From contig NZ_CP101154.1 in assembly GCF_024298905.1 (NCBI RefSeq), positions 806,001-870,000 on the forward strand: DNA of 64,000 bases, written 5' to 3'. The stretch comes from Natronomonas marina (GTDB lineage Archaea; Halobacteriota; Halobacteria; Halobacteriales; Haloarculaceae). Made by a program: the position numbers and the translations under genes. Below are positions 1 through 64,000 of the stretch, piece by piece. How positions within the stretch are numbered: position 1 is the stretch's first letter; each line of letters starts with the position of its first letter. The notes beneath the pieces are model-generated. The model was not told where the DNA came from and made no database searches. It was given only the letters and a program-made list of their open reading frames with translations.

Positions 1-2
1 TC

Positions 3-890
3 CGGGTCGTCGGGGACGGCAGCGGGTCGAACGCCTCCTTCGCCCGCCCGACGGTCCGGAACTCGACGAGCGCGTGGGGCGAGGTGCGCGACGACGAGAC
101 CGAGGTCCGAACGACCGTCCGAATCGACAATCCCACCGACGAGGCGTACGCCGATCTGCTCGCGCTCGTCGTCGACCAGCGGACGACCATCGCCGGCGTC
201 ACGGCCTCGGAGGGCACCGAACGGGTCGAGGACCTGCCGCGAGGGAGCGGGACCGTCGAGGTGACCTCGACGATGCCGCACTCGGTCGTCCCCGAGTGGT
301 GGGCGGCCCACCTCGAGAACGGCGAGCGGTCGCGTAGCCGGACCGAACTCGACGCCGACGCGGACGCCGCGGTCACGACGCTGCCCGTCGACCTCCCGGA
401 CCGGAACTCGACCGTCGAAACGGACACGCTGGCCGACCTCGACGACGACTCGACGCGGGCCGTCGAGAGCGAGGAGACGGGGCGACGGCTCCTGACCGTC
501 CACTCGACGAGCGCCGAGTACGTCGACCCGACGCCCGAGCGGGCGACCATCGTCGTCCGGGCCGACCTCGAGAACGACAACCCGCTCTCGTCGGTGACCA
601 TCCGCGACGTCGACTACACCGTCGCGCTCAACGACGTGACGCTGGCCGACCGGACCGCTCCCGAGACCCACACCCTCGACCCCGGCGAGCGCCGGACCGT
701 CGAGTTCACGCTCGTGCTGAACAACTCCCGGATGGCGGCGTGGTGGCCGACCCACGTCCGCCGAAACGAGGTGTCGACGCTGGACCGCTCGGCGACCGCG
801 ACCGTCGAGACCGGCGGCGACACCGAACGGGTCGAGTTGGAGTTCCTCTCGACCGACCGGACCGTCGAGACGGACCTCCTGGCCGACTGA
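3..890 (+). CDS. LEA14/WHy-like two-repeat protein, 5' truncated
   Basis: The frame is open from base 3 at the left edge, so the start codon and first part of the protein are missing; 295 residues are visible, ending with TGA at 888-890. Two tandem beta-sandwich-like repeats of the LEA14/WHy (water stress and hypersensitive response) type can be seen. Each has an Asn-Pro turn after a hydrophobic strand (RIDNPTD, LENDNPL) and ends with a Trp-Trp-x-x-His motif (PEWWAAHL, AAWWPTHV). A membrane anchor, if there is one, would lie outside the window. The molecular role is unknown. The next gene has its own promoter, so this is probably the last gene of its transcript. Confidence 0.75.
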   Translation, partial: RVVGDGSGSNASFARPTVRNSTSAWGEVRDDETEVRTTVRIDNPTDEAYADLLALVVDQRTTIAGVTASEGTERVEDLPRGSGTVEVTSTMPHSVVPEWWAAHLENGERSRSRTELDADADAAVTTLPVDLPDRNSTVETDTLADLDDDSTRAVESEETGRRLLTVHSTSAEYVDPTPERATIVVRADLENDNPLSSVTIRDVDYTVALNDVTLADRTAPETHTLDPGERRTVEFTLVLNNSRMAAWWPTHVRRNEVSTLDRSATATVETGGDTERVELEFLSTDRTVETDLLAD

Positions 891-900
891 GTGGGTACAC

Positions 901-910
901 CGCTTATACG
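901..910 (+). promoter_or_regulatory. TATA-like box of the lactonase-like gene
   Basis: The sequence cgcttatacg is centred about 26 bases before the ATG at 932. This is the spacing expected for a leaderless haloarchaeal transcript, and it supports the ATG at 932 over the in-frame upstream start at 740, which would overlap the preceding gene. Confidence 0.6.
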
Positions 911-931
911 CGGTCGGCCCCTCTTTCAACC

Positions 932-1720
932 ATGGACCTCCACCTGCTGGACCGGGGCCGAATCCACGCCGACCTGAACTTCGCGCTCGACGGGACGGCG
1001 GTCGCCGCCCACAGCGACCCCAATCCGGATCTCGAGTACGCCGAGTTCGCCGTCTGGAACCTCGTCGTCGACCACCCCGAGGCGACGATCCTGTGGGACA
1101 CCGGCTCCCACCCCGACGCCGCCGACGGCTACTGGCCGGCACCGCTGTACGAGGCCTTCGCCCACCCCGACGCCGCCGAGCGGGACCTCGAGACGGCGCT
1201 CGGCGAGGTCGGTCTCGCAGTCGACGACATCGACTGCGTCGTCCAGTCGCACCTCCACCTCGACCACGCCGGCGGCCTGCACCACTTCGCCGGGACCGAC
1301 GTGCCGGTGTACGTCCACCGGCGGGAACTGGAACACGCCTACCTGTCGGCGAACACGACCGCCGGCGGGACCGCCTACCTCGAAAGCGACTTCGATCACG
1401 ACCTGAACTGGCAGGTGGTCGACCAGCACCGCCACCACCTCCTCGACGGCATCGAGTTGCTCCACGTCCCGGGCCACACGCCGGGACTGCTCGGCGCGCT
1501 CCTCGAACGCGACGGCGAGAACGTCCTCGTCGCCGGCGACGCGGCGTTCCTCGAGGCCAACTACGAGGAGGGTCACTCGATGGGGGCCAGCCTGCTGTAC
1601 GACTCGCGGGCCGCCGCCGACAGCATCGAGTTCCTGCGGGACGTCGAGCGGCGCCACGACGCCCGCGTCCTCTACGGGCACGACCCCGACCAGTTCGAGC
1701 GGTTGCGCGGGGAGTTCTGA
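932..1720 (+). CDS. MBL-fold hydrolase, N-acyl homoserine lactonase-like
   Basis: This is a 262-residue metallo-beta-lactamase-fold hydrolase. The zinc motif HxHxDH is present as SHLHLDHAGG around residue 108. Further ligand positions are visible at HVPGHTPG (around residue 180), at the bridging Asp in VAGDAAFL, and at the final His in LYGHDPDQF. The length and the WDTGSHP segment near the N-terminus match the AiiA/AttM-type lactonase branch. The true substrate is unknown: other MBL hydrolases of this size act on lactones or thioesters, and acyl-homoserine lactone signalling in this organism is not shown by the window. The frame could extend to 740, but that part overlaps the previous gene and lies upstream of the TATA box. 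Confidence 0.82.
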   Translation: MDLHLLDRGRIHADLNFALDGTAVAAHSDPNPDLEYAEFAVWNLVVDHPEATILWDTGSHPDAADGYWPAPLYEAFAHPDAAERDLETALGEVGLAVDDIDCVVQSHLHLDHAGGLHHFAGTDVPVYVHRRELEHAYLSANTTAGGTAYLESDFDHDLNWQVVDQHRHHLLDGIELLHVPGHTPGLLGALLERDGENVLVAGDAAFLEANYEEGHSMGASLLYDSRAAADSIEFLRDVERRHDARVLYGHDPDQFERLRGEF

Positions 1721-1888
1721 CCGGGAAACGGATCGAAACGGCCGTGAGGGTGGGCCGACGAACCGTTCCTCCGTTCGGGTCGGCGTCGCCGGCCGCTCGC
1801 GGATGCTCCCGGGGGATCTACGCTCTCGTCCAGCGGAATCACACCATCGGATTCGGGGAAGCGACCGACGGGATCGAACCGCGAACGC

Positions 1889-2449
1889 CTACCGCGGCTG
1901 CCAGCCGTCGGGGTGGTCGCTCGTCTCCGCCGTCTCGACGCGGACCCGGTCGCGTTCGAGGTCGATGCGGCCGTCGAACACCTGTGCGAAGGTGTGGATC
2001 GTCTGCTCGTCGTGGGCGGCCGGCGTCATCACGAAGAGACCGAGACCGTCCCGTCGCCGGATGTGGGCGGTGAGGACGCTGAGAAAGCGGAAGACGGCGG
2101 CGTCGTCGGCGTAGTACAGGAACGTCGAGACCGAGTCGATGGCGAGCGTCGGTCGCTCGGTCGCCTTGAGGAACTCGGAGACGGGCATCGAGACGCCGGT
2201 GAGGTCCGCGGGCGAGCCGATGGTGCCGGTGCTGCCGGACTCGGTCGGCGAGCAGTCGACGACCGACGAGACCGACGCCAGCGCGCTCGGCGGCGTCCGC
2301 TCCAGCCCCATCGTCGCCGCGACGAGCAGCGTCTCGCCGGCCCGCCGGCCGCCGACGCCGTCGACGAACGGCGTCGTCCCCGCGAGCGGCGGCGCGTGTA
2401 CGACGTAGCTGCCGGCGGTTTCGGCGAGCCACTCGTCGATTTCGGCCAC
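1889..2449 (-). CDS. RecA/KaiC-like fold protein without Walker A (DUF7504-like)
   Basis: A 186-residue protein with alternating strands and helices like the haloarchaeal RecA/KaiC-superfamily regulatory proteins (DUF7504 group). A Walker-B-like strand is visible (RPTLAIDSVSTFLYY, around residue 97), followed by a helix and a second strand ending FVMTPAAHDE. There is no GxxxxGKT Walker A motif, so ATP hydrolysis is unlikely. The segment around residues 60-80 (SVVDCSPT, then a Gly/Ser/Thr-rich stretch) resembles the substrate-loop region of this family. Such proteins often sit near signalling genes in haloarchaea, but here the neighbours are unrelated. The function is unknown. The ATG at 2449 is the only good start. 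Confidence 0.6.
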   Translation of the reverse strand: MAEIDEWLAETAGSYVVHAPPLAGTTPFVDGVGGRRAGETLLVAATMGLERTPPSALASVSSVVDCSPTESGSTGTIGSPADLTGVSMPVSEFLKATERPTLAIDSVSTFLYYADDAAVFRFLSVLTAHIRRRDGLGLFVMTPAAHDEQTIHTFAQVFDGRIDLERDRVRVETAETSDHPDGWQPR

Positions 2450-2530
2450 GCTACGGCGTTGGACCCCCCAACCGAAATCCGTTTCGACGTTTTCGCCGGC
2501 CGTTACTCGCTACCCCCGGGACCGACGCGT

Positions 2531-5026
2531 TCATCCGCTCGTCAGCCTCCCGAACACGGTGTCGGCGCCATCGTCGCCGACCGCCCGGGCCCACAGCACC
2601 AGCACCGACGGCAGGACGTACAGCGACGCGAGATAGGCGTAGAAGACGCTCAGCGCGGTCAGCAGACCGAACTGGCCGATGGCGGGGAACAGCGACAGCA
2701 CCAGCACCCCGATGCCGAAGACGGTCGTGAGCATGCTCCCGGTGAGGGCGCCGCCGGTCCCCTTCACCGTCCGGTCGATGGCCTCGTAGAGTTCGACGCC
2801 GTTCTCGACGTACTCGTCGGCGAACCGGTGGGTGATGTGGACGGAGTAGTCGATGCCGAGCCCGATGGTGATGGCGAGGATGGTCGCGGTGAAGGCGTTG
2901 AACGACAGCCCGAGCAGGCGGATGGAGCCGGCGACCAGACAGACGGTGACGACTATCGGCACCACGTTGGCGATACCGAGGGAGGCCCGCCCGAGCAGCA
3001 GCCAGTAGACGGCGACGAGGAACAGCGACGACCCCACGAGCGCGACGACGAGGCTGACGATGGCCGACTCGAGGATGACCGTGGAGATGGACTCGAAGAC
3101 GACGGTGCTGCCGGTCGCGGTCGCCTCGAACCGCTGTCTGTCCGCGAGCGTCCGGGCGTCGGCGGTCACCTCGCCCTGCGTCGCGTCGGACTTCACGGTG
3201 TAGACGACCCGCGTGCTCCGTCGGTCGGCCGTCATGTACTGGCTGGCACGCTCGCCGGCCGGCGAGTCGTACAGCGCGTCGTAGACGTCCGGGAGGTTCT
3301 CGTCGGGGATACCGTCGTCGTCGGCGTCGTTGCGGTCGACGAGTCGGGCGAAGGCGGGGTCACGGTCGGCGTAGTCCCGGATGACGGTGACGATGCTGGT
3401 CGCCTCGGCCTGGCGGTCCTCGGTCACCACGGAGGACGGCGGGTCCCGGCCGGCGCGGTGCAGCGACTCCAGGGCCGACCCCCGTTCCATCGGTCCCTCG
3501 ACGTACACCGTTACGGTGTCTGACTGTCCGGTCTCGAAGCTCTCTTCGAGGAAGTTCAGCGTTCCCGTGACGGTGTACTCGCCCGGCGCGAACGGCTCCG
3601 GCAACGCGTCGTAGTAGTCCGGCTGGTCGGCGGGCGGTAGGAAGTCCTCGGTCTCGAAGGTGGTGTCGACGCCGGTCGCGTAGCCGGCCGAGACGCCGCT
3701 GACGACGAGGAGGGCGACGACGAAGACCAGCGGCCCCACCCGGGCGATACGGCTGCCGGCGCCCTGGAACCGCCCGAGCGCCGATTCGCCGAACCCCAGC
3801 GGCGTCGTCCCGAACGTCGGAATCGGGTAGCGCTCCCGGGCGTGGTCGAGTTTCACCTTCGCCGCCGGCAGGAACACCCCGAAGATGGCGAACGTGAAGA
3901 CGATGCCGACGGCGGCGACGATGCCGAACTCCCGTATCGGCGGCAGGTCGCTCGTCAGGTTCGCGCCGAACCCGATGACGGTCGTGCCCGTCACGATGAA
4001 GAACGCCACGAGCACCTGGTCGGTCGTCTCGGTCATCGACGCGGCGATGTCGCGGCCCCGGGCCCGCTCCTCGCGGTAGCGGTTCACCGCGTGGATGCCG
4101 AAGTCGATGCCGACCGCCAGCAACAGCGGCGGGACCGCGATGAGCACCTGGCTGAACGCGATGCCGGCGATGCCCATGAAGCCGAACGTCCACACCAGCG
4201 CCATGAACAGCGCGACGACGCCGAGAAGCAGGTCCGCGAGGTCCCGGTAGGCCACCGAGAGGAACACGGTGATGAGAAGCACCGCCGCGGGGACGACGAT
4301 TGCCAGCGTATCGTTGATGACGGCGCTGAACTCGGCGGCGATGACGCCGGAGCCGAACACCGTGATGTCGCCGCCGACGGAGTCGACGATGCGTTCGGCC
4401 TCCTGCTGGATCGGCGTCAGCGGGCTGGAGCCGCCCTGGCCGGCGCTGCCGGAGACGCCGCCAGGAATCTCGTGGCTGACGACGCCGATGGTGGCCGACG
4501 CCGACGCCGACTCGGGGTTGTAGTCCTCCGAGAGCAGCCCCGAGAACCGGGGGTTCGTCTCGTCGGCCGCCCGGACGGCCGCCCGTATCTCGGTGTCGGT
4601 CGCGCCCTCGATGGCGCGCTGCTGGGCGGCGAGCGTCTCGGCGTCGGGGTCGAGCTGTCGGGCGACGATGCCCGCCGCACTGGAGGTGCTCTCGACGCGC
4701 ATCCCGGGGCGGTCGGCCATGCGCTCTTGGACCTCCAGCATCCGGAGCATCGCCGTCCGCGAGAGGACGTTCCCGCTCCGCTGTATCAGCTGTGTGCTCC
4801 CCGTGTCCGCGGCGAAGGCGGGGCTGAACTTCGCGTTGACCTCGTCGAGGGCCTCCTGAGCGGGGACGTCCTGGGTGAACTGCTGGGTGCCGGCCTCCGT
4901 CGAGACGCCGCCCAGGCCGAGCGCGAACATCCCCGTCACGAGCAGGAACGCGACGACGACCGTTCCGGGACGCTCGGTGACGTACCCGTCGACCCGGTCG
5001 ACGTACGGCTGGTAGTCCAGTGCCAT
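2531..5026 (-). CDS. RND/MMPL-superfamily exporter
   Basis: An 831-residue polytopic transporter of the RND superfamily (MMPL/HAE3-like), expected in the cytoplasmic membrane with about 12 helices. It shows the two-fold RND pattern: one membrane helix near residue 25, a large extracytoplasmic loop, a block of five or six helices around residues 235-400, a second single helix and loop, and a final block around residues 650-820. Both halves carry the helix-4-type motif with acidic residues (AVGIDFGIHAVNRYREE and TIGLGIDYSVHITHRFADE). Its ATG directly follows the stop codon of the secreted protein encoded upstream, so the two are co-translated. The cargo is unknown; related archaeal proteins are proposed to move lipids or hydrophobic compounds. 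The divergent TetR gene probably controls the pair. Confidence 0.9.
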   Translation of the reverse strand: MALDYQPYVDRVDGYVTERPGTVVVAFLLVTGMFALGLGGVSTEAGTQQFTQDVPAQEALDEVNAKFSPAFAADTGSTQLIQRSGNVLSRTAMLRMLEVQERMADRPGMRVESTSSAAGIVARQLDPDAETLAAQQRAIEGATDTEIRAAVRAADETNPRFSGLLSEDYNPESASASATIGVVSHEIPGGVSGSAGQGGSSPLTPIQQEAERIVDSVGGDITVFGSGVIAAEFSAVINDTLAIVVPAAVLLITVFLSVAYRDLADLLLGVVALFMALVWTFGFMGIAGIAFSQVLIAVPPLLLAVGIDFGIHAVNRYREERARGRDIAASMTETTDQVLVAFFIVTGTTVIGFGANLTSDLPPIREFGIVAAVGIVFTFAIFGVFLPAAKVKLDHARERYPIPTFGTTPLGFGESALGRFQGAGSRIARVGPLVFVVALLVVSGVSAGYATGVDTTFETEDFLPPADQPDYYDALPEPFAPGEYTVTGTLNFLEESFETGQSDTVTVYVEGPMERGSALESLHRAGRDPPSSVVTEDRQAEATSIVTVIRDYADRDPAFARLVDRNDADDDGIPDENLPDVYDALYDSPAGERASQYMTADRRSTRVVYTVKSDATQGEVTADARTLADRQRFEATATGSTVVFESISTVILESAIVSLVVALVGSSLFLVAVYWLLLGRASLGIANVVPIVVTVCLVAGSIRLLGLSFNAFTATILAITIGLGIDYSVHITHRFADEYVENGVELYEAIDRTVKGTGGALTGSMLTTVFGIGVLVLSLFPAIGQFGLLTALSVFYAYLASLYVLPSVLVLWARAVGDDGADTVFGRLTSG

Positions 5027-6640
5027 CTACATCCGTCGGAGCGCAAGCGGTGCGAGGGGAACGGCGAGCAGCGAGACGGCCGCGAGCAACCCGACGGGCA
5101 CGACGGAGCCGAACAGCCCGCCGCCGCCGGCGACGACGGTGACCGGCCGTCGGTAGGTGTCCGAGAGGCGGGTCTCGCCGTCGCGGTCGACGTACTGGAA
5201 GTCGACGGATATCGGGTACTCCTTGGCCAGCGCGGAGCCGGACGCCGAGACGCGGAACGGGATTTCGGTCGTCTCTCCGGGTAGCAGGGAGGCGACGTAC
5301 GCCTCGTCGTCGTCGGCCGACAGCGGGCTGGAGGCGAACAGTTTCGCGGAGACGTCCGTCACCGTCTCGTTGCGCTGGTTCGTGACGGCGAGGACGATGC
5401 GGTTCGTCCCGCCGGCCGTGACCGTCGCGTTCCGCGTCTCGACGGCGAAGACGTCCCGCTGCGGGCCGACCGCCGCCTGGAACCGAACGGGGTCGACGCT
5501 GCGGAGGTCGCCGTCGGCGCCCTCGTACTCGGTTTCGAGGCCGAACTGCCGGACCCCCTCGCGGGCGGCGCTCGCAAGCTCGACGTCGAAGGAGACGTTC
5601 GTCGACTCGCCGCCCGCGAGGTCACCGATTGCCACCTCGGGTTCGACGACCTCGACGTTCTCGGCGGGCGGTTGCAGCGTCACGACCGCGTTGTCGAGGT
5701 CGGCGGGACCCTCGTTGACCACCGTCGCCCGCAGCGTTCCCTCCTCGCCGACGCGAAGCGTCGAGGAGACGTTCTCGACGCGGACCGTCTGCTCCGACAG
5801 CGGCCGCACCTGTAGCGACGGGTCGTCGTCGGTCCCGGCGAAGCCGTCGACATCGTCGTAGCTGATCGTCGCCGCCAGCGGGTACGACCGCACGCTGGCC
5901 TCGGACCCGAAGTCGACGCCGACGCGGACGGAGCGACGCTCGCCGGGCGCGAGTCGACCGACCGTGGCGAACGCCGTCGGCGAGTCCTCGAAGGTCACCT
6001 GCGGACTCCGGGACTCCAGGGCGACCGAGACGTCGGTCGCGGCTTCGGTTCCGACGTTCTCGACCTCGACGGTCGCCGTCCCGGAGCCGCCGACCTGGGC
6101 GTCGGTCTCGAGGGTCCGGACGTCGAACCGGGGGCCGCTCTCGACGACGACGTCGACCGTCCGGCTGACCGTCCGGGTCCGCTCGCTGGTCCGGAACAGC
6201 GACGGGATGACCCGGTCGGTGTAGGAGTAGGTGAGGTCGACCTCCAGTTCGTAGGTCCCCGGTTCGACGCCGTCCGGCACCTCGAGTTCGACGGGCGCGG
6301 TCCCCGGCCGGCTTTCGGTGACCGACCCGACGGACTGCTTGCCGCTGCGGACGACCAGCGGCGTGTCGCTCCCGTTCACCTCGACGCGGACGTTCCGTGC
6401 GGTCGTCACCGCCTCCCGCGCCGGCGGTATCCCCGAGGTCACCTCCCCGCGGTTCGTGACCTGGAGGGTGAGGGTCGTCTGTTCGCCCGGCGACACCGTC
6501 GGTGACGGCGCCAGCACGTTCAGGTTCGGCTGCCCGCCGTAGCCCGAGGACCGGTCGCCCTCCTGTGCGACGGCGACACCGGCGACGCTGCTGACGGTCA
6601 CCAGGACCACGAACGCGACGACGAACGGGCTACGTCGCAC
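5027..6640 (-). CDS. Secreted multi-domain beta-sandwich protein (COG1361/CARDB-like)
   Basis: A 537-residue exported protein. It has a signal peptide (FVVAFVVLVTVSSVAGVAVA), then four or five repeated beta-sandwich domains of the CARDB/NEW3 kind, recognisable from repeated LxVTNRGE, VEVENVGTEA, ATVVNEGPA and LAVTNQRNE strands. It ends with a C-terminal membrane helix followed by a short RRM tail. This is the COG1361 S-layer-domain architecture that in archaea is typically paired with an RND exporter. The start is GTG at 6640, preceded by the Shine-Dalgarno-like ggaggt about ten bases upstream. The stop codon abuts the exporter ATG. It probably acts as an extracytoplasmic partner of the exporter (inference). 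Confidence 0.85.
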   Translation of the reverse strand: MRRSPFVVAFVVLVTVSSVAGVAVAQEGDRSSGYGGQPNLNVLAPSPTVSPGEQTTLTLQVTNRGEVTSGIPPAREAVTTARNVRVEVNGSDTPLVVRSGKQSVGSVTESRPGTAPVELEVPDGVEPGTYELEVDLTYSYTDRVIPSLFRTSERTRTVSRTVDVVVESGPRFDVRTLETDAQVGGSGTATVEVENVGTEAATDVSVALESRSPQVTFEDSPTAFATVGRLAPGERRSVRVGVDFGSEASVRSYPLAATISYDDVDGFAGTDDDPSLQVRPLSEQTVRVENVSSTLRVGEEGTLRATVVNEGPADLDNAVVTLQPPAENVEVVEPEVAIGDLAGGESTNVSFDVELASAAREGVRQFGLETEYEGADGDLRSVDPVRFQAAVGPQRDVFAVETRNATVTAGGTNRIVLAVTNQRNETVTDVSAKLFASSPLSADDDEAYVASLLPGETTEIPFRVSASGSALAKEYPISVDFQYVDRDGETRLSDTYRRPVTVVAGGGGLFGSVVPVGLLAAVSLLAVPLAPLALRRM

Positions 6641-6766
6641 CCGAACGACCTCCCTTGCGGCCCGCGGTACCCGTGGTCGTCCGGCGGTCGCGCCCCCGTC
6701 CCCCGGTCGGGACGCGGCTCGAACCTCCCTGCGAAGAACGGATGCTCATTGGCGGAACGAGACTCC

Positions 6767-6804
6767 ACGAATGGATAAACATTTTGTTCGTGTATTCTCT
6801 ATCC
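6767..6804. promoter_or_regulatory. Divergent promoter with candidate TetR operator
   Basis: This AT-rich patch lies between the RND operon (minus strand) and the TetR gene (plus strand). On the minus strand tggataaacat reads as a TATA-like tttatcca. Two short inverted repeats overlap it: acgaa at 6767-6771 with ttcgt at 6787-6791, and ggata at 6773-6777 with tatcc at 6800-6804. Their place over the promoter suits an operator bound by the adjacent TetR protein, but arms of five bases are weak evidence. Confidence 0.4.
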
Positions 6805-6853
6805 GGGTACGTGAGACAGTCGTGATCCAGGCACCGCCGGGGAAACTCGCCCG

Positions 6854-7468
6854 ATGAAGGGGTTCACCGACGAGGAGCGCGACCGGATTCGGGAGGAGCT
6901 TCACCGGGCGGGCCGGGAGCTTTTCACCCGGTTCGGACTCGAGCGGACCCGCATCGAGGACCTGACCGACGAGGTGGGTATCGGGACGAGCACGTTCTAC
7001 CAGTTCTTCGACTCCAAGGAGGCGCTGTACCTGTCGATACTCGTCGAGGAGCGCGAGCGGGTCGCCGCGGAGCTGGCGGCGGAACTGGAGGCGGCACCCG
7101 ACGTGCGGGCGGAGGTCCGACTCACGATAGAGCACTTCCTCGAAGAACTGTCGTCGAACCCGCTGTACTACCGGCTGCTCATCGAAGACGAGATACGGAC
7201 CCTCCACGGCCAACTCTCCGAGGAGATCGTCGCCGAGCACCACCGCGAGGCGATGGCGGCCCACGACGACCACGTCGACCGGTGGGTGTCGGACCCCGCC
7301 TTCCGGGTCGACGACGCCGAGCGACTCCAGGGGCTGTTCCGCTTGCTCGGCTTCACCATCGCCGCCCGGGAGGAACTGTTCGAGCCGGCCGGTGCCGTCG
7401 ACCTCTACGAGTCGAGCCAGGACCTGCTCGTCGACGTGGTCGTCGACGGCCTGTTCGTCGAGGAGTAA
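6854..7468 (+). CDS. TetR/AcrR-family transcriptional regulator
   Basis: A 204-residue repressor-type protein. The N-terminal helix-turn-helix spans about residues 10-57 and ends with the TetR signature GIGTSTFYQFFDSKEAL. The remaining 140 residues are helical and acidic, as in TetR ligand-binding dimerisation domains. It is divergent from the secreted-protein/RND exporter operon with about 210 bases between them, the classic arrangement for a local efflux repressor. The inducing ligand cannot be told from sequence. Confidence 0.9.
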   Translation: MKGFTDEERDRIREELHRAGRELFTRFGLERTRIEDLTDEVGIGTSTFYQFFDSKEALYLSILVEERERVAAELAAELEAAPDVRAEVRLTIEHFLEELSSNPLYYRLLIEDEIRTLHGQLSEEIVAEHHREAMAAHDDHVDRWVSDPAFRVDDAERLQGLFRLLGFTIAAREELFEPAGAVDLYESSQDLLVDVVVDGLFVEE

Positions 7469-7471
7469 GGG

Positions 7472-8197
7472 CTACTGGGACTCGACGAGCCCGTAGGTGG
7501 ACTCGAGGTGGTCGATTATCCAGTCGACCGTCGAGGGGTCGTAGGTCCAGAAACCGTAGAAGGTCCGCGACTCCCGTTCCTCGGCCAGGAGCGCACACTT
7601 GTTGACGTCGATGCCGGCGCCGTCGTAGGCGACGAACCACGAACGCTCTATCTCGTCGGTCCGCTCGACGTGGATGGTGAGGTCGGTGTCGTGGGCGGGA
7701 ACGTCGGCGTCGGGGTAGGCGTAGGCGTGGACGTCCAGGTCGCCCTTCCCGGCGAGGCGGCCGTAGACGTCCATCTGGTCTTCGAGGATGGAGAGCCGCT
7801 GAAAACCCGAGTGCAGCGCGCCTTTTCCGACCCGCCAGGCGCGGTCCTCTATCTCGCGGGAGGCGGCGACCATCTGTCCGATGGCGTAGGAGGTGAACAT
7901 CGTCTCGTCGAGGTGGTCGAGGATGGGGCTGTAGGCCCGGTCGTCGAACTCGGGTTCGGTCTCGGCGCTTGTGGTTTCCAGCACCTCCGTGACGTCGGCC
8001 GCCGTGACGAACCGGCCGTCCTCGGCCAGCACCGCGAAGGAGTCCGGCTTGCCGCTGGGCGTCCGCTCGCCGGTGACCGTCAGGTTCCGGTCGCGGAACT
8101 GCGCGCGGAGGGCCTCGACGCGTTCGGCGTCGGCGTTGAACACCGTCAGCGTCTTCTCGTGGTCCTCGACCCCCGCGATGAGTTCGGTGAGGGACAT
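7472..8197 (-). CDS. DICT sensory domain protein
   Basis: A 241-residue soluble protein of the haloarchaeal DICT-domain type. The N-terminal segment (SLTELIAGVEDHEKTLTVFN) and the middle (FTSYAIGQMVAASREIEDRAW) match the domain that in bacteria accompanies diguanylate cyclases and two-component proteins. No catalytic or DNA-binding domain is attached. The start at 8197 is chosen because a minus-strand TATA-like box (ggcttattag, about 8223-8232) lies about 30 bases upstream; an in-frame ATG at 8215 would add six residues (MVPHNR). The gene is convergent with the TetR gene, with only three bases between stop codons. It may sense light or another cue, but the ligand is unknown. Confidence 0.75.
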   Translation of the reverse strand: MSLTELIAGVEDHEKTLTVFNADAERVEALRAQFRDRNLTVTGERTPSGKPDSFAVLAEDGRFVTAADVTEVLETTSAETEPEFDDRAYSPILDHLDETMFTSYAIGQMVAASREIEDRAWRVGKGALHSGFQRLSILEDQMDVYGRLAGKGDLDVHAYAYPDADVPAHDTDLTIHVERTDEIERSWFVAYDGAGIDVNKCALLAEERESRTFYGFWTYDPSTVDWIIDHLESTYGLVESQ

Positions 8198-8346
8198 TCG
8201 GTTGTGGGGTACCATGACACTGCTCCTAATAAGCCTGTGCCCAAATTCGCGCGGTCGTGACAGTCGAGGGCTGCCGGAACCGCCGGCGGGGAGTCTATGT
8301 TTAAAGACCTATATCATTATTAATCCGTGCTAATACCTAGCAAACG

Positions 8347-8354
8347 CTTTTAAT
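8347..8354 (+). promoter_or_regulatory. TATA-like box of the porAB operon
   Basis: The box cttttaat lies 52 bases before the porA ATG, which predicts a leader of about 25-30 bases. It follows a strikingly AT-rich stretch at about 8298-8340 in an otherwise GC-rich region. No Shine-Dalgarno sequence is evident before the ATG. Confidence 0.55.
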
Positions 8355-8405
8355 GACGGCACTCGAAGTTCGCGCAAGGCGCCCGACTGGGCGCAGTGAT
8401 ACACC

Positions 8406-10295
8406 ATGTCCGAGGAACTCGTCTGGCGAATCGCGGGCGGCTCCGGCGACGGGATCGACTCGACCAGCCAGAACTTCACGAAAGCACTGATGCGGTCGGG
8501 GTTGCACGTCTTCACCCACCGTCACTATCCGTCGCGCATCCGCGGCGGCCACACCTACGTCGAGATACGCGCCTCGCCCGAACCGGTCCGCTCGCGGGGC
8601 GACGGCTACAACTTCCTCCTGGCGCTCGGGGACTCCTTCGCACGGAACCCCCAGGAGGAGGCCTACTACGGCACCGAGGAGATAAAGCCGCTGACCGAGA
8701 ACCTCGACGACCTCCGGGAGGGCGGCGTCATCGTCTACGACGAGGGGCTCATCGACGTCGAGGACGTGCCCGACTTCGAGGCACGCGTCGAGGAAAACGA
8801 CTGGCACGTCTACCCGCTGGACCTCCGTAGCCTGGCCCGCGAGAAGGGCCGGGAGGTGATGCGGAACACCGCCGGCGTCGGCGCGACCGGCGCGCTCCTG
8901 GAGTACGACCTGGGCCACATCGAGGACCTGATGGCCGACGCGATGTCCGGCGAGGTACTCGAGACGAACCTCGAAATCCTCGAGGCCGCCTACCAGCAGG
9001 TCGACGACCTGGAGTTCTCCCACGACCTCCGGATGCCCGAGGGGAGTCACGACAGCGAGCAGGTGCTGCTCTCGGGGTCCAACGCCATCGCCTACGGCGC
9101 CCTCGACGAGGGCTGTCGGTTCATCTCCGGCTACCCGATGACGCCGTGGACGGAGGTGTTCACGCTGATGGCCCAGCACCTCCCCGAGGTGGGCGGCATC
9201 TCCGAGCAGGTCGAAGACGAAATCGCGGCGGCGGCGCTGGCGCTGGGCGCCTCCCACGCCGGCGTCAAGGCCATGTCCGGGTCCAGCGGCGGCGGCTTCG
9301 CCCTGATGTCCGAACCGCTCGGACTGGCCGAGATGACCGAGACGCCCGTCGTCCTCGTCGAGGCGATGCGGGCCGGTCCATCGACGGGCATGCCGACCAA
9401 ACCCGAACAGGCCGACCTCGAACACGTCCTCTACACCAGCCAGGGCGACTCCAACCGGGTCGTACTGGCGCCGGGCAACGTCAGAGAGGCCTACGAGCAG
9501 ACCCGGACGGCCTTCCAGTTGGCCTACGACTACCAGTTGCCCGCCATCGTACTGTACGACCAGAAGCTCTCCGGGGAACTGCGCAACGTCGACGAGTCGT
9601 TCTTCGACCGTGAGCCGAACGCGGACCTGGGGGCGACGCTCTCCGAGGACGAGATCGCGGAGGCGGCCCACCACGCCTCCGGGAAGTTCCAGCGCTTCAA
9701 GCACGACCCCGGCGAGAACGGCGTCTCGCCCCGCTCGCTGCCCGGCCAGAAGGGCGGGCGGTTCCTGGCGACCGGCAACGAGCACACCCCCGAGGGCCAC
9801 ATCAGCGAGGACCCCGACAACCGCGTCGCCCAACTGGAGCGACGGATGCGGAAGCTCGAGGCCATCCGCGAGGAACTGGACGGCCGCGAGGAGAGCCACC
9901 AGACGCTGCACGCGCCCGTCGAGGACGCCGACTACGGGATTCTGACGTTCGGCAGCCAGCAGGGCACCGTCGAGGAGGCCGTCGACCGACTCGCGGCCGA
10001 CGGCCACAGCGTCAAGTCGCTGGGCGTCTCCGAGATGATGCCGCTGGCCGAGGCCGAGGTGACCGCGTTCCTCGAGTCCGTCGAGGAGGCGCTGGTCGTC
10101 GAGATGAACGGCTCCGCGCAGTTCCGCGGGCTGATTCAGAAGGAACTCGGCCGGTTCGGCCCCAAAATGAACAGCCTCCTGAAGTACAACGGCAACCCCT
10201 TCGAGCCCGCGGAGGTGGTCGAGGGGTTCGAGACCATCGTCGACGGCGACGAACCGGCCCCGACGACCCGGTTCGTCCCCGCGGCAGGTGACTGA
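8406..10295 (+). CDS. porA: Pyruvate:ferredoxin oxidoreductase, alpha subunit (gamma-alpha fusion)
   Basis: A 629-residue subunit of a 2-oxoacid:ferredoxin oxidoreductase, the cytoplasmic enzyme that oxidatively decarboxylates a 2-oxoacid with CoA and reduces ferredoxin. The N-terminal gamma domain (about residues 1-195) shows RIAGGSGDGI and FTHRHYPSRIRGGHTY. The alpha domain follows, with GYPMTPWTEV near residue 240 and a C-terminal transketolase-like domain. This gamma-alpha fusion with a separate beta subunit is the known haloarchaeal two-subunit form. Length, order (alpha then beta) and the beta N-terminus resemble what I recall of haloarchaeal PorA/PorB rather than KorA/KorB; that choice is recognition, not proof. 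It is separated from porB by two bases. Confidence 0.85.
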   Translation: MSEELVWRIAGGSGDGIDSTSQNFTKALMRSGLHVFTHRHYPSRIRGGHTYVEIRASPEPVRSRGDGYNFLLALGDSFARNPQEEAYYGTEEIKPLTENLDDLREGGVIVYDEGLIDVEDVPDFEARVEENDWHVYPLDLRSLAREKGREVMRNTAGVGATGALLEYDLGHIEDLMADAMSGEVLETNLEILEAAYQQVDDLEFSHDLRMPEGSHDSEQVLLSGSNAIAYGALDEGCRFISGYPMTPWTEVFTLMAQHLPEVGGISEQVEDEIAAAALALGASHAGVKAMSGSSGGGFALMSEPLGLAEMTETPVVLVEAMRAGPSTGMPTKPEQADLEHVLYTSQGDSNRVVLAPGNVREAYEQTRTAFQLAYDYQLPAIVLYDQKLSGELRNVDESFFDREPNADLGATLSEDEIAEAAHHASGKFQRFKHDPGENGVSPRSLPGQKGGRFLATGNEHTPEGHISEDPDNRVAQLERRMRKLEAIREELDGREESHQTLHAPVEDADYGILTFGSQQGTVEEAVDRLAADGHSVKSLGVSEMMPLAEAEVTAFLESVEEALVVEMNGSAQFRGLIQKELGRFGPKMNSLLKYNGNPFEPAEVVEGFETIVDGDEPAPTTRFVPAAGD

Positions 10296-10297
10296 CA

Positions 10298-11233
10298 ATG
10301 AGTGCATTCAACGCTATCGGCGAGGAACGCGAGGTAGAGCGCGACGAGTACACTCCCGGCATCGAGCCGCAGGCGACGTGGTGTCCGGGCTGTGGCGACT
10401 TCGGCGTCCTGAAGGCGCTGAAGGGCGCCATGGCCGACCTGGGCAAGGACCCCGAGGAGATACTGCTGGCGACCGGCATCGGCTGTTCGGGCAAACTGAG
10501 CAGCTACTTCGAGAGCTACGGCCTCCACACCATCCACGGGCGGGCGCTGCCGATCGCTCGGGCCGCGAAGCTGGCCAACCCCGACCTCGAGGTGGTCGCC
10601 GCCGGCGGCGACGGCGACGGCTACGGCATCGGGGGCAACCACTTCATGCACACCGCCCGGGAGAACCACGACATGACCTACATCGTGTTCAACAACGAGA
10701 TATTCGGGCTGACGAAGGGCCAGACGTCCCCGACCAGCCCGAAGGGTCACAAATCGAAGACCCAGCCCCACGGCTCGGCCAAATCGCCCATCCGGCCGCT
10801 GTCGCTGGCGCTCACCTCGGGCGCGAGTTACGTCGCCCGGACCGCCGCCGTCAACCCCAACCAGGCCCAGGAGATACTCGTCGAGGCCATCGAACACGAC
10901 GGCTTCGCCCACATCGACTTCCTGACGCAGTGTCCCACCTGGAACAAGGACGCCAAGCAGTACGTCCCCTACATCGACGTCCAGCAGGACGACGACTACG
11001 AGTTCGACGTCTCCGACCGCGAGGAGGCGGCCCGCATGATGCAGAAGACCGAGGCGTCGCTGTACGAGGGCGAGGTGCTGACCGGCCGGTTCTACCACGA
11101 GGCCGACCGACCCTCCTACGGCGAGGAGAAACGACAGGTCGGCGAGATGCCCGACGAGCCGCTGGCCGAGCGCTACCACGACGACGACTACGAGTGGGAG
11201 CGAAGCTACGACCTGCTGGACGCCCACAAGTAA
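10298..11233 (+). CDS. porB: Pyruvate:ferredoxin oxidoreductase, beta subunit
   Basis: A 311-residue thiamine-diphosphate-binding beta subunit. It has the cluster Cys motif WCPGCGDFG near residue 28, GIGCSGKL near residue 66, and the TPP/Mg motif GGDGDGYGIGGN near residue 104. A further conserved Cys is in FLTQCPTWN near residue 205, giving the set of Cys residues that hold the single 4Fe-4S cluster in this family. No ferredoxin-like delta subunit is encoded nearby, as expected for halophile enzymes. It is translated together with porA. A 2-oxoglutarate-specific KorB is the alternative. Confidence 0.87.
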   Translation: MSAFNAIGEEREVERDEYTPGIEPQATWCPGCGDFGVLKALKGAMADLGKDPEEILLATGIGCSGKLSSYFESYGLHTIHGRALPIARAAKLANPDLEVVAAGGDGDGYGIGGNHFMHTARENHDMTYIVFNNEIFGLTKGQTSPTSPKGHKSKTQPHGSAKSPIRPLSLALTSGASYVARTAAVNPNQAQEILVEAIEHDGFAHIDFLTQCPTWNKDAKQYVPYIDVQQDDDYEFDVSDREEAARMMQKTEASLYEGEVLTGRFYHEADRPSYGEEKRQVGEMPDEPLAERYHDDDYEWERSYDLLDAHK

Positions 11234-11276
11234 CGGTCGTCGAGACTCAAACCGGCGTTTGATATTCGGCATCGGT

Positions 11277-11286
11277 CTTAAATAAC
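11277..11286 (+). promoter_or_regulatory. TATA-like box of the lipoprotein gene
   Basis: The sequence cttaaataac is centred about 24 bases before the ATG at 11305 and predicts a leaderless transcript separate from porAB. Confidence 0.55.
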
Positions 11287-11304
11287 GGGCTCCAAGGGCC
11301 GTCC

Positions 11305-12216
11305 ATGCCGACCGACCCGACCCGTCGCGGCTACCTCGGCCTGCTGACCGGCGGGTCCCTGGCCGCACTCGCGGGCTGTACCGGCGACCCCAGAACCGAC
11401 CCGTCCCCGGACGACGGCTCGCCGACCCCCACCGACCCGACCGAGCGCGCACCGACCGGGACGGCCGGCCCGCCGACCGTCATACTGACGCCGGTCGATG
11501 ACCCCCGCGAGGCGCGGTCCACCGGCCGCGTCTCGGTCTATCCGGACGAGTTGGCCGACTGGATACGGACCGCCGCCACCTCGGACCGAACCCTCCGGAG
11601 ACACGTCTCGACGGGCCAGGAGATGCCCCGGCCGCCGCTTCCGGCCCTGCGGGACGTCCGCCTCGTCGACGAGGCCGGCGACGCCGACGGCCACTACGAC
11701 CTCGACGTCGACGCGGGGACGCGCTACGAGATGCTCGTCGGCGCCGACCCCGTCGAACCGCCGGGAGACGCCACGGTGACGGCCGTCGGGGACCTCTCCC
11801 GCGAGCGCCGCAATCTCGCCGTCGCCGCAATCGAGGGGGACGCGAGCGGGGGCCGCGTCTACCCCGAGACCGAACTCGGCGAGTGGGCCCGCGAGTCGTT
11901 CTTCGGCGGCTACTACCGCCACGACGGCGAGACCTACCGCGGCTACGAGGTCCAGCAGACCGACGCGGTCTCCTCCAGCACGGAGGCGTGGTACGTCATC
12001 TCGGCGTCGGAGAACCGCGAGGGCGACGACGACACCGTTCTCGGCCTCCCCGCTCTCGACGACGTGCGGGCGGAGCTCGAGGCCGCGGGGCTCGGGGAGG
12101 CCACCGAGGAGATCAGAATCGAGGACCCCCCGGGCGGCCTCGAGACGTACGCCCTCGAAACGGCGATGGTCCTGACCCACCTCGCGCTGTTCAGGGTCAG
12201 CGTCGAACAGCCGTAG
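11305..12216 (+). CDS. Tat-exported lipoprotein of unknown function
   Basis: A 303-residue predicted lipoprotein. The N-terminus carries a twin-arginine-like start (TRRGYLGLLTGG) and a lipobox (AALAGC) with the Cys near residue 28. A Pro/Thr/Asp-rich linker typical of haloarchaeal surface lipoproteins follows. The mature domain of about 240 residues is acidic and has no motif I recognise; it contains several Tyr/Trp-rich segments (FFGGYYRHDGETYRGYE). It has its own leaderless promoter. The function is unknown. Confidence 0.7.
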   Translation: MPTDPTRRGYLGLLTGGSLAALAGCTGDPRTDPSPDDGSPTPTDPTERAPTGTAGPPTVILTPVDDPREARSTGRVSVYPDELADWIRTAATSDRTLRRHVSTGQEMPRPPLPALRDVRLVDEAGDADGHYDLDVDAGTRYEMLVGADPVEPPGDATVTAVGDLSRERRNLAVAAIEGDASGGRVYPETELGEWARESFFGGYYRHDGETYRGYEVQQTDAVSSSTEAWYVISASENREGDDDTVLGLPALDDVRAELEAAGLGEATEEIRIEDPPGGLETYALETAMVLTHLALFRVSVEQP

Positions 12217-12272
12217 CCGGAGCGCACTGACCCTACGTTCGCACCTACCGGCATACCCCTCGGGCCATCCGC

Positions 12273-12280
12273 GGTTTTAC
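12273..12280 (+). promoter_or_regulatory. TATA-like box of the photolyase gene
   Basis: The box ggttttac lies about 30 bases before the photolyase ATG at 12306, fitting a leaderless or very short-leader transcript. Confidence 0.5.
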
Positions 12281-12305
12281 CCGCCGACGCGCACACGTCG
12301 ACACG

Positions 12306-13703
12306 ATGCGACTGCACTGGCACCGGCGGGACCTCCGACTCGCCGACAACGTCGGCCTCGCGGACGCCCCGGAGGACCCGGCGGGCGTCTTCGTCTTCGA
12401 CGATGCGGTGCTCGAACACGCGGGCGCGCCCCGGGTGTCGTTCATGCTGGACGCTCTCGGGTCGCTTCGGGAGGCGTACCGCGAGCGGGGGTCGGAGCTG
12501 TTCGTCCGTCGCGGCGACCCCGCCGAGGAACTGCTGGACCTCGCGGCGACGCACGACGCCGAGGTAGTGTCGTGGAACCGCGACTACTCGGGGCTGGCAC
12601 GGCGCCGCGACGAGCGGGTCTCGGCGGCGCTGAAGGAAGCCGATCGCCTGCCACAGAAGTTCCACGACGCCATCTGTCACGAACCGGGCTCCATCACGAC
12701 CAACGCGGGCGAGCCCTACTCGGTGTACACCTACTTCTGGAAGAAGTGGCGCGACCGGGAGAAGGACGACCCCCGAGAGGTGCCCGAGTTGGCGGCGGCC
12801 GACGACGACGAGCCGCTCCCGACGTGCTCGGAACTCGGCTTCGAGGAGCCGTCGGCGTCGGTCCAGCCGGCGGGGACGGCGGCGGCCCGCCAGCGGCTCG
12901 ACTCCTTTCTGGAGTCCGATGTTTACGCGTACGACGAGCGCCGCGATTACCCGGCCGACGAGTGCACCTCGCGGCTGTCCCCGCACCTGAAGTTCGGCAC
13001 CGTCGGCATCCGGGAGGTCGACGAGCGGGTCCGGTCGGTGCTCGATGACGCCGAGGGCGAGGCCCGCGAGTCCGTCGCGGAGTTCCGCTCGCAACTGGCC
13101 TGGCGGGAGTTCTACACCCACGTCCTCAACTTCAACCCGGAGGTGGTGACGGAGAACTACAGGTCGTACGAGAACGACATCGAGTGGGAGGACGACGAGG
13201 AGTTGCTCGCCGCCTGGGAGCGCGGCGAGACGGGCTACCCCATCGTCGACGCGGGGATGCGCCAGCTCCACGAGGAGGCGTACATGCACAACAGGGTGCG
13301 GATGATCGTCGCCTCCTTCCTCACGAAGGACCTCCTCGCCGACTGGCGGCACGGCTACGACCACTTCCGGGAGATGCTGGTCGACCACGACACGGCCAAC
13401 GACAACGGCGGCTGGCAGTGGGCGGCCTCGACGGGCACCGACGCCCAGCCGTACTTCCGTATCTTCAACCCGATGACCCAGGGCGAGCGTTACGACCCCG
13501 AGGCCGAGTACATCGCCGAGTACGTCCCGGAATTGCGTGGCGTCGACCCCGAAACCGTCCACTCGTGGCACGAACTCGGGACCGACGAACGGCGGAGCGC
13601 CGCGCCCGACTACCCCGACCCGGTCGTCGACCACAGCGAGCGCAGGGAGGCGGCGCTGGCGATGTTCGAGCGGGCGAGGGGGGAGGACAGCGAGGCCGAA
13701 TGA
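12306..13703 (+). CDS. phr2: Class I deoxyribodipyrimidine photolyase (CPD photolyase)
   Basis: A 465-residue FAD-dependent photolyase that repairs cyclobutane pyrimidine dimers using light. The N-terminal alpha/beta antenna domain starts LHWHRRDLRLADN. The C-terminal helical FAD domain shows SRLSPHLKFGT, the TGYPIVDAGMRQL motif, MHNRVRMIVASFLTKDL and GGWQWAASTGTDAQPYFRIF, all hallmarks of class I photolyase/cryptochrome proteins. The length is normal for the family. The superoxide dismutase gene follows downstream in the same direction, a neighbourhood also known from Halobacterium, which fits a joint light and oxidative stress role. Confidence 0.93.
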   Translation: MRLHWHRRDLRLADNVGLADAPEDPAGVFVFDDAVLEHAGAPRVSFMLDALGSLREAYRERGSELFVRRGDPAEELLDLAATHDAEVVSWNRDYSGLARRRDERVSAALKEADRLPQKFHDAICHEPGSITTNAGEPYSVYTYFWKKWRDREKDDPREVPELAAADDDEPLPTCSELGFEEPSASVQPAGTAAARQRLDSFLESDVYAYDERRDYPADECTSRLSPHLKFGTVGIREVDERVRSVLDDAEGEARESVAEFRSQLAWREFYTHVLNFNPEVVTENYRSYENDIEWEDDEELLAAWERGETGYPIVDAGMRQLHEEAYMHNRVRMIVASFLTKDLLADWRHGYDHFREMLVDHDTANDNGGWQWAASTGTDAQPYFRIFNPMTQGERYDPEAEYIAEYVPELRGVDPETVHSWHELGTDERRSAAPDYPDPVVDHSERREAALAMFERARGEDSEAE

Positions 13704-13835
13704 GGAAGGGGAGAGAGGTCTCGTGAGGAAGCGAGCGGGAGGAGGAAAGGAGTCGGAGCGGTGGGTCCGATGGCAGGGGTGAACCTTTCTCCGTCCTGCG
13801 ATATTGGTTTGAGGTGTGTTACCGTTCGACAGCGA

Positions 13836-13875
13836 AGTTTTAACAGCGATGGCGGAGAGTTGTACAACTGGAGGT
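13836..13875 (+). promoter_or_regulatory. sod promoter and ribosome binding site
   Basis: A TATA-like box agttttaac lies at 13836-13844. A clear Shine-Dalgarno sequence ggaggt lies at 13870-13875, eight bases before the ATG at 13884. A leadered, Shine-Dalgarno-bearing start is unusual here, where most first genes look leaderless. It suggests strong translation of sod. Confidence 0.6.
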
Positions 13876-13883
13876 CGATATAA

Positions 13884-14489
13884 ATGTCCGAACATTCCAA
13901 CCCCGAGCTTCCGCCGCTCCCGTACGACTACGACGCCCTCGAACCGTCCATCTCCGAGCAGGTCGTGACGTGGCATCACGACACCCACCACCAGGGGTAC
14001 GTCAACGGCCTGGAGAGCGCCGAGGAGACGCTCGCGGAGAACCGCGAGGCGGGCGATTTCGGTGACTCGGCGGCCGCCATCCGCAACGTGACCCACAACG
14101 GGTCGGGTCACTACCTGCACACGCTGTTCTGGGAGAACATGTCCCCGAACGGCGGTGGCGAACCCTCGGGTGCCCTCGCCGACGCCATCGAGGAGGACTT
14201 CGGCTCCTATGAGGGCTGGAAGGGCGAGTTCGAGGCCGCCGCGGGCGCCGCCGGCGGCTGGGCGCTTCTGGTCTACGACCCCGTCTCCGACCAGTTGCGC
14301 AACCTCGTCGTCGACAAGCACGACCAGGGCGCGCTGTGGGGCAGCCACCCCATCCTCGCGCTCGACGTCTGGGAGCACTCCTACTACTACGACTACGGTC
14401 CGGACCGCGGCAGCTTCATCGACAACTTCTTCGACGTCGTCGACTGGGACAACGTCGCAGAGCAGTACGAGAAGGCGACGAGCCAGTAG
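13884..14489 (+). CDS. sod: Superoxide dismutase (Mn/Fe family)
   Basis: A 201-residue Mn/Fe-type superoxide dismutase, which converts superoxide to oxygen and hydrogen peroxide in the cytoplasm. The four metal ligands can be placed at a His in TWHHDTHHQGYV, a His in GSGHYLHTLFW, and the Asp and His of LDVWEHSYYYDYG. The length is typical for the family. The gene has its own promoter and Shine-Dalgarno site 180 bases after the photolyase gene and is followed by a possible terminator hairpin about 160 bases downstream. Confidence 0.95.
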   Translation: MSEHSNPELPPLPYDYDALEPSISEQVVTWHHDTHHQGYVNGLESAEETLAENREAGDFGDSAAAIRNVTHNGSGHYLHTLFWENMSPNGGGEPSGALADAIEEDFGSYEGWKGEFEAAAGAAGGWALLVYDPVSDQLRNLVVDKHDQGALWGSHPILALDVWEHSYYYDYGPDRGSFIDNFFDVVDWDNVAEQYEKATSQ

Positions 14490-14587
14490 GCCGACCGCAG
14501 TCACAACACCGGATTTTCTTTGGGCGTCAAGTTGGGTAGGGTCGGGTCACGTCAACTCGAAACAGTTGGAAACTGAGAGGAGCCTCG

Positions 14588-14757
14588 TGCTGAATAGAGG
14601 TTCTATGCAGCAGTAACGTCCGTGCGAGCGGAGCGATCGGGGGCCCTGACGGCGAGGCCGAAGGCCGAGCCGTCCGCCTTTTTTACCGAATTTTTGCGCC
14701 GAGCGGTTCGCCGAAGACGAACCCGAGCCGAAAAAAGTTCGCGCCCGCTATTCAGCA
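14588..14757. repeat. 170-bp element with 10-bp perfect inverted ends and internal hairpins
   Basis: The sequence tgctgaatag at 14588-14597 is the exact reverse complement of ctattcagca at 14748-14757. Between them lie a GC-rich hairpin followed by six T residues and a second hairpin with T5/A6 and ggttcg/cgaacc arms. No open reading frame inside looks real. The ends are those of a small non-autonomous mobile element, or of an intergenic element of the kind scattered through haloarchaeal genomes. No target-site duplication is evident. It occupies the middle of a 461-base gap (14490-14950) without genes; the rest of the gap holds the region upstream of the next gene. Confidence 0.45.
14648..14684 (+). 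terminator. Hairpin with T-tract (candidate sod terminator)
   Basis: The arms gacggc (14648-14653) and gccgtc (14669-14674) enclose an inner ggcc/ggcc pair with a GAA loop. Six T residues follow at 14679-14684. This resembles an intrinsic terminator for transcription from sod, although it lies about 160 bases beyond the sod stop and inside the inverted-repeat element. Confidence 0.45.
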
Positions 14758-14950
14758 GCGCCGTCCGCCGGTACCACGCCGCCGTCACGAGTGGCGTGCC
14801 GATATCATGGAGTCTCGGCTCACCGTGGATGGTCGGTCTGACGGTCTCGCTACGTACAACCACGAACCGGGGGTCGTTCGGAACCAAATTGGGCCGGAGT
14901 TTGGCCGTAGTTCGGCGAATACCGAAGGGGAGATTCCTGTTGTATCGGAT

Positions 14951-16255
14951 GTGAGCGAAAAATCATCCGGACGGTTCGATCGACGCACGGTCCTGAAAAC
15001 GAGCAGTGCAGCCGCGATCGCAGCGCTCGCCGGCTGTTCGTCCTCGGGTAACGGGGACGACCCCACGCCGGACGACGAGGACCCGACAGCGACGGCGACC
15101 GAGGCGGACGACGGGCAGGCGGAGTTCGTCATCGAGCCCAAAAGCACCGGCAACCCGTACGCCGACGCCAAGACGGCCGCGGGTCACGTCGAGGGGGCTG
15201 CCAAGACACTCTCCGGCGGAATCGCTGCCGGCGCCGACCTCGCCGGCGACCCGGCGAGTCAGGCCGCGGAGTTGCGCGCGACCCTCACCGGGTTGCTGCA
15301 GGAGCACGTCTATCTCGCCGGCTACGCGGTCGATGCCGCCTTCAGTTTCGGCGCCGACAGCGACGAGTTCGACCTCGCTGCCGAAGCGCTGGACGAAAAC
15401 TCGGTGGCGCTGGCCGACGTCATCGGCCAGGCCGCTGGCTCCGACAACCGCGAGACGTTCCTTGGCCTGTGGCGCGACCACATCGGCTTCTTCGTCGACT
15501 ACGCGCTTGCGGCCGCCGAAGACGACGACGAGGGCCGCCAGGCCGCCCTCGACGACCTCGACGGCTACACCGACACCGCCGGCACGTTCTTCGAGGACAT
15601 CTCGGGCGGCGAGCTGCCCGCCGACGCCGTGACGGAGAGCCTCGACGTCCACATCGATACCCTGACGGCCGCGATCGACGGCTTTGCGGCCGGGGAGGCC
15701 AGCGCGTTCGACGACCTCAAGGCCGCCGCAGACCACATCGTGGGAAGTGCCAGCGTGATCGCCGGCGGGTTCGTCGCCGCGCTCGACATGAACGGCGACC
15801 CCGACTCGGCGGCCTCGGGGCTGCGCGCGACCCTCACCGCCGGGCTGCAGGAACACGTCTACCTCGCCGGCATCGCGGTCAAGACAGCCTACGCCGCGGG
15901 GCTCGACAGCGGCGCGTTCGACGCGGCGGCGGGCACGCTCGACACCAACTCCGTGGAACTCGCCGACGCCATCGGCGAGTTGGCCGGCTCCGAGAACCGA
16001 GATGCGTTCCTGAGCCTGTGGCGCGACCACATCGGCTTCTTCGTCGACTACGCGGCGGCTGCCGCCAGCGACGACAGGCAGGGACGGGCGGCGGCAATCG
16101 AGGACCTCGAGGGGTACACCGGCAGCGCCGGCACGTTCTTCAACGACATCTCGGGTGGCGAGCTGCCCGCAGACGCCGTCGCCGGGAGCCTCGAAGAGCA
16201 CATCGCGACCCTGGCCGGTGCCATCGACTCGCTGGACGCGGCGATCAACGGCTGA
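14951..16255 (+). CDS. Tat lipoprotein with two tandem helical repeats
   Basis: A 434-residue predicted lipoprotein. The GTG at 14951 gives a compact twin-arginine signal (RFDRRTVLKTSSAAAIAALAGC, here including the lipobox Cys) directly after the start; the frame could be extended to 14807 but that adds 48 residues before the signal. After a Thr/Asp-rich linker come two nearly identical alpha-helical repeats of about 180 residues. Each has LLQEHVYLAG or GLQEHVYLAG, an ENSVALAD or TNSVELAD helix, LWRDHIGFFVDY, and DISGGELPADAV. The same helical module is, to my recollection, attached to copper amine oxidase N-terminal domains in Bacillus relatives. The function is unknown. Confidence 0.72.
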   Translation: MSEKSSGRFDRRTVLKTSSAAAIAALAGCSSSGNGDDPTPDDEDPTATATEADDGQAEFVIEPKSTGNPYADAKTAAGHVEGAAKTLSGGIAAGADLAGDPASQAAELRATLTGLLQEHVYLAGYAVDAAFSFGADSDEFDLAAEALDENSVALADVIGQAAGSDNRETFLGLWRDHIGFFVDYALAAAEDDDEGRQAALDDLDGYTDTAGTFFEDISGGELPADAVTESLDVHIDTLTAAIDGFAAGEASAFDDLKAAADHIVGSASVIAGGFVAALDMNGDPDSAASGLRATLTAGLQEHVYLAGIAVKTAYAAGLDSGAFDAAAGTLDTNSVELADAIGELAGSENRDAFLSLWRDHIGFFVDYAAAAASDDRQGRAAAIEDLEGYTGSAGTFFNDISGGELPADAVAGSLEEHIATLAGAIDSLDAAING

Positions 16256-16535
16256 GACCCGCCGCGTTTCCCCGCTGACGCCGTTGGACGCCGCCCCGCT
16301 CGTGGGGGCGAACGATAGCTGCGCTTTCTTGCGGATTTCTCGGAGTCCTCTGGTCAGGACGTCGCCGTTAGCGTTCCGGCCGTGGCGGCCGCCCGCGTTC
16401 GGCAGGTGTCACTCGGCGCCCGGATGCGCCACTGCGAGAGACCGCCATCTATTCAGCACGCTCCCTGACACGTCTCACCGGACGGGGCTTCGACAGGTCG
16501 TCAACCCCTAAAACCCCGGCGCCGTACCGACCGAC

Positions 16536-16799
16536 ATGCCACGACCGCGCGAGGAGTTCGAGGACCTCCGGTCCTTCGAGTTCCGCGACCCCGAGGAGGT
16601 TCTCGAGGACGACTACCTCTACACCGTCTACGAGATCGCACGACTGCTGCAGGGCGTCGACCCCGACCGGGAGATGGACGCCGAGACGGAGGCCATCCTG
16701 CTGGACTGGGCCATCCCCTGGATGCTGGACAACAGCGAGGCGTTCGTCTTCGCCGAACCGGACGCCGAGGACGAACCGGGCTACTACGGACTGCAATGA
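16536..16799 (+). CDS. Small conserved acidic protein (DUF5827-like)
   Basis: An 87-residue, very acidic cytoplasmic protein without signal or membrane segment, likely the haloarchaeal DUF5827 family. Recognisable segments are FEFRDPEEVLEDDYLYTVYE and the C-terminal FVFAEPDAEDEPGYYGLQ. Its stop codon overlaps the ATG of the next gene by four bases (ATGA), so it is translationally coupled to the P-loop ATPase and is probably functionally linked to it. No function is known to me. The 280 bases upstream hold no gene; a GC-rich hairpin (cgcccc/gggggcg, near 16292-16310) may terminate the preceding transcript. Confidence 0.7.
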   Translation: MPRPREEFEDLRSFEFRDPEEVLEDDYLYTVYEIARLLQGVDPDREMDAETEAILLDWAIPWMLDNSEAFVFAEPDAEDEPGYYGLQ

Positions 16800-17608
16800 A
16801 ACTGCTCGTCGCGGGCAGCAGCGAGGTCGACGCCGGCAAGACGACCTTCACCGCGGGTCTCGTCGAGCGGACCGGCGTCCGGGGGTTCAAACCCCGCGCC
16901 GGCAACGGCTTCTGGTACGACCACGACGACTACCGCCGGGCCGTCGAGACGGGTCGGCTCTACGGCAAGGACGCCAAGAAACTGGCGGCCGCCTCGCCGG
17001 GCGAGGTCCGACCCGAGGCCATCAACCCGGTCCATCGCCTGTGGATGCCGGTCCCCGGCGGCGGCAAGGGTCTGCTGGGCCGCGAGGAACGGGCCTTCCT
17101 CGTCGACCGGATCACGCCTCCCGCGGGCGAGGACCGCTACGTCGTCAACGGGACCGTAAACGTGCCCGAGGAGGCCGAACGCGGATTGCCGCTCGACGAA
17201 GCGACGGTCGTCGAGGCACTCCCCGAACTGAACGACCTGATGGCGCGGTCGCACGGACCCGCCCTCGACGCCCTCGGCGAGCGCATCGAGAGCCGGGAAG
17301 CCGCAATCGTGGAGTCGTACTCGGACATCGCCCGGCCGCTGTCGGCGTTCGTCCCCGACGCGGTCGCGGTGGTCGAACCCCGTCGCTGTCGGGTCTACGA
17401 CGGCGAACGGTACGCGAAGGCCTGCGACGTCGCAAGCGGCAGTGCCCACGAGGGACGCCTCGAAGAACGGGTCGGCCACGTCACGGACCTGCTTGACCCT
17501 GCGGCGTCGGTGACGCTGCCGGCCCTCGCCGGCGAGGAGCGGGCGGACCTCGGTGCGGTCGCGTCGGCCTACGGCGAGGCCTACGAGGCGCTGCTCTCGA
17601 CGGTCTGA
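16796..17608 (+). CDS. P-loop ATPase, dethiobiotin-synthetase-like fold
   Basis: A 270-residue protein with a P-loop near the N-terminus (GSSEVDAGKTTF, residues 7-18). The spacing is that of dethiobiotin synthetase and cobyric-acid-synthase-type NTPases (GxxxxxGKT). A second conserved stretch follows (GFKPRAGNGFWYDHDDY). The biotin pathway is unlikely because no bio genes are near. It overlaps the small acidic protein upstream by four bases. Haloarchaea carry this as a conserved ATPase of unknown role; substrate and partner are not shown. Confidence 0.7.
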   Translation: MKLLVAGSSEVDAGKTTFTAGLVERTGVRGFKPRAGNGFWYDHDDYRRAVETGRLYGKDAKKLAAASPGEVRPEAINPVHRLWMPVPGGGKGLLGREERAFLVDRITPPAGEDRYVVNGTVNVPEEAERGLPLDEATVVEALPELNDLMARSHGPALDALGERIESREAAIVESYSDIARPLSAFVPDAVAVVEPRRCRVYDGERYAKACDVASGSAHEGRLEERVGHVTDLLDPAASVTLPALAGEERADLGAVASAYGEAYEALLSTV

Positions 17609-17848
17609 TGGAGTAACGGAAACGACGACGCCGCCGTACAGACGCACGGGCCGCTCGCAACGGCGGGTCGTCGGGGATCAGGGTGCCCTGCGGTGGGAGG
17701 CGGCGACGGCAGCACCGCCGGCGGCCCCCGGCCGAACGCCCGGCCGGGACCGCACGACCGTCTCCCTCCGAGGTCGTGGGGGTGTAGCCTCTCGGACGCG
17801 TCTGCGCCCGAATCGAGGCTTGCCGGTGGTAAATACGTTCTCCCAATT

Positions 17849-18433
17849 CTATCCCATCTTCGCCGCCTGGGCCGCGAGTTCGACGTGATACAACGGGTTC
17901 GAGTCGACGGCCGGCCCGTGGCCGACGTACATCGCCGACAGCGTTTCGTCGAGCGTGGCCAGCAGGTACTCGATGCTGTCGACGAGCGTCTCGCGGTTGC
18001 CCTCCGGCAGGTCGGTCCGGCCGAACCCCCCGTTGGCGAACACGAGGTCGCCGGCGAACAGGATGCCCGCCTCGGCCGAGTGAAAACAGAGGTGGTCGTC
18101 CTTGTGGCCCGGCGTGTGCAGCGCCTCGAAGTCGTGGTCGCCCAACCGGACGGTCTCGCCGTCCTCGATGGCGTGGTCGACGAGCGGGTGGTCGGGGTCG
18201 TACCCCCAGATGTCGACCCCGAAGGCCTCGACGACCGACTCGACGTTGCCGACGTGGTCGGGGTGGGTGTGCGTCAGGACGAGGGCGTCGATGCTTCCCG
18301 TGGCGTCCTCGATGCGGGCGACCGCGTCGAAGTCGGACCCGGCGTCGACGAGGACGGCCCGCTCGCCGTCGACGAGGAAGGCGTTGCTCGTCATCGACCG
18401 GACGCCCGCCGCGATGTTCCGAACGGTGGTCAT
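17849..18433 (-). CDS. MBL-fold metallohydrolase, glyoxalase II-like
   Basis: A 194-residue metallo-beta-lactamase-fold hydrolase. Zinc-binding motifs are THTHPDHVGN near residue 60, HTPGHKDDH near residue 107, the bridging Asp in FAGDLVF, and the last His in YVGHGP. The fold and length are close to the glyoxalase II and RNase-J-unrelated small hydrolase group. The start at 18433 (MTTVRN) gives the usual N-terminus; the longer frame to 18472 adds a basic stretch unlikely in a halophile. The gene is divergent from hisF. Its substrate is unknown. The 240 bases between it and the preceding ATPase gene show nothing recognisable. Confidence 0.8.
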   Translation of the reverse strand: MTTVRNIAAGVRSMTSNAFLVDGERAVLVDAGSDFDAVARIEDATGSIDALVLTHTHPDHVGNVESVVEAFGVDIWGYDPDHPLVDHAIEDGETVRLGDHDFEALHTPGHKDDHLCFHSAEAGILFAGDLVFANGGFGRTDLPEGNRETLVDSIEYLLATLDETLSAMYVGHGPAVDSNPLYHVELAAQAAKMG

Positions 18434-18533
18434 TACCCGCCGTAGTCGGCGTGACCGCTTGTGTTTTTCCACTCCAGGCGGTCGCCGACTCCGAAACCGT
18501 CAAACCCGAACCCGGCCAATCTCCGGGTAGTAG

Positions 18534-19349
18534 ATGACCCTCACCAAGCGCATCATCCCCTGCATCGACGTCGACGTCGACGAGGAGGGGAACGCGGCGG
18601 TCTACACCGGCGTCAACTTCGAGGACCTGGAGTACACCGGCGACCCGGTCGAACTCGCCGAGAAGTACAACGAATCGGGCGCCGACGAGTTCGTCTTCCT
18701 CGACATCACCGCCTCGGCGGAGGGTCGAGAGACGATGCTGGACACCGTCTCGGCGGTGGCTGACGAGTGTTTCATCCCGCTGACGGTCGGGGGCGGCATC
18801 CGGACGACCGACGACATCAAGGAGACGCTGCGGGCGGGCGCCGACAAGGTCTCGATCACGACCGGCGCCCTGGAGCGGCCCGCCCTCATAGAGGAGGGCG
18901 CCGAGGCGTTCGGCAGCCAGTGTATCGTCATCAGCGTCGACGCCCGGCGGCGCTTCGACGAGGCCGGCGAACAGTACTTCGACGTCGGCGGCGAGAGCGC
19001 GTGGTTCGAGTGCACGAAGAAGGGCGGCCGCGAGGGGACCGGCGTCGACGTCCTCGAATGGGTCAACGAGGCCGAGAACCGCGGCGCGGGCGAACTGTTC
19101 GTCAACTCCATCGACCGTGACGGGACCAAGGAGGGCTACGACATTCCGCTCCTGCGGGCGGTCTGTGAGAACACCTCGACGCCGGTCATCGCCTCCTCGG
19201 GCTGTGGCGGCCCGGAGCACGTTTACGAGGTGTTCGAGGAGGCCGGCGCCGACGCGGCCCTGGCGGCCTCCATCTTCCACTTCGGCGAGTACACCATCGC
19301 CGAGGTCAAGGAGTACCTCGACGAGCGCGGGGTTCCCGTCCGGCTGTAA
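18534..19349 (+). CDS. hisF: Imidazole glycerol phosphate synthase, cyclase subunit
   Basis: A 271-residue (beta/alpha)8 barrel that makes imidazole-glycerol phosphate and AICAR from PRFAR with ammonia supplied by HisH, linking histidine and purine synthesis. The start KRIIPCIDVD has the catalytic Asp after the conserved Cys, LTVGGGIRT marks the first phosphate site, VNSIDRDGT holds the second catalytic Asp, and IASSGCGG marks the second phosphate site. The length is slightly above the family norm of about 255, from acidic insertions. No other his gene is nearby. rpoL lies 1.7 kb downstream on the opposite strand. Confidence 0.95.
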   Translation: MTLTKRIIPCIDVDVDEEGNAAVYTGVNFEDLEYTGDPVELAEKYNESGADEFVFLDITASAEGRETMLDTVSAVADECFIPLTVGGGIRTTDDIKETLRAGADKVSITTGALERPALIEEGAEAFGSQCIVISVDARRRFDEAGEQYFDVGGESAWFECTKKGGREGTGVDVLEWVNEAENRGAGELFVNSIDRDGTKEGYDIPLLRAVCENTSTPVIASSGCGGPEHVYEVFEEAGADAALAASIFHFGEYTIAEVKEYLDERGVPVRL

Positions 19350-19413
19350 CCGCTCGACCGACGCCTCATCCGAATCCATCGGTATTTATCCGCCGGTCCC
19401 CTCCGTAGCGGTA

Positions 19414-20217
19414 GTGACGTGGCGGTGTACCTGGTGCGGTCGGGAGTACGACGAGGACGACCCGCCGTGTGAGACCTGCGGCCGCGAGACCTTCGAGCGG
19501 GTCGACGACGCTTCGTCGTCGGCCTTCCGGGCCGAGTCGTACGTGTGGGTCTGTGAGAACTGCGGCCGCGAGCACGTCAGGAACGCCAAGATATGTACGG
19601 GCTGTAGCCATCCCACCCTCGAGAAGCGGGCGGTCGGCGACGAGGACCTCGCCCAGGAGGTGTCGGCGCCCGGCTACCTCGACGTCGGGTGGCCGTACCT
19701 GCTCGGCGTCGTCGCCGTGGTCGTCGTCGTCGCGCTGGCGGTGACCGGCGTGATTCCGATACCGGGCCTCGGCGGGCCGCCGGCACCGCCCGAGGCGCCG
19801 GGGGAGGCGACGACGGCGGCCGGTCTCGACCTCCGGGCCGTCGAGAGCGAGGTCGAGGGCGAGTTCGACGCCGAGCGCGGGTCCGAACGTGGCCGTGACG
19901 ACGGCCTGGACGCCCTCGCAACGTACGCTGTCCGCCACGACGTCGCGGCGCGGTACGATTCCGACTACGAGGGAGAGTTCCCCGGCGCCGGCGCCTTCGA
20001 TCCCGACTGCCGGACCGACCTCCGGGCCGGCGCCATCCAGACGTCGCTGGACCCCGCGGCGTTCGACACCGAGGCCGACCTCGCGGCCGCCATCGCCGCG
20101 GACCTCCTCGAGCGGTCCGACTACGAGGCCGCTATCCGCGGGGACGCGGCAACCGAGGCGGTGGCCGTCCACGTCACGCCCGAGAACACGGTCGCGGTCG
20201 CGTACGCCGCTTGCTGA
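19414..20217 (+). CDS. Zinc-ribbon membrane protein with CAP-like C-terminal domain
   Basis: A 267-residue protein with GTG start at 19414; a TATA-like ggtatttat lies about 30 bases upstream. The N-terminus has two zinc ribbons built from CTWCGREY/CETCGRET and CENCGREH/CTGCSHPT. A single membrane helix follows (YLLGVVAVVVVVALAVTGVI, around residue 100), then a Pro-rich linker and a domain of about 130 residues ending AYAAC. That domain has the spacing of a CAP/SCP fold (ERGRDDGLDAL at its start, AVAVHVTPENTVAVAYAAC at its end) but lacks the usual His residues. The ribbons would be cytoplasmic and the last domain extracellular. The CAP assignment is tentative; the two zinc ribbons and helix are clear. 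Confidence 0.65.
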   Translation: MTWRCTWCGREYDEDDPPCETCGRETFERVDDASSSAFRAESYVWVCENCGREHVRNAKICTGCSHPTLEKRAVGDEDLAQEVSAPGYLDVGWPYLLGVVAVVVVVALAVTGVIPIPGLGGPPAPPEAPGEATTAAGLDLRAVESEVEGEFDAERGSERGRDDGLDALATYAVRHDVAARYDSDYEGEFPGAGAFDPDCRTDLRAGAIQTSLDPAAFDTEADLAAAIAADLLERSDYEAAIRGDAATEAVAVHVTPENTVAVAYAAC

Positions 20218-20221
20218 GGAT

Positions 20222-20959
20222 CTACGGCGGCGAGACGAGCCCGCTCGTCAGCTCCGACAGCGGCGCGACGACGGTGTAGTCGGGCGCCTCGACGCTGATT
20301 TCGGCGTCGGAAGCCAGGTCCGCAAAGCGGAGGTGCAACTCGTAGCTACCGTCGGCGCCGACGAAGGCGGCCTCCCGCTGGTCGCTCGGCTCGTGGGTCG
20401 CGTACACCGGCTCGCCGGCGTCGGCGGCGCTCCGTCCGCGGATGACGCGGGCGGCGCCCTGGACCTCCGTCCCCGTGATGGGGTAGCCGCGGTCGGCCCA
20501 CTCGAAGAACCCCTCGTCGATGACGTAGACGTCCTCGTAGCCGTTCTCGATGAGCGTCGACGCCCGCAGCGACGAGAGGTGGTGCGGACAACCGCAGTAA
20601 CAGACGATGCGCTCGTCAGTCGCCCACTCCGCCACGGGGTCGTCCGGGCGCCCGTCGGGCGCTGGACTCCAGACGGCGCCCGTAATGCGGGCTTCCTGGT
20701 ACTGGCCCTCGCCGCGAGCGTCGGCGAAGCGAGCCTCGCCGCGGGCGTACCAGTTGTACGTCACCTTGACGGGCGCCAGCGGCACCATCTGCCCCTCGAC
20801 CTCGATGCGCTCGAAGGAATCCGGGTCGGCGTCCATCGAGGTCGGGGTAGGCGCGTCGGTGTCGGTCGGCCCGGGAGGGCCGTCGCCGTCGCCGCCGAGA
20901 CAGCCGGCGAGGGCGCTCGAGGCGAGGGCGGTCGCGGTCAGGAACGTACGGCGGCGCAT
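20222..20959 (-). CDS. Rhodanese-domain lipoprotein
   Basis: A 245-residue predicted lipoprotein. The signal MRRRTFLTATALASSALAGC has an RRR start and a lipobox Cys at residue 20, followed by a Gly/Asp/Pro/Thr linker. The central domain (about residues 55-170) is rhodanese-like: EARFADARGEGQYQEARITG is the usual Asp-Ala-Arg region, and the active-site loop CYCGCPHH holds several Cys. ENGYEDVYVIDEGFFEW corresponds to the final rhodanese helix and strand. A C-terminal beta-rich tail of about 70 residues has no recognised family. It is extracytoplasmic and may handle sulfur or redox chemistry, but the substrate is unknown. It is convergent with the zinc-ribbon gene, with four bases between the stops. 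Confidence 0.8.
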   Translation of the reverse strand: MRRRTFLTATALASSALAGCLGGDGDGPPGPTDTDAPTPTSMDADPDSFERIEVEGQMVPLAPVKVTYNWYARGEARFADARGEGQYQEARITGAVWSPAPDGRPDDPVAEWATDERIVCYCGCPHHLSSLRASTLIENGYEDVYVIDEGFFEWADRGYPITGTEVQGAARVIRGRSAADAGEPVYATHEPSDQREAAFVGADGSYELHLRFADLASDAEISVEAPDYTVVAPLSELTSGLVSPP

Positions 20960-21013
20960 GCGGAGAGGTGACGGCCCGACCGGGAAGTCGTTTCTGGTTC
21001 CCCCGTCGAACCG

Positions 21014-21298
21014 CTACGCCGCCGTCTCGAAGGCGTTCCGGAAGGCGTCGGTCTTGGTTTTGATGCCGCCGGCGGCCTTCTCCAGGGCGTCCAGGGGCTC
21101 GATGCTGTCGTCGGTCTTGATCGTGACGATGGGGTCGGTCTGGCCGCCGGACTGCTCGGGGTTCATGTCGTAGGTCGCCGCGGTGACGCCGTCGACCTCC
21201 AGCAGCGCCCCCTTCAGCACGTTCATGAACGTGTGGTCCTCGCCCTGTATCTCGATCGACAGTTCCGTGTCGAGGTTCTCGATGACGCGAAGGTCCAT
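21014..21298 (-). CDS. rpoL: DNA-directed RNA polymerase subunit L (Rpo11)
   Basis: A 94-residue subunit of archaeal RNA polymerase, the counterpart of eukaryotic Rpb11 and the bacterial alpha N-terminal domain, which pairs with subunit D in assembly. The motif [19 protein letters not shown] and the following [15 protein letters not shown] strand-turn are typical. The length is normal. It lies in the hisF neighbourhood and is divergent from the SDR gene. Confidence 0.93.
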
Positions 21299-21354
21299 TG
21301 CCGGACCGTAGACGCAGCGTCGGTATGAGCGTTACGAACCGGAGACTCCCGGTA

Positions 21355-21363
21355 CGCTTTTTT
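21355..21363 (+). promoter_or_regulatory. TATA-like box of the SDR gene
   Basis: The sequence cgctttttt is centred about 27 bases before the ATG at 21386, consistent with a leaderless transcript. Confidence 0.45.
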
Positions 21364-21385
21364 CGAGGCCGGACCCGCCTCCGGT

Positions 21386-22153
21386 ATGGACGGAGACGTG
21401 GCCTTCGATTTCGAGGGGCGGACGGCGGTCGTCACCGGCGGGTCCCGTGGCATCGGGCGGGCTATCGCCCTCGGGTTCGCGGAGGCCGGGGCAGACGTGG
21501 TGCCGCTGGCGCGCAGCGAGCCGGCCCTCGAAGACGTCGTCGCGGCGATCCGTGACCGCGGCGCGGAGAGTCGCCTCGAGACGCTCGACGTCACCGACAG
21601 CGAGGCCGTCACCGACTGCTTCGACCGGATCGCCGACGACCTCGGCGTCGACGTCGTGGTGAACAACGCCGGCGTCAACCCCGAGGCGGCCCTCGGCGAC
21701 CTGGAGGGGGTGACCGACGAGGGCCTCCGGCAGGTGCTGGCGGTCAACCTCGAGGGCGCCTTCGCCTGTGCGCGGGCCGCGGAGTCCGCGCTGCTGGCGT
21801 CCGACGGCGTGCTCGTCAACGTCGCCTCCGTCGGCGGGCTGGTCGGACTGCCGCGCCAGCACCCCTACGTCGCCTCGAAACACGGGCTGGTCGGGCTGAC
21901 CAAGAGCCTCGCGCTCGACTGGGCGCCCGAGGCCCGCGTCAACTGTCTGGCGCCCGGCTACGTCGCAACGGACCTCACCGAGGACCTCCACGCCGACGAC
22001 GACCTCCGGCGGTCCATCGAGGAACGCACGCCCCTGGACCGGTTCGCCGACCCCGAGGAGGTAGCCGGGCCCGCCCTCTTCCTCGCCAGCGACCTCGCCA
22101 GCTACGCGACGGGTGCGACGCTGGCCGTCGACGGCGGCTGGACCGCGCGGTAG
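21386..22153 (+). CDS. SDR-family NAD(P)-dependent oxidoreductase
   Basis: A 255-residue classical short-chain dehydrogenase/reductase. It has the nucleotide motif TGGSRGIGRAI near residue 18, the NNAGV motif near residue 93, a catalytic Ser in NVASVGG, the YxxxK pair in YVASKHGL near residue 165, and the C-terminal GATLAVDGGW. The family reduces or oxidises hydroxyl/keto groups; 3-oxoacyl reductase or a sugar dehydrogenase are both possible. It stands alone with its own leaderless promoter. Confidence 0.9.
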   Translation: MDGDVAFDFEGRTAVVTGGSRGIGRAIALGFAEAGADVVPLARSEPALEDVVAAIRDRGAESRLETLDVTDSEAVTDCFDRIADDLGVDVVVNNAGVNPEAALGDLEGVTDEGLRQVLAVNLEGAFACARAAESALLASDGVLVNVASVGGLVGLPRQHPYVASKHGLVGLTKSLALDWAPEARVNCLAPGYVATDLTEDLHADDDLRRSIEERTPLDRFADPEEVAGPALFLASDLASYATGATLAVDGGWTAR

Positions 22154-22299
22154 GCCAGGATCGACGAACCCCCGGTATCCATCGCGCTCGGACGGCCCGC
22201 TCCCTCGGGACGAACCCCCGATCCGGTGGCCCCTCTCGATCACCGGTGGTCGAGGAACTCAAACCGTATTCAAAATTGTAGTTCTAGGGATCGGCAGCA

Positions 22300-22308
22300 C
22301 CTTTATGA
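22300..22308 (+). promoter_or_regulatory. TATA-like box of the Liv-type operon
   Basis: The box cctttatga is centred about 27 bases before the TTG at 22331, in an AT-rich patch at 22262-22360. The spacing supports TTG as a leaderless start for the solute-binding protein; an in-frame stop lies immediately upstream at 22328-22330, so no earlier start is possible. Confidence 0.55.
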
Positions 22309-22330
22309 TGATTGTACTATAACATGTTGA

Positions 22331-23662
22331 TTGGCAATAGTTAACAATAATAATGGTGATCGGCGGTCGAGGGGATCACGAACGAACCGCGCTTTCGGGG
22401 TCGACAGGCGGTCGTTCCTGAGAGCGACCGGGGCCGGGGCCGTGGGAACCACGTTCGCGGGCTGTCTCGGCGGCGGGAACGGCAACGGTGACGGTGGAAT
22501 CCCGGAGACGATCACCATCGGCGCTCTCGGTCCCGCGGAATCGCCGATGGGCGATTCGATCCTCAAGAGCGCCGAACTCGCGGTCAGCGAGATCAACGAC
22601 GACGGCGGTATCGCCGGTGCCGACGTCGAGGTCTCGACGAAGGACACCATGGACCAGCCGGGGACGACCCGCGAGGTGTACCAGGAGCTGACGACCGGCG
22701 AGAACGTCGACGCGACGGTCGGCATCTTCGGCTCCGAGAGCCTGCTGTCGATCATGGAGAACATCGCCCAGCAGAGTACGGTCCACCTGACCGCGGGAGC
22801 CGCGACGCCCGAGGCCCCCCAGCTCGTCGCCGACGACTACGAGACCAACAAGTACTGGTTCCGGGTCGGGCCGATCAACTCCGTGTTCCTCGGCGAGTCA
22901 CAGCTGCAGTTCGCCGCCGACCGCTTCGAGGCGATGGGCTGGGAGCGGGTCGCCTTCCTCGCGGAGGACTACAAGTGGACCGAGCCGATCACGAGCGACA
23001 TCCAACAGCGTCTCGAAGAGGAGGCCGGCATCGAGGTCACCGGGGTCCGCCGGATCGCGGAGGGGACCGAGGACTTCACGCCGATCTACGACCAGCTCGA
23101 ATCCAGCGACATCGACGGTGCCTACACCGCGTTGGCACACATCGGGACGAACGCGCTCGTCCAGTGGGCCCAACAGCAGCGACCCTTCGGCTTCGGCGGT
23201 ATCCACGTCCCGACCCAGCTGCCCTCCTTCTACCAGGCCACCGAAGGGGCAGCCATCTCGACGTTCTCACAGACGACCGCGACGGCCAACTCCGAGGTGA
23301 CCGAGAAGACGGTGCCGTACGCCAACGCCTACCAGGAGGCCTACGACAGCCTCCCGGTGTACACCGGCTACTCGGCGTACGACGCGGTGTACATGCTCAA
23401 GGAGGCCATCGAGGCGACCGAGAGCGTCGACAGCGACGACCTCGTCACCGAACTGGAGGGGATGTCCTACACCGGCACCGGCGGGAACATCGAGTTCTTC
23501 GGTCCCGACGGCCGGTTCCCCCACGACGTGCGGTACGGGCCCGACTACGCCCAGGGCGTGTACTTCCAGTGGCAGACCGACGGGGAGGGCAACGGGAGAC
23601 AGCGGGTTCTCTGGCCCGACGACCTCGAAGAGACCGAGTACCAATCGCCACCCTGGGCCTGA
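22331..23662 (+). CDS. ABC transporter substrate-binding protein, Liv/amide type
   Basis: A 443-residue exported solute-binding protein of the periplasmic-binding type I (LivK) family. It has a Tat signal (DRRSFLRATGAGAVGTTFAGC) whose Cys starts a lipoprotein anchor. Typical strands follow: TITIGALGPAESPMGDS, ELAVSEINDDGGI, and the GFGGIHVPTQLPSF hinge region. The start must be TTG at 22331 because a stop codon precedes it in frame and no ATG or GTG occurs before the signal. It is the first gene of a transporter operon with two permeases and one ATPase. The ligand could be branched-chain amino acids, amides or a short acyl acid; the neighbouring acyl-CoA genes favour an organic acid, which is inference. 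Confidence 0.88.
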   Translation: MAIVNNNNGDRRSRGSRTNRAFGVDRRSFLRATGAGAVGTTFAGCLGGGNGNGDGGIPETITIGALGPAESPMGDSILKSAELAVSEINDDGGIAGADVEVSTKDTMDQPGTTREVYQELTTGENVDATVGIFGSESLLSIMENIAQQSTVHLTAGAATPEAPQLVADDYETNKYWFRVGPINSVFLGESQLQFAADRFEAMGWERVAFLAEDYKWTEPITSDIQQRLEEEAGIEVTGVRRIAEGTEDFTPIYDQLESSDIDGAYTALAHIGTNALVQWAQQQRPFGFGGIHVPTQLPSFYQATEGAAISTFSQTTATANSEVTEKTVPYANAYQEAYDSLPVYTGYSAYDAVYMLKEAIEATESVDSDDLVTELEGMSYTGTGGNIEFFGPDGRFPHDVRYGPDYAQGVYFQWQTDGEGNGRQRVLWPDDLEETEYQSPPWA

Positions 23663-23668
23663 AACACG

Positions 23669-24532
23669 ATGGTAAGCGCCATCTCCGTCGCGGCGGACGT
23701 CCTCATGCTGGGGGCGCTGTACTCGCTGATAGCCATCGGGTTCACGCTCATCTTCGGGGTCGGAGGCGTGTTGAACCTCGCCCACGGCGGCATCATCACC
23801 GTCGGCGCCTACAGCGCGTACGCCGTCGAAGCGGCTTCCGGGAGCATCGTCGCCGGGGCCATCGCGGCCGCAGTCGTCTCTGCAGCCTTCGCACTCGCCC
23901 TGTACAGGGGCCTCATCAGCAAGATCCGTCACAACCCCGTCACCGTCCTCATCCTGACGCTCGTCGTCGCCATCATCACCGAGCAGGCGGCACTCGTCGT
24001 CTTCGGTGGTCAGGAGCTGGTCGTTCGCCAGCTACTCGAAGGGACCGTGACCGTCTTCGGGGAGAGCATCCAGCGGAACCGTATCCTCGTGTTCGTGCTC
24101 TCGTGGGTGCTCATCGGCGGCCTGTTCTACTTCGTCAACCGGACCCGGACCGGGAAGGCCATCCTCGCGACCTCGATGTCGGACAAGGGCGCGGCCCTGG
24201 TCGGCATCGACTCCGAGTACGTGTACACCTACACATGGGTTCTGGCTGGCGCGCTCGCCGGCCTCGCGGGGCTGTTTCTCGCGTCCTTCCAGACGGCGAG
24301 CCCGCTCATGGGCCGCAACCCGCTGTTGCTGTCGTTCGCCATCGTCGTGTTGGGCGGTCTCGGCAGCATCCGCGGTAGCGTCATCGGCGCGTACCTGATC
24401 AGCTTCCTCGATCAGATAACCATCCGGTTCATCAGCGAACGGCTGGCCGGCGTCTCGGCGCTGATCGTGTTGGTTCTCGTGTTGCTCATCAGACCGAAGG
24501 GTCTCTTCGGCCGCGAACTGGTGGAGGAGTGA
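23669..24532 (+). CDS. ABC transporter permease, LivH-type
   Basis: A 287-residue integral membrane permease with about eight helices. It shows the LivH start ADVLMLGALYSLIAIGFTLI and the conserved segment GGVLNLAHGGI near residue 32. A cytoplasmic loop (MSDKGAALVGIDSEYVYTYT) and the coupling region VVLGGLGSIRGSVIGAY near the C-terminus contact the ATPase. It starts six bases after the substrate-binding gene and ends one base before the next permease gene. Confidence 0.92.
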   Translation: MVSAISVAADVLMLGALYSLIAIGFTLIFGVGGVLNLAHGGIITVGAYSAYAVEAASGSIVAGAIAAAVVSAAFALALYRGLISKIRHNPVTVLILTLVVAIITEQAALVVFGGQELVVRQLLEGTVTVFGESIQRNRILVFVLSWVLIGGLFYFVNRTRTGKAILATSMSDKGAALVGIDSEYVYTYTWVLAGALAGLAGLFLASFQTASPLMGRNPLLLSFAIVVLGGLGSIRGSVIGAYLISFLDQITIRFISERLAGVSALIVLVLVLLIRPKGLFGRELVEE

Positions 24533-24533
24533 G

Positions 24534-25721
24534 ATGTCCGGACAGGCACGATCCGGTTCGAAGTCGTGGGCCGACATCCTCAACCCGGTCGAGATGCAGC
24601 GACACCAGCAGGTCGGGCTCCTCGGAATCCTCGCGCTCTTCGTCCTTCCGGTGGTTCTCCCGGCCATCTACGCCATCTACCTCGCATCGGCGCTGTTCTT
24701 TGCGACGTTCGTGATGAGCTGGGACTTCGTCTCGGGGTACACCGGCGAGATATCGTTCGGTCACGGCCTCTTCTTCGGGGTCGGCGGCTACGCCTCGGGG
24801 ATGTTGAACCTCCACGTCGGTATCGACCCCTGGATCGCCGCACCGCTCGGCGCCGTCGCGGCCGGCGTGGCCGGCCTGCTCATCGGCTTCCCGTCGCTGC
24901 GCGTGAAGGGACCGTACTTCTCGCTCATCACGCTCGTGACGCCGATCATCCTCATCTCGGTGTTCCGGTTCTTCCCGGACTGGACCGGCGGGGAACTCGG
25001 CCTCGTAAGCGTCGGTGCCGTCGAAAACTTCGGCGCGATCGGCCCGATACCGTCGCCGGGAGTCGATCCCTACGCGGGGTACTACCTCGCGCTGTTCGTG
25101 TTCCTGTTCGCGCTGGCGCTGTTCGTCGCCATCACCCGCTCCGACGCGGGGATGGTGTTCACCGCCATCCGGGCCGACGAGATCTCGGTCGCGGCGACCG
25201 GGAAGAACCCCGCGAAGTTCAAGCTGTTCGCCTTCGTCGTCTCGGGACTGGTCGGCGGCTTCGCGGGCGCGATGTACGGCCACAGCGTCGGTGGCTTCAA
25301 CGTCTCGGAGCTACTGGCGCTCCTTATCAGCATCGAGGTCATCATCGCCGCCATCCTCGGCGGCATCGGCACCATCACCGGCGCTGCGGTCGGTGGCCTG
25401 TTTTTCTACCTGCTTCGAGTGTTCATCCGGAACCTCGATACGGTTACCGTCCCGTTCACCGGCGCCGAAATCGAGCTGGTCATCCCGCTTCTCGACGTGG
25501 CGGTCGGGGAGATCTACTTCCTCCTGTTCGGCATCGTGACGTTCGCCTTCCTGTTCTACCTGCCGGAGGGCATCGTCCCCCGAGTGGTGGGAGAGTGGCG
25601 TGCTCGCTCCGAACCGCAGTCCGGTGAAGCCGTCGCCGACGGCGGCACGTCTCGTGGAGAGCGGGTCGTCGAATCCTGGACCGACGACCTCCGGGAGCTG
25701 TTCGGGGGTGACCGCCGATGA
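24534..25721 (+). CDS. ABC transporter permease, LivM-type
   Basis: A 395-residue permease of the LivM type, longer than LivH as usual. It shows SWDFVSGYTGEISFGHGLFF near residue 62 and the coupling-loop region AILGGIGTITGAAVGG near residue 280. The last 50 residues form a hydrophilic tail. Its stop codon overlaps the ATPase ATG by four bases (ATGA), so the two are co-translated. Confidence 0.92.
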   Translation: MSGQARSGSKSWADILNPVEMQRHQQVGLLGILALFVLPVVLPAIYAIYLASALFFATFVMSWDFVSGYTGEISFGHGLFFGVGGYASGMLNLHVGIDPWIAAPLGAVAAGVAGLLIGFPSLRVKGPYFSLITLVTPIILISVFRFFPDWTGGELGLVSVGAVENFGAIGPIPSPGVDPYAGYYLALFVFLFALALFVAITRSDAGMVFTAIRADEISVAATGKNPAKFKLFAFVVSGLVGGFAGAMYGHSVGGFNVSELLALLISIEVIIAAILGGIGTITGAAVGGLFFYLLRVFIRNLDTVTVPFTGAEIELVIPLLDVAVGEIYFLLFGIVTFAFLFYLPEGIVPRVVGEWRARSEPQSGEAVADGGTSRGERVVESWTDDLRELFGGDRR

Positions 25722-26530
25722 GCAGCGAAGCGCAGTCGGGGGGTCCCGATCCGACTGCCGAGAGCGCGGACGGCACACGGGCGTTCGACCCCGACGACGG
25801 CGCCCTCGTCGTCGACAGTCTCACCAAGCGATTCGGTGGGTTGATCGCCGTCGACGACCTCTCCTTCGCCGTCGAAGAACGGGAGATCCTCGGCTTCATC
25901 GGGCCGAACGGTGCGGGCAAGTCGACGACGTTCAACTGCATCACCGGCCGCTACCCGCCGACCGAGGGGACGGTGTACTACCGCGGCGAGGACGTCACCG
26001 GCCTGCCGGCCTACGAGATGGTTGGCAAGGGCCTCGCGCGGACGTTCCAGGAGTTCCGACCCTTCGAGGACCGGACCGTCCTCGCCAACGTCCAGACGGC
26101 ACTGGTCCCCGACCGGCTGTTCTCCACGCGCGGGCTGCGCGGGGAGACCCGTACGGAGGCGATCGAGCTCTGCGAGCGGGTCGGTTTGGCCGAGGAGATG
26201 TACCGGATGCCGGCCGAACTTCCCCACGCGGGGATGCTTCGGCTGGAACTCGCCCGTGCGATGGCGACCGATCCCGATATGCTGCTCGTCGACGAGCCGT
26301 TCGCGGGGCTGGCGGACAACGAGATCGGCCGGGTTTCGACTCTGCTGGAGGAGCTCCGCGAGGAGGGGACGACGCTGGTCGTCGTCGACCACAACATGCG
26401 CGGCCTGCTCGAACTCATCGACCGGGCCATCGTCATCAACTTCGGCGAGTTGCTCGCGGAGGGAACCCCCGAGGAGATCCGGGAGAACCCGGAGGTCCAG
26501 AAGGCGTATCTCGGCGGCGAATCCGCCTGA
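25718..26530 (+). CDS. ABC transporter ATPase, LivG-type, with altered signature motif
   Basis: A 270-residue ATP-binding subunit. It has a Walker A motif GPNGAGKST near residue 67, a Q-loop in TFQEFRPF, a Walker B motif MLLVDEPFAG near residue 188, and a switch His in VVVDHNMRG. The C-terminus has the LivG-type ending (AEGTPEEIRENPEVQKAYLG). The ABC signature is LPHAGMLRLELARAM instead of the usual LSGGQ/LSYGQ form, which is unexpected because this motif contacts ATP across the dimer. No LivF gene follows, whereas most Liv systems have two ATPases. Either a LivF partner is encoded elsewhere or this protein acts as a homodimer. Confidence 0.9.
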   Translation: MSSEAQSGGPDPTAESADGTRAFDPDDGALVVDSLTKRFGGLIAVDDLSFAVEEREILGFIGPNGAGKSTTFNCITGRYPPTEGTVYYRGEDVTGLPAYEMVGKGLARTFQEFRPFEDRTVLANVQTALVPDRLFSTRGLRGETRTEAIELCERVGLAEEMYRMPAELPHAGMLRLELARAMATDPDMLLVDEPFAGLADNEIGRVSTLLEELREEGTTLVVVDHNMRGLLELIDRAIVINFGELLAEGTPEEIRENPEVQKAYLGGESA

Positions 26531-26636
26531 GGTCCCTCGCCACGTATTTGACCAGTCGTAATCGAAACGGGGGTATACACTTCGACCGTTAACTCCACCG
26601 GCAGCATATGGAAACGCTGGTCAGGGACGTGGCAAG

Positions 26637-26644
26637 GCTTTAGA
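26637..26644 (+). promoter_or_regulatory. TATA-like box of the enoyl-CoA hydratase gene
   Basis: The box gctttaga lies about 28 bases before the ATG at 26669 but only 17 bases before the ATG at 26657, so it favours 26669 as the leaderless start. Confidence 0.45.
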
Positions 26645-26668
26645 CGGTGGCCGCGCATGTCGAGACGC

Positions 26669-27460
26669 ATGAGCGACGCAATACGTCTCGATATCGACGA
26701 CGGCGTGGCGACGCTGACGCTGAATCGGCCGGACAACCGCAACGCCTTGAGCGCCGAGATGTCGAGTGCGATCGTCGACGCCGTCGAGGAGGTGGAGGCT
26801 CACGACGACGCCCGCTGTCTCGTCGTCGAGGGCAAGGAGGGAACCTTCTGTGCCGGCGGGGACGTCAACGCGATGGTCGAGTTGATGAGCGGCGCCGCGG
26901 AGCTTCACGAGGCCGTCGAGCGCATCCAACACGAGACCCACCGGGCCGTCCAGCGGGTCGCGGAGTTTCACCTCCCCACGATAGCGAAGGTCGACGGCGT
27001 CGCCTACGGCGCCGGTGCGAACCTCGCCATCGCCGCCGACATCACGCTGGCCTCCGACGACGCGAAGCTCTCCTTCGGCTTCCGGCAGGTCGGTCTCGCC
27101 ATCGACTCCGGCACCTCCTACCTCCTGCCCCGACAGGTCGGCGTCAGCAAGGCCAAGGAACTCGTCTTCACCGGGGAGATGCTCGACGCCGACGAAGCCG
27201 CCGAGTTGGGCCTGTTCAACCACGTCTACGAGGAGGACTTCGAAGAGCAGGCCGCCGCGTTCGTCGAACCCATCGCGGACGGGCCGACGGTCGCGTTGCG
27301 GCACTCCAAGAAGCTCATCGAGCAGGGGATGAACGCCTCGCTGAAGGACGCCCTGGACAACGAGGCCGCCTCTCAGGCCGCCGTCTTCGCCACCGAGGAC
27401 CACGAGGAGGGCGCCAACGCGTTCATGGAGGGCCGACCCCCGGAGTTCGAGGGCCGGTAG
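26669..27460 (+). CDS. Enoyl-CoA hydratase/isomerase family protein
   Basis: A 263-residue crotonase-fold enzyme. It starts MSDAIRLDIDDGVATLTLNR, and the oxyanion-hole segments are FCAGGDVNAM near residue 67 and VAYGAGANLAIAADI near residue 115. The family hydrates enoyl-CoA or isomerises double bonds in acyl-CoA breakdown. The in-frame ATG at 26657 would add MSRR but precedes the expected transcription start. It stands between the Liv-type importer and an acyl-CoA dehydrogenase, so a shared role in using an imported acid is plausible. Confidence 0.9.
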   Translation: MSDAIRLDIDDGVATLTLNRPDNRNALSAEMSSAIVDAVEEVEAHDDARCLVVEGKEGTFCAGGDVNAMVELMSGAAELHEAVERIQHETHRAVQRVAEFHLPTIAKVDGVAYGAGANLAIAADITLASDDAKLSFGFRQVGLAIDSGTSYLLPRQVGVSKAKELVFTGEMLDADEAAELGLFNHVYEEDFEEQAAAFVEPIADGPTVALRHSKKLIEQGMNASLKDALDNEAASQAAVFATEDHEEGANAFMEGRPPEFEGR

Positions 27461-27509
27461 CGCCGTCCGCCGCCCCTGCGGCTTAACGCTGTTCGGAATC
27501 GGGGACAAT

Positions 27510-27518
27510 CTATTTTTC
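27510..27518 (+). promoter_or_regulatory. TATA-like box of the acyl-CoA dehydrogenase operon
   Basis: The sequence ctatttttc is centred about 26 bases before the ATG at 27540, fitting a leaderless transcript of the dehydrogenase and the genes coupled to it. Confidence 0.5.
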
Positions 27519-27539
27519 AACGGAAGCCGACCACCGGGT

Positions 27540-28685
27540 ATGTCGTTTCAGCTCACGGCCGAACACGAGGCGGTCAGGCAGGCCGTCCGGGAGTTCGGCG
27601 AGGCCGAGATCGAACCCGTCGCCCGCGAACACGACGAATCCGGCGAGTATCCCGAGGACATCCGGCGGCAGGCCGCCGACCTGGACTTCGTCGCCCCGCA
27701 CATCCCCGAGGAATACGGCGGCGCCGGCATGGACGCCGTCGGCCGCACCATCGTCACCGAGGAACTGTGGCGCGCCGACCCCGGCATCGGCTCGGCGGTC
27801 GGCAGCGCCGGCTTCGGCTCCTCGATGATCCTGGAGTACGGCGACGACTGGATGAAAGAGGAGTGGCTGCCGAAGATCGCCGACGGCGAGGTCGCCTCCT
27901 GTTCGTGCATCTCCGAGCCGGCCCACGGCTCGAACGTCGCCGGCATGGAGACGGTCGCCGAGTCCGACGGGGACGAGTACGTCATCGACGGCACCAAGAT
28001 GTGGATAACCAACGGTACGGTCGCCGACGTCGCCGTCGTGATGGCCAAGACCGAGCCGGACGCCGAACCACCGCACCGCGGCATCACCGCCTTCCTCGTG
28101 CCGACCGACACCGACGGCTTCCGGCCGACGAAGATCGACAACAAGCTCGGCATTCGGGCCTCCGACCTCGCCGAGATCGTCCTCGACGGCGTTCGTGTCC
28201 CCGCCGAGAACGTCATCGGCGAGCTGAACGGGGGGTTCTACCAGCTGATGGACTTCTTCGCCTCGGGGCGGGCGAGCGTCGCCGCCCAGGCCGTCGGCGC
28301 CGCACAGGGCGCGCTCGACGCCGCCGTCGAGTACGCGAACGAACGGGAGCAGTTCGGCCAAAAGATCGGTGAGTTCCAGGCCATCGAGCACAAGATAGCC
28401 GAGATGGCGACGGACGTCGAGGCCGCCCGGTCGCTCACCTACCGGGCCGCCAGTCACGTCGCCGACGGCGCCGACGACACCGCCGTCCGGCTGGCCTCGA
28501 TGGCGAAACTGTTCGCCTCAGAGCACGCCGTCGACGTCGCCGACGAGGCGCTGCAGGTCCACGGCGGCGCCGGCTACGTCTCGGATCACCCCGTCGAGCG
28601 CATCTACCGGGACGCCCGCATCACCAAGATCTACGAGGGAACGAGCGAAATCCAGAAGAACATCATCGCGGAGCGCACCCTATGA
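27540..28685 (+). CDS. Acyl-CoA dehydrogenase
   Basis: A 381-residue FAD enzyme that introduces the 2,3 double bond into acyl-CoA and passes electrons to ETF. It has the three-part family layout: an N-terminal helical domain, a beta domain with CISEPAHGSNVAGMET and KMWITNGTVAD, and a C-terminal helical domain with AASHVADGADD and LQVHGGAGYVSDHPVER. The catalytic Glu lies in TKIYEGTSEIQ close to the C-terminus, the position used by short- and medium-chain enzymes. It overlaps the hydrolase gene by four bases (ATGA). Confidence 0.94.
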   Translation: MSFQLTAEHEAVRQAVREFGEAEIEPVAREHDESGEYPEDIRRQAADLDFVAPHIPEEYGGAGMDAVGRTIVTEELWRADPGIGSAVGSAGFGSSMILEYGDDWMKEEWLPKIADGEVASCSCISEPAHGSNVAGMETVAESDGDEYVIDGTKMWITNGTVADVAVVMAKTEPDAEPPHRGITAFLVPTDTDGFRPTKIDNKLGIRASDLAEIVLDGVRVPAENVIGELNGGFYQLMDFFASGRASVAAQAVGAAQGALDAAVEYANEREQFGQKIGEFQAIEHKIAEMATDVEAARSLTYRAASHVADGADDTAVRLASMAKLFASEHAVDVADEALQVHGGAGYVSDHPVERIYRDARITKIYEGTSEIQKNIIAERTL

Positions 28686-29575
28686 GCGGCGCCGGGAGCG
28701 CCGGGTCCGCCGCCATCACGACCCACGACGAGTGGCAGTCCCACCAGCGAACTGCGGCGGTCGCCGTCGACGGCCACGAGCTGGAGGTCGCCTACTACGA
28801 GGCCGGCGACCCCGACGACGAGACGCTGCTGTTCGTCCACGGCATCCCGACGTGGTCGTTCCTGTGGCGCGGCGTCGCGCCGGCCTTCGCGGACGAGTAC
28901 TACGTCCTCGCGCCGGACCTGCTGGGCTACGGCAACTCCGCGTCCGGCGAGGGTTTCGACCGCTCCATTCGCGTTCAGGAGGCGATGCTCGCCGCCCTGC
29001 TCGACTCGGTCGACGCGGCGACGGCGACGGTCGTCGCCCACGACATCGGCGGCGGCGCGGCGCTGCGGCTGGCGGCCCACAGCCCCGACCGCGTCGACCG
29101 GCTCGTCCTCTCGAACGCGGTCTGTTACGATTCCTGGCCCGTCGAGTTCGTCTCGACGCTGGGACTGCCCCGGACCGCCGGGATGGACGACGAGGAGTTC
29201 GAGGGAAAGCTCGACTTCGCGTTCGCCGAGGGCGCCCACGGCGAGGCCGACCCCGCCTTCGTCGCCGGGATGAAGGCGCCGTGGCTGCGGGAGGGCGGCA
29301 AGCGGGCGCTCGCTCGCGCCGCCGTCGCCACCAACACCAACCACACCACCGAAATCCCCTACGACGACATCGACGCCGACGTGCTCTGTCTGTGGGGCGC
29401 CGACGACGTCATGCAGCCGCTCTCCTACGGGGAGCGGCTCGCGGAGGACCTCGGTGGCGAGGTGGTCGAACTGGACGACGCCTACCACTGGGTCGTCGAG
29501 GACCGCACCGAGGGCTATCGGGAGCAGCTGGCGGCGTTTTTGACCGAAAGGGACACCACGGAGGGAGGTGAGTAG
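28682..29575 (+). CDS. Alpha/beta-fold hydrolase, haloalkane dehalogenase/epoxide hydrolase-like
   Basis: A 297-residue alpha/beta hydrolase. The oxyanion motif is HGIPTWSFLWRG near residue 57. The nucleophile elbow is VVAHDIGGGAAL near residue 120, with Asp as the nucleophile, as in haloalkane dehalogenases and epoxide hydrolases rather than Ser esterases. The acid is likely the Asp in GADDVMQP and the base the His in DAYHWVVED. Its ATG overlaps the acyl-CoA dehydrogenase stop, so it is co-translated with it. The substrate is unknown. Confidence 0.85.
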   Translation: MSGAGSAGSAAITTHDEWQSHQRTAAVAVDGHELEVAYYEAGDPDDETLLFVHGIPTWSFLWRGVAPAFADEYYVLAPDLLGYGNSASGEGFDRSIRVQEAMLAALLDSVDAATATVVAHDIGGGAALRLAAHSPDRVDRLVLSNAVCYDSWPVEFVSTLGLPRTAGMDDEEFEGKLDFAFAEGAHGEADPAFVAGMKAPWLREGGKRALARAAVATNTNHTTEIPYDDIDADVLCLWGADDVMQPLSYGERLAEDLGGEVVELDDAYHWVVEDRTEGYREQLAAFLTERDTTEGGE

Positions 29576-29581
29576 TCGCCC

Positions 29582-30103
29582 ATGGACACGAGGGACGACC
29601 CCGATTGGGAGTTCAAGGAACGGGACGTGCTGGTGCTTCGGGAACTCTCCAGGGACCCGCAGCTGTCCTCGCGGGACCTCTCGCGCATCCTCGAGGAGAA
29701 GTACGGCATCGACGTCTCCCATGTCACCGTCTCCGAGTCCATCCGAGGGATGCGCGAGGAGGGGGTCTTCCGGGAGGCCATCATCCCCAACGAGGAGTAC
29801 TTCCACTTCGCGCTGTTCGAGTTCAAGTTCAACCCGGAGAACTTCGACGAGGAGTGGCGACCGGCCATGGAGTTCATCCGCGACTCGCCGAACACGCTGT
29901 TTTACTTCCTCTCGGACGGCGAGTACCAGTGGAAGGCCGTGATGATGTTCCCGGACCGGCAGTCGCAATCGCAGTGGATACACGAGTTCTACAAGCGCCA
30001 CGGGCAGGCCGTCGACAACCTGCGGAACTCCATCGTCCACAACGTGTTGAAGTTCCGGACCGACCCCGAGATACTGGAGAGCCTCCACGAGGGCGACCGG
30101 TAG
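29582..30103 (+). CDS. Winged helix-turn-helix regulator (Lrp/AsnC-like N-terminus)
   Basis: A 173-residue protein. Residues about 12-65 form a winged helix (VLVLRELSRDPQLSSRDLSR, then GIDVSHVTVSESIRGMREEG), as in Lrp/AsnC proteins. The remaining 105 residues are a small alpha/beta sensor domain ending in a charged tail. It starts seven bases after the hydrolase gene, in the same operon as the acyl-CoA dehydrogenase, so it may regulate this catabolic cluster. Ligand and operator are unknown. Confidence 0.78.
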   Translation: MDTRDDPDWEFKERDVLVLRELSRDPQLSSRDLSRILEEKYGIDVSHVTVSESIRGMREEGVFREAIIPNEEYFHFALFEFKFNPENFDEEWRPAMEFIRDSPNTLFYFLSDGEYQWKAVMMFPDRQSQSQWIHEFYKRHGQAVDNLRNSIVHNVLKFRTDPEILESLHEGDR

Positions 30104-30104
30104 C

Positions 30105-30296
30105 GTGAGCTACGACGACGGCGGCCCGTTCCGGCTGGTCGCGCTGGTGGTCGGCGTGCTCGCACTCGTCTTCGTGGGCTTTCTCGCGGCCGTCCAGTTC
30201 AGCAGCCAGAGCACCGCCTGGGCGCTGACGACGCCGCTCGTCCTCGTCGCCCCCGTCGTCTTCGGCGCCGCCTACTACTACGTCCGCCAGCAGTAG
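30105..30296 (+). CDS. Small two-helix membrane protein
   Basis: A 63-residue protein with GTG start one base after the preceding stop codon. It has two membrane helices (FRLVALVVGVLALVFVGFLA and TTPLVLVAPVVFGAAYYYV). Its position suggests co-translation with the winged-helix regulator. No family or role is recognised. Confidence 0.6.
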   Translation: MSYDDGGPFRLVALVVGVLALVFVGFLAAVQFSSQSTAWALTTPLVLVAPVVFGAAYYYVRQQ

Positions 30297-30333
30297 CGAG
30301 GGGTTTTTCGACCCGCCGCGCGAACCGCCGGCC

Positions 30334-31083
30334 ATGTCCCCGCCCGAGACGCGCTCCGAGTCCGCCGGTGGACGGCTCCCCGCCCCGCTCCGGGCGGTGC
30401 TGTCGGCGCTACTCCTGGCCGTCGCCGGTCTCGGCGGCGGCAGCCTCGTCGTCGAGGCCGTCTTCCTGGCCGGGCTGGAACTGTCGCTGCTCGTCGAGAC
30501 GGTCCTTCGCGTGCTCCTCCTGCAGGGGGTCGCCTTCGGCGGTCTCTCGGCGCTGTACCTCCAGTATCGTGGCCTTCCCGCCGACTACGTCGGCGTCTCC
30601 GTCCCCGACCTCGAGGGGTGGATACACGCCGGCGCCGGCTACGTGCTCGCGCTGGTCGGCGCGTTCTCGATGATATTCGTCGTCGTCTTCCTGCTCGGGC
30701 TGACGCCGGCACAGAACCGCGCCGCCGAACTCGGCCAGCAGGACTCCCGCGTCTTTCTCGCGTTGCTCGTCCTCGCCGTCCTCGTCATCGGTCCCGGCGA
30801 GGAACTGCTCTTTCGCGGCGTCGTCCAGAGCCGCCTCCGGGAGACCTTCTCGGCGCCGCTCGGTATCGGGCTGGCGACTGTCATCTTTGCCGTCGCCCAC
30901 GCCCCCGCCCTGGCCGGCCCCACCTCCGGCGTCGCGCTGACGATAACGCTGCTCTTCGTCCCGGCCCTGGTGTTCGCGGTCGTCTACGAGCGGACCGACA
31001 ACGTGGTCGTGCCCGCGGTCACGCACGGCGCCTACAACGCGACGCTGTTCGGACTGGCGTACCTGTCGGTCGCGATGGGATGA
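30334..31083 (+). CDS. CPBP-family intramembrane metalloprotease
   Basis: A 249-residue membrane protein with about seven helices, of the CPBP/Rce1-like protease family. The three metal-binding motifs are present: GPGEELLFRGVVQ near residue 155, FAVAHAP near residue 188, and VTHGAYNA near residue 230. It may cleave membrane peptides or prenylated substrates. It follows the small membrane protein by 37 bases and is convergent with gatA. Confidence 0.88.
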   Translation: MSPPETRSESAGGRLPAPLRAVLSALLLAVAGLGGGSLVVEAVFLAGLELSLLVETVLRVLLLQGVAFGGLSALYLQYRGLPADYVGVSVPDLEGWIHAGAGYVLALVGAFSMIFVVVFLLGLTPAQNRAAELGQQDSRVFLALLVLAVLVIGPGEELLFRGVVQSRLRETFSAPLGIGLATVIFAVAHAPALAGPTSGVALTITLLFVPALVFAVVYERTDNVVVPAVTHGAYNATLFGLAYLSVAMG

Positions 31084-31135
31084 CGAGTACGGGGTGGCGC
31101 CTCCGGACCGGAGGCACTCGAGGCGGATACGGTGG

Positions 31136-32410
31136 TCAGGCCAGCGCGGAGCCGGCCCGGATGATCGTCTCCTCGCCGAAGGCCGGGCCGACGAGCTGGA
31201 GGCCGACCGGACCCTCGTCCGTCTCCCCGGCCGGCACGGAGACCGCCGGCAGGTTCGCCAGGTTCACCGGGACGGTGTTGGCGTCGGCGAGGTACATCTG
31301 CAGCGGGTCCGCCAGGCTCTCGCCCATCTCGAACGGCGGCACCGGCATCGTCGGCGACGCCAGCACGTCGACCGACTCGAAGGCCGAATCGAAGTCCTGC
31401 TCGACCCACGCGCGGGCGTCCTGGGCCTGCTTGTAGTACTTGTCGTGGTAGCCGGCCGACAGCGCGTAGGTGCCGAGGAGGATTCGGCGCTTGACCTCCT
31501 CACCGAAGCCCGCCTCGCGGACGGCGGCGAAGGCCTCGTTCCAGTCGCCCTCGGCCTCGGTTGCGGGGCCGTAGCGGACGCCGTCGAACCGCGCGAGGTT
31601 CGAGGAGGCCTCCGACATCGCGATGACGTAGTAGGCCTGGACGGCCGTCTCGACGGAGGGCAGCGACACCTCCTCGGTGGTCACTCCCTGGTCGCGGAGG
31701 TCCTCGAGGGCGGCCTCGAACGTCTCGCGGACGCCCTCGTCGGCGCCCTCCAGCAGTTCGGTCGGGACGCCGACCGTGAGTCCCTCGACGTCCCCGTCGG
31801 CGGCGTCGGCGTAACTCTCCGGGAGACCCTCGGGCGGTTCGCGGGTCGTCGCGTCGCGGTCGTCGTCGCCGGCGATGACGTCCAGCAGTTCGGCCGCCTC
31901 CTCGACGGTCGGCGCCAGCGGGCCGATCTGCTCCAGGGAGTTGGCGTAGGCGACCAGCCCGTAGCGGGAGACCAGCCCGTAGGTCGGTTTGATGCCGACG
32001 ACGCCGCAGAAGGCGGCCGGACAGCGCACCGAGCCACCCGTGTCGGAGCCGAGCGCGAGGTCGGCATCCCCGGCGGCGACGGCGGCCGCCGACCCACCGG
32101 AAGAACCGCCGGGGACGCGGCCCTCTGCGGCCGGGTTCTCGGTCGGCCCGAACGCCGACGTCTCCGTCGTCGTCCCCATCCCGAACTCGTCCATGTTCGT
32201 CTTGCCGACGACGGTGGCACCCGCTTCCTTCAGCCGCTCGACGACGGTCGCGTCGTACGGCGGGACGTACTCCTCGAGCATCGCCGACCCGCAGGTCGTC
32301 CGGACGCCCGCCGTCGAGATGTTGTCCTTGACGGCGACGGTCCGGCCGTCCAGCGGTCCCGACCCCGTCGGTTCGATCTCGGCGTCGGTGATGAACGCGT
32401 CGTGGCTCAT
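31136..32410 (-). CDS. gatA: Asp/Glu-tRNA amidotransferase subunit A
   Basis: A 424-residue amidase-family subunit that releases ammonia from glutamine so that GatB can amidate misacylated Asp-tRNA(Asn) or Glu-tRNA(Gln). The catalytic Ser-cisSer-Lys triad is visible: Lys in VAVKDNIST, and the Ser residues in GGSSGGSAAAVA and SDTGGSVRCPA. The length is about 50 residues shorter than many bacterial GatA proteins. The ATG overlaps the gatC stop by four bases. gatB is not in the window, as is common in archaea where it is separate. Confidence 0.95.
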   Translation of the reverse strand: MSHDAFITDAEIEPTGSGPLDGRTVAVKDNISTAGVRTTCGSAMLEEYVPPYDATVVERLKEAGATVVGKTNMDEFGMGTTTETSAFGPTENPAAEGRVPGGSSGGSAAAVAAGDADLALGSDTGGSVRCPAAFCGVVGIKPTYGLVSRYGLVAYANSLEQIGPLAPTVEEAAELLDVIAGDDDRDATTREPPEGLPESYADAADGDVEGLTVGVPTELLEGADEGVRETFEAALEDLRDQGVTTEEVSLPSVETAVQAYYVIAMSEASSNLARFDGVRYGPATEAEGDWNEAFAAVREAGFGEEVKRRILLGTYALSAGYHDKYYKQAQDARAWVEQDFDSAFESVDVLASPTMPVPPFEMGESLADPLQMYLADANTVPVNLANLPAVSVPAGETDEGPVGLQLVGPAFGEETIIRAGSALA

Positions 32411-32706
32411 GAGACCCTCGGACCCTTGAACCGGCCGTCCTCGGTCTCCGGGGCGTTCCGCAGCGCCTCCTCCTGGGTGAGTCCCTCGCGGACCTCGTCG
32501 GGCCGCATCACGTTCGCCAACTCGGCGTCGGCGTCGACATCCGGAACGTCGTCGAGCGCCTCGAAGTACTCGAGGATGTCGGCGAACTGCCCGGCGAACC
32601 GTTCGACTTCCGCCTCGTCGAGGTTCACGCGGGCGAGCGAGGCGACGTGTCTGACCTCCGCCTCGTCGACGGTCGCCGAGTCGCCGGCGTCCTCGTCTGC
32701 TGTCAT
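32407..32706 (-). CDS. gatC: Asp/Glu-tRNA amidotransferase subunit C
   Basis: A 99-residue subunit with the GatC pattern VDEAEVRHVASLARVNL, ILEYFEALDDV and a C-terminal RNAPETEDGRFKGPRV, where the last part wraps around GatA. The start is the ATG at 32706; the longer frame upstream is antisense to tfb. It is translationally coupled to gatA. The divergent tfb gene begins 238 bases away. Confidence 0.93.
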   Translation of the reverse strand: MTADEDAGDSATVDEAEVRHVASLARVNLDEAEVERFAGQFADILEYFEALDDVPDVDADAELANVMRPDEVREGLTQEEALRNAPETEDGRFKGPRVS

Positions 32707-32872
32707 GGACGTGGTTCGGACGGGGGCGCCACTAAGGGTTTCGAAGGAACCGCTCGTCGCTCGATCGTGTCCGTCCCCGTGTGACTGCACCGCTCCGTCG
32801 AGTGTGCGGACGAGGGCCGGCGATACGACCCGAAACCGCTGTACCCTCCGTTCGATACCTTCTGCAGCCCGA

Positions 32873-32881
32873 ATATTTAAG
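32873..32881 (+). promoter_or_regulatory. TATA-like box of tfb
   Basis: The sequence atatttaag lies 63-71 bases before the tfb ATG, giving a leader of about 40 bases. A second AT-rich patch (agatataaa) directly precedes the ATG. Confidence 0.5.
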
Positions 32882-32943
32882 ACGCTGGCTGGACAACACA
32901 ATTCCATAGCGGTTCTCTCAGCACCTGCTGGGCCAGATATAAA

Positions 32944-33915
32944 ATGACAGACACCACCGTCAGACGGGACCAAAGCGAGGAGGAGCGGGCCGAAGCCAAG
33001 GCAGAGGAGAGCGAAGACGAGACCGCCTGCCCCGAGTGTGGCGCCCGCCTGGAGTCGGACACCGAGCGCGGGGAGACGGTCTGCAGCGAGTGCGGGCTCG
33101 TCGTCGAGGAAGACGAGATCGACCGCGGGCCGGAGTGGCGGGCCTTCGACTCCGCCGAGAAGGACGAGAAATCGAGGGTCGGCGCCCCGACCACGAAGAT
33201 GATGCACGACGAGGGCCTCTCGACGAACATCGGCTGGCAGGACAAGGACGCCTACGGCAACTCCCTGTCGAGCCGCCAGCGCCAGAAGATGCAGCGACTC
33301 CGCACCTGGAACGAGCGGTTCCGGACGCGGGACTCGAAGGAACGGAACCTCAAGCAGGCGCTCGGCGAAATCGACCGCATGGCGTCGGCGCTCGGCCTGC
33401 CCGAGAACGTCCGCGAAACCGCCAGCGTCATCTACCGCCGCGCCCTCGACGAGGACCTCCTCCCCGGCCGCTCCATCGAGGGTGTGGCGACGGCGTCGCT
33501 GTACGCCGCCGCACGCCAGGCGAACACCCCCCGGAGCCTCGACGAGGTGTCGAACGTCTCCCGGGTCGGCAAGGACGAGATCGCCCGCACCTACCGGTAC
33601 GTGGTCCGCGAACTCGGTCTCGAAATCGAGCCGGCGGACCCCAAGAGCTACCTCCCGCGGTTCGCCAGCGACCTCGACCTCTCCGACGAGGTCGAGCGCC
33701 GCGCCCGCCAGTTGCTCGACAGCGCTGCCGAGGCCGGCGTCCACTCCGGGAAGTCGCCGGTCGGACTCGCCGCGGCCGCCATCTACGCCGCCTCGCTGCT
33801 GTGCAACGAGAAGGTGACACAGAACGAGGTCAGCGAGGTGGCGAACATCTCGGAGGTCACCATCCGCAACCGCTATCACGAACTGCTCGAGGCCGAGAAG
33901 GACCTCGAGGTCTGA
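32944..33915 (+). CDS. tfb: Transcription initiation factor IIB
   Basis: A 323-residue TFB, which bridges TBP-bound promoter DNA and RNA polymerase. It has an N-terminal zinc ribbon (CPECGARLES and CSECGLVVEE), a linker with the B-reader/B-linker region (GPEWRAFDSAEKDEKSRVGA), and two cyclin-like repeats at about residues 125-215 and 220-315. The end of the second repeat has an HTH (SEVANISEVTIRNRYHEL). Haloarchaea carry several TFB paralogs; which one this is cannot be told here. It is divergent from gatCA. Confidence 0.95.
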   Translation: MTDTTVRRDQSEEERAEAKAEESEDETACPECGARLESDTERGETVCSECGLVVEEDEIDRGPEWRAFDSAEKDEKSRVGAPTTKMMHDEGLSTNIGWQDKDAYGNSLSSRQRQKMQRLRTWNERFRTRDSKERNLKQALGEIDRMASALGLPENVRETASVIYRRALDEDLLPGRSIEGVATASLYAAARQANTPRSLDEVSNVSRVGKDEIARTYRYVVRELGLEIEPADPKSYLPRFASDLDLSDEVERRARQLLDSAAEAGVHSGKSPVGLAAAAIYAASLLCNEKVTQNEVSEVANISEVTIRNRYHELLEAEKDLEV

Positions 33916-33952
33916 CCGCAACGACAAAGCGGTTCCGGGTCGCCGCCCCGGT

Positions 33953-34426
33953 ATGGAGACGACCCGTCACTTCGTCGCCACCTGCTACGTGGTATGCGAC
34001 GGCGCGACCCTGCTGCACGAACACGAGAAGCTCGACATGTGGCTGCCGCCGGGCGGCCACGTCGACCGCGACGAACTCCCCCACCAGACGGCGCTGCGCG
34101 AGACCCACGAGGAGACGGGACTGCGGCCGGACCTCGTCGCCGACGCCGGTCCCTACGACACCGCCCAGGCCACGTCGCTGCCCCGGCCCGCAGCGCTCCT
34201 CCTCGAGGACATCGACACTCACGAGGACGGCCGCGTCGCACACCAGCACGTCGACTTCGTCTACTTCGCCGAGTGCGACGGTCGCACCGTCGACCCCGTC
34301 GGCCGCGACGAAGCCGACGCCGACGCCTGGACGTGGTTCGAGCCCGCCGACCTGGACGCCCGCGCCGACGACCTCGCCGTCGACGTCCGCGACCTCGGCA
34401 AACGCGCCATCGAGACTGTCGCCTGA
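33953..34426 (+). CDS. Nudix hydrolase
   Basis: A 157-residue Nudix-fold protein. The Nudix box reads GGHVDRDELPHQTALRE followed by THEETGL, matching Gx5Ex7REUxEExGU with the key Glu residues present. It hydrolyses a nucleoside diphosphate linked to another moiety; the actual substrate is unknown. It follows tfb by 37 bases and may be co-transcribed. Downstream lies the tandem-repeat array. Confidence 0.9.
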   Translation: METTRHFVATCYVVCDGATLLHEHEKLDMWLPPGGHVDRDELPHQTALRETHEETGLRPDLVADAGPYDTAQATSLPRPAALLLEDIDTHEDGRVAHQHVDFVYFAECDGRTVDPVGRDEADADAWTWFEPADLDARADDLAVDVRDLGKRAIETVA

Positions 34427-34480
34427 GGGTGGTCGTCGCGTCGGTTCGGGATTCCTACGGTCGCCGCTCCGCGGCTCTCC

Positions 34481-35145
34481 ACCGTCGCCGCTCCGCATCG
34501 AGGCCTCCCTCCCTACGGTCGGTCTACAGTCCGCACTCCGCGGCTCCCGATGGTCGCCGCTCCGTCTCGAGGACTCCCTCCCTACGGTCGGTCTACAGTC
34601 CGCACTCCGCGGCTCCCGATGGTCGCCGCTCCGTCTCGAGGACTCCCTCCCTACGGTCGGTCTACAGTCCGCACTCCGCGGCTCCCGATGGTCGCCGCTC
34701 CGTCTCGAGGACTCCCTCCCTACGGTCGGTCTACAGTCCGCACTCCGCGGCTCCCGATGGTCGCCGCTCCGTCTCGAGGACTCCCTCCCTACGGTCGGTC
34801 TACAGTCCGCACTCCGCGGCTCCCGATGGTCGCCGCTCCGTCTCGAGGACTCCCTCCCTACGGTCGGTCTACAGTCCGCACTCCGCGGCTCCCGATGGTC
34901 GCCGCTCCGTCTCGAGGACTCCCTCCCTACGGTCGGTCTACAGTCCGCACTCCGCGGCTCCCGATGGTCGCCGCTCCGTCTCGAGGACTCCCTCCCTACG
35001 GTCGGTCTACAGTCCGCACTCCGCGGCTCCCGATGGTCGCCGCTCCGTCTCGAGGACTCCCTCCCTACGGTCGGTCTACAGTCCGCACTCCGCGGCTCCC
35101 GATGGTCGCCGCTCCGTCTCGAGGACTCCCTCCCTACGGTCGGTC
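34481..35145. repeat. 69-bp tandem repeat array (one diverged copy plus nine identical)
   Basis: A 69-base unit starting atggtcgccgctccgtctcg recurs head to tail at 34550, 34619, 34688, 34757, 34826, 34895, 34964, 35033 and 35102, identical by eye; the last copy is cut after 44 bases. A diverged copy with about five mismatches lies at 34481-34549, and a half copy precedes it from about 34455. There are no spacers. The last copy contains the stop codon and final codons of the CNNM/CBS gene on the minus strand (stop at 35134-35136). The array fills the 707 bases between the Nudix and CNNM genes; I see no gene in it. The long frames through it are artefacts of a unit divisible by three. Identity between copies suggests recent amplification. 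Confidence 0.95.
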
Positions 35146-36210
35146 GTCCTCGCTCTCCTCGCTCTCTTCATCGAGCGGGTCCTCCAGTTCGCCCATCACG
35201 GCCTCGAAGGCGTCCGTCGCGGTGACGAGTCCGACCACCTCGCCCTCCGAGAGCACCAGCGCCAGTTCCTGGCTTTCGGCCTGGAACTGGTCGATAGCGT
35301 CGCTGACGCTCGTCTCGGGCGTGACCGTCATCGGCGGCGCGGCGAGGTCGGCGAGGCTCTGCTCGCCGGAGCGAACCGCCTCGATGTGGTCCAGCACCGC
35401 GGGCACGTAGACGATACCCTCGAAGTCTCCGGGTTCCTCGCCGACGAGTGGGTAGCGGGTGTGCGGCGTCTCTATCATCCGTTCGAGGTTCTCGTCGGGG
35501 TCCAGTTCGGTCGACAGGAAGACCACGTCCTCGGTGTCGACCATCACGCTGTCGACCGGGATCTGCCCGGCGTCGAGCGCACCGACGATCTCCTCGTGGC
35601 GTTCCTCGGGGAGGTCACCCTGCTCCAGGAGCGTGTCGAGCCGGTTTCGGAGCTGTGCGCGGGTCTCGATGACCTCCTCGCCAGTCTCCAGCCACGCGCC
35701 GGTCATCTCGATGCCGAACAGCCCGAGCGTCCACTTGGCGACGGTGTCGCCGATTTCCATGACCGGCCGGATGAGCTTCGTGAAGTAGTACAGCGGCGTC
35801 GCGCCGTACCGGCAGACGAACTTGGTCCGCTCGACGCCGAGGTAGGTCGGCGTCTGCTCGCCGTGGGTGAGGTGGACGAGGTTGATGATGACGAACGCGA
35901 TTATGCCGCCGGCACCGACCGCGGCCAGCGCGGTGTTGTGGAACAGCGGCTCGAAAATCGCCCCGAGCGCCGGCTCTGCGACGATACCGACCGCGATGCT
36001 GGAGGCGGTGATGCCGACCTGGCAGGCGGTGAGATAGATCTCCAGTTCGTCGGTCATCTCCCAGGCCCGGCGCAGGCTCGGTTGGTCGAACTCCGCTTCG
36101 GTGTACTGGCGGACTCGCGTCAGCGCGAACTCGATGGCGACGAAGAAGCCGTTCGCCAGAATGAGCAACACGCCGGCGACGAGTCGCAGGCCGACTTCCA
36201 GCGGGGTCAT
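35134..36210 (-). CDS. CNNM (DUF21) transporter-like protein with CBS domains
   Basis: A 358-residue membrane protein of the CNNM/hemolysin family. The N-terminal DUF21 part (about residues 1-180) has four hydrophobic helices, with LANGFFVAIEFALTRVR at the start and HGEQTPTYLGVERTKF in the position of the usual GExxPK motif. Two CBS domains follow at about residues 200-340 (VMVDTEDVVFLSTELD, and VTPETSVSDAIDQFQAE). Such proteins move or sense magnesium or other divalent cations. The ATG at 36210 fits a minus-strand TATA box at 36231-36240; the frame could reach 36267 but that part is upstream of the promoter. The last codons and stop lie inside the tandem-repeat array, so the C-terminus may vary between strains. 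Confidence 0.88.
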   Translation of the reverse strand: MTPLEVGLRLVAGVLLILANGFFVAIEFALTRVRQYTEAEFDQPSLRRAWEMTDELEIYLTACQVGITASSIAVGIVAEPALGAIFEPLFHNTALAAVGAGGIIAFVIINLVHLTHGEQTPTYLGVERTKFVCRYGATPLYYFTKLIRPVMEIGDTVAKWTLGLFGIEMTGAWLETGEEVIETRAQLRNRLDTLLEQGDLPEERHEEIVGALDAGQIPVDSVMVDTEDVVFLSTELDPDENLERMIETPHTRYPLVGEEPGDFEGIVYVPAVLDHIEAVRSGEQSLADLAAPPMTVTPETSVSDAIDQFQAESQELALVLSEGEVVGLVTATDAFEAVMGELEDPLDEESEESEDDRP

Positions 36211-36230
36211 ACCCCTCGCTTGAACTTCAT

Positions 36231-36266
36231 GTTTTAAGTGAGCGGTGGTTTCCGACCGATATAACA
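36231..36266. promoter_or_regulatory. Divergent promoters of the CNNM and stress-protein genes
   Basis: On the minus strand cacttaaaac (36231-36240) sits about 26 bases before the CNNM start at 36210. On the plus strand gatataaca (36258-36266) sits about 30 bases before the universal stress protein ATG at 36295. The two cores are about 25 bases apart, so the transcripts may influence each other. Confidence 0.5.
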
Positions 36267-36294
36267 CGGGTGGTGTGTTACTCCTTTACGGACC

Positions 36295-36687
36295 ATGACG
36301 GACGTACTACTCGCGGTCGACGACAGCGAGGAACGGGCCCGGGCACAGGCCGAGGAGATAGCCGCCCTCGACTGGGACGTCGTCGAGGTGACGATCCTCC
36401 ACGTCTTCACCGACAACGTCGAGGGGGCCAGCGTCAGCCAGTTCGCCCCGGCACGGGAGGCACGCGACGCCCTGGAGGACGCCGGCATCGAGGTAACGCT
36501 GGCGGAGACCAGCGGTCCTCCCGGCGAGCAGGTGGTCGCCTACGCCGAGGAGACCGACGCCGACCTGGTGTCCGTCGCCGGGCGCAACCGCTCGCCGGCC
36601 GGCAAGGCCGTCTTCGGCAGCGTCTCCCAGTCGGTCATGCTCAACACCGAGATTCCGGTGCTGTACTGCCCCGTCGAGACGGAGTGA
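36295..36687 (+). CDS. Universal stress protein (UspA family)
   Basis: A 130-residue UspA-domain protein. It starts VLLAVDDSEERARAQAEE and has the ATP-binding loop AGRNRSPAGKAVFGSVSQSV near residue 95, which matches G-x2-G-x9-G(S/T) in looser form. ATP binding is therefore likely, but enzymatic activity is not implied. It is a single-domain protein with its own promoter, divergent from the CNNM gene. A short GC hairpin (gggcg/cgccc around 36744-36756) downstream may end the transcript. Confidence 0.88.
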   Translation: MTDVLLAVDDSEERARAQAEEIAALDWDVVEVTILHVFTDNVEGASVSQFAPAREARDALEDAGIEVTLAETSGPPGEQVVAYAEETDADLVSVAGRNRSPAGKAVFGSVSQSVMLNTEIPVLYCPVETE

Positions 36688-36959
36688 GGACGCCGAGTGA
36701 TCGGCGAGACGCCGACGGAACGCCGACACGAGCGGCGTTGGACGGGCGAAACGCCCGCCACGACGGCACCGGTCAGTAGACCGGCGGTAGCGGCCGTCCC
36801 TCGAATCGGTCGCCTACCTGCGAGTCCGGGCGTCCGTCGCCACGTCGACGAATCGGAGTAGGCACGTATCGTGGGATTACCGTGTCGAGCGCCGGTTAAT
36901 CGGTCCGTAGCGGGCGGCGAGTCGCCACATAACAATACGAATCCTGGCCGGCGGGACAG

Positions 36960-37244
36960 ATGGCTATGGCAACACAATCGAAGGGTCTCTGGGAACGCGC
37001 AGTAGACCCCTGGTGAGACGCGCTCGGCCTGGCCGGAGCGATCCTCCTCGGAGTTGTACTGTTCTTCTTCCCGGAGCCGACCACGTCCGTGCTCGGTGCG
37101 ATAATCATCGTCGCCGCCGCCCTCGTTTGGCTCGGCGTCGACTTCAGACAGGAGATGAAGTTCTCCCGACGGATGGAGGGCAGACGGACCGTCGCAGGCG
37201 AGGAGCGCGAAGTCGAAGCGGAAGAAGAGGAAGAAGAGGAGTAG
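36960..37244 (+). pseudogene. Small membrane-protein gene with in-frame TGA
   Basis: Starting with ATG at 36960 or 36966 the frame reads 18 codons ending VDPW, then TGA at 37014-37016. It then continues open for 75 codons to TAG at 37242-37244. The second part begins DALGLAGAILLGVVLFFFPE, has a second hydrophobic stretch (LGAIIIVAAALVWLGV) and ends with a highly acidic tail of about ten Glu. This looks like a two-helix membrane protein of about 94 residues in which a Trp codon after PW became TGA. No ATG or GTG lies just after the TGA to restart before the first helix. A promoter-like cacataacaata remains about 30 bases upstream. A sequencing error is an alternative. Confidence 0.6.
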
Positions 37245-37274
37245 CCGACGCGGGCGCGGACGAACGCCTCGTTT

Positions 37275-38345
37275 TCACTCGACGAGCGAGTCGATGTAGC
37301 GGCCGACGTGGTCGTCCATCCGGCGCTTGAAGCCGGCCTGCCGCGCCAGGCGGTCCAGTTCCCTGGCGACGAGGCTGCCGTACTGGACGGCCTTCTTGTC
37401 CCGGCGCCTGATCTCGGCCGGCAGGAAGTCGGCGGCGCGCCGGAGCGCGACCTTCCGCTCGTCGCCGTCGACGAGCAACTCGGCCGGTAGCCGCAGCGCC
37501 GCCGCGACGACCCGGTCGTCCAGCAGCGGCGCGACGGGTTCGACGCCGGCGGCCCGCAGCGCGAGGACGTCCCGTTCGAGCTGGGCGGGCAGCGAGCCGA
37601 CCACCTCCCGGGTCGCTCCCCGGACGGTGTCGGCCTCCAGGCGGTCGTCCTCGGCCGGATTCGCCACCTTCGCGTAGCCGCCGAGGAGTTCGTCGGCGCC
37701 CTGCCCGACTGCGAGGCGGTCGTAGCCCGCGGCGGCCGCCCGCTCGCCGACCAGATACAGCGGCAGCGCGATGCCGACGTCCATCGGGTTCGAGCGGCCG
37801 GTGGCCGCCACGATTTCGGGGACGGCCCGCTCGATGTCGGCGTGCGTGAACTCGACGACGCGGACCTCGCGGTCGAGTGCCGCCGCGGCCGAGCGGGCCG
37901 CCTCGACGTCGTGGCTGTCCTCGAACCCGCCGACGAACAGTGGGCCGTCGGTCCGTGCGGCCAGCACCGACGAGTCGACCCCGCCGGAGAAGGCGACCGC
38001 CGGGGCGCCGTCCACGCCGTCGACGGCGTCGGTTATCGCCGCCCGTACCGCCTCGACCGCCCGGCCGGACTCCGCGTACGGCTCGGGGTCGGGGAGCGTC
38101 CACGCACGCGTGTCGCCGTCTTCGTCGCGGAGGTGGCCGGCCGGGACCGGGGTCGGCTCCGAGAGGTCGGTCGGGTCGGGGCTGTGGGCCGCCGGGTCGC
38201 CGGGTTCGGAGAAGATCGGATACCGCCCGAGCACGTCCCGGACGAGCCGGCCGTCGTCGAGTGCGCCGGCGAAGCCGACGGTGCCGGGCAGCGGGTCGTC
38301 GGCGTCGAGGGCCGCCCGGACGACGGCGCGGTCGGCGCCCTGCAT
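37275..38345 (-). CDS. Asparagine-synthase-like protein with degenerate glutaminase domain
   Basis: A 356-residue protein. The C-terminal part (about residues 95-350) is an asparagine-synthetase-type ATP pyrophosphatase domain with the PP-loop AFSGGVDSSVLAAR near residue 116 and GQGADELLGGYAK near residue 215. The first 90 residues resemble the end of a class II glutaminase domain (VGFAGALDDGRLVRDVLGRYPIF) but lack the N-terminal catalytic Cys; the protein begins MQGADRAVV. It may therefore use free ammonia or a different amine, or act on another carboxylate. The ATG at 38345 overlaps the stop codon of the PHP-domain gene by one base, so the two are coupled. Confidence 0.82.
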   Translation of the reverse strand: MQGADRAVVRAALDADDPLPGTVGFAGALDDGRLVRDVLGRYPIFSEPGDPAAHSPDPTDLSEPTPVPAGHLRDEDGDTRAWTLPDPEPYAESGRAVEAVRAAITDAVDGVDGAPAVAFSGGVDSSVLAARTDGPLFVGGFEDSHDVEAARSAAAALDREVRVVEFTHADIERAVPEIVAATGRSNPMDVGIALPLYLVGERAAAAGYDRLAVGQGADELLGGYAKVANPAEDDRLEADTVRGATREVVGSLPAQLERDVLALRAAGVEPVAPLLDDRVVAAALRLPAELLVDGDERKVALRRAADFLPAEIRRRDKKAVQYGSLVARELDRLARQAGFKRRMDDHVGRYIDSLVE

Positions 38346-39022
38346 CACCACGGCAGCATCGACCGGAGTCGCCGGGTGACGCCGCCCCCGAACTGCTGGA
38401 CGCTGATGAACCAGGGCGTTCGCTTGCCGACGACGGTGGTCCGGCCCTCCTGAACGGCGTCGAGTATCCCCTCGGCGCTGCGGTGGTAGGCGTCGACCTC
38501 GGTGACGGCCTGTCCGACCATCTCGGCGATGTGGGCGTCGCTGCCCGCGGTCTTTGGCAGCCCGTGCGTCTCGGCGAATCGCTCGGCCTGGCGGTTGGCC
38601 CGACCGGTCAGCAGCCGGGAGTTGTACACCTCGATGGCGTCGGCGCTGGCCAGTTGCTCGCGGGTGACGTGGGCGGCGACGCCGTGCCGCGACGACTGGA
38701 AGGGGTGGGGAACGACCGCGATACCGCCCAGATCGCGGATGTACTCCAGCGTCTCGTCGAAGGGGAGACCGGCGGGGACGAGTTCCTCGACGCCGAGCGC
38801 GAGGACGTGGCCGGCGGCGCTGGAGACCTCCATCCCCGGAATGCCGACGAGACCGTACTCCCGGGCGGCGGCGGCGGCCGACAGCGAGGCCTCTATCTCG
38901 TCGTGGTCGGTGACTGCGAGGGCGTCGAGCCCGACCGCCTCCGCCTGTTCCAAGAGGAGTTCGACGGGGTCTCGGCCGTCGTACGACAGCTCGGAGTGGG
39001 CGTGGAGTTCGACCGACAGCAC
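38345..39022 (-). CDS. PHP-domain phosphoesterase
   Basis: A 225-residue PHP-domain metallohydrolase. The metal motifs are ELHAHSELSYDGRDP at the start, AVTDHDEIE near residue 38, the Glu in IPGMEVSS, VVPHPFQSSRHG near residue 105 and AGSDAHIAEM near residue 170, a full set of ligands. The GTG at 39022 puts the first motif at residue 6; no ATG is available nearby in this frame. It is upstream of and coupled to the asparagine-synthase-like gene, hinting at a shared pathway that I cannot name. Confidence 0.88.
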   Translation of the reverse strand: MLSVELHAHSELSYDGRDPVELLLEQAEAVGLDALAVTDHDEIEASLSAAAAAREYGLVGIPGMEVSSAAGHVLALGVEELVPAGLPFDETLEYIRDLGGIAVVPHPFQSSRHGVAAHVTREQLASADAIEVYNSRLLTGRANRQAERFAETHGLPKTAGSDAHIAEMVGQAVTEVDAYHRSAEGILDAVQEGRTTVVGKRTPWFISVQQFGGGVTRRLRSMLPW

Positions 39023-39075
39023 AGTCGCCCGTAGCGACGCCGTCACGAAAAGCCTCCGGGTCCGGCAGCCGGTAC

Positions 39076-39891
39076 CTACCGGAGCTCCCGGGTGACGGGC
39101 CGGGTCCAGTGGAGTTCCTGGATGACCGAGACCTCGCGGTCGCCCACTCGCGCGTCGTACCGGACCGTCAGCCGCCGTATCCGGCCGTCCGGCCCGACCG
39201 ACGCGCGAACCGAGCCGTCGCTGACATCGGTGAGAAACTCCGGGACGGCCGCGTCGGCGACGCGACCGTTCGACACCCGATAGTCGGACGACGGGGGTCT
39301 CTCCACGACGGCGGCTCCGTCGAGGAGGGCGGCGATCTCGGCCCCGCCGTCCTCGAGGACGGGCGCGACGAGCGGGGGCGCGTCGTCGTCCCGGGTCAGT
39401 CCATCGACGAACCCCCGACGGGTCGCCGCGGTCCCGTTGTCGAACCGCACCTCGCGGGCCGACGTCGCGTCCGTCGCGTCCGGCACGAAGCGGGCGGTCG
39501 CCGGTCCCTCGTAGGTCCGACGTCGGAGCGACAGCCCGCCGAGGACGGTCCGGTTCTCGCGGTACGACAGCAGCGTTGCCTCGCCCGTCTCGACGCGGAA
39601 GGTCACGACGCGTCTGCGCGGGACCGACAGCGAGTCGGCGTGTCGGGCGACGAGCGTCGCCCCGTCGACGGTACCGTTCTCGATTCCCAGGCCCGCCGGA
39701 ACGGCGTCCCGACCGCCCTCCTCCGGCGACGGCACCGGCGCCGGCGTGACCGTCGTCGGGTCGGGCCCGCCGGCCGGGGCACTGCCGCATCCCGCCAGAA
39801 CCAGCAGGCAGGCGACGAGGAGGAGGCGGCGGCCGCGCACGGTCTGCCTCCGGGGCCGCGTGGTGGTAACGCTTCCGCCCCCGTCTTGCAC
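39076..39891 (-). CDS. LolA-like haloarchaeal lipoprotein
   Basis: A 271-residue predicted lipoprotein. The signal (RRLLLVACLLVLAGC) ends in a lipobox and is followed by a Pro/Thr linker. The mature domain of about 220 residues is beta-rich, with repeated strands such as RRRVVTFRVETGEATLLSY and GRIRRLTVRYDARVGD, resembling the LolA-like haloarchaeal lipoproteins (DUF7537-type). The start is ambiguous: GTG at 39891 fits the minus-strand TATA-like cgaataaatc at 39910-39919 as a leaderless start, while ATG at 39903 adds MCTF. It is divergent from purL. The role may be binding a lipid or lipoprotein, which is inference. Confidence 0.72.
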   Translation of the reverse strand: MQDGGGSVTTTRPRRQTVRGRRLLLVACLLVLAGCGSAPAGGPDPTTVTPAPVPSPEEGGRDAVPAGLGIENGTVDGATLVARHADSLSVPRRRVVTFRVETGEATLLSYRENRTVLGGLSLRRRTYEGPATARFVPDATDATSAREVRFDNGTAATRRGFVDGLTRDDDAPPLVAPVLEDGGAEIAALLDGAAVVERPPSSDYRVSNGRVADAAVPEFLTDVSDGSVRASVGPDGRIRRLTVRYDARVGDREVSVIQELHWTRPVTRELR

Positions 39892-39909
39892 GAACGTGCA
39901 CATGAAAAG

Positions 39910-39920
39910 CGATTTATTCG
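39910..39920. promoter_or_regulatory. Shared TATA-like element of purL and the divergent lipoprotein
   Basis: The sequence cgatttattcg is nearly symmetrical. It lies about 28 bases before the purL ATG at 39943 on the plus strand and about 24 bases before the GTG at 39891 on the minus strand. One AT-rich element may thus serve both directions. Confidence 0.45.
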
Positions 39921-39942
39921 GCCGAAGGTAGCATCCACCTGA

Positions 39943-42093
39943 ATGAGTCTCTCGCCGTCGGACCGCAAACTCGTCGTCGAGGAGCTGGACCGGGAACCGA
40001 CGCCGGCCGAGGAGGCGCTGTTCGAGAACCTCTGGAGCGAGCACTGCGCGTACCGGTCCTCGCGGCCGCTGCTGTCGGCGTTCGACAGCGAGAGCGACGC
40101 GGTGGTCGTCGGCCCGGGCGACGACGCCGCCGTCGTCGCGCTGCCGGACCCCGAGACGGGCGAACCGGGCGACACCTACGTCACGATGGGCATCGAGAGC
40201 CACAACCACCCCTCCTACGTCGACCCCTTCGACGGCGCCGCCACCGGCGTCGGCGGCATCGTCCGCGACACCATGTCGATGGGCGCCTACCCCATCGCGC
40301 TGGCCGACAGTCTCTACTTCGGCGACTTCGACCGCGAGCACTCCCGCTACCTCTTCGAGGGCGTCGTCGAGGGCATCTCCCACTACGGCAACTGCATCGG
40401 CGTCCCGACGGTGACCGGCAGCGTCGCCTTCCACGACGACTACGAGGGCAATCCGCTGGTCAACGTCGCCTGCGTCGGCCTGACCGACGAGGAGCGACTG
40501 GTGACCGCCGAGGCGAAACGGCCGGGTAACAAACTGGTCCTCGTCGGCAACGCCACCGGCCGGGACGGGCTGGGCGGCGCCTCCTTCGCCAGCGAGGACC
40601 TCGACGAGGACGCCGAAACCGAGGACCGCCCGGCCGTCCAGGTGGGCGACCCCTACGCCGAGAAGCGGCTCATCGAGGCCAACGAGGAACTCCTCGAGGC
40701 CGACCTCGTCCGGGCGGCCCGCGACCTCGGCGCGGCGGGGCTGGGCGGCGCTTCCTCGGAACTGGTCGCCAAGGGCGGCCTCGGCGCCCGCATCGACCTC
40801 GAGGCCGTCCACCAGCGGGAACCGAACATGAACGCCCTCGAAATCCTGCTCGCGGAGTCCCAGGAACGGATGTGCTACGAGGTTCGGCCCGACGACGTCG
40901 CGGCCGTCGAGGCCATCGCCGAGAAGTACGACCTCGGCTGTTCGGTCATCGGCGAGGTGACCGAGGGCAACTACGTCTGCACCTTCGACGGCGAGGCGGT
41001 CGTCGACTGTGCCGCCGACTTTTTGGCCGACGGCGCCCCGATGAACGACCTGACGAGCGTCGAACCCGAACAGCCGGCCCGGGACCCCCCCGAGGTCGAC
41101 CTCGAAACCGCCTTCGAGACCGTCGTCGCCGCACCGAACACCGCCTCGAAGTCGTGGGTCTACCGGCAGTACGACCACGAGGTCGGCACGCGAACGGCGA
41201 TGAAGCCGGGCGACGACGCGGCCATCGTCGCCGTCCGGGAGGCCGGCGTCGGACTGGCCGTCTCGTCGGGCGCCGATCCCAACTGGACCGACGCCGCGCC
41301 CTACGACGGCGCCCGCGCCGTGGCCCTGGAGAACGCCACGAACCTCGCCGCGAAGGGCGCCGCCCCGCTCGCTGCCGTCGACTGTCTCAACGGCGGCAAC
41401 CCCGAGAAGCCCGAGGTGTACGGCGGCTTCGAGGCCATCGTCGACGGCCTCGCCGACATGTGTAGCGAACTCGACGTCCCCGTCGTCGGCGGGAACGTCT
41501 CGCTGTACAACGACTCCCCGACCGGGCCCATCCCGCCGACGCCGACGCTGGCGATGACGGGCACGAAGCCCGGCTACGAGGCGCCGACCGCGGCACTCGA
41601 CGGCGAGGGAACGCTGCTCGTGGTCGGCGGCGCCGACGGCGAGGCCGCCCGCCGTCTCGGTGGCTCGGAACTACTCGCCGAGTTCGGCGGCACCGACCGG
41701 TTTCCGTCGCTTCCCGACGACGCCGCCGCCGTCGTCGACGCCGTCGCGGACGTCGCCGACGCCGAGTCGACGCTGTCGACCCACGACGTCAGTCACGGCG
41801 GACTTGCGGTCGCACTCGCGGAGATGGTCGGCGAGGCGGGCGCCGACGTGACCCTCGACGCCGACCCCTCCGGACTCGAGGCGCTGTTCTCGGAGGCGGC
41901 CGGCCGCGTCGTCGTCGAGACGACCGACCCCGACGCCGTCCGCGAGCGCTTCGAGGGGGTCGCGCCCGTCGAGACGGTCGGCGAGGCGACCGACACCGGC
42001 CGCCTCGACCTCGCCGTCGGCGGGACGGAGCTGTCCTACACCGCCGAGGCGGTCGCCGACCTCCGGGACACCGTCGGATCGGCCCTGGAGTGA
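39943..42093 (+). CDS. purL: Phosphoribosylformylglycinamidine synthase subunit PurL
   Basis: A 716-residue PurL, which converts FGAR to FGAM with ATP and ammonia from the PurQ glutaminase in purine synthesis. It has the small-PurL layout of two AIRS-like repeats. Recognisable segments are [15 protein letters not shown] near residue 30, [25 protein letters not shown] near residue 85 with the catalytic His, and in the second repeat [12 protein letters not shown] and [13 protein letters not shown] near residue 517. The length is normal for archaeal PurL. purS and purQ are not adjacent. It has its own leaderless promoter. Confidence 0.96.
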
Positions 42094-42117
42094 CGCCGTC
42101 GGCGACACGTCCGAGCG

Positions 42118-43008
42118 TCACCGGCTTCCCGTCTGGAGCCGCCGGAGTACCGCCCGAAGACGCCGCCTGACGCCGTCGAACTCGGGCGGTGTGTCCTCCA
42201 TCCGCCGGCCGATACGCACGCTCGCCCACCCGAGGGCGACGCCGAAGACGACGTCGGTCGCCCAGTGGATGCCGAGGTACATCGTCGACAGGGCGACGCT
42301 GACCGCGAGGACGGCGGCGACGGGAACCCACAGCGGGTACTCCTCGCGGGTCGTCCAGGCGAGCAGTGCGGCGGTCACGGCCATTGAGGTGTGCAGCGAC
42401 GGGAAGACGTTCGTCTGGTGGTTGACCGACGCCGTGAGGAACTGGAACTGGGTGTACTGGGTGAACAGCAGTCCCTCGACGTCGCCCGCGATGACGTTCC
42501 GGGGGCCGTAGGCGATGAAGAGGACGTAACAGACGACGCCGATGACGTAGTTGGCGCCGTAGGCGACGACGGTCCTGCGGATCGGCTTCGGGTCCCGGAG
42601 CGCGAAGTACGCAACCACGGGAAACACCAGCAGGAAGACGTAGCCGAACACGTAGACGAACGAGAAGTACGCGGTCAGTTCGGGGCTGGCTCGGGCCTGC
42701 AGCCAGACGACGACCTGCGGGGCGGACGACCCGTACAGCGGCCACAGCAACAGTCCGTCGAGGCGGTGGATGTAGGGGGTGACGTTCAGACCGATGAGCC
42801 AGGAGATGCCCGGGCCGATGTCGCGGGCCACCTTGTTCGCCACCAGCACCACCGCGAGCAGGCCGAAGTACGGCGCGACGGACGAAAAACGCTCGCGGTA
42901 CTCGTATCTCGTCCGGACGAGTCGCTCGCGGCCGACGACGACGCCGGTGGTCACGAGAAGCATCGCCGCCACCACGGCGAGCACCTGCCCGAGGACGACG
43001 AAAAGCAT
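42118..43008 (-). CDS. PAP2-superfamily membrane phosphatase/transferase
   Basis: A 296-residue integral membrane protein with about six or seven helices. It carries the PAP2 active-site motifs in the variant used by the PAP2_3 / inositol-phosphotransferase-like group: FPSLHTSMAV (in place of PSGH) near residue 205, and STMYLGIHWATDVVFG near residue 245, which holds the second catalytic His and Asp. A canonical first KxxxxxxRP motif is not obvious. It may dephosphorylate lipid phosphates or transfer a head group. Its ATG overlaps the stop codon of the solute-binding protein by one base, an unusual pairing. Confidence 0.85.
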   Translation of the reverse strand: MLFVVLGQVLAVVAAMLLVTTGVVVGRERLVRTRYEYRERFSSVAPYFGLLAVVLVANKVARDIGPGISWLIGLNVTPYIHRLDGLLLWPLYGSSAPQVVVWLQARASPELTAYFSFVYVFGYVFLLVFPVVAYFALRDPKPIRRTVVAYGANYVIGVVCYVLFIAYGPRNVIAGDVEGLLFTQYTQFQFLTASVNHQTNVFPSLHTSMAVTAALLAWTTREEYPLWVPVAAVLAVSVALSTMYLGIHWATDVVFGVALGWASVRIGRRMEDTPPEFDGVRRRLRAVLRRLQTGSR

Positions 43009-44768
43009 CAGGCGGTCCCCCTGGTGACGAGACGGTCGCCGTCGTACTGGTAGCCGGCCTCGCGGAACGCCGCGCGTGCGGCCTCGACGTCGAGGTCGCC
43101 GTCCTCGCCGAGGAAGGACAGTCTGGCAGTGCCGTCCCACTCGAGTACGTCGGGGACCCACCGGCCCTTCAGCGCCGCCTCGGCCGGGTCGGCGTAGCCG
43201 CCGAAGGCCGACGATACCAGGGACTCGCGGTCGACGTGTCGGGCGACGACACGCCGGAACCGCTGGTTCGACAGCGGCGCGCGCCGACAGTTGTAGCCGA
43301 GGAGATAGAACGGCTCCGCCCGGGCGACAAGCAGCGACAGCGCCCCAGTCCGGGTGACCCGCGGAACCGTGCCGGCGTGGAGGCCGTCGGCGGTGGCGTC
43401 GGCGTCGCCCGCCTCCAGCAACTCCGCGGCGGCGTCCTCGGAGGGCGCGACGGTGAACGCCGCCCGGTCGAACGCCGGCGGCCCCGCGATACCGTCGGGT
43501 ATCCCCCCGGTGTCGCCCCGGTACAGGAAGTGTGACTCGAAGGTCTCCAGCTCGAGCGACCGGTCGGTGGTCGCGCTCACGAACCGGAGGGGGCCGCTGC
43601 CGACCGGGTCCTCGTTGGTCCTGACGAGCGCCTCCGTCGTCCCACCGACGAGGTCGATGCCGGCGAGGTCGGCCGCGTCGCTGTACTCGCTCCAGACGTG
43701 CTCCGGGAGGATCGGCACCTCGAGCGCGCGGCGGGCTATCGCCGGGTTGTCGGTCGTGAACGTCATGTGTATCGTCCCGTCCCGTACCGTCGCGTCGTCG
43801 ACGAGCGAGACGGCGCCCCGCCGCCACGGCGTCGGCACCGGCGTGTCCATCCCACCCAGCGAGGTGTCCGTCAGGAACTCGTAGGTGAACGCGACGTCTG
43901 CGGGCGTCACCGGCTCCCCGTCGTGCCACGGCGTCTCGCGGAGCGGGACCGTCGCTGTCAGTGATCCCGCCCCCTCGTCCCAGTCGACCGACCGGGCGAG
44001 CCAGGGGACCGGCGACCCGGCCGGCCACCGGACGAGCGGCTCGTACAGCAGGTCGACGACGCGGCTCCGGTTGCGGTACTCGACGGCCAGCGGGTTCCAG
44101 TTCTTGGTCGGCCGAACGTCGTTGACGACCGGCCGGAGGGTACTCTCCTCGCCGTCCCGCCGTAGCCGGAGGTAGTCCGTCGGCCTCGTCGGGCCGCCGG
44201 CCATCCAGCCGTCGAACCGCTCGGTCCGGGCCGCCGCGATGTGGTCCGCGAAGGCGACGACGGTGAACGGCTGGAGTTCGACGACCCGGTCCTGGAGCCT
44301 GCGGACGGTGGCGACCCGTTCGCCGCCGCCGACCGTGCGTTGCTCCTCGAGGAGGTCGTCGACGGCCACGCTGCTGAAGCCGAAGGGGTTCTGCCAGCCG
44401 GCCTCCTCGCCGTAGGCGGAGTGAAGCAGGGTCCGTAGCTCGTCGGGGTCGCCACGGCTCGGGTACCGGCCGACGTAGATGTCGTACCGGTGGTTCACGA
44501 GGACCTCCCGCAACAGCACGTCGGGCGCCATCGGGGAGACGCTGACGCCGATTCCGGCGCTTTCGAGGTTCTCCCGGAGGTGATTGGCCAGCCGGATGGC
44601 GTAGGCGTCCTGGCTGGCCGGCACCGTCGCTATCGACAGCGACAGCTGCCGGCGCCGCTCGCGGCCGACCAGGTTCTGGAGTTCGCCGACACAGCCGCTG
44701 GCGGCCGCGAGCGACCCCGCAGCACCCGCGAGCAGTGCCCGGCGACGGAGGGCGGGTCCCGGGGACAT
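43008..44768 (-). CDS. Peptide/nickel-type solute-binding lipoprotein, apparently circularly permuted
   Basis: A 586-residue exported lipoprotein of the SBP_bac_5 family (DppA/OppA-like). It has an RRR signal and lipobox Cys near residue 26. In normal members the segment like NWNPLAVEYRNRSRVVDLLY, then WHDGEPVTPADVAFTYEF, comes at the N-terminus; here these begin at about residues 222 and 281. Residues 41-190 instead resemble the usual C-terminal segment (QLSLSIATVPASQDAYAIRL, GIGVSV, YDIYVGRYPSRGDPDELR, NPFGFSSVAVDDLLEE, VELQPFTVVAFADHIAAA, FDGW). The protein ends at AAFREAGYQYDGDRLVTRG, exactly where that segment would follow in a normal protein. No permease or ATPase genes are adjacent. 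The start is ATG at 44768; GTG at 44777 is possible. Confidence 0.8.
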   Translation of the reverse strand: MSPGPALRRRALLAGAAGSLAAASGCVGELQNLVGRERRRQLSLSIATVPASQDAYAIRLANHLRENLESAGIGVSVSPMAPDVLLREVLVNHRYDIYVGRYPSRGDPDELRTLLHSAYGEEAGWQNPFGFSSVAVDDLLEEQRTVGGGERVATVRRLQDRVVELQPFTVVAFADHIAAARTERFDGWMAGGPTRPTDYLRLRRDGEESTLRPVVNDVRPTKNWNPLAVEYRNRSRVVDLLYEPLVRWPAGSPVPWLARSVDWDEGAGSLTATVPLRETPWHDGEPVTPADVAFTYEFLTDTSLGGMDTPVPTPWRRGAVSLVDDATVRDGTIHMTFTTDNPAIARRALEVPILPEHVWSEYSDAADLAGIDLVGGTTEALVRTNEDPVGSGPLRFVSATTDRSLELETFESHFLYRGDTGGIPDGIAGPPAFDRAAFTVAPSEDAAAELLEAGDADATADGLHAGTVPRVTRTGALSLLVARAEPFYLLGYNCRRAPLSNQRFRRVVARHVDRESLVSSAFGGYADPAEAALKGRWVPDVLEWDGTARLSFLGEDGDLDVEAARAAFREAGYQYDGDRLVTRGTA

Positions 44769-44793
44769 CGTGTACACGAACTGGTAGACGATT

Positions 44794-44803
44794 ACATAAA
44801 AAC
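44794..44803 (-). promoter_or_regulatory. TATA-like box of the solute-binding protein/PAP2 operon
   Basis: On the minus strand gtttttatgt lies about 26-30 bases before the start region at 44768-44777, consistent with a very short leader. Confidence 0.5.
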
Positions 44804-44915
44804 TTCTCCGTCGCGTCCCCGACAGGTCACCGACGACCCGGCGCCGGTCGGTGACCCGACGGACGGTACGCCGTTCGGCACCGCCGCGGAACCTGTGACA
44901 AGCGCGAAACGACGG

Positions 44916-44924
44916 AAAATAATA
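44916..44924 (+). promoter_or_regulatory. TATA-like box of the dolichol-kinase-like gene
   Basis: The sequence aaaataata is centred about 27 bases before the ATG at 44947, a leaderless arrangement. Confidence 0.5.
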
Positions 44925-44946
44925 CCCCCCGCCACGAGGTGCCGGT

Positions 44947-45531
44947 ATGTCCCTCGAACTGGGTCGGCGCCTGGTTCACGCCTCCGGTGCCGTCATCCCG
45001 GGCGCGTATCTCCTCGACGAGCACGTTCTCGGGACCGGACTCGTCACCTGGCGCGTGGTACAGGCGGTCGCGGTCGCCGGCCTGGTGGCCACCGCGGCCC
45101 TGGAGGCCGCCAGACTCTCCGGGGCGCTGGAACACCCCATCTACGACCGGCTCACCCGCGAGTACGAACAGGACAAGGTCGCCGGCTACGCCCTCTACGT
45201 CCTCAGCGGGACGGTCGTGGTCCTGCTCTTCGACCCCCGCATCGCAGTTCCCGCGCTGTTCATGCTCATGCTCGGCGACCCCGTCAGCGGCATCCTCTCG
45301 ACGGGCGAACTCCGGACGATCAAGCGGCCGCGCGTGCTCGTTGGAATGTTCCTCGTCAGTCTCGTGCTGGCGTACCCGTTCGTCGGCCCGGTTGCGGCGG
45401 TGGCCGGCGCCCTCGGCGCGATGCTCGCCGACGGCGTCAAGCCGACCGTCGGCGACTACGTCGTCGACGACAACCTCACGATTCCGATCGCCGCCGCGAT
45501 TCCGATGTGGGTCGCCCTCGCCGTCGTCTGA
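44947..45531 (+). CDS. Dolichol kinase/polyprenol kinase-like membrane protein
   Basis: A 194-residue membrane protein with about six helices. It resembles the SEC59/DGK1/VTE5 family of CTP-dependent polyprenol or diacylglycerol kinases: LGRRLVHASGAVIPGAYLL at the start, the cytoplasmic LMLGDPVSGILSTGELR near residue 115 containing the conserved GDP, and a final GALGAMLADGVKPTVGDYVV near residue 158. A role in recycling dolichol or archaeal lipid intermediates is plausible (family inference). It has its own promoter, divergent from the solute-binding protein operon. Confidence 0.8.
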   Translation: MSLELGRRLVHASGAVIPGAYLLDEHVLGTGLVTWRVVQAVAVAGLVATAALEAARLSGALEHPIYDRLTREYEQDKVAGYALYVLSGTVVVLLFDPRIAVPALFMLMLGDPVSGILSTGELRTIKRPRVLVGMFLVSLVLAYPFVGPVAAVAGALGAMLADGVKPTVGDYVVDDNLTIPIAAAIPMWVALAVV

Positions 45532-45558
45532 CGGCGCGACTCCCGACCGCGACCCCGC

Positions 45559-45723
45559 TCAGGCCAGAAGGAGCGGCACGCCGAACGTGACCGCGAGCCC
45601 GACGGCCGCGACGACAGCCCCGAAGGCCACGTCGCGGGCCGTGTAGTCGCTCTGCGGTGCCGTCGTCCGCTCGCCGGCCGAGTCGTGGGGGTGGTGGTCG
45701 TGGTCGTCGTGGTCCTCGGTCAT
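45559..45723 (-). CDS. Small His/Asp-rich one-helix membrane protein (DUF7550-like)
   Basis: A 54-residue protein that starts with the metal-binding-looking TEDHDDHDHHPHDSAGE, then a short linker and one membrane helix (VAFGAVVAAVGLAVTFGVPL). It matches a family of tiny haloarchaeal membrane proteins. The longer frame to 45864 is Arg-rich and unlikely to be coding. The role is unknown; the His/Asp cluster could bind metal. Confidence 0.6.
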   Translation of the reverse strand: MTEDHDDHDHHPHDSAGERTTAPQSDYTARDVAFGAVVAAVGLAVTFGVPLLLA

Positions 45724-45794
45724 GCGAGCGACTGCGACCCGCCACCACTTTGGCCTGTCGCTTCCGGCGCCGCCTCCGTCCTCGTTGCCGGCTC

Positions 45795-46580
45795 CTACCG
45801 ATCCCCGCGCTCGCGGACGTGTTCGCGCGGCCCGAGCGTCTCCGGCGGCTGGCGCCGGAGCCACTCACAGAGCTCGACCAGCTGTTCGGTCGCCGCCTCG
45901 AAGAGTCGGCGGCCCTTCTCCGCGGAGGCGTCGGTCGGGTCGCCGAAGGCGCCGTTGTCGCTGTTCTCGATGGCGTCGTAGAACGTGCGGGCGCCGTGGC
46001 GCCGTATCGCCGACTCGTCGACCTCGGGGAGACCGCCGTCCCTGGCGGCCGCGAGTTCCTCCTCCCGGACGGCGTCGGCGATGTGCCACACCATCGCCGT
46101 CTCCTTCGGCCCGGCGTGAGGCCCGTTCCGCTCGAACAGGTCGTCGACCAGCTCCGGGATGGACTCGTTCCACATCCACTCCACGGCGTAGGCCGTCCCG
46201 TCCTCGTGGAGCCGTCGACCGACCTCCCGGAGGTGTTCGACGTTGCCGCCGTGGGCGTTGACGTAGACGATGCGGTCGATGCCCTGGTCGGCGAGACTGC
46301 GGGACAGCGACTCCACGTAGTCCCGGAAGACCGGCGCGTCGACGGACATCGTGCCGTGGAACTGGCGGTGGTGGGGGCTGACGCCGACCGTCACCGTCGG
46401 CGTACAGAGCAGGTCCGCCCGCGCAGCGGCCTCACGGGCCAGCGCCTCCGCGATGACGTGGTCCGTCGACAGCGGCAGGTGCGGGCCGTGCTGTTCGGTC
46501 GACCCCAGCGGCACCACGGCCAGCGAGCCGTCGGCGAGGTGCTCGCCGGCCTCCGGCCAGGTCGCGTCACCGAGATACAT
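45795..46580 (-). CDS. Creatininase-family amidohydrolase (ArfB-like possible)
   Basis: A 261-residue creatininase-fold metal hydrolase. The metal-binding motif VVPLGSTEQHGPHLPLSTD lies near residue 23, with further ligands expected in YVNAHGGNVEHL near residue 113 and the Glu of GPKETAMVWH. In archaea this family includes ArfB, the formamide hydrolase of riboflavin and F420 synthesis, a reasonable candidate role; a creatinine substrate is unlikely. The ATG at 46580 fits a minus-strand TATA-like box (ccttttgtgg at 46601-46610) and a leaderless transcript; the longer frame to 46604 lies upstream of the start site. Confidence 0.85.
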   Translation of the reverse strand: MYLGDATWPEAGEHLADGSLAVVPLGSTEQHGPHLPLSTDHVIAEALAREAAARADLLCTPTVTVGVSPHHRQFHGTMSVDAPVFRDYVESLSRSLADQGIDRIVYVNAHGGNVEHLREVGRRLHEDGTAYAVEWMWNESIPELVDDLFERNGPHAGPKETAMVWHIADAVREEELAAARDGGLPEVDESAIRRHGARTFYDAIENSDNGAFGDPTDASAEKGRRLFEAATEQLVELCEWLRRQPPETLGPREHVRERGDR

Positions 46581-46600
46581 ACGCCGACCACGACGCCCAC

Positions 46601-46610
46601 CCACAAAAGG
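46601..46610 (-). promoter_or_regulatory. TATA-like box of the creatininase-family gene
   Basis: Minus-strand ccttttgtgg is centred about 26 bases before the ATG at 46580. Confidence 0.45.
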
Positions 46611-46622
46611 GCAGCCGATCGA

Positions 46623-46979
46623 CTACGACGCGCCGGCGACGACGACCCGGACCCGGTCGTCGCCGTGGTTGTGCAACTGTCGCCGCGTTCCGGGACCGAC
46701 CCGAACCGCCTCGCCCGCCGCGAGCGTCGCCTCGGTCTCGGGCGGCGCGTCCTCGTCGCCACCGAGTCGGACGGTCAACTCGCCGTCGACGACCAGGTAC
46801 ACCTCCTCCTGGCCGTCGCCGGCGTGATCGTGGGCCTTCCCCTTCCCGCCGGGTTCCAGTTCGAGCAGCGTCACGCCGAGGCTCTCACACCCGAGCGGCT
46901 CCCGGAAGAACCACATGCCGCCGTACTCCTCGGGTACCACGCTGTCGAGGTCGTCGGTGCTGGCAGTCGCGTAGTCCAT
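46623..46979 (-). CDS. Cupin-domain protein
   Basis: A 118-residue single cupin barrel. The first cupin motif reads HDHAGDGQEEVYLVVDGELTV with His and Glu metal ligands near residues 51-60. The second reads VGPGTRRQLHNHGDDRV near residue 95 with the final His. It could be a metal-dependent isomerase, a dioxygenase or a binding protein; the substrate is unknown. The ATG at 46979 fits a minus-strand TATA-like ctttttaccc (47001-47010). Confidence 0.85.
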   Translation of the reverse strand: MDYATASTDDLDSVVPEEYGGMWFFREPLGCESLGVTLLELEPGGKGKAHDHAGDGQEEVYLVVDGELTVRLGGDEDAPPETEATLAAGEAVRVGPGTRRQLHNHGDDRVRVVVAGAS

Positions 46980-47138
46980 GCCCGCCCCTTCGGTCGCCAG
47001 GGGTAAAAAGCAGGTTTCAGTCGAGCGACACCTGTTCCGTCGGCGTCCGCCGCCGGACACGGCACAGCGACCGCCGGCTTGCGGCGCGACGGACGCTCGC
47101 TGCCGACGTCGGCCGGGCGTTCGCCGAGTAGCGGTCCG

Positions 47139-47432
47139 CTACTCGTCAGTCCCGTCCTCGTCCGGGGACCGGCCCGCCGCCGTGTCCTCGTCGCGCTCCG
47201 TTTCGGCGTGGGTGCCCGCATCCGTCCGTTCGTCGTCGGTCTCCACGGCGTCCGCGATTCGGGTCAGTTCCCGAACGAGTCGCCACAGCAGATACAGGAC
47301 GAAGAGCAGGAGGGCGACGGCGACCCCGACGAGGACCTGCTGGAGGACGATCAGGCTGTAGAGAACCACGAGGAGGGCACCGATGCCGAGCGCCGTCCGG
47401 AGGTACGCCGCGGTTGGCTCGGATGTCGACAC
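47139..47432 (-). CDS. Small two-helix membrane protein with acidic tail
   Basis: A 97-residue protein with GTG start at 47432. It has two membrane helices (LRTALGIGALLVVLYSLIVL and LVGVAVALLLFVLYLLWRLV) followed by a hydrophilic tail of about 40 residues rich in Asp and Glu. The longer frame toward 47636 overlaps thyA and reads poorly. It is divergent from thyA. No family is recognised. Confidence 0.6.
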   Translation of the reverse strand: MSTSEPTAAYLRTALGIGALLVVLYSLIVLQQVLVGVAVALLLFVLYLLWRLVRELTRIADAVETDDERTDAGTHAETERDEDTAAGRSPDEDGTDE

Positions 47433-47559
47433 GGGTTCCCCGCCGTACCGCTCCGGGAAAAGTCCCGCGGTGGACCGTTCGGCGGCCGCCCCATCGTGCC
47501 GAGCGCTCGACTCGTCCGGTAGCTCTAAATCCCGCCGGTCCCCCACCGACACACAGCAG

Positions 47560-48585
47560 ATGCGCCAGTACCACGACCTCGTCTCGGACGTCCTCGCGGG
47601 CGGGACGTACAAGCCGAACCGGACCGGCGTCGACACCGTGGCCTCGTTCTCGCATCACTACGAGGTTGACCTCGGGGAGGGCTTCCCGCTTTTGACGACG
47701 AAGAAGATGGACGGCTACCGGTGGAACTCGCTCATCCACGAACTGCTGTGGTACCTCTCCGGGGAGGCCCACATCCGCAATCTGCGGGAGGAGACGAAGA
47801 TATGGGACGCCTGGGCCGACGACGACGGCGCTCTCGATACGGCCTACGGCCGCTTCTGGCGGCGGTTCCCGGTACCGGACGACACCGGCCGTCTGCCGGG
47901 CGAGTCCTGGCCCGACGACGCCCACCGCTGGACGGAGACCGAGACCGCACCCGACGGCACCGAGCGGCAGGTGTTCGACCAGATACGGTACGTCCTCGAC
48001 ACGCTGGCGGAGAACCCCGCCTCCCGCCGGATGGTGGTGAACGCCTGGCACCCGGCCAACGCCGCCGTCTCGACGCTGCCGCCGTGTCACTACACCTTCG
48101 TCTTCAACGTCCAGGGCGACCGCCTGAACGTCCACCTCACCCAGCGCTCCGGCGACATCGCGCTGGGCGTCCCGTTCAACCTCGCGGCGTACTCGCTTCT
48201 GGCCCACGCCGTCGCAAACCGGACCGACTTCGAGGTGGGCTCGTTCGGCCACACCATCGTCGACGCCCACGTCTACTGCGGCGAGGGCGAGCGCGGGGAG
48301 TTCTACGCCGAGCGCCTCCCGGAACTGCAGGAGCGGCTGGCGGCCGTGGCGGACCGCGAGGAGTACGCCGACGTCCGCGAGTGGCTCGAGGAGGCCGCGC
48401 CGCCGGAACCCGACGGCGAGGGCTACGACCACGTCCCCGGCCTGCTGACGCAGTTGAGCCGGGAGCCCCGCGAGCGGCCCCGCATCGAGGTGGCCGACCG
48501 GCCGCTCGACGACCTGGCGTACGACGACGTCGAACTCCACGACTACGACCCCGCGCCGGGGCTGGAGTTCTCGGTCGCCGAATGA
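47560..48585 (+). CDS. thyA: Thymidylate synthase
   Basis: A 341-residue folate-dependent thymidylate synthase. The catalytic Cys lies in STLPPCHYTFVF near residue 174, HLTQRSGDIALGVPFNLAAY binds dUMP, and GFPLLTTKKM, WYLSGEAHIR and VDAHVY are typical. It is longer than the bacterial norm of about 264 residues because of acidic inserts near residues 80-130 and 250-310, as in other haloarchaeal enzymes. The ATG is at 47560; the frame upstream to 47383 is antisense to the small membrane gene. A box ctctaaat lies about 33 bases upstream. It overlaps folA by four bases, a coupling also seen in the hts-hdrB locus of Haloferax. Confidence 0.95.
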   Translation: MRQYHDLVSDVLAGGTYKPNRTGVDTVASFSHHYEVDLGEGFPLLTTKKMDGYRWNSLIHELLWYLSGEAHIRNLREETKIWDAWADDDGALDTAYGRFWRRFPVPDDTGRLPGESWPDDAHRWTETETAPDGTERQVFDQIRYVLDTLAENPASRRMVVNAWHPANAAVSTLPPCHYTFVFNVQGDRLNVHLTQRSGDIALGVPFNLAAYSLLAHAVANRTDFEVGSFGHTIVDAHVYCGEGERGEFYAERLPELQERLAAVADREEYADVREWLEEAAPPEPDGEGYDHVPGLLTQLSREPRERPRIEVADRPLDDLAYDDVELHDYDPAPGLEFSVAE

Positions 48586-49073
48586 AGGTCGTCCTCGTCG
48601 CCGCCGTCGCCGAGAACGGCGTCATCGGGTCGGACGGCGGGATGCCGTGGCACTACCCCGAGGACCTCCGGCAGTTCAAGGAGACGACGATGGGCCACCC
48701 CGTCGTGATGGGCCGGCGGACGTACGAGTCCATCGCCTCGCGGCTGGGCGGCCCGCTTCCCGGCCGGACGAACGTCGTTCTCTCGCGGCAGGACTCGCTG
48801 GATCTGCCCGAGGGCGCCGTCCACGCCCGGAGCATCGACGAGGCGCTTTCGGCGGCCGAGGCGGCGCTGGACGACGACCGGGAGGCGGTCTACGTCGTCG
48901 GTGGCGCCACCGTCTACGAGGAGTTTCTCGACCGGGCCGACGAACTCCGCATCACGGAGATCCCCGAGTCGCCCGACGGCGACACCCGCTTTCCCGACAT
49001 CGGTGAGGAGTGGGCGGCGACCGACCGCGAGCGGGCGGGCGAGTTGACCGTCGTGACCTACCGTCGGCGGTAG
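48582..49073 (+). CDS. folA: Dihydrofolate reductase
   Basis: A 163-residue DHFR that regenerates tetrahydrofolate with NADPH. It starts VVLVAAVAENGVIGSDGGMPW, has the active-site helix EDLRQFKETTMGHPVVMGRRTYESI, and ends with the glycine loop VYVVGGATVYEEFL. Its ATG overlaps the thyA stop (ATGA), so the two enzymes of the dTMP cycle are made together. Confidence 0.95.
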   Translation: MKVVLVAAVAENGVIGSDGGMPWHYPEDLRQFKETTMGHPVVMGRRTYESIASRLGGPLPGRTNVVLSRQDSLDLPEGAVHARSIDEALSAAEAALDDDREAVYVVGGATVYEEFLDRADELRITEIPESPDGDTRFPDIGEEWAATDRERAGELTVVTYRRR

Positions 49074-49100
49074 CCGCCGTCGGCACGTCGGCAGGAGGGG

Positions 49101-49110
49101 GGTTTTAGCC
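49101..49110 (+). promoter_or_regulatory. TATA-like box of the FAD/Fe-S dehydrogenase gene
   Basis: The sequence ggttttagcc is centred about 27 bases before the ATG at 49132, a leaderless arrangement. Confidence 0.5.
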
Positions 49111-49131
49111 GGGGCGACCCGAAGTACAGGT

Positions 49132-52100
49132 ATGGCAACGGAGGGTGCCGACGACGCTGGGGGCCGGCCGACCGACCCCGCCGACGACGAGCGGGCCGAG
49201 TACGACTACGCCGGCGGCGGCGTCGACCGACCGGCGCTCGTCGCCGATCTCGAGCGGGTGGTCGACGGCGAGGTCCGGTTCGACGAGTACACGCGGACGC
49301 TGTACGCGACCGACGCGTCGGCCTACGAAGTGACGCCCGTCGGCGTAGTCTTTCCGACCGACACCGACGACGTGACCGCGACCGTCGAGTACTGCCACGA
49401 ACGGTCCGTCCCGGTGCTGCCGCGCGGCGGCGGCACGTCGCTGGCCGGCCAGACCGTCAACGAGGCCGTCGTGCTCGACTTCACGCGGCACATGGACGAC
49501 ATCGTCGGCGTCGACCCCGACGCCCGGACGGCGACGGCGGGGCCGGGCGTGTTGCTCGGCGACCTGAACGCCGAACTCGCCGCCGAGGGGCTGAAGTTCG
49601 CGCCCGACCCCGCCTGGGGCGACAAGAGCGCGCTCGGCGGCGCCATCGGGAACAACTCGACGGGAAGCCACTCTTTGGTCTACGGCAAGACCGACGCCTA
49701 CATCGAGGAACTGGAGGTCGTCCTCGCGGACGGCAGTGTCCACCGGTTCGGCGAACTCACCGTCGAGGAGTGGCGCCGCCGGGCCGACGGGGGCGGCCTC
49801 GTCGGCCGGATATACGCCGCCCTGCTCGCAGTCGTCGAGGAGTCCGCTGACGCGATTCGGGACGCCTACCCGGAACTGAAGCGGAACGTCTCCGGCTACA
49901 ACCTCGACCGTCTCGTCGAGGAGTACGAGGCCGTGCAGGCGGGCGACCGCGAGACGGTCAACCTCGCTCGGGTCTTGGCGGGCAGCGAGGGGACCCTCGG
50001 CGTCGTCACCGAGGCGACGGTCGGGCTCGAACCCGTCCCGGAGACGAAGGCGATGGCACTTCTGGCCTACGAGGACCTCGTCACCGCGCTGTCGGACGTG
50101 GCGACGATACTGTCATTCGACCCCGCGGCCGTCGAGGTGCTCGACGACGTGCTGCTCGATCTGGCCCGCGAGACCTCAGAGTTCGGCGACCTCGTCGACG
50201 AGACCGTGCCCGAAGATGCCGGTAGCGTCCTGCTCGTGGAGTTCTACGCCGACGACGACGCCGAGGGGCGCCGACTGGTCGCGGAGTTGCTGGCCGACCG
50301 CCAGCCCGAGGTGACGACTGCGGCCGATCCGGACGATCCCCATCGAACCGACGCACCGGTGCGGGCCGTCTACGCCGCGGAGGCCCACGAGCAGGCCGAA
50401 CGGGACCGCTTCTGGAAACTCCGGAAGTCCGGGCTGCCGATACTGCTCGGGCGGACCACCGACGCCAAACACATCAGCTTCATCGAGGACACCGCCGTCC
50501 CGCCCGAGCACCTCCCCGAGTACGTCGAGGCCTTTCAGGAACTGCTGGCGGACAACGACACCTTCGCCAGCTTCTACGCCCACGCCGGCCCGGGCTGTCT
50601 CCACATCCGCCCGCTCGTGAACACGAAGTCCGTCGAGGGCATCGAGACGATGGAGGCCATCGCGGAGGGTGCGACCGACCTCGTTTTCGAGTACGAGGGC
50701 AGCGTCTCCGGCGAGCACGGCGACGGCCGCGCACGCACGCAGTGGAACCGGAAGCTGTACGGCGAGGCGGTGTTCGAGCTGTTCCGCGAAATCAAGACGG
50801 CGTTCGACCCAGAGTGGCTCCTCAACCCCGGACAGGTCTGTGGCGACGTCTCCCCGACGGAGAACCTCCGGTTCGACCCCGACTACGAGTTCGACGCCGG
50901 CTTCGAGCCCACGCTCGAGTGGGACAACGAGAACGGCTTCCAGGGGATGGTCGAGCTGTGTCACGGCTGTGGCGGCTGTCGCGGGCCCCAGGAGACGACC
51001 GGCGGCGTGATGTGTCCGACCTACCGGGCGGCAAACGAGGAGGTCCTGAGCACGCGCGGCCGGGCGAACGCCCTCCGGGCGGCGATGTCCGGCGACCTCG
51101 ACGTCGAGGCGACCGACGAGGAGTTCCTGACGGAGGTGCTGGACCTCTGTATCGGCTGCAAGGGCTGTTCGACCGACTGCCCCAGCGAGGTCGACCTCGC
51201 GAAACTGAAGGCCGAACTCCAGCACGAACACCACGACCGCCGCGGGACGACGCTGCGCGAGCGGCTGTTCGCCAACGTCGAGTGGACCGCCAGTGTCGGG
51301 AGCACGCTTGCACCGGTGTCGAACTGGCTCCCGTCGCTGCCCGGCGCCCGCGGACTCCTGGAGCGGACCGTCGGCATCGCCCGCGAGCGAGAACTGCCGA
51401 CCTTCCGCCGGGAGTCGTTCGTCGAGTGGTTCGACGCCCGCGGGCCGGCGGTCTCCGAGGCGGCGGCCGACGAGCGGGTCCTGCTCTTGCCCGACACGTT
51501 CACGAACTACACCGACCCGGCGGTGCCGAAGGCGGCTGTCAGGGTCTTGGAGGCGGCCGGCGTCCACGTCCGGGTCCCCGATGTCGGCCCGAGCGGCCGG
51601 GCGGCCTTCTCGAAGGGCTTTCTCGACGTGGCCGAAGAGCGCGCCCGTGAGGTGGTGACCGAACTCGCTCCCCGCGTCGAGGAGGGGTGGGAGGTCGTCG
51701 TCTGTGAGCCGTCCGACGCCGTGATGGTGCAGTCGGACTACGCCGACCTGCTCGGGGACAACACCTCGGCGGAGTTGCTCGCAAAGCACACCTTCGGCGT
51801 CTGTGAGTACCTCGACGTCCGCGGACTCGACGAACGGCTCGCCTTCGAGGCGGCCGAGGAGCCGCTGGTCTATCACGGCCACTGCCACCAGAAGGCGATA
51901 AAGCGGGACCACCACGCCGTCGGCGTCCTGCGGCGGGCCGGCTACGACGTCGAGCCGCTGGACTCGACCTGCTGTGGGATGGCGGGGTCGTTCGGTTACG
52001 AGGCCGAACACTACTCGATGAGCCGTGCCATCGGCCGGTTGCTCTTCGAGCAGGTCGACGACGCCGGCGGCGCTCCCGTCGCGCCCGGTGCCTCCTGCCG

Positions 52101-52179
52101 GACGCAGCTCGGCGACCGCGAGGACGGGACGGCGCCCGACCACCCGATCCAGCGGCTCGCGGCCGCTCTCGCGGAGTGA
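49132..52179 (+). CDS. FAD-binding and Fe-S-binding dehydrogenase (GlcD-GlpC fusion type)
   Basis: A 1015-residue fusion that oxidises a 2-hydroxy acid, such as D-lactate, glycolate or 2-hydroxyglutarate, and passes electrons to the respiratory chain. The N-terminal FAD-PCMH domain (about residues 40-280) has PVLPRGGGTSLAGQTV and GGAIGNNSTGSHSLVYGKT. The FAD-linked oxidase C-terminal domain runs to about residue 560, with GEHGDGRARTQW. A two-cluster ferredoxin domain follows (CHGCGGCR and CIGCKGCSTDCPS, residues about 610-690). The end is a cysteine-rich (CCG) domain with YHGHCHQKAI and STCCGMAGSFG near residue 945. The exact substrate is not shown by the sequence. Confidence 0.9.
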   Translation: MATEGADDAGGRPTDPADDERAEYDYAGGGVDRPALVADLERVVDGEVRFDEYTRTLYATDASAYEVTPVGVVFPTDTDDVTATVEYCHERSVPVLPRGGGTSLAGQTVNEAVVLDFTRHMDDIVGVDPDARTATAGPGVLLGDLNAELAAEGLKFAPDPAWGDKSALGGAIGNNSTGSHSLVYGKTDAYIEELEVVLADGSVHRFGELTVEEWRRRADGGGLVGRIYAALLAVVEESADAIRDAYPELKRNVSGYNLDRLVEEYEAVQAGDRETVNLARVLAGSEGTLGVVTEATVGLEPVPETKAMALLAYEDLVTALSDVATILSFDPAAVEVLDDVLLDLARETSEFGDLVDETVPEDAGSVLLVEFYADDDAEGRRLVAELLADRQPEVTTAADPDDPHRTDAPVRAVYAAEAHEQAERDRFWKLRKSGLPILLGRTTDAKHISFIEDTAVPPEHLPEYVEAFQELLADNDTFASFYAHAGPGCLHIRPLVNTKSVEGIETMEAIAEGATDLVFEYEGSVSGEHGDGRARTQWNRKLYGEAVFELFREIKTAFDPEWLLNPGQVCGDVSPTENLRFDPDYEFDAGFEPTLEWDNENGFQGMVELCHGCGGCRGPQETTGGVMCPTYRAANEEVLSTRGRANALRAAMSGDLDVEATDEEFLTEVLDLCIGCKGCSTDCPSEVDLAKLKAELQHEHHDRRGTTLRERLFANVEWTASVGSTLAPVSNWLPSLPGARGLLERTVGIARERELPTFRRESFVEWFDARGPAVSEAAADERVLLLPDTFTNYTDPAVPKAAVRVLEAAGVHVRVPDVGPSGRAAFSKGFLDVAEERAREVVTELAPRVEEGWEVVVCEPSDAVMVQSDYADLLGDNTSAELLAKHTFGVCEYLDVRGLDERLAFEAAEEPLVYHGHCHQKAIKRDHHAVGVLRRAGYDVEPLDSTCCGMAGSFGYEAEHYSMSRAIGRLLFEQVDDAGGAPVAPGASCRTQLGDREDGTAPDHPIQRLAAALAE

Positions 52180-52232
52180 TCGGCCGACCGCCCGAGAGCG
52201 GTCGATCCGTCCCGACCGATACCCGAGCCACA

Positions 52233-52248
52233 GGGATTTTATAATCCC
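52233..52248 (+). promoter_or_regulatory. TATA box inside a perfect 16-bp palindrome
   Basis: The arms gggatt and aatccc flank the core ttat, so the promoter core of the membrane-bound winged-helix regulator is a perfect inverted repeat. It is centred about 29 bases before the ATG at 52270. A dimeric regulator bound here would block the promoter; autoregulation by the encoded winged helix is plausible but not shown. Confidence 0.5.
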
Positions 52249-52269
52249 GCGGTAGTGGGTCCGGTATCG

Positions 52270-53535
52270 ATGGTACGGTCGCTCGAAGGGCGACGGCTGT
52301 CCCTTCTCCTCGCCGGCGTCCTGCTGTGTTCGGTGGCAGCGCCCGCCGTCACCGTGAGCGGGACCGCGCCGGGAGCCGGGCCCGACGCGGAGGGTCCCGC
52401 CTCGGGGACCGCACCCGGTTCGGTGTCCACGGCGTCGGTCGGCGCGCCGACGCTGCTGCAGGGGTTCGAGGCCGACCGGACCTCCTTTCGGGTCACCGTC
52501 TACGAGAACGGCTCGGCGGAGTGGCTGTTCCGCTACGAGAAGAGCCTCAACGACTCCGAGCGGGCGGACTTCGAGGCGTTCGCCGAGGAGTTCGACCGCA
52601 ACGAGACGGAACTGTTCGTCAACTTCCGAGAGCGTGCGCGGTGGCTGGCGGACAACGGCTCGACGGCGACCGGCCGGGAGATGAGCGCCGAGAGCTTCCG
52701 GCGGGACGCCGGCGTCGAGGGACTGGACCCCCAGACGCAGGCGCTCGGCGTCGTCGAGATGTCGTTCCGGTGGCAGGGCTTCGCACGGGTGGCCGACGAC
52801 GGCCGGGTCGTGGCCGGCGACGTCTTCGAGGGCGGCCTCTACATCGGCTCGGATCAGGAACTGGTCTTCGTCGCCGGCCCGAACCTGACCTTCGACGAGG
52901 CCCGTCCCGACGACGGCGACCGGGTCGTCTCCGCGGGGACGCTCGCCGACAGCGAGTCCGTCACCTGGACCGGCGAGAAGTCCTTCACCGACCAGCGGCC
53001 GCGGGTCGTCCTGACGGACGCCGGGGATGCCACCGGCGAGACGGGAACGGCCCCGTCGTCGACGGCGACGCCGACGCCGACCGGAACCGGTTCGGGCTGG
53101 CTCCTGCCGGCGGGCGTGCTGGTGGTGGTTCTCGTCCTCGGGACCGGCGCGGCTGTCGCCTACCGGAACGGCGTCTTCGCGCCGACCGACGGCGACGGTG
53201 GCGCGGCAGTCACGGAGGCGAGCGGTGACGACGACGGCGGTACCGCTGCTACCGGCGCGGATGCCGACGCGGAGTCGCCGGCCGCCGTCACCGAGGCGGA
53301 ACTGCTCTCCGACGAGGAACGCGTCGTCAACCTGCTCGAGGACAACGGCGGCCGGATGAAGCAGGTCGACATCGTCGAGGAGACCGACTGGTCGAAGTCG
53401 AAGGTGTCGATGCTGCTGTCGGACATGGAGGACGAAGAGCACATCTCGAAGCTCCGGGTCGGCCGCGAGAACATCGTCTCGCTGACCGGGCACGAACCGG
53501 ACGCGGCCGGCTCCCCGTTCGACGACGAGGAGTGA
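52270..53535 (+). CDS. Membrane-bound protein with C-terminal winged-helix DNA-binding domain
   Basis: A 421-residue protein. It has a signal peptide (LSLLLAGVLLCSVAAPAV), an extracytoplasmic domain of about 220 residues (FRVTVYENGSAEWLFRYEKS, LFVNFRERARWL, ALGVVEMSFRWQGFA), a Thr/Pro-rich linker and one membrane helix (LLPAGVLVVVLVLGTGAAVA, around residue 285). After a cytoplasmic Asp/Ala-rich linker comes a winged helix of about 70 residues (RVVNLLEDNGGRMKQVDIVE, then TDWSKSKVSMLLSDMEDE). This COG2512-like architecture puts a sensor outside and a DNA-binding domain inside in one polypeptide. The ATG at 52270 suits the palindromic TATA box. Targets and signal are unknown. Confidence 0.82.
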   Translation: MVRSLEGRRLSLLLAGVLLCSVAAPAVTVSGTAPGAGPDAEGPASGTAPGSVSTASVGAPTLLQGFEADRTSFRVTVYENGSAEWLFRYEKSLNDSERADFEAFAEEFDRNETELFVNFRERARWLADNGSTATGREMSAESFRRDAGVEGLDPQTQALGVVEMSFRWQGFARVADDGRVVAGDVFEGGLYIGSDQELVFVAGPNLTFDEARPDDGDRVVSAGTLADSESVTWTGEKSFTDQRPRVVLTDAGDATGETGTAPSSTATPTPTGTGSGWLLPAGVLVVVLVLGTGAAVAYRNGVFAPTDGDGGAAVTEASGDDDGGTAATGADADAESPAAVTEAELLSDEERVVNLLEDNGGRMKQVDIVEETDWSKSKVSMLLSDMEDEEHISKLRVGRENIVSLTGHEPDAAGSPFDDEE

Positions 53536-53586
53536 CGTTGCACCCGGAACCGACGGCCATTTGAGTCGGCGGACCGACCTCCCAAC

Positions 53587-53994
53587 ATGGAAGCGGAATC
53601 GGAGTCCGAGCCGAGGGTGTCGGACCACCAGACGAAGACCAGCCCGTGGCCCGTCGTCGTCGTCCTCGGCATCGTGCTCAGCGAGGTCGGCATCCTCTTC
53701 AACCTCTATCCGGTCTCGGTGACCGGCCTGTTGCTCTTCACCGGCAGCATCGCCGGCATCGTCGACGAGGCCGGCTACGTCGCAACGCCGTGGCGACTGC
53801 TCGCGGGGCTTGGCGCGAGTTTCGTCGTCGTCGGCCTGCTCTTCGTCTCCTCGCAGGTCGACGGCGGCGTCTCGGCGTACGTCGCCGCCGCGGCGCTGGA
53901 CAACGGCATCGTCCAGCGGGGCTACACCATCGCCGCGACCGGTGCCGTCGCGGCCCTCGGTGGTCTCCTCGCGCCGCTCGCCCTGAACCAGTAA
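53587..53994 (+). CDS. Four-helix membrane protein (DUF7541-like), cox-linked
   Basis: A 135-residue membrane protein with about four helices (PVVVVLGIVLSEVGILFNLY, GLLLFTGSIAGIVDEAGY, LLAGLGASFVVVGLLFVSS, YTIAATGAVAALGGLLAPLA). It appears to be a haloarchaeal family found beside terminal-oxidase genes. It stands two genes upstream of coxA and may be an accessory or assembly factor of the oxidase; this is inferred from position only. Confidence 0.65.
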   Translation: MEAESESEPRVSDHQTKTSPWPVVVVLGIVLSEVGILFNLYPVSVTGLLLFTGSIAGIVDEAGYVATPWRLLAGLGASFVVVGLLFVSSQVDGGVSAYVAAAALDNGIVQRGYTIAATGAVAALGGLLAPLALNQ

Positions 53995-54026
53995 CCTCTT
54001 TGTGTCGCTGCCCGAACCGTCGAGCA

Positions 54027-54347
54027 ATGAGTGAACGCACGTTCGACCGCGAGACGCTCCTCGATTTGACGGTGAACGTCATCCCGCTGGGCATACTCGC
54101 CTTCTTCGTCGTCGCGTACGCCGTCATCGGCTCGTTCCCGAGCGACCCGCTGGTCGTGGTCATCCAGATGTCGATCATCCTGCTGACCGGTGCCAGCCTC
54201 GCCGTCCTGACGTACTACTCCGGGAAGGCCATCTCCGGGGCCGAAGAAGAGATGGACGAGTACGTCCCGGCGGGCTACTCGAAGGAGGACGCCGAGACCG
54301 CGGGCGTCCCCGGTGAATCGGAATCCGAACCGACCGACGACGCCTGA
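54027..54347 (+). CDS. Two-helix membrane protein (DUF6684-like), cox-linked
   Basis: A 106-residue membrane protein with two helices (VIPLGILAFFVVAYAVIGSF and LVVVIQMSIILLTGASLAVL) and an acidic C-terminal tail. It precedes the oxidase subunit I gene by 123 bases and follows another small membrane gene. Its size and layout recall small accessory subunits of haem-copper oxidases. The ATG at 54027 is chosen because the longer frame upstream is antisense-like and Arg-rich. Confidence 0.65.
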   Translation: MSERTFDRETLLDLTVNVIPLGILAFFVVAYAVIGSFPSDPLVVVIQMSIILLTGASLAVLTYYSGKAISGAEEEMDEYVPAGYSKEDAETAGVPGESESEPTDDA

Positions 54348-54470
54348 CCCCCCGCTCGGTCACCGTCGACCGCCGTCCACCAGTACCGTATGCGGTGATA
54401 TTTCCCGGCGATGGCGCCGGCATAACGCAACCTTTCTTTACCCGTAGTCCTTCGCACCGACTAGACAACC

Positions 54471-56270
54471 ATGGCTGCTGAACAGCTTGCGCTGACGGTT
54501 CTCATGGGGGCGCTTCTCGTCGGTATCGCTGCCTTCCTCGCCCGCATGGAGGACTGGCGCACGTACAACCCGCTCGCCAGCGGCGAGGCCGCCGGCGCGA
54601 CGGGACACGGGCACAAACCGTCGGGCATCGCTCGCTGGCTGACCACCGTCGACCACAAGGACATCGGCATCCTCTACGGCACCTACGGCGTCATCGCGTT
54701 CCTCTGGGGCGGCATCGCCGTCCTCCTGATGCGGGTCGAGTTGATGACTCCCTCCTCGAACTTCATCCAGCCGTCGCTGTACAACGCGCTGTTGACGAGT
54801 CACGGCATCACGATGCTGTTCCTCTTCGGGACGCCCATCATCGCGGCCTTCGCCAACTACTTCGTGCCGCTGCTCATCGGCGCCGACGACATGGCCTTCC
54901 CCCGCATCAACGCCATCGCCTTCTGGCTGTTGCCGCCGGGGGCGCTGCTCATCTGGGCCGGCTTCTTCACCATCCCGCTGCCCATCGAGATCGGGCCCGC
55001 CGAGACCTCCTGGACGATGTACGCGCCGCTGTCGGTCGAGCAGTCCAACCCCGGCGTCGACCTGATGATGCTCGGCCTGCACCTCACCGGCGTCTCGGCG
55101 ACGATGGGGGCCATCAACTTCATCGCGACCATCTTCACCGAGCGCGGCGAGGACGTCACCTGGGCCAACCTCGACATCTTCTCGTGGACCATCCTCACCC
55201 AGTCGGGCCTCATCCTCTTCGCGTTCCCGCTTCTGGGCAGCGCGCTCATCATGCTCCTCATGGACCGCAACTTCGGGACGACGTTCTTCGCCGTCGAGGG
55301 CGGTGGTCCGATACTGTGGCAGCACCTCTTCTGGTTCTTCGGCCATCCGGAGGTGTACATACTCGTGTTGCCGATGATGGGCATCGTCTCGTGGATACTG
55401 CCGAAGTTCGCGGGCCGGAAGCTGTTCGGCTTCAAGTTCGTCGTCTACTCGACTCTGGCCATCGGCGTGCTCTCCTTCGGCGTCTGGGCCCACCACATGT
55501 TCGGCAGCGGGATGGACCCCCGCATCCGCGCGTCGTTCATGGCCACCTCGTTGGCCATCGCCATTCCATCGGCAGTCAAGACGTTCAACTGGATCACGAC
55601 GCTGTGGAACGGCCGGGTCCGGCTGACCGCGCCGATGCTGTTCTGTCTCGGCTTCGTCTCGAACTTCGTCATCGGCGGCATCACCGGCGTCTTCCTGGCG
55701 GCCATCCCCGTCAACCTCGTGTTGCACGAGACCTACTACGTCGTCGGCCACTTCCACTACGTCGTCATGGGGATGATCGCCTTCGCCGGCTTCGGCGCCG
55801 TCTACTACTGGTTCCCCATCGTCACCGGCCGGATGTACCAGCGGACGCTGGCCAAGTGGCACTTCTGGCTGTCGATGATCGGCGTCAACGTCACGTTCTT
55901 CGCCATGCTGCTGATGGGGTATCTCGGCATGCCCCGCCGGTACGCCACCTACGAGTTCAACCCGGCGCTTGCGCCGCTTGCCTCCGTGCGAGTGCTGCAC
56001 CAGGTCACCACCGTCGGCGCGTTCCTCATCGGCATCGGGACGCTCATCTGGCTGTGGAACATCGCCCAGTCGTGGGCCGAGGGCCCCGAGGTCACCGACC
56101 CCGACCCCTGGAACACCAAGCGGGACGGCCTCCACGGCCGCGAGTTCGCGTGGTTCGAGGACCAGCTCGCCACCGAGGGCAAACTCGCCACCACCGACGG
56201 CGGCGACGCCGACGAGGACGAACTCGCCACCGACGGCGGCACCGAACAGGCGACCGACGACGCGGAATAG
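54471..56270 (+). CDS. coxA: Haem-copper terminal oxidase subunit I
   Basis: A 599-residue catalytic subunit of an aa3-type cytochrome oxidase, reducing oxygen to water and pumping protons across the cytoplasmic membrane. It has about twelve helices. LLTSHGITMLFLFGTP holds the first low-spin haem His. WFFGHPEVYILVLPMMG has the CuB His and the cross-linked Tyr, and VWAHHMFGSG the two other CuB His residues. VVGHFHYVVMGM carries the last haem ligands. A K-channel Lys is present in AIPSAVKTFNW. An acidic C-terminal tail of about 60 residues is extra. No subunit II gene is in the window. A TATA-like ttcttta lies about 33 bases upstream. Confidence 0.95.
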   Translation: MAAEQLALTVLMGALLVGIAAFLARMEDWRTYNPLASGEAAGATGHGHKPSGIARWLTTVDHKDIGILYGTYGVIAFLWGGIAVLLMRVELMTPSSNFIQPSLYNALLTSHGITMLFLFGTPIIAAFANYFVPLLIGADDMAFPRINAIAFWLLPPGALLIWAGFFTIPLPIEIGPAETSWTMYAPLSVEQSNPGVDLMMLGLHLTGVSATMGAINFIATIFTERGEDVTWANLDIFSWTILTQSGLILFAFPLLGSALIMLLMDRNFGTTFFAVEGGGPILWQHLFWFFGHPEVYILVLPMMGIVSWILPKFAGRKLFGFKFVVYSTLAIGVLSFGVWAHHMFGSGMDPRIRASFMATSLAIAIPSAVKTFNWITTLWNGRVRLTAPMLFCLGFVSNFVIGGITGVFLAAIPVNLVLHETYYVVGHFHYVVMGMIAFAGFGAVYYWFPIVTGRMYQRTLAKWHFWLSMIGVNVTFFAMLLMGYLGMPRRYATYEFNPALAPLASVRVLHQVTTVGAFLIGIGTLIWLWNIAQSWAEGPEVTDPDPWNTKRDGLHGREFAWFEDQLATEGKLATTDGGDADEDELATDGGTEQATDDAE

Positions 56271-56312
56271 CGTTCCGCTACCTTCCGCTTTTTTCCGACA
56301 GCGACGGGTCGA

Positions 56313-56663
56313 TTATGCCGTCTCGACCGTCCCCGGCGCCGACGCCTCGACGAACGCCAGCACCGCCTCTGTGCCCTGGAATCCCGACGCCCGGGTAGCG
56401 ACGGCCTCGCCGTCGACGAAGACGACGAGCGTCGGGACCGACCGCACCTCGAACCGCTCGAAGAGTGCGGGGTCGTCGCGTGGGTTCAGGAGACCGACGG
56501 CCACTCCGCTGGCGCGGGCGACGTTGCCCAGCACCGGCTCCATGGCTGCACACTTCGGGCAGCCCTCGGTGAAGAACTCCACGAGTGCGAGGTCGTGCTC
56601 GTCGACGAACGTCTCGAGTGCGTCGGCGTCGGCCAGACGGGTCGGACCGTTCTCGGTATCCAT
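56313..56663 (-). CDS. Thioredoxin-family protein with CPKC active site
   Basis: A 116-residue thioredoxin-fold protein. The active site is ALVEFFTEGCPKCAAMEPVL (CxxC with Pro-Lys between the Cys residues) near residue 37, and the cis-Pro loop is VRSVPTLVVFVDGE near residue 75. It is cytoplasmic by lack of a signal. It may reduce disulfides or help copper-site assembly of the adjacent oxidase, though it is convergent with coxA rather than in its operon. Confidence 0.88.
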   Translation of the reverse strand: MDTENGPTRLADADALETFVDEHDLALVEFFTEGCPKCAAMEPVLGNVARASGVAVGLLNPRDDPALFERFEVRSVPTLVVFVDGEAVATRASGFQGTEAVLAFVEASAPGTVETA

Positions 56664-56740
56664 GTCGGTTCTACGGCGCCCGGCGGCAAACCGGTGTCGG
56701 GCCTGAACGCTTTTGCGCTCCCGGGCCGAACGGTTTCCGG

Positions 56741-56986
56741 ATGTCGGACTTCGAGACGACGCTCCGGGAGACGTTCGAGGAGCACGGCTACGACGTCGCG
56801 GGCGTGAGCACCAACCGGGACCGCTATCGGGTCGAGTTGGCCGACGAGCGGGCCGGCGCGGCCGACCTCCGGACGATAGCGACCGAGGCCGCCGAGGGCG
56901 CCGTCGTCAGTCTCGACGTCTCGACGGAGACCGTCGAGGGGGCCGACGGCGTCCGGACGGTCGTCACCTTCCGGTACCGGCGGTGA
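56741..56986 (+). CDS. Small conserved alpha/beta protein upstream of psmA
   Basis: An 81-residue cytoplasmic protein with a predicted helix-strand layout (FETTLRETFEEHGYDVAGVS, then YRVELADERAGAADLRTIA, then VRTVVTFRYRR). It has its own start 77 bases after the divergent thioredoxin gene. I do not recognise the family. It precedes psmA by 139 bases. Confidence 0.6.
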   Translation: MSDFETTLRETFEEHGYDVAGVSTNRDRYRVELADERAGAADLRTIATEAAEGAVVSLDVSTETVEGADGVRTVVTFRYRR

Positions 56987-57060
56987 CCGGCGACCACCCG
57001 TTCGACCGGGGGCGGCCGAAAGCCTTCTAACGCCTCGCGCAACTGGAGGCAACGCTGGCC

Positions 57061-57070
57061 AGTTATAAGG
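57061..57070 (+). promoter_or_regulatory. TATA-like box of the psmAB operon
   Basis: The box agttataagg lies 56-65 bases before the psmA ATG; a second AT patch (cgtatatg, 57073-57080) follows. A leader of about 30-35 bases is predicted. Confidence 0.5.
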
Positions 57071-57125
57071 AACGTATATGTGAGGGTCCCTAACCCGGGG
57101 TGAAGGCCAGCACGGCCCTCCCACC

Positions 57126-57860
57126 ATGCAAGGACAATCACAGCAGCAGGCGTACGACCGGGGGATAACCATCTTCTCGCCGGACGGGCGCCTCTACCAG
57201 GTCGAGTACGCCCGCGAGGCCGTCGCACGCGGCACCGCGAGCGTCGGCGTTCGAACACCCGACGGCGTCGTACTGGGTGCGGTCCGGCGGGTCCGCTCGT
57301 CGCTGATGGAGCGCTCCTCCGTCGAGAAACTGCACAAGGTCGACGACCACATCGGCATCGCCAGCGCCGGCCACGTCGCCGACGCCCGGAAGCTCATCGA
57401 CTTCGCCCGACGGCGGGCACAGACCGAGCACCTCCGCTACGGCGAACCGGTCGGCGTCGAGACGCTGACGAAGGCCGTCACCGACAACATCCAGGAGTAC
57501 ACCCAGACGGGCGGCGCCCGGCCGTTCGGCGTCGCGCTGCTCGTCGGCGGCGTCTACGACGGCCGGCCGCGGCTCTTCGAGACCGATCCCTCGGGGACAC
57601 CCTACGAGTGGCAGGCCACCGCCGTCGGCGGCGACCGCGAGACCATCCAGGACGTCCTCGAGGAGGGCTACCGCGAGGAGATGGACCTGGAGGCCGGTAT
57701 CGGCCTCGCCCTGGAGGGACTCGCCGCGACCAACGAGGACCTCTCGGCGGAGGGCGTCGAACTCGCGACCGTCGACGCCGAGTCCGAAACCTTCGAGACG
57801 CTCGAACGGGATGTCATCGAATCACACCTCGCGGAGGTCGGGGGTGGCGAGGATGCGTGA
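57126..57860 (+). CDS. psmA: Proteasome subunit alpha
   Basis: A 244-residue alpha subunit that forms the outer gating rings of the 20S proteasome. The N-terminal gate and proteasome signature read AYDRGITIFSPDGRLYQVEY, and KLHKVDDHIGIASAGHVAD is the conserved central part. It lacks the catalytic Thr, as alpha subunits do. It overlaps psmB by eight bases, so the two are co-translated. Confidence 0.95.
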   Translation: MQGQSQQQAYDRGITIFSPDGRLYQVEYAREAVARGTASVGVRTPDGVVLGAVRRVRSSLMERSSVEKLHKVDDHIGIASAGHVADARKLIDFARRRAQTEHLRYGEPVGVETLTKAVTDNIQEYTQTGGARPFGVALLVGGVYDGRPRLFETDPSGTPYEWQATAVGGDRETIQDVLEEGYREEMDLEAGIGLALEGLAATNEDLSAEGVELATVDAESETFETLERDVIESHLAEVGGGEDA

Positions 57861-58542
57861 GCCGTCCATCTCGGCGGAACGGTCGCCCTACGAGCCGGAA
57901 CTCGGCGACTTCGAGGCGGTCGATGGCAGCGACGGAGACGTGAACAAGACCGGTACGACGACCGTCGGCATCGCAACGGCCGAGGGCGTCGCCATCGCCA
58001 CCGACATGCGCGCGTCGCTGGGCGGCCGGTTCGTCTCCTCGAAGGACGTCCAGAAGGTCGAGCAGATTCACCCGACGGCCGCCCTGACGCTGGTCGGCTC
58101 CGTCGGCGGCGCCCAGTCGTTCATCCGGACGCTGCGCGCGGAGGCGTCGCTGTACGAGGCGCGCCGCGGCGAACCGATGGACATCCCGGCGCTGGCGACG
58201 CTTGCGGGCAACTTCGCCCGCGGCGGGCCGTTCCGCGCCATCCGACCCATCCTGGGCGGCGTCGACGACGACGGCAGCCACGTCTACTCGCTGGACCCCG
58301 CCGGCGGCGTCATGGCCGACGACTACACGGTCACCGGCAGCGGGATGCAGCCCGCCTACGGCGTGCTGGAGAACGACTACGCGCCGGGACTCTCCGTCGA
58401 GGCGGCCGCCTCGCTCGGCGCCCGGGCCGTCGAGGCCGCCGTCGAGCGCGACACCGGCTCCGGCAACGGCGTCTACCTCGCCGAGATCACCGCCGAGGGC
58501 GTCGACATCCGCGGTCACAAGGACTTCGACGAGGTCAACTGA
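57853..58542 (+). CDS. psmB: Proteasome subunit beta
   Basis: A 229-residue catalytic beta subunit. The propeptide is 34 residues and ends NKTG; cleavage would expose Thr35 (TTTVGIATAEGVAIATD), the N-terminal nucleophile. Lys in the S1 pocket region (SLGGRFVSSKDVQKVEQI) and GSGMQPAYGVLE near residue 166 are conserved. Its ATG at 57853 lies inside the end of psmA. The last 28 bases overlap antiparallel with the beta-propeller gene. Confidence 0.95.
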   Translation: MREPSISAERSPYEPELGDFEAVDGSDGDVNKTGTTTVGIATAEGVAIATDMRASLGGRFVSSKDVQKVEQIHPTAALTLVGSVGGAQSFIRTLRAEASLYEARRGEPMDIPALATLAGNFARGGPFRAIRPILGGVDDDGSHVYSLDPAGGVMADDYTVTGSGMQPAYGVLENDYAPGLSVEAAASLGARAVEAAVERDTGSGNGVYLAEITAEGVDIRGHKDFDEVN

Positions 58543-59819
58543 GGGCCGCCCGCGACAACGGGGGGCAGGAACGATTCTCCGGCCGCGTAATCGAGTGCGG
58601 CCACGCGACCGTCGCCATACCTGACGAGTAGCTCCGCGTCGCCGTCGCCGTCGAGGTCGGCCGACGTGACGAACGTCCACACCGGCACGTCCCGAGTGTA
58701 GGTCGCCAGTTCCTCGCCGGAGTTCGGGTCCAGGACGACGACCCGGCCGGCCTCGGCGGCGGCGACGACCTCCGGGCGACCGTCGCCGTTCACGTCGGCG
58801 GTGACCGGCGGCGCCACGATGACGCCGTCGCCGACCGCCATCGTCGTCGACCACTCCGTCTCGCCGGTCCGGGCGTCCAGCGCGAGCACCTCGCCCCCGA
58901 CCCGACCCACGTAGGCCTCGGGCGTGCCGTCGCCGTCGGCGTCCGTCACCTCCCGGACCCGCCCGCTCGTGACGTTCCGCCGCCAGACGACCTCGCCGGA
59001 GGCGCCGTCGAGCGCCTGAACCGACCGGTAGTAGGCGGTGACGACCGTCCGCGACCCGTTCTCGTCCGGTCCCACAGCGAGGTAACTCCCGGGGACCGAC
59101 CGGTTCCACTGTCGCTGGCCGTCCGCCGCGAGGACGACGACCCCGCGATTGCTCCCGACGACGACGTCCCGGTCGCCGTCGCCCGTCACGTCCGTGACGA
59201 GGGGGCGGTCGGTGACCGAGGCGAACTGCCCGAAGAACCGGCGGGTGTCGACCCGCCAGCGGACCGACCCGTTGCCCGTGACGCGAACCACGTTGCCCTC
59301 GATGTCGCTCGCGACGACGTCGGCGCCGGGACCGTCGCCTGTGACCGTCGGACGGCCGTAGCCGTACGTCGACAGCGGGACGCGCCACTCCTCGGTCCCG
59401 GTCCGGCCGTCGTGGACGACGAGGGCCTCCTCGGTGGACGCGACGGCGGCCTCGAGGCGACCGTCGCCGTCGATATCGGCGATTGCCGGCTCCGTCAGCG
59501 CGTGCGAGAAGCAGGATTCGGCCGGCGTCGGCGCGTGCCACCTGACGGCGCCGTCTTCGGGTGCCAGCCTCACCAGCGAACAGGAGCGGTTCGTCACCTC
59601 GACGTCGCCGCCGTGGACCGCGGTCACGGGCGCGACGACGAGTCCCGAATCCGGTCCGACGCCGACGGCGTGGTGGTTCCGGAGGTTCTCACGGGGCGTG
59701 TCGCTGAGCCACTCGACCTCGAGGCTCCCGCCGACCGGCGCGAGACCGAGACCGACGACGAGCACCCCGGCCAACAGCAGGCCAACGAACAGGACGGCGA
59801 CCGCGGTCCGGCGGCGCAT
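58515..59819 (-). CDS. PQQ/FG-GAP beta-propeller membrane-anchored protein
   Basis: A 434-residue extracytoplasmic beta-propeller. It has an N-terminal signal anchor (VAVLFVGLLLAGVLVVGLGL) and then about seven repeats with Ca-binding FG-GAP loops (ADIDGDGRLEAAVAS, TDVTGDGDRDVVVGS, ADVNGDGRPEVVAAA, ADLDGDGDAELLVRY) alternating with PQQ-like blades such as DARTGETEWSTTM. It probably binds a ligand or partner at the surface; no enzyme active site is visible. The start is ATG at 59819. The final codons overlap the 3' end of psmB. Confidence 0.82.
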   Translation of the reverse strand: MRRRTAVAVLFVGLLLAGVLVVGLGLAPVGGSLEVEWLSDTPRENLRNHHAVGVGPDSGLVVAPVTAVHGGDVEVTNRSCSLVRLAPEDGAVRWHAPTPAESCFSHALTEPAIADIDGDGRLEAAVASTEEALVVHDGRTGTEEWRVPLSTYGYGRPTVTGDGPGADVVASDIEGNVVRVTGNGSVRWRVDTRRFFGQFASVTDRPLVTDVTGDGDRDVVVGSNRGVVVLAADGQRQWNRSVPGSYLAVGPDENGSRTVVTAYYRSVQALDGASGEVVWRRNVTSGRVREVTDADGDGTPEAYVGRVGGEVLALDARTGETEWSTTMAVGDGVIVAPPVTADVNGDGRPEVVAAAEAGRVVVLDPNSGEELATYTRDVPVWTFVTSADLDGDGDAELLVRYGDGRVAALDYAAGESFLPPVVAGGPQLTSSKSL

Positions 59820-59922
59820 ACCGACTCTCGCGGGGAGCACCGCAAAAGCCTGTTCCTCCGCGCCCGCCGTTCGACACCCGAACCAGCGGGCCTTTTCGTG
59901 CTCGTGACGAAACGTCCGGTAC

Positions 59923-61320
59923 ATGGACCGTCGGGCGGTCACCGTGGTGGGACGCCGGGCGAGCCTTGGCTGTCTCCTCCTCGCGTCGCTGGCCCGCGGC
60001 GTCGCTGCCCACCCGGTTGGCGGGTCCCGCTTCGAGGCGCCGCTCCCGCTGCCGTTGCTGCTCGGCGGCGCGGCCGCGACCGTCGCCCTGACGGCGCTGC
60101 TTTTGGCCGTCGCCGACCGCCGACCGCCGGATTCGTCGGCGGTCCGACGAATCGACCTGCCGCCCGCGGCGGTCGCCGCCGGGCGCTGGCTCGCCCGCCC
60201 GCTGTTTCTCGCCGCCGTCGTCGCGGCGGTCGGTGCCGGCCTCCTCGGCCGACAGGTCGCCGCGGAGAACGCCGCGACCCTCTTCGTGTGGCCGGTGTGG
60301 ATTCGCGGCCTGGCGCTCGTCTCGGTTCTCGTCGGGTCGCCGTGGGGGTTGCTGTCGCCGTGGCGGGCGATCTATCGGGGGCTGGTTCGCCTGGAGGGCG
60401 GGGCCGTCTCCGTCTTCGAGGAGTACCCGGCGGCGCTCGGCGACTGGCCGGCGCTCGTCGGGTTCCTGACGCTCGTCGCCGTCGTCGAGAACCTCACCAC
60501 GATTCCGGAGTCGCCCCGCCTGACCGCCGTCGTCGTCGCCGGCTACGGCCTCGTGACGCTGGGCGGCGCGCTCCTGTTCGGGGAGGCGTGGCTCCGCAGG
60601 GCCGACCCGCTCTCGGTCCTCTATCGACTGTTCGGCCGGGTCGCGCCGGTGTCGGTGACCCGGAACGGCGGGTCGGCCGTCTTGGCGGTCACGCCGCCGT
60701 GGCGTGACTGTCGCCGTCCGGTCGGCACGCTCGCACTGGCGGCCTTCGCCGTGGCGACCGTCTACACGGTGAGCTTCGACGGATTCACGAGCACGCGAGC
60801 GTACGTCGAGTTGCTCACCGGCATGCGGGCCGCGCTCGGGGTGGGCTGGGTCGTGCCGTTCGCCATCTACGGACTCGGGTTCGGACTGTTCCTGGTGACC
60901 TTCTTCGGCGCGAGCACGCTCTGTGAGCGACTGGGCGCGGGTCGTGGCTCTGGGCAGGCGGCCGCGCTGCGGTTCGCGCCGACGCTGCTTCCCATCGCCG
61001 CCGCCTACGAGGTGGCCCACTACTACCCGTTCGTCCTGCGGAACCTGGGCCAGCTGTGGGCCGTCGCCGCCCGCCCGCTCGTGCCGTCGGCCGAACCGCT
61101 CGCGCTCGTCGGGTGGCTCTCGCTACCCGCATTCTGGTGGTCGCAGGTCGTCCTCGTCGTCGTCGGCCACCTCGTGGCTGTCGTCGCTGCCCACGGGGTC
61201 GCAGTCGCCCGGTACGGGTCAGTCGAGGCCGGCCGACGAGCGCACCTGCCGCTGGTCGTCGTGATGGTCGCCTACACCGGGGCGTCGCTGTGGATAGTCT
61301 CCCAGCCCGTCGTCCAGTGA
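59923..61320 (+). CDS. Polytopic membrane protein, PWRAI-motif family
   Basis: A 465-residue integral membrane protein with about twelve helices and a short N-terminal signal-like segment ending AHPVGG. The cytoplasmic motif SPWGLLSPWRAIYRGLVRLEG (here split as SPWGLLSPW and RAIYRGLVRLEG), near residue 145, resembles the NPWRAI segment of membrane proteins annotated after the fenitrothion-hydrolase component in actinobacteria. VAHYYPFVLRNLGQL near residue 365 is also conserved-looking. The function is unknown; hydrolase activity should not be assumed. It is divergent from the beta-propeller gene. Confidence 0.6.
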   Translation: MDRRAVTVVGRRASLGCLLLASLARGVAAHPVGGSRFEAPLPLPLLLGGAAATVALTALLLAVADRRPPDSSAVRRIDLPPAAVAAGRWLARPLFLAAVVAAVGAGLLGRQVAAENAATLFVWPVWIRGLALVSVLVGSPWGLLSPWRAIYRGLVRLEGGAVSVFEEYPAALGDWPALVGFLTLVAVVENLTTIPESPRLTAVVVAGYGLVTLGGALLFGEAWLRRADPLSVLYRLFGRVAPVSVTRNGGSAVLAVTPPWRDCRRPVGTLALAAFAVATVYTVSFDGFTSTRAYVELLTGMRAALGVGWVVPFAIYGLGFGLFLVTFFGASTLCERLGAGRGSGQAAALRFAPTLLPIAAAYEVAHYYPFVLRNLGQLWAVAARPLVPSAEPLALVGWLSLPAFWWSQVVLVVVGHLVAVVAAHGVAVARYGSVEAGRRAHLPLVVVMVAYTGASLWIVSQPVVQ

Positions 61321-61403
61321 CCGGTCGTATCCGGCGTCCCTCCGTCCCCGTCGTCGACTCCGCTCGCAGTGGCAAACCGGCTCACGGCGGCGGTGAAACG
61401 CAA

Positions 61404-61413
61404 CCATTATACG
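61404..61413 (+). promoter_or_regulatory. TATA-like box of tRNA-Glu
   Basis: The sequence ccattatacg is centred about 29 bases before the first base of the tRNA at 61438. Confidence 0.55.
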
Positions 61414-61437
61414 TTCCTCCCCGATAGAATTCGGTGC

Positions 61438-61512
61438 GCTCCGTTGGTGTAGTCCGGCCAATCATCTTGCCCTCTCACGGCAAGGACCAGGGTTCGAATC
61501 CCTGACGGAGCA
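61438..61512 (+). tRNA. tRNA-Glu(CTC)
   Basis: The acceptor strands GCTCCGT (61438-61444) and ACGGAGC (61505-61511) pair fully, with discriminator A at 61512. The anticodon stem TTGCC/GGCAA encloses the loop CTCTCAC, giving anticodon CTC. The T arm is CAGGG-TTCGAAT-CCCTG. No intron is present and the CCA end is not encoded. Confidence 0.97.
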
Positions 61513-61519
61513 CTCCATC

Positions 61520-61660
61520 CCCGTTCATTCCGGCGATCGTTGACCACCTCCACGTCGCCGTCACCGAGGGTGATGAACTCGAAGGCTTCCCACTGCGCTC
61601 TCTTCTCGGTCGCCACGTCGGCGTCGAGCACGTCCACCACAACTGTGGGGATAGAGCCAT
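61520..61660 (-). pseudogene. N-terminal remnant of a SWIM zinc-finger protein
   Basis: On the minus strand the frame reads VVVDVLDADVATEKRAQWEA, then FEFITLGDGDVEVVND, before it loses similarity and runs into the tRNA-Glu region. This resembles the start of haloarchaeal SWIM zinc-finger proteins (KRAxYEAFEF followed by a strand ending VRN). The cysteine-containing SWIM part that should follow is missing. It is therefore a truncated remnant beside the tRNA, not a working gene. The assignment rests on a short match recognised by eye. Confidence 0.5.
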
Positions 61661-61677
61661 TCCTCGTCGAGACCGTA

Positions 61678-62286
61678 CTATCCCGGCGTCTCTCCGTGCT
61701 TCCTAACAAAATCACGCCAACCCGCATAATCCGTATTCTCCCATATGTGTTTGGCCGTACTACTTCCACTCACATGGCGAGCGACCGACGAGGCAGACCG
61801 ATGGCTATACTGGCACCCCTCTATCGGACAGTCGATTCTCAGTTGCGACTCTCCCATGTTGCCCATCATCGTCTCAATGATCGACTCCGTCTCGTATTCA
61901 TGCTCGTCATCCTGGTTTTTGTCCGCCGAGTGTTCGACAAGCGAGGATGGTGATTGCGTTTCTGCTTTTGCCAGTACCCACTCGTCTTCATCAATCTCGA
62001 AATTTGAAGAGACGCTGAACACAGCCGCATACGGTTCGGCATTTGGTGGCAGTCGGTCAAGGTCGAACTCTCCACACGAGTCCTGTATGCGACGGTGAAG
62101 CGTCTCGAACTGGTCGCGCTGTAGTGGAATGGTTTCGTTCTCGCCGCGGTAGTCGATAAGCACCCGATGTTCCTGAACGTCGGTGACGCGAAACGCCTTC
62201 CGCGAGAGTGGGGTGACGAGGGTCGCGTCCGATGGAAGTTCCTCGACGTTTTCGAGAAGGTTGTTCCACGTCGTACCGAATGTCAT
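61678..62286 (-). CDS. Accessory protein with C2H2-type zinc finger
   Basis: A 202-residue protein less GC-rich than its neighbours. The first 110 residues are a beta-rich domain (ATLVTPLSRKAFRVTDVQEH, VLIDYRGENETIPLQRDQFE) without a recognised family. A disordered Ser/Glu/Asp-rich linker follows. Near residue 152 lies a finger of the form C-x4-C-x12-H-x8-H (CPIEGC, later RH and KH), and the end is GWRDFVRKHGE. It may bind nucleic acid. The ATG at 62286 fits a minus-strand TATA-like box (cctttattca, about 62307-62316). It sits between two tRNA genes beside a gene remnant, suggesting acquired DNA. Confidence 0.6.
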   Translation of the reverse strand: MTFGTTWNNLLENVEELPSDATLVTPLSRKAFRVTDVQEHRVLIDYRGENETIPLQRDQFETLHRRIQDSCGEFDLDRLPPNAEPYAAVFSVSSNFEIDEDEWVLAKAETQSPSSLVEHSADKNQDDEHEYETESIIETMMGNMGESQLRIDCPIEGCQYSHRSASSVARHVSGSSTAKHIWENTDYAGWRDFVRKHGETPG

Positions 62287-62510
62287 GCGAGCGGGTACGG
62301 CGGGCTTGAATAAAGGATTCAGGAGCCGTGTGTATTGAGTGCCGGCGCAAGAACTCGTGTTCTTTGAAATTGATACATTGGAGATAGCACGATCGCTGAT
62401 TTCTACGGCGATCATATCGTAAAACGGCCTACAGTGGCCGAGAAAGCACAATTACAGAGTAACCCACCCCACACGTATTTAACTAGTGAGATTGTAAACA
62501 AAATGGTGTA

Positions 62511-62584
62511 AGCCGGTGGAGGGATTTGAACCCTCGACCTAATCCTTACGAAGGATTCGCTCTGCCAGTCTGAGCTACACCGGC
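62511..62584 (-). tRNA. tRNA-Thr(CGT)
   Basis: Read on the minus strand, acceptor strands GCCGGTG and CACCGGC pair fully, with discriminator U (base 62511), as in archaeal tRNA-Thr. The anticodon stem AATCC/GGATT encloses TTCGTAA, giving anticodon CGT. The T arm is GAGGG-TTCAAAT-CCCTC. No intron is present. Confidence 0.97.
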
Positions 62585-62633
62585 ACTACATTCCACCGTG
62601 GGGGGATAATCGCAATAAGGGTTGCGAATCGAA

Positions 62634-63728
62634 CTACTCTTCGAGCACCCGGCTACCGTAGATTACCAGGATGACCGCGAGTACGATCGCGGCCAGGAGG
62701 CCGAACACGGCGAGGCCGGTCGTTCCCGCGATCTCCTGAAGCCCGCCGACGAGGGAGTCGTCGCCGTCGCCGGTCTCGGTCGGCCCACCGTCGCCGGTGC
62801 TGTCACCGTCGCCGCCGTCGTCCGCGGTGTCGGTGCCGGTGCCGTCTTCGGAGCCGTTCGTGTCGCTTCCCGTGTCGTCGCTACCGTCGTCACTCGAGCC
62901 GTCGTCGCCGTCGGATCCGCTACTGTCCGAACCGGTCGAATCGTCGCCGTCGTCAGCCCCGTCGGTCGTGTCGTCACCGCCGTCGGAGCCGCTGCCGTCC
63001 GAACCGGTCGAATCGTCGCCGCCGTCGCCGGAACTCCCATCGTCGGAGCCACCGGACGTCGAGTCGTCGTCATCGTCGTCGACGAACGTCGGCGTCGGGC
63101 CGGACTCGCCGCCGTCGCCATCGGTCGGCGTGGGCGTGTCGGTCGGCGTCCCGTCACCGCCGTCACCGTCGGTCGGCGTGGGCGTGTCGGTCGGCGTCCC
63201 ATCACCGCCGTCACCGTCGGTCGGCGTGGGCGTGTCGGTCGGCGTCCCGTCACCGCCGTCACCGTCGGTCGGCGTGGGTGTCGGGGTAGCCGTCGGGGTC
63301 GGCGTGGGTGTCGGGGTCGACTGGGATTCGACGGTGATCGTCGTCGAGGTGCTGGTCGTCTTGTCGTTACCGTTCTCCTTGAACTTCGCCGTCGCGCTCA
63401 CGGTGTAGTCGCCGGGCTCTGTGTCCTCGGGAACTGTAAACGTCAGCGATGGGTTCCGGCTCGCGCCGGGGTCAATCTCCTCGTAGAACCGATCGTCACA
63501 GTTGTCCGAGACCGTAAACTCACTCGGACAGGAAAGCCCCAGAACGTATGAGTTCGCGCTATCACCCGTGTTGGTCAGAGTGAACTCGACCGTCACTTGC
63601 TCGCCCGGAGCCACTGTCTTGTCGCCGCTCGAGGATAGGTCCGCTCCCGCGAACGCGAGACTCGAAGCCGACACGACGACCAACAACGCCGCCAGAACAC
63701 CGATTCCAATCTTGCTCTCTGTTTTCAT
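62634..63728 (-). CDS. Cell-surface protein with beta-sandwich, Thr/Pro repeats and C-terminal anchor
   Basis: A 364-residue surface protein. It has a signal peptide (GIGVLAALLVVVSASSLAFA), one beta-sandwich domain of about 100 residues of the NEW3/CARDB kind (VTVEFTLTNTGDSANSYVLG, TVPEDTEPGDYTVSATAKF), and a stalk. The stalk starts with Thr-Pro repeats and continues with copies of the 16-residue unit TPTPTDGDGGDGTPTD (48 bases, at about 63110-63290), then a long Asp/Ser/Gly region that is probably glycosylated. It ends in a membrane helix (TGLAVFGLLAAIVLAVILVI) and a short RVLEE tail. Its ATG overlaps the stop of the dockerin-like gene by four bases, so the two are co-translated. Confidence 0.82.
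   Translation of the reverse strand: MKTESKIGIGVLAALLVVVSASSLAFAGADLSSSGDKTVAPGEQVTVEFTLTNTGDSANSYVLGLSCPSEFTVSDNCDDRFYEEIDPGASRNPSLTFTVPEDTEPGDYTVSATAKFKENGNDKTTSTSTTITVESQSTPTPTPTPTATPTPTPTDGDGGDGTPTDTPTPTDGDGGDGTPTDTPTPTDGDGGDGTPTDTPTPTDGDGGESGPTPTFVDDDDDDSTSGGSDDGSSGDGGDDSTGSDGSGSDGGDDTTDGADDGDDSTGSDSSGSDGDDGSSDDGSDDTGSDTNGSEDGTGTDTADDGGDGDSTGDGGPTETGDGDDSLVGGLQEIAGTTGLAVFGLLAAIVLAVILVIYGSRVLEE
63110..63290 (-). repeat. 48-bp in-gene tandem repeat (Thr/Pro/Asp stalk)
   Basis: About three and a half copies of a 48-base unit encode TPTPTDGDGGDGTPTD in the stalk of the surface protein. Copies differ by single bases. Such repeats can change the stalk length between strains. Confidence 0.75.
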
Positions 63729-64000
63729 GCTTGTCCCTCCGATTGCTGGTCGTTCCGCCACTTTTCAGCGATGTCCAGCAGGTCGAAGTCACTGATTAGT
63801 TCACCGCACGTCCCAGGAACTGGCTCGTTCTGTCGCCACAGCCCGGCTGCATCCAAGAGTTCAAAGTCGCTTATATTTCCGTCGTCGTTCTCGTCGACAG
63901 CCTCCAGAATCGACACACATTTCGTGGTCACGACGCCGCCATCGGTCACCTGCGTGACGTCCTCGCCGCCGGGCGTCGTCGTCACGTCGAAGCTTGCGTT
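63725..64000 (-). CDS. Secreted protein with dockerin-like C-terminus, 5' part outside the window
   Basis: The frame is open to the right edge (first visible residues NASFDVTTTPGGEDVTQV), so the start lies beyond it; 91 residues are visible. The C-terminal 60 residues resemble a dockerin: a full EF-hand-type Ca loop, DENDDGNISDFE, followed by a helix LLDAAGLW, then a degenerate second repeat (CGELISDFDLLDIAEKW). Dockerins normally bind cohesin domains. The stop codon overlaps the ATG of the anchored surface protein (ATGA), so the two are expressed together and may interact. Confidence 0.65.
   Translation of the reverse strand, partial: NASFDVTTTPGGEDVTQVTDGGVVTTKCVSILEAVDENDDGNISDFELLDAAGLWRQNEPVPGTCGELISDFDLLDIAEKWRNDQQSEGQA

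Follow-up and report, generated by a model that had tools for sequence, protein, structure and literature searches.

The minus strand of the window, that is, the whole 64,000-nucleotide stretch of Natronomonas marina DNA that was analysed, carries a gene for a solute-binding lipoprotein of the SBP_bac_5 family (hereafter SBP), followed directly by a gene for a PAP2-superfamily membrane enzyme (Table 1). The base at 43008 belongs both to the TGA stop codon of the SBP gene and to the ATG start codon of the PAP2 gene, confirming the one-base coupling reported in the preliminary description. The other neighbours of the pair in the window include asparagine synthase-like, PurL-like and creatininase-like genes, and no transport gene was found among the window neighbours, as had also been reported. 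In the signal region of SBP, Gly25 and Cys26 are invariant in an alignment of 43 homologs, and twin arginines together with an [AGST]GC lipobox are present in 42 of the 43. A 194-aa membrane protein is encoded divergently from the SBP gene (44947-45531, plus strand) and is conserved only within Natronomonas; its identification as a dolichol kinase was dropped, the likeness being by eye only and profiles giving no match. The G+C content is 0.614 at positions 62001-64000, compared with ~0.69 in the rest of the window.

Table 1 Features of the SBP-PAP2 locus (positions in the window)
Feature	Position	Strand	Basis
Solute-binding lipoprotein of 586 aa, permuted SBP_bac_5 (cluster C)	43008..44768	-	Pfam, phmmer, AF2, fold matches
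SBP signal region, residues 1-26: LRRR twin arginines and lipobox Cys26	44691..44768	-	sequence, homolog conservation
SBP residues 41-202: correspond to the DppA/OppA/AppA C-terminal segment, now N-terminal	44163..44648	-	
SBP residues 203-585: correspond to the canonical N-terminal and middle part (canonical 1 to ~360)	43014..44162	-	
Integral membrane enzyme of family PAP2_3 (PF14378), 296 aa, with an AUR1-type active-site signature	42118..43008	-	
PAP2 residues 196-262, catalytic motifs NVFPSLHTS and STMYLGIHWATD	42223..42423	-	
PAP2 motif residues His206, His248, Asp252; Thr242 replaces the usual C3 arginine	within 42223..42423	-	
TATA-box-like TTTTTATG, 27-34 nt 5' of the SBP start codon	44795..44802	-	consensus match only

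SBP scored 133.7 bits against PF00496 (SBP_bac_5), for which the curated cut-off is 32.4. The Pfam match pairs residues 253-579 with positions 2-284 of the 368-position profile, and a second stretch is matched separately. When PDB sequences were searched with phmmer, SBP residues 236-533 paired with residues 43-306 of 5isu and SBP residues 60-197 with residues 356-490, and 6hlx showed the same rotated pairing. A profile of residues 41-202 built from the 43 homologs found almost only SBP_bac_5 proteins in the PDB (best E 4e-7), nearly all of them at chain residues ~340-520. The AF2 model of the whole SBP (pLDDT 87.7, pTM 0.85) fits canonical structures over residues ~203-585 only, where it superposes on AppA 18-358 (Z 21.5, rmsd 2.8, 329 residues). 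Residues 41-202 were modelled separately (pLDDT 74.4), and this model superposes on AppA (1xoc) 359-517 through SBP residues 41-188 (Z 9.6, rmsd 4.8) and on DppA (1dpp) 343-504 (Z 9.6). The two parts together tile AppA 18-358 and 359-517 and so make up the complete three-domain fold, with the cut point between AppA residues 358 and 359. Since the C-terminal segment comes before the core, SBP departs from the standard order of the family and is classed here as a permuted relative. The rotated order of segments claimed from the sequence is thus supported by Pfam, phmmer, the profile of residues 41-202 and the structure superpositions. The idea that residues 41-190 are an unrelated extra domain was examined and is ruled out by the PDB profile matches and the superposition, which place this segment in the C-terminal part of SBP_bac_5; a second, normal C-terminal segment was looked for at the end of the protein and is absent, the chain stopping at the end of the core according to the fold match. 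An assembly or frame artefact is ruled out by the identical order in 43 of 43 aligned homologs. We regard it as virtually certain that SBP is a natural circular permutant of a cluster C SBP_bac_5 binding protein.

SBP shares with DppA, OppA, AppA and NikA the whole fold, the WHDG and DPD motifs, lipoprotein export and every segment, and 26 of its positions are invariant, several of them in motifs common to canonical binding proteins; it differs from these proteins in being rotated at AppA ~358/359 and in having no adjacent transporter genes. A naturally permuted binding protein has already been described in another cluster, namely the tethered TpMglB-2 (Tp0684, 'Cluster Bc'; PMC4990184). TpMglB-2 differs from SBP in belonging to cluster B, in its cut, in serving a glucose ABC transporter and in having no enzyme partner. 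Permuted and tethered as it is, it keeps ligand binding and domain closure, and its authors proposed that such a topology may have evolved to suit a tethered protein (PMC4990184); the permuted haloarchaeal lipoproteins fit this idea. In the literature searched, which excludes most subscription papers, we found no description of a permuted SBP_bac_5 protein or of an SBP-PAP2 pair, and a vesicle proteome study (PMC10927574) discusses binding proteins in general only.

The PAP2 gene lies directly downstream of the SBP gene in 44 of 49 distinct haloarchaeal family genes, and the two frames overlap (-1 or -4) in 27 of these 44 linked cases. Tandem SBP-PAP2-SBP-PAP2 arrays occur at three loci (L038, L046, L049), and two family SBPs without an adjacent PAP2 gene (L036, L053) come from genomes that hold another SBP-PAP2 pair. 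Among 194 genomes, scored for a strong SBP match and a PAP2 match at E 1e-20 or better, both genes were found in 126, one alone in 1 + 1 and neither in 66, in counts compiled by hand that ignore kinship. Because a full-length SBP gene and a PAP2 gene are both present but far apart in four genomes (G033, G141, G179, G136), linkage alone does not account for their co-inheritance. Full-length SBP relatives were found across the class Halobacteria and, at E 1e-40, in none of the other classes of the phylum sample; no PAP2 relatives were confirmed in viral contigs. Conservation of the PAP2 partner, which the preliminary description had left to be checked, is borne out by the 44/49 linkage and the 126-genome co-occurrence, and SBP and PAP2 very probably form a conserved functional pairing. 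No ABC genes lie directly beside the pair among the ~49 distinct family genes, so that PAP2-linked SBPs lack the operon partners that mark an ABC importer, permeases and ATPases. The inheritance of the permuted SBP with the PAP2 enzyme suggests that a transport-type protein now serves a cell-surface enzyme. The public plasmid copies inspected are labelled only 'ABC transporter substrate-binding protein' and 'phosphatase PAP2 family protein'.

Permutation itself extends beyond the pair. A set fetched through a PF00496 survey of 24 haloarchaeal genomes and the reading of loci comprised 57 canonical proteins and 52 of the PAP2 family; another 20 permuted proteins share the cut of the latter, and 3 have a second one. 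The non-PAP2 permuted proteins adjoin permease genes, and most adjoin ATPase genes too (for example L115, L119, L120, L121, L130); one (L082) had no neighbour in view. Permuted SBP_bac_5 genes in haloarchaeal DppBCDF-type operons were observed at L058, L115, L119, L120, L121, L124-L130 and L135. Permutation and transport are thus compatible, as permuted SBPs stand beside permease genes. In the genome of the window, all four SBP_bac_5 proteins appear permuted, the window protein and L058 with cut A, and L056 and L057 with cut B (L057 by eye). Proteins with the second cut (L139:5941-7923, L107:14377-16791, L057:1414-3351) end after the GW..P segment and start with the next helix pair, the cut lying further downstream, and all three adjoin ABC genes. 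Plasmids of Alphaproteobacteria (Nitratireductor, Roseomonas, Ketogulonicigenium, Microvirga) carry relatives with the same permutation, which group with the PAP2-linked clade but differ from SBP in lying within ABC operons, beside two permease and two ATPase genes where annotated, together with M28 peptidase and hydantoinase genes. Three such SBPs are encoded at L151:6740-8383, L152:6899-8584 and L154:4800-6476; genes for M28 peptidase, hydantoinase/oxoprolinase and IclR regulators adjoin their ABC operons. The view that permutation is tied to partnership with PAP2 was not upheld: a PAP2-specific permutation is ruled out by the permuted SBPs that accompany DppBCDF-type operons, and permuted SBPs are found in ABC operons of both haloarchaea and Alphaproteobacteria.

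In the tree, the PAP2-linked proteins group in a single clade (100/100) on a long branch, nested in a larger, mostly permuted clade (100/99) that includes bacterial proteins. A single origin of all cut-A proteins was rejected (p-AU 4.9e-5 under LG+G4), a test to be read in the light of long branches and possible reversals. The sequence tree implies several separate permutation or reversal events. At another locus (L134:5114-9859, minus strand), one open frame encodes two complete canonical SBP_bac_5 units in tandem, followed by an acidic C-terminal tail that is dockerin-like by eye. Tandem duplication, fusion and trimming are a plausible route to permutation, of which this protein is the expected kind of intermediate.

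These relationships bear on the possibility that SBP is an orphan importer subunit, feeding an ABC importer encoded elsewhere while PAP2 cleaves phosphate from a lipid or a phosphorylated nutrient before uptake. The nearest permuted relatives do lie in complete ABC operons, and SBP retains stretches typical of canonical proteins, DPD and WHDG among them. We nevertheless consider this explanation rather unlikely, given that the ~49 genes examined lack ABC genes directly beside the pair, that the PAP2-linked SBPs make up a clade of their own on its long branch, and that the inheritance of SBP tracks PAP2 and no tested transporter.

The PAP2 partner scored 67.1 bits against PF14378 (PAP2_3; curated cut-off 27), and its PDB relatives by profile are PgpB, YodM, LpxE and AUR1. 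Its block FPSLHTS...STMYLGIHW..D aligns with FPSLHSG...STMYLTHHYFVD of AUR1 (9vj3, 9ivc; E 5e-4 to 7e-4 in the PDB search), so that the AUR1-type signature FPSLH...STMYL...H...D is present. FPSLH, the STMYL core, H248, D252 and Thr242 are invariant in 30 of 30 PAP2 members, and the arginine-containing C3 motif of classical PAP2 phosphatases (SRxxxxxHxxxD) is absent, Thr242 standing in its place in all 30. AUR1, the inositol phosphorylceramide synthase, likewise has Thr at the C3-arginine place, but it is eukaryotic and aligned at only E 5e-4 in the PDB search. PgpB and YodM (5jwy, 5jki) have in common with the partner the PAP2 fold family and the C2 and C3 histidines and aspartate, but carry the C3 arginine and have no SBP partner. 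In AUR1-type synthases, the His-His-Asp triad mediates attack on lipid phosphate esters (PMC5964470). The earlier assignment as a PAP2-type phosphatase is thus correct as to superfamily (PF14378) but not as to a standard phosphatase, in view of the AUR1 signature and the missing C3 arginine. Judged by its motifs, the partner is reasonably likely to be AUR1-like rather than a plain phosphatase. Hydropathy and charge suggest that its catalytic loops face outward, where the lipoprotein would be, and the enzyme probably works on the outer membrane face.

A plain carrier-lipid phosphatase was also considered. In this view PAP2 would take part in dolichyl (di)phosphate recycling or remove phosphate from a lipid, and SBP, its pocket vestigial, would be only a stabilising or assembly subunit. 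Matches to PgpB, YodM and undecaprenyl-diphosphatase profiles are in keeping with such an enzyme, as is, in Natronomonas, the neighbouring small membrane protein that resembles dolichol kinases by eye. Thr in place of the C3 arginine in 30/30 and an STMYL signature that is AUR1's argue against it, as do the 26 invariant SBP positions, several in canonical binding-protein motifs, and we judge this explanation quite improbable.

No conserved wider operon was found: only an arylsulfotransferase/PMT_2-like gene pair and an uncharacterised membrane protein recur near the pair. The former consists of an arylsulfotransferase-like gene and a gene for a large membrane protein, PMT_2-like in some loci (L036:4871-7861, L040:11078-14073, L041:10430-13395, L053:12390-15692, L153:537-3749, L161:2196-5262), and it also lies beside the SBP copies without PAP2 (L036, L053). 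The latter is an extracellular or membrane protein of ~400-460 aa with the motif LWPYTS...HVR, encoded directly upstream in several loci (L032:4636-5898, L040:7264-8460, L042:10505-11881); an LssY_C identity was dropped, Pfam and NCBIfam giving no match. At other loci, glmM or glmS is near the pair. The arylsulfotransferase, PMT_2-like glycosyltransferase and glmM/glmS neighbours are hints of surface glycans or carrier lipids. Because the wider neighbourhoods are not conserved, they do not fix the pathway.

We propose, with a probability of about 0.5, that the pair is a conserved haloarchaeal cell-surface module in which a former transport SBP presents a ligand to an AUR1-like enzyme or controls its activity. 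The first gene supplies a lipid-anchored, permuted binding protein of the oligopeptide/dipeptide family, cut at the domain III/domain I crossing, descended from permuted transport proteins and with no transporter of its own; the second supplies a polytopic PAP2-superfamily enzyme whose AUR1-type His-His-Asp site is probably open outward. The anchored SBP would be positioned over or near the enzyme at the outer face, presumably in physical contact with it. There it could capture a polar ligand, such as the donor or acceptor of a headgroup or part of a glycan or peptide, and present it to the enzyme, or it could switch the PAP2 enzyme upon ligand binding. The substrate of the enzyme would be a membrane lipid or polyprenyl carrier, on which it would transfer or remove a headgroup linked through phosphate. 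We slightly favour an action of the binding protein on the PAP2 enzyme, and the best reading of the motifs would make an AUR1-like lipid phosphotransferase or phosphatase its target.

The nearest functional analogue may be LpqW, a mycobacterial lipoprotein with the SBP fold that channels Ac1/Ac2PIM4 to lipomannan (PMC3229680). LpqW (2grv) is among the structure and profile matches of SBP, as one among many SBPs, and the two have the SBP_bac_5 fold and the lipoprotein nature in common; SBP, like LpqW, combines these with the lack of a transporter. LpqW affects envelope lipid-glycan synthesis, but it has the canonical order, its matches to SBP dividing at the canonical split, acts with different enzymes and lacks a PAP2 partner. 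More specifically, we tentatively suggest that SBP could serve an AUR1-like lipid phosphotransferase as its dedicated subunit at the outer face; LpqW apart, such a role as accessory to an enzyme is undescribed in the SBP_bac_5 family. Within this family, permutation may have arisen several times, mostly in anchored haloarchaeal transport proteins, with the transport context kept.

A lipid-anchored SBP with a membrane partner and no transporter could also be a ligand sensor. It would detect a ligand outside the cell and pass the signal on through the membrane enzyme, for instance by a change in lipid composition in response to salt, nutrient or phosphate stress. Haloarchaea use SBP-based sensing with transducers, namely BasB and CosB with their Htr proteins, which speaks for a sensor. 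Yet no conserved transducer, kinase or regulator gene lies beside the pair, and signal transduction is not known for PAP2 enzymes; we hold this explanation to be improbable.

About two thirds of the sampled haloarchaeal genomes carry the pair. If the module proposed here operates as a ligand-presenting or regulated enzyme pair, AUR1-like headgroup chemistry with a binding-protein subunit would exist at the archaeal cell surface, where, to our knowledge, the enzymes for a number of lipid and glycolipid steps are still missing. The repeated permutation offers a natural series for testing the effects of chain order and anchor position on binding proteins, and it is also a warning that profile annotation hides such permutations.

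Follow-up and report, generated by a model that had tools for sequence, protein, structure and literature searches.

A gene for a predicted membrane-bound DNA-binding protein of the haloarchaeon Natronomonas marina begins just downstream of a nearly symmetric sequence that covers its TATA box, and the locus raises the question of whether this symmetry is an operator, through which the regulator would control its own gene, or a coincidence within the core promoter. Here we address the question in the window, that is, the whole stretch of 64,000 nucleotides that was analysed, and in the orthologous loci of other haloarchaea. The comparison makes it quite probable that the gene, which encodes a single-pass, membrane-tethered DUF7345-DUF7343 winged-helix regulator, is preceded by an ordinary core promoter of the haloarchaeal type in which a near-palindrome has arisen by chance.

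The regulator and its genomic context

The coding sequence and its predicted parts are as follows.

52270-53535, plus strand: coding sequence of the DUF7345-TM-DUF7343 regulator, 421 amino acids, start at ATG 52270
52285-52335, plus strand: N-terminal hydrophobic helix, residues 6-22, either a signal peptide or a second membrane segment
52489-52875, plus strand: DUF7345, residues 74-202, putative extracytoplasmic sensor (E 1.8e-23)
53104-53166, plus strand: predicted transmembrane helix, residues 279-299
53302-53484, plus strand: DUF7343 winged helix, residues 345-405, predicted to be cytoplasmic (E 1.1e-30)

The anatomy described in an earlier note on this DNA, with a domain outside, one membrane helix and a winged helix inside, agrees with the prediction, to which the N-terminal hydrophobic helix has to be added. 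All five N-glycosylation sequons, starting at residues 80-205, lie before the membrane helix and therefore agree with the same outside-inside order. An acidic linker lies between the membrane helix and DUF7343, in which the predicted recognition helix spans residues 376-388. Both domains exceed their curated Pfam cut-offs (105.7 against 27.6 bits for DUF7343, PF24034; 83.6 against 27.5 for DUF7345, PF24036); NCBIfam returned two matches, both under cut-off, and a search of PDB sequences with the family profile gave no match at E 0.1. In the account that we infer to be most likely as regards cell topology, sensing, DNA binding and all targets of the regulator, the DUF7345 domain outside the cell would respond to a signal, this would alter the dimer state by way of the membrane helix, and the cytoplasmic winged helix would then bind target promoters from the membrane.

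The structure model (mean pLDDT 74.5, pTM 0.50) is confident in the two folded domains, with 10-residue means mostly exceeding 85, but lacks confidence in the linkers. Residues 344-408 take a winged-helix fold, with a best structural match at Z 10.2 and rmsd 2.0 over 66 residues; among the matches listed, this part aligns with SelB, MarR, ArsR and Z-alpha domains at Z 9-10, over about 60 residues and mostly at rmsd 1-3. The whole-model Foldseek matches, with TM-scores of at most 0.20 among those listed and five FMO proteins at E up to 0.001, are taken as meaningless. The winged helices of MarR and ArsR, several of which are among the structural matches listed, have their fold in common with residues 344-408, and the Pfam scores fall below cut-off for both MarR_2 (20.9 bits against 27) and HTH_5 (13.9 against 22). 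On sequence grounds, DUF7343 is a fold related to MarR and ArsR and not an accepted member of those Pfam families.

Averaged over 17 proteins, the fraction of residues shared with the window's protein is 0.81 in the winged helix, 0.92 in the recognition helix and 0.57 in the sensor. Because the winged helix and its recognition helix are conserved above the sensor, the DNA target of the regulator is probably conserved, and the sensed signal may vary among relatives. The C-terminal tail that follows the winged helix, GHEPDAAGSPFDDE (residues 407-421, window 53488-53532), is as conserved as the DNA-binding domain, with a mean of 0.82 of the window's residues kept in the same 17 proteins.

Relatives were found at E 0.001 in 59 of the 60 genomes searched, own genome included; at the stricter E 1e-60, a sample of 242 genomes of the class gave relatives in 119. 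When set against other haloarchaeal proteins with DUF7345 and DUF7343, the window's member shares both domains, and nothing was found that distinguishes it. A literature search found no mention of DUF7343 or DUF7345, and wider searches, judged by titles and abstract openings, found no study of the family. With a predicted winged helix (residues 345-405) and a hydrophobic helix (residues 279-299) in one protein, the regulator fits by prediction the class of transmembrane transcription regulators (TTRs), defined by a DNA-binding domain that shares its polypeptide with one or more membrane helices (Demey et al. 2023, PMC10269533); among TTRs a single pass is the commonest topology (PMC10269533). 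The terms "halobact" and "haloarch" do not occur in the main text of that article, and hence the DUF7345-DUF7343 family is not discussed there under those names. Among archaea, ArnR and ArnR1 of Sulfolobus acidocaldarius are membrane-bound one-component regulators with a helix-turn-helix and promoter binding (PMC6396743; PMC13286277), and the window's regulator would, by analogy, work like them. The helix-turn-helix of ArnR lies in the N-terminal region (PMC13286277), whereas that of the window's protein is C-terminal, a comparison made by description, and the targets of ArnR are archaellum and pilus promoters.

The genes thyA, DHFR, an FAD-oxidase with iron-sulphur domains and the regulator follow one another in this order on one strand (window 47560-53535). 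Among 20 ortholog loci, 15 of them from the same genus, thyA and the DHFR gene precede the regulator on its strand in at least 14, the FAD-oxidase gene does so in at least 10, and DUF7541 and COX1 follow it in at least 3, all of these counts being lower bounds because some loci are short contigs. A link to cytochrome oxidase was considered and rejected, since DUF7541 and COX1 follow the regulator in 3 of the 20 loci.

A near-palindrome over the TATA box

Four features were delineated upstream of the start codon.

52229-52236, plus strand: BRE-like upstream element CACAGGGA, in which A 52232 and G 52233 are the best conserved positions outside the TATA box
52237-52244, plus strand: TATA box TTTTATAA, its first T 33 nt upstream of ATG 52270
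52233-52248, no strand: 6-bp inverted repeat GGGATT/AATCCC with the 4-nt spacer TTAT, most likely a core-promoter coincidence
52217-52269, no strand: larger imperfect inverted repeat with arms 52217-52231 and 52255-52269, 13 of 15 pairs and 23 nt between the arms

The 16-mer at 52233-52248, GGGATTTTATAATCCC, had been presented as a perfect palindrome over the TATA box. Its sequence, its position and its overlap with a TATA box spaced correctly for a start at ATG 52270 are as described; its perfection is not: the central TTAT is ATAA on the opposite strand, and the 16-mer and its reverse complement therefore disagree at 2 of the 16 positions. Counting the 16-mer, inverted arms of 6 bp set 4 nt apart occur 62 times in the window, which also has two TATA-box sites with arms of at least 6 when both strands are counted. 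Recombining the left and right flanks of 30 distinct TTTTATA sites, taken from a sample of the own genome and from the ortholog loci, produced arms of at least 6 in 91 of 5000 cases (1.8%). In the sample of the own genome (464 kb, 68% G+C), 43 TTTATA sites were counted, and the 16-mer is the only one with arms of this length. Since repeats are frequent in the window and chance provides them at 1.8% of TATA sites, the symmetry amounts to a mild coincidence, hardly beyond chance in a sequence that was picked by a reader seeking striking things.

The larger repeat flanks the TATA box, its right arm ending just before the ATG, and its score was reached by none of 300 local shuffles. Repeats of equal strength with gaps of 11-35 number 27 in the window, overlaps counted, as against 6-17 in five mononucleotide shuffles. 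A test in its register was possible for 16 promoters in a set of 71, namely the window's and those of 15 further orthologs, and these 15 form between 1 and 7 of the 15 pairs. On the strength of this lost pairing and of the 27 such repeats in the window, the larger repeat was rejected as an operator.

The suggestion that the palindrome might recur elsewhere in the genome was not borne out, for there is no second copy at up to one mismatch. The nearest relative in the own genome, GCGATTTTATAAACCC, has two mismatches and precedes another gene, which we take to resemble LonB, and the pattern CACAGNNNTTTTAT matches twice, at the regulator promoter and at one other place. Of 40 genomes, two contain the 16-mer at up to one mismatch, namely the own genome and G048, which belongs to another haloarchaeal family. 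The copy in G048 is exact (locus L075, G048:C1:2515440-2515455) and lies upstream of a gene that presumably encodes a KH and beta-CASP-like sequence. The palindrome was rejected as a regulon motif for lack of a second copy at up to one mismatch in its own genome.

Conservation of the promoter and loss of the symmetry

The earlier note had let its proposal depend on conservation of the palindrome upstream of orthologs, and here the proposal failed: with all 30 ortholog loci covered, the full inverted repeat is present in one, the window itself. The register of the arms was compared at 28 of these loci (L008 and L021 were omitted for unclear starts), and 24 could be aligned, window included, four being devoid of the T-run pattern. 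The left arm GGGATT is found in 9 of the 24 and the right arm AATCCC in one; six of six arm pairs form in the window alone, and 0-4 in the other 23. In the closest relatives (68-70% protein identity) the right arm is altered and the left arm shows no compensation. Locus L004, with a protein 70% identical, keeps GGGATT intact on the left and has AATTTG on the right; the right-arm position reads GATCCG in L006 and L007 and AAGCCG in L010, L012 and L013, and a matching change of the left arm is found in none of these six loci. Parts of a right arm lie nearby in L005 (GGATT-5-AATCC) and in L006 and L007 (GGAT-6-ATCC), and since these loci retain them, a degenerate operator may exist in this small clade.

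Pairing was also scanned along different axes in 64 promoters, those outside f7, another family, in which the promoters of the regulator gene are closely similar, being thinned to 33 by a hand-made list. At the axis of the 16-mer, mean pairing is 0.33 in these 33, window included, and 0.23 in the 20 promoters of f7, values near the 0.28 that our own arithmetic gives as the expectation from 68% G+C. The palindrome was rejected as an operator on the ortholog comparison, the axis scan and the chance rate taken together.

All 28 orthologs examined have a T-run 30-35 nt upstream of the start, with the proviso that it was sought 20-50 nt upstream of hand-chosen starts, so that the spacing is partly a result of that choice; weak boxes are among them in L019, L025 and L028 (e.g. 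TTTTCC in L025). Because of this spacing, we regard the promoter as constrained and its symmetry as not, and take ATG 52270 as the start in preference to GTG 52255, where the ORF list opens the frame. Promoters from across the class were obtained for 88 of 92 loci (four were without a start). The counts were confined to 67 of these, which scored 7 or more for the TATA box and to which one family contributed about 20; in them an A at -5 (94%) and a G at -4 (72%) precede TTTTA. The 21 low-scoring promoters were dropped, several of them (L005, L006, L010, L021, L025 and others) having a misassigned strand or start. Of the 20 genomes from the same genus, the own genome and four others contain the sequence AGGGATTTTATAA, once each and by coordinates always before the regulator gene; overall, 6 of 40 genomes have it, the sixth match being the G048 copy. 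Compared by eye within the genus, the left half of the 16-mer has changed less than the thyA promoter.

With a TATA box about 30 nt before the start and a BRE upstream of it, the region has the layout of a haloarchaeal core promoter of the leaderless type, and the 35 other TATA-plus-ORF sites listed from the own genome are laid out similarly. The TATA part fits the haloarchaeal consensus TTWT, whereas the BRE is CACAGGGA and not the CGAAA quoted in PMC4983044. Leaderless transcripts make up 72% of the coding transcripts of Haloferax volcanii (PMC4983044), and the spacing observed here suits them; the regulator gene is probably transcribed without a leader, from ATG 52270. Judging from these alignments, the left half, GGGATTTTATAA, is most likely under selection as promoter sequence, and the right half, AATCCC, most likely mirrors it by chance in one species.

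Promoter elements private to the regulator gene

In family f7 (e.g. L182-L201), about 40 nt before the regulator gene are nearly invariant. The consensus is ATTCACAAGCATTTTTAGCTCCGGCACGTAGTGGTAGACGA-ATG, with little variation, and this despite the fact that f7 proteins average just 51% identity to the G057 protein (19 matches). TCACAA is found in 18 and GTAGTG in 13 of the 20 f7 regulator promoters (L185 and L188 entered with a wrong start, L193 incomplete), as compared with 2 of 21, one promoter counted twice, and 0 of 21 for other TATA-plus-ORF sites in f7 loci. The signature TTTTAGCNNNGGCACGTAGTG occurs at up to one mismatch in 7 of 8 f7 genomes, only at the regulator gene, and the eighth genome has it there with three mismatches. 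Two more matches elsewhere, at three mismatches, are within what the reversed-pattern control yields (20 matches in the same 8 genomes). Because the signature is confined to the regulator gene, the f7 promoter is gene-private and not a regulon motif.

The CACAA and TAGTG that flank the TATA box in f7 have a separate axis of symmetry, at which their pairing is 0.62, the maximum of the scan, but this value comes from what is almost a single sequence. Among the 33 promoters outside f7, 17 have a loose C(A/G)(C/T)A(A/G) at -8 to -4, and the two sides pair at 0.18-0.33 on every axis scanned. Inverted CACAG/CTGTG half-sites were seen beside the TATA box with 15 nt between them in L031 and 19 in L008; the axis scan did not find them to be general among other orthologs. 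Upstream identity is 0.65 for the regulator gene and 0.92, 0.83, 0.82, 0.56, 0.54, 0.46 and 0.39 for seven other ORFs of the f7 loci, a comparison in which some stretches are upstream coding sequence and row numbers differ; we take the ORFs with 0.92 and 0.56 to be L7Ae-like and superoxide dismutase-like, respectively. Proteasome alpha and several other f7 neighbours were unfit as controls, their upstream stretch resembling (mostly, for proteasome alpha) the upstream gene and containing no TATA box. Equally unfit was a separate, crude set of TATA-plus-ORF sites, in which true promoters are mixed with spurious ones and the 20 rows for regulators contain duplicates and paralogs. Since other ORFs of f7 genomes also have conserved upstream blocks, conservation by itself shows no operator.

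Discussion

In the reading put forward originally, the regulator would have the 16-mer as its operator; it would then repress its own gene by covering the TATA box. MarR- and ArsR-type winged-helix proteins often bind inverted repeats, and a 16-mer that is nearly symmetric over a TATA box, singled out among 43 sites by its arms and with partial right arms persisting in three loci, is the kind of sequence that such a protein might recognize. Yet the full repeat belongs to one ortholog in 30, the genome holds no second copy at up to one mismatch, and the right arm has been lost, with no compensatory change on the left in close relatives, while the recognition helix has remained 92% identical to the window's across 17 proteins. 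We therefore hold this reading to be very improbable. The claim of a self-contained one-protein signalling unit with its own operator is thus to be divided: prediction supports the anatomy, which is that of a membrane-bound one-component type, and the operator is not supported. It is more improbable still that the larger imperfect repeat is the real operator in this species; local shuffles speak in its favour, as does its placement around the TATA box with 13 of 15 pairs, but neither the orthologs nor the abundance of such repeats in the window agree with it.

Autoregulation might instead operate through other elements beside the TATA box, namely CACA(A/G) over the BRE and, in f7, GTAGTG 15-20 nt below the T-run, where the regulator would compete with TFB and TBP. 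The near-universal A at -5, the concentration of the two f7 elements at the regulator gene, their pairing on a separate axis and the privacy of the f7 signature are all consistent with such a scheme, as is the strong conservation of the DNA-binding domain, which is expected if its target is conserved too. Nonetheless, the BRE-side element occupies the place where TFB is expected to bind, its loose form reaches just half of the promoters outside f7, where no axis pairs well, and several other f7 ORFs likewise have conserved upstream blocks. We consider autoregulation through these elements unlikely, if clearly less so than either palindromic operator. Much the same doubt attaches to the fuller proposal, to which we assign a marginally lower probability, that the membrane-fixed regulator feeds back on its own gene by means of a promoter element that is deeply conserved and private to that gene (CACA(A/G) on the BRE and, in f7, GTAGTG as well) in competition with TFB and TBP, the near-palindrome being a local variant. 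An ordinary core promoter with a chance near-palindrome is the reading that we prefer.

After the ortholog comparison, the palindrome carries little weight. The one modest lead that remains is that this fast-changing sensor gene has a conserved promoter. Membrane-bound one-protein regulators have been little studied in archaea, and the DUF7345-DUF7343 family is widespread among haloarchaea. If the conserved promoter elements were indeed the regulator's own binding site, the promoter would provide a ready reporter for finding the signal to which this family responds.
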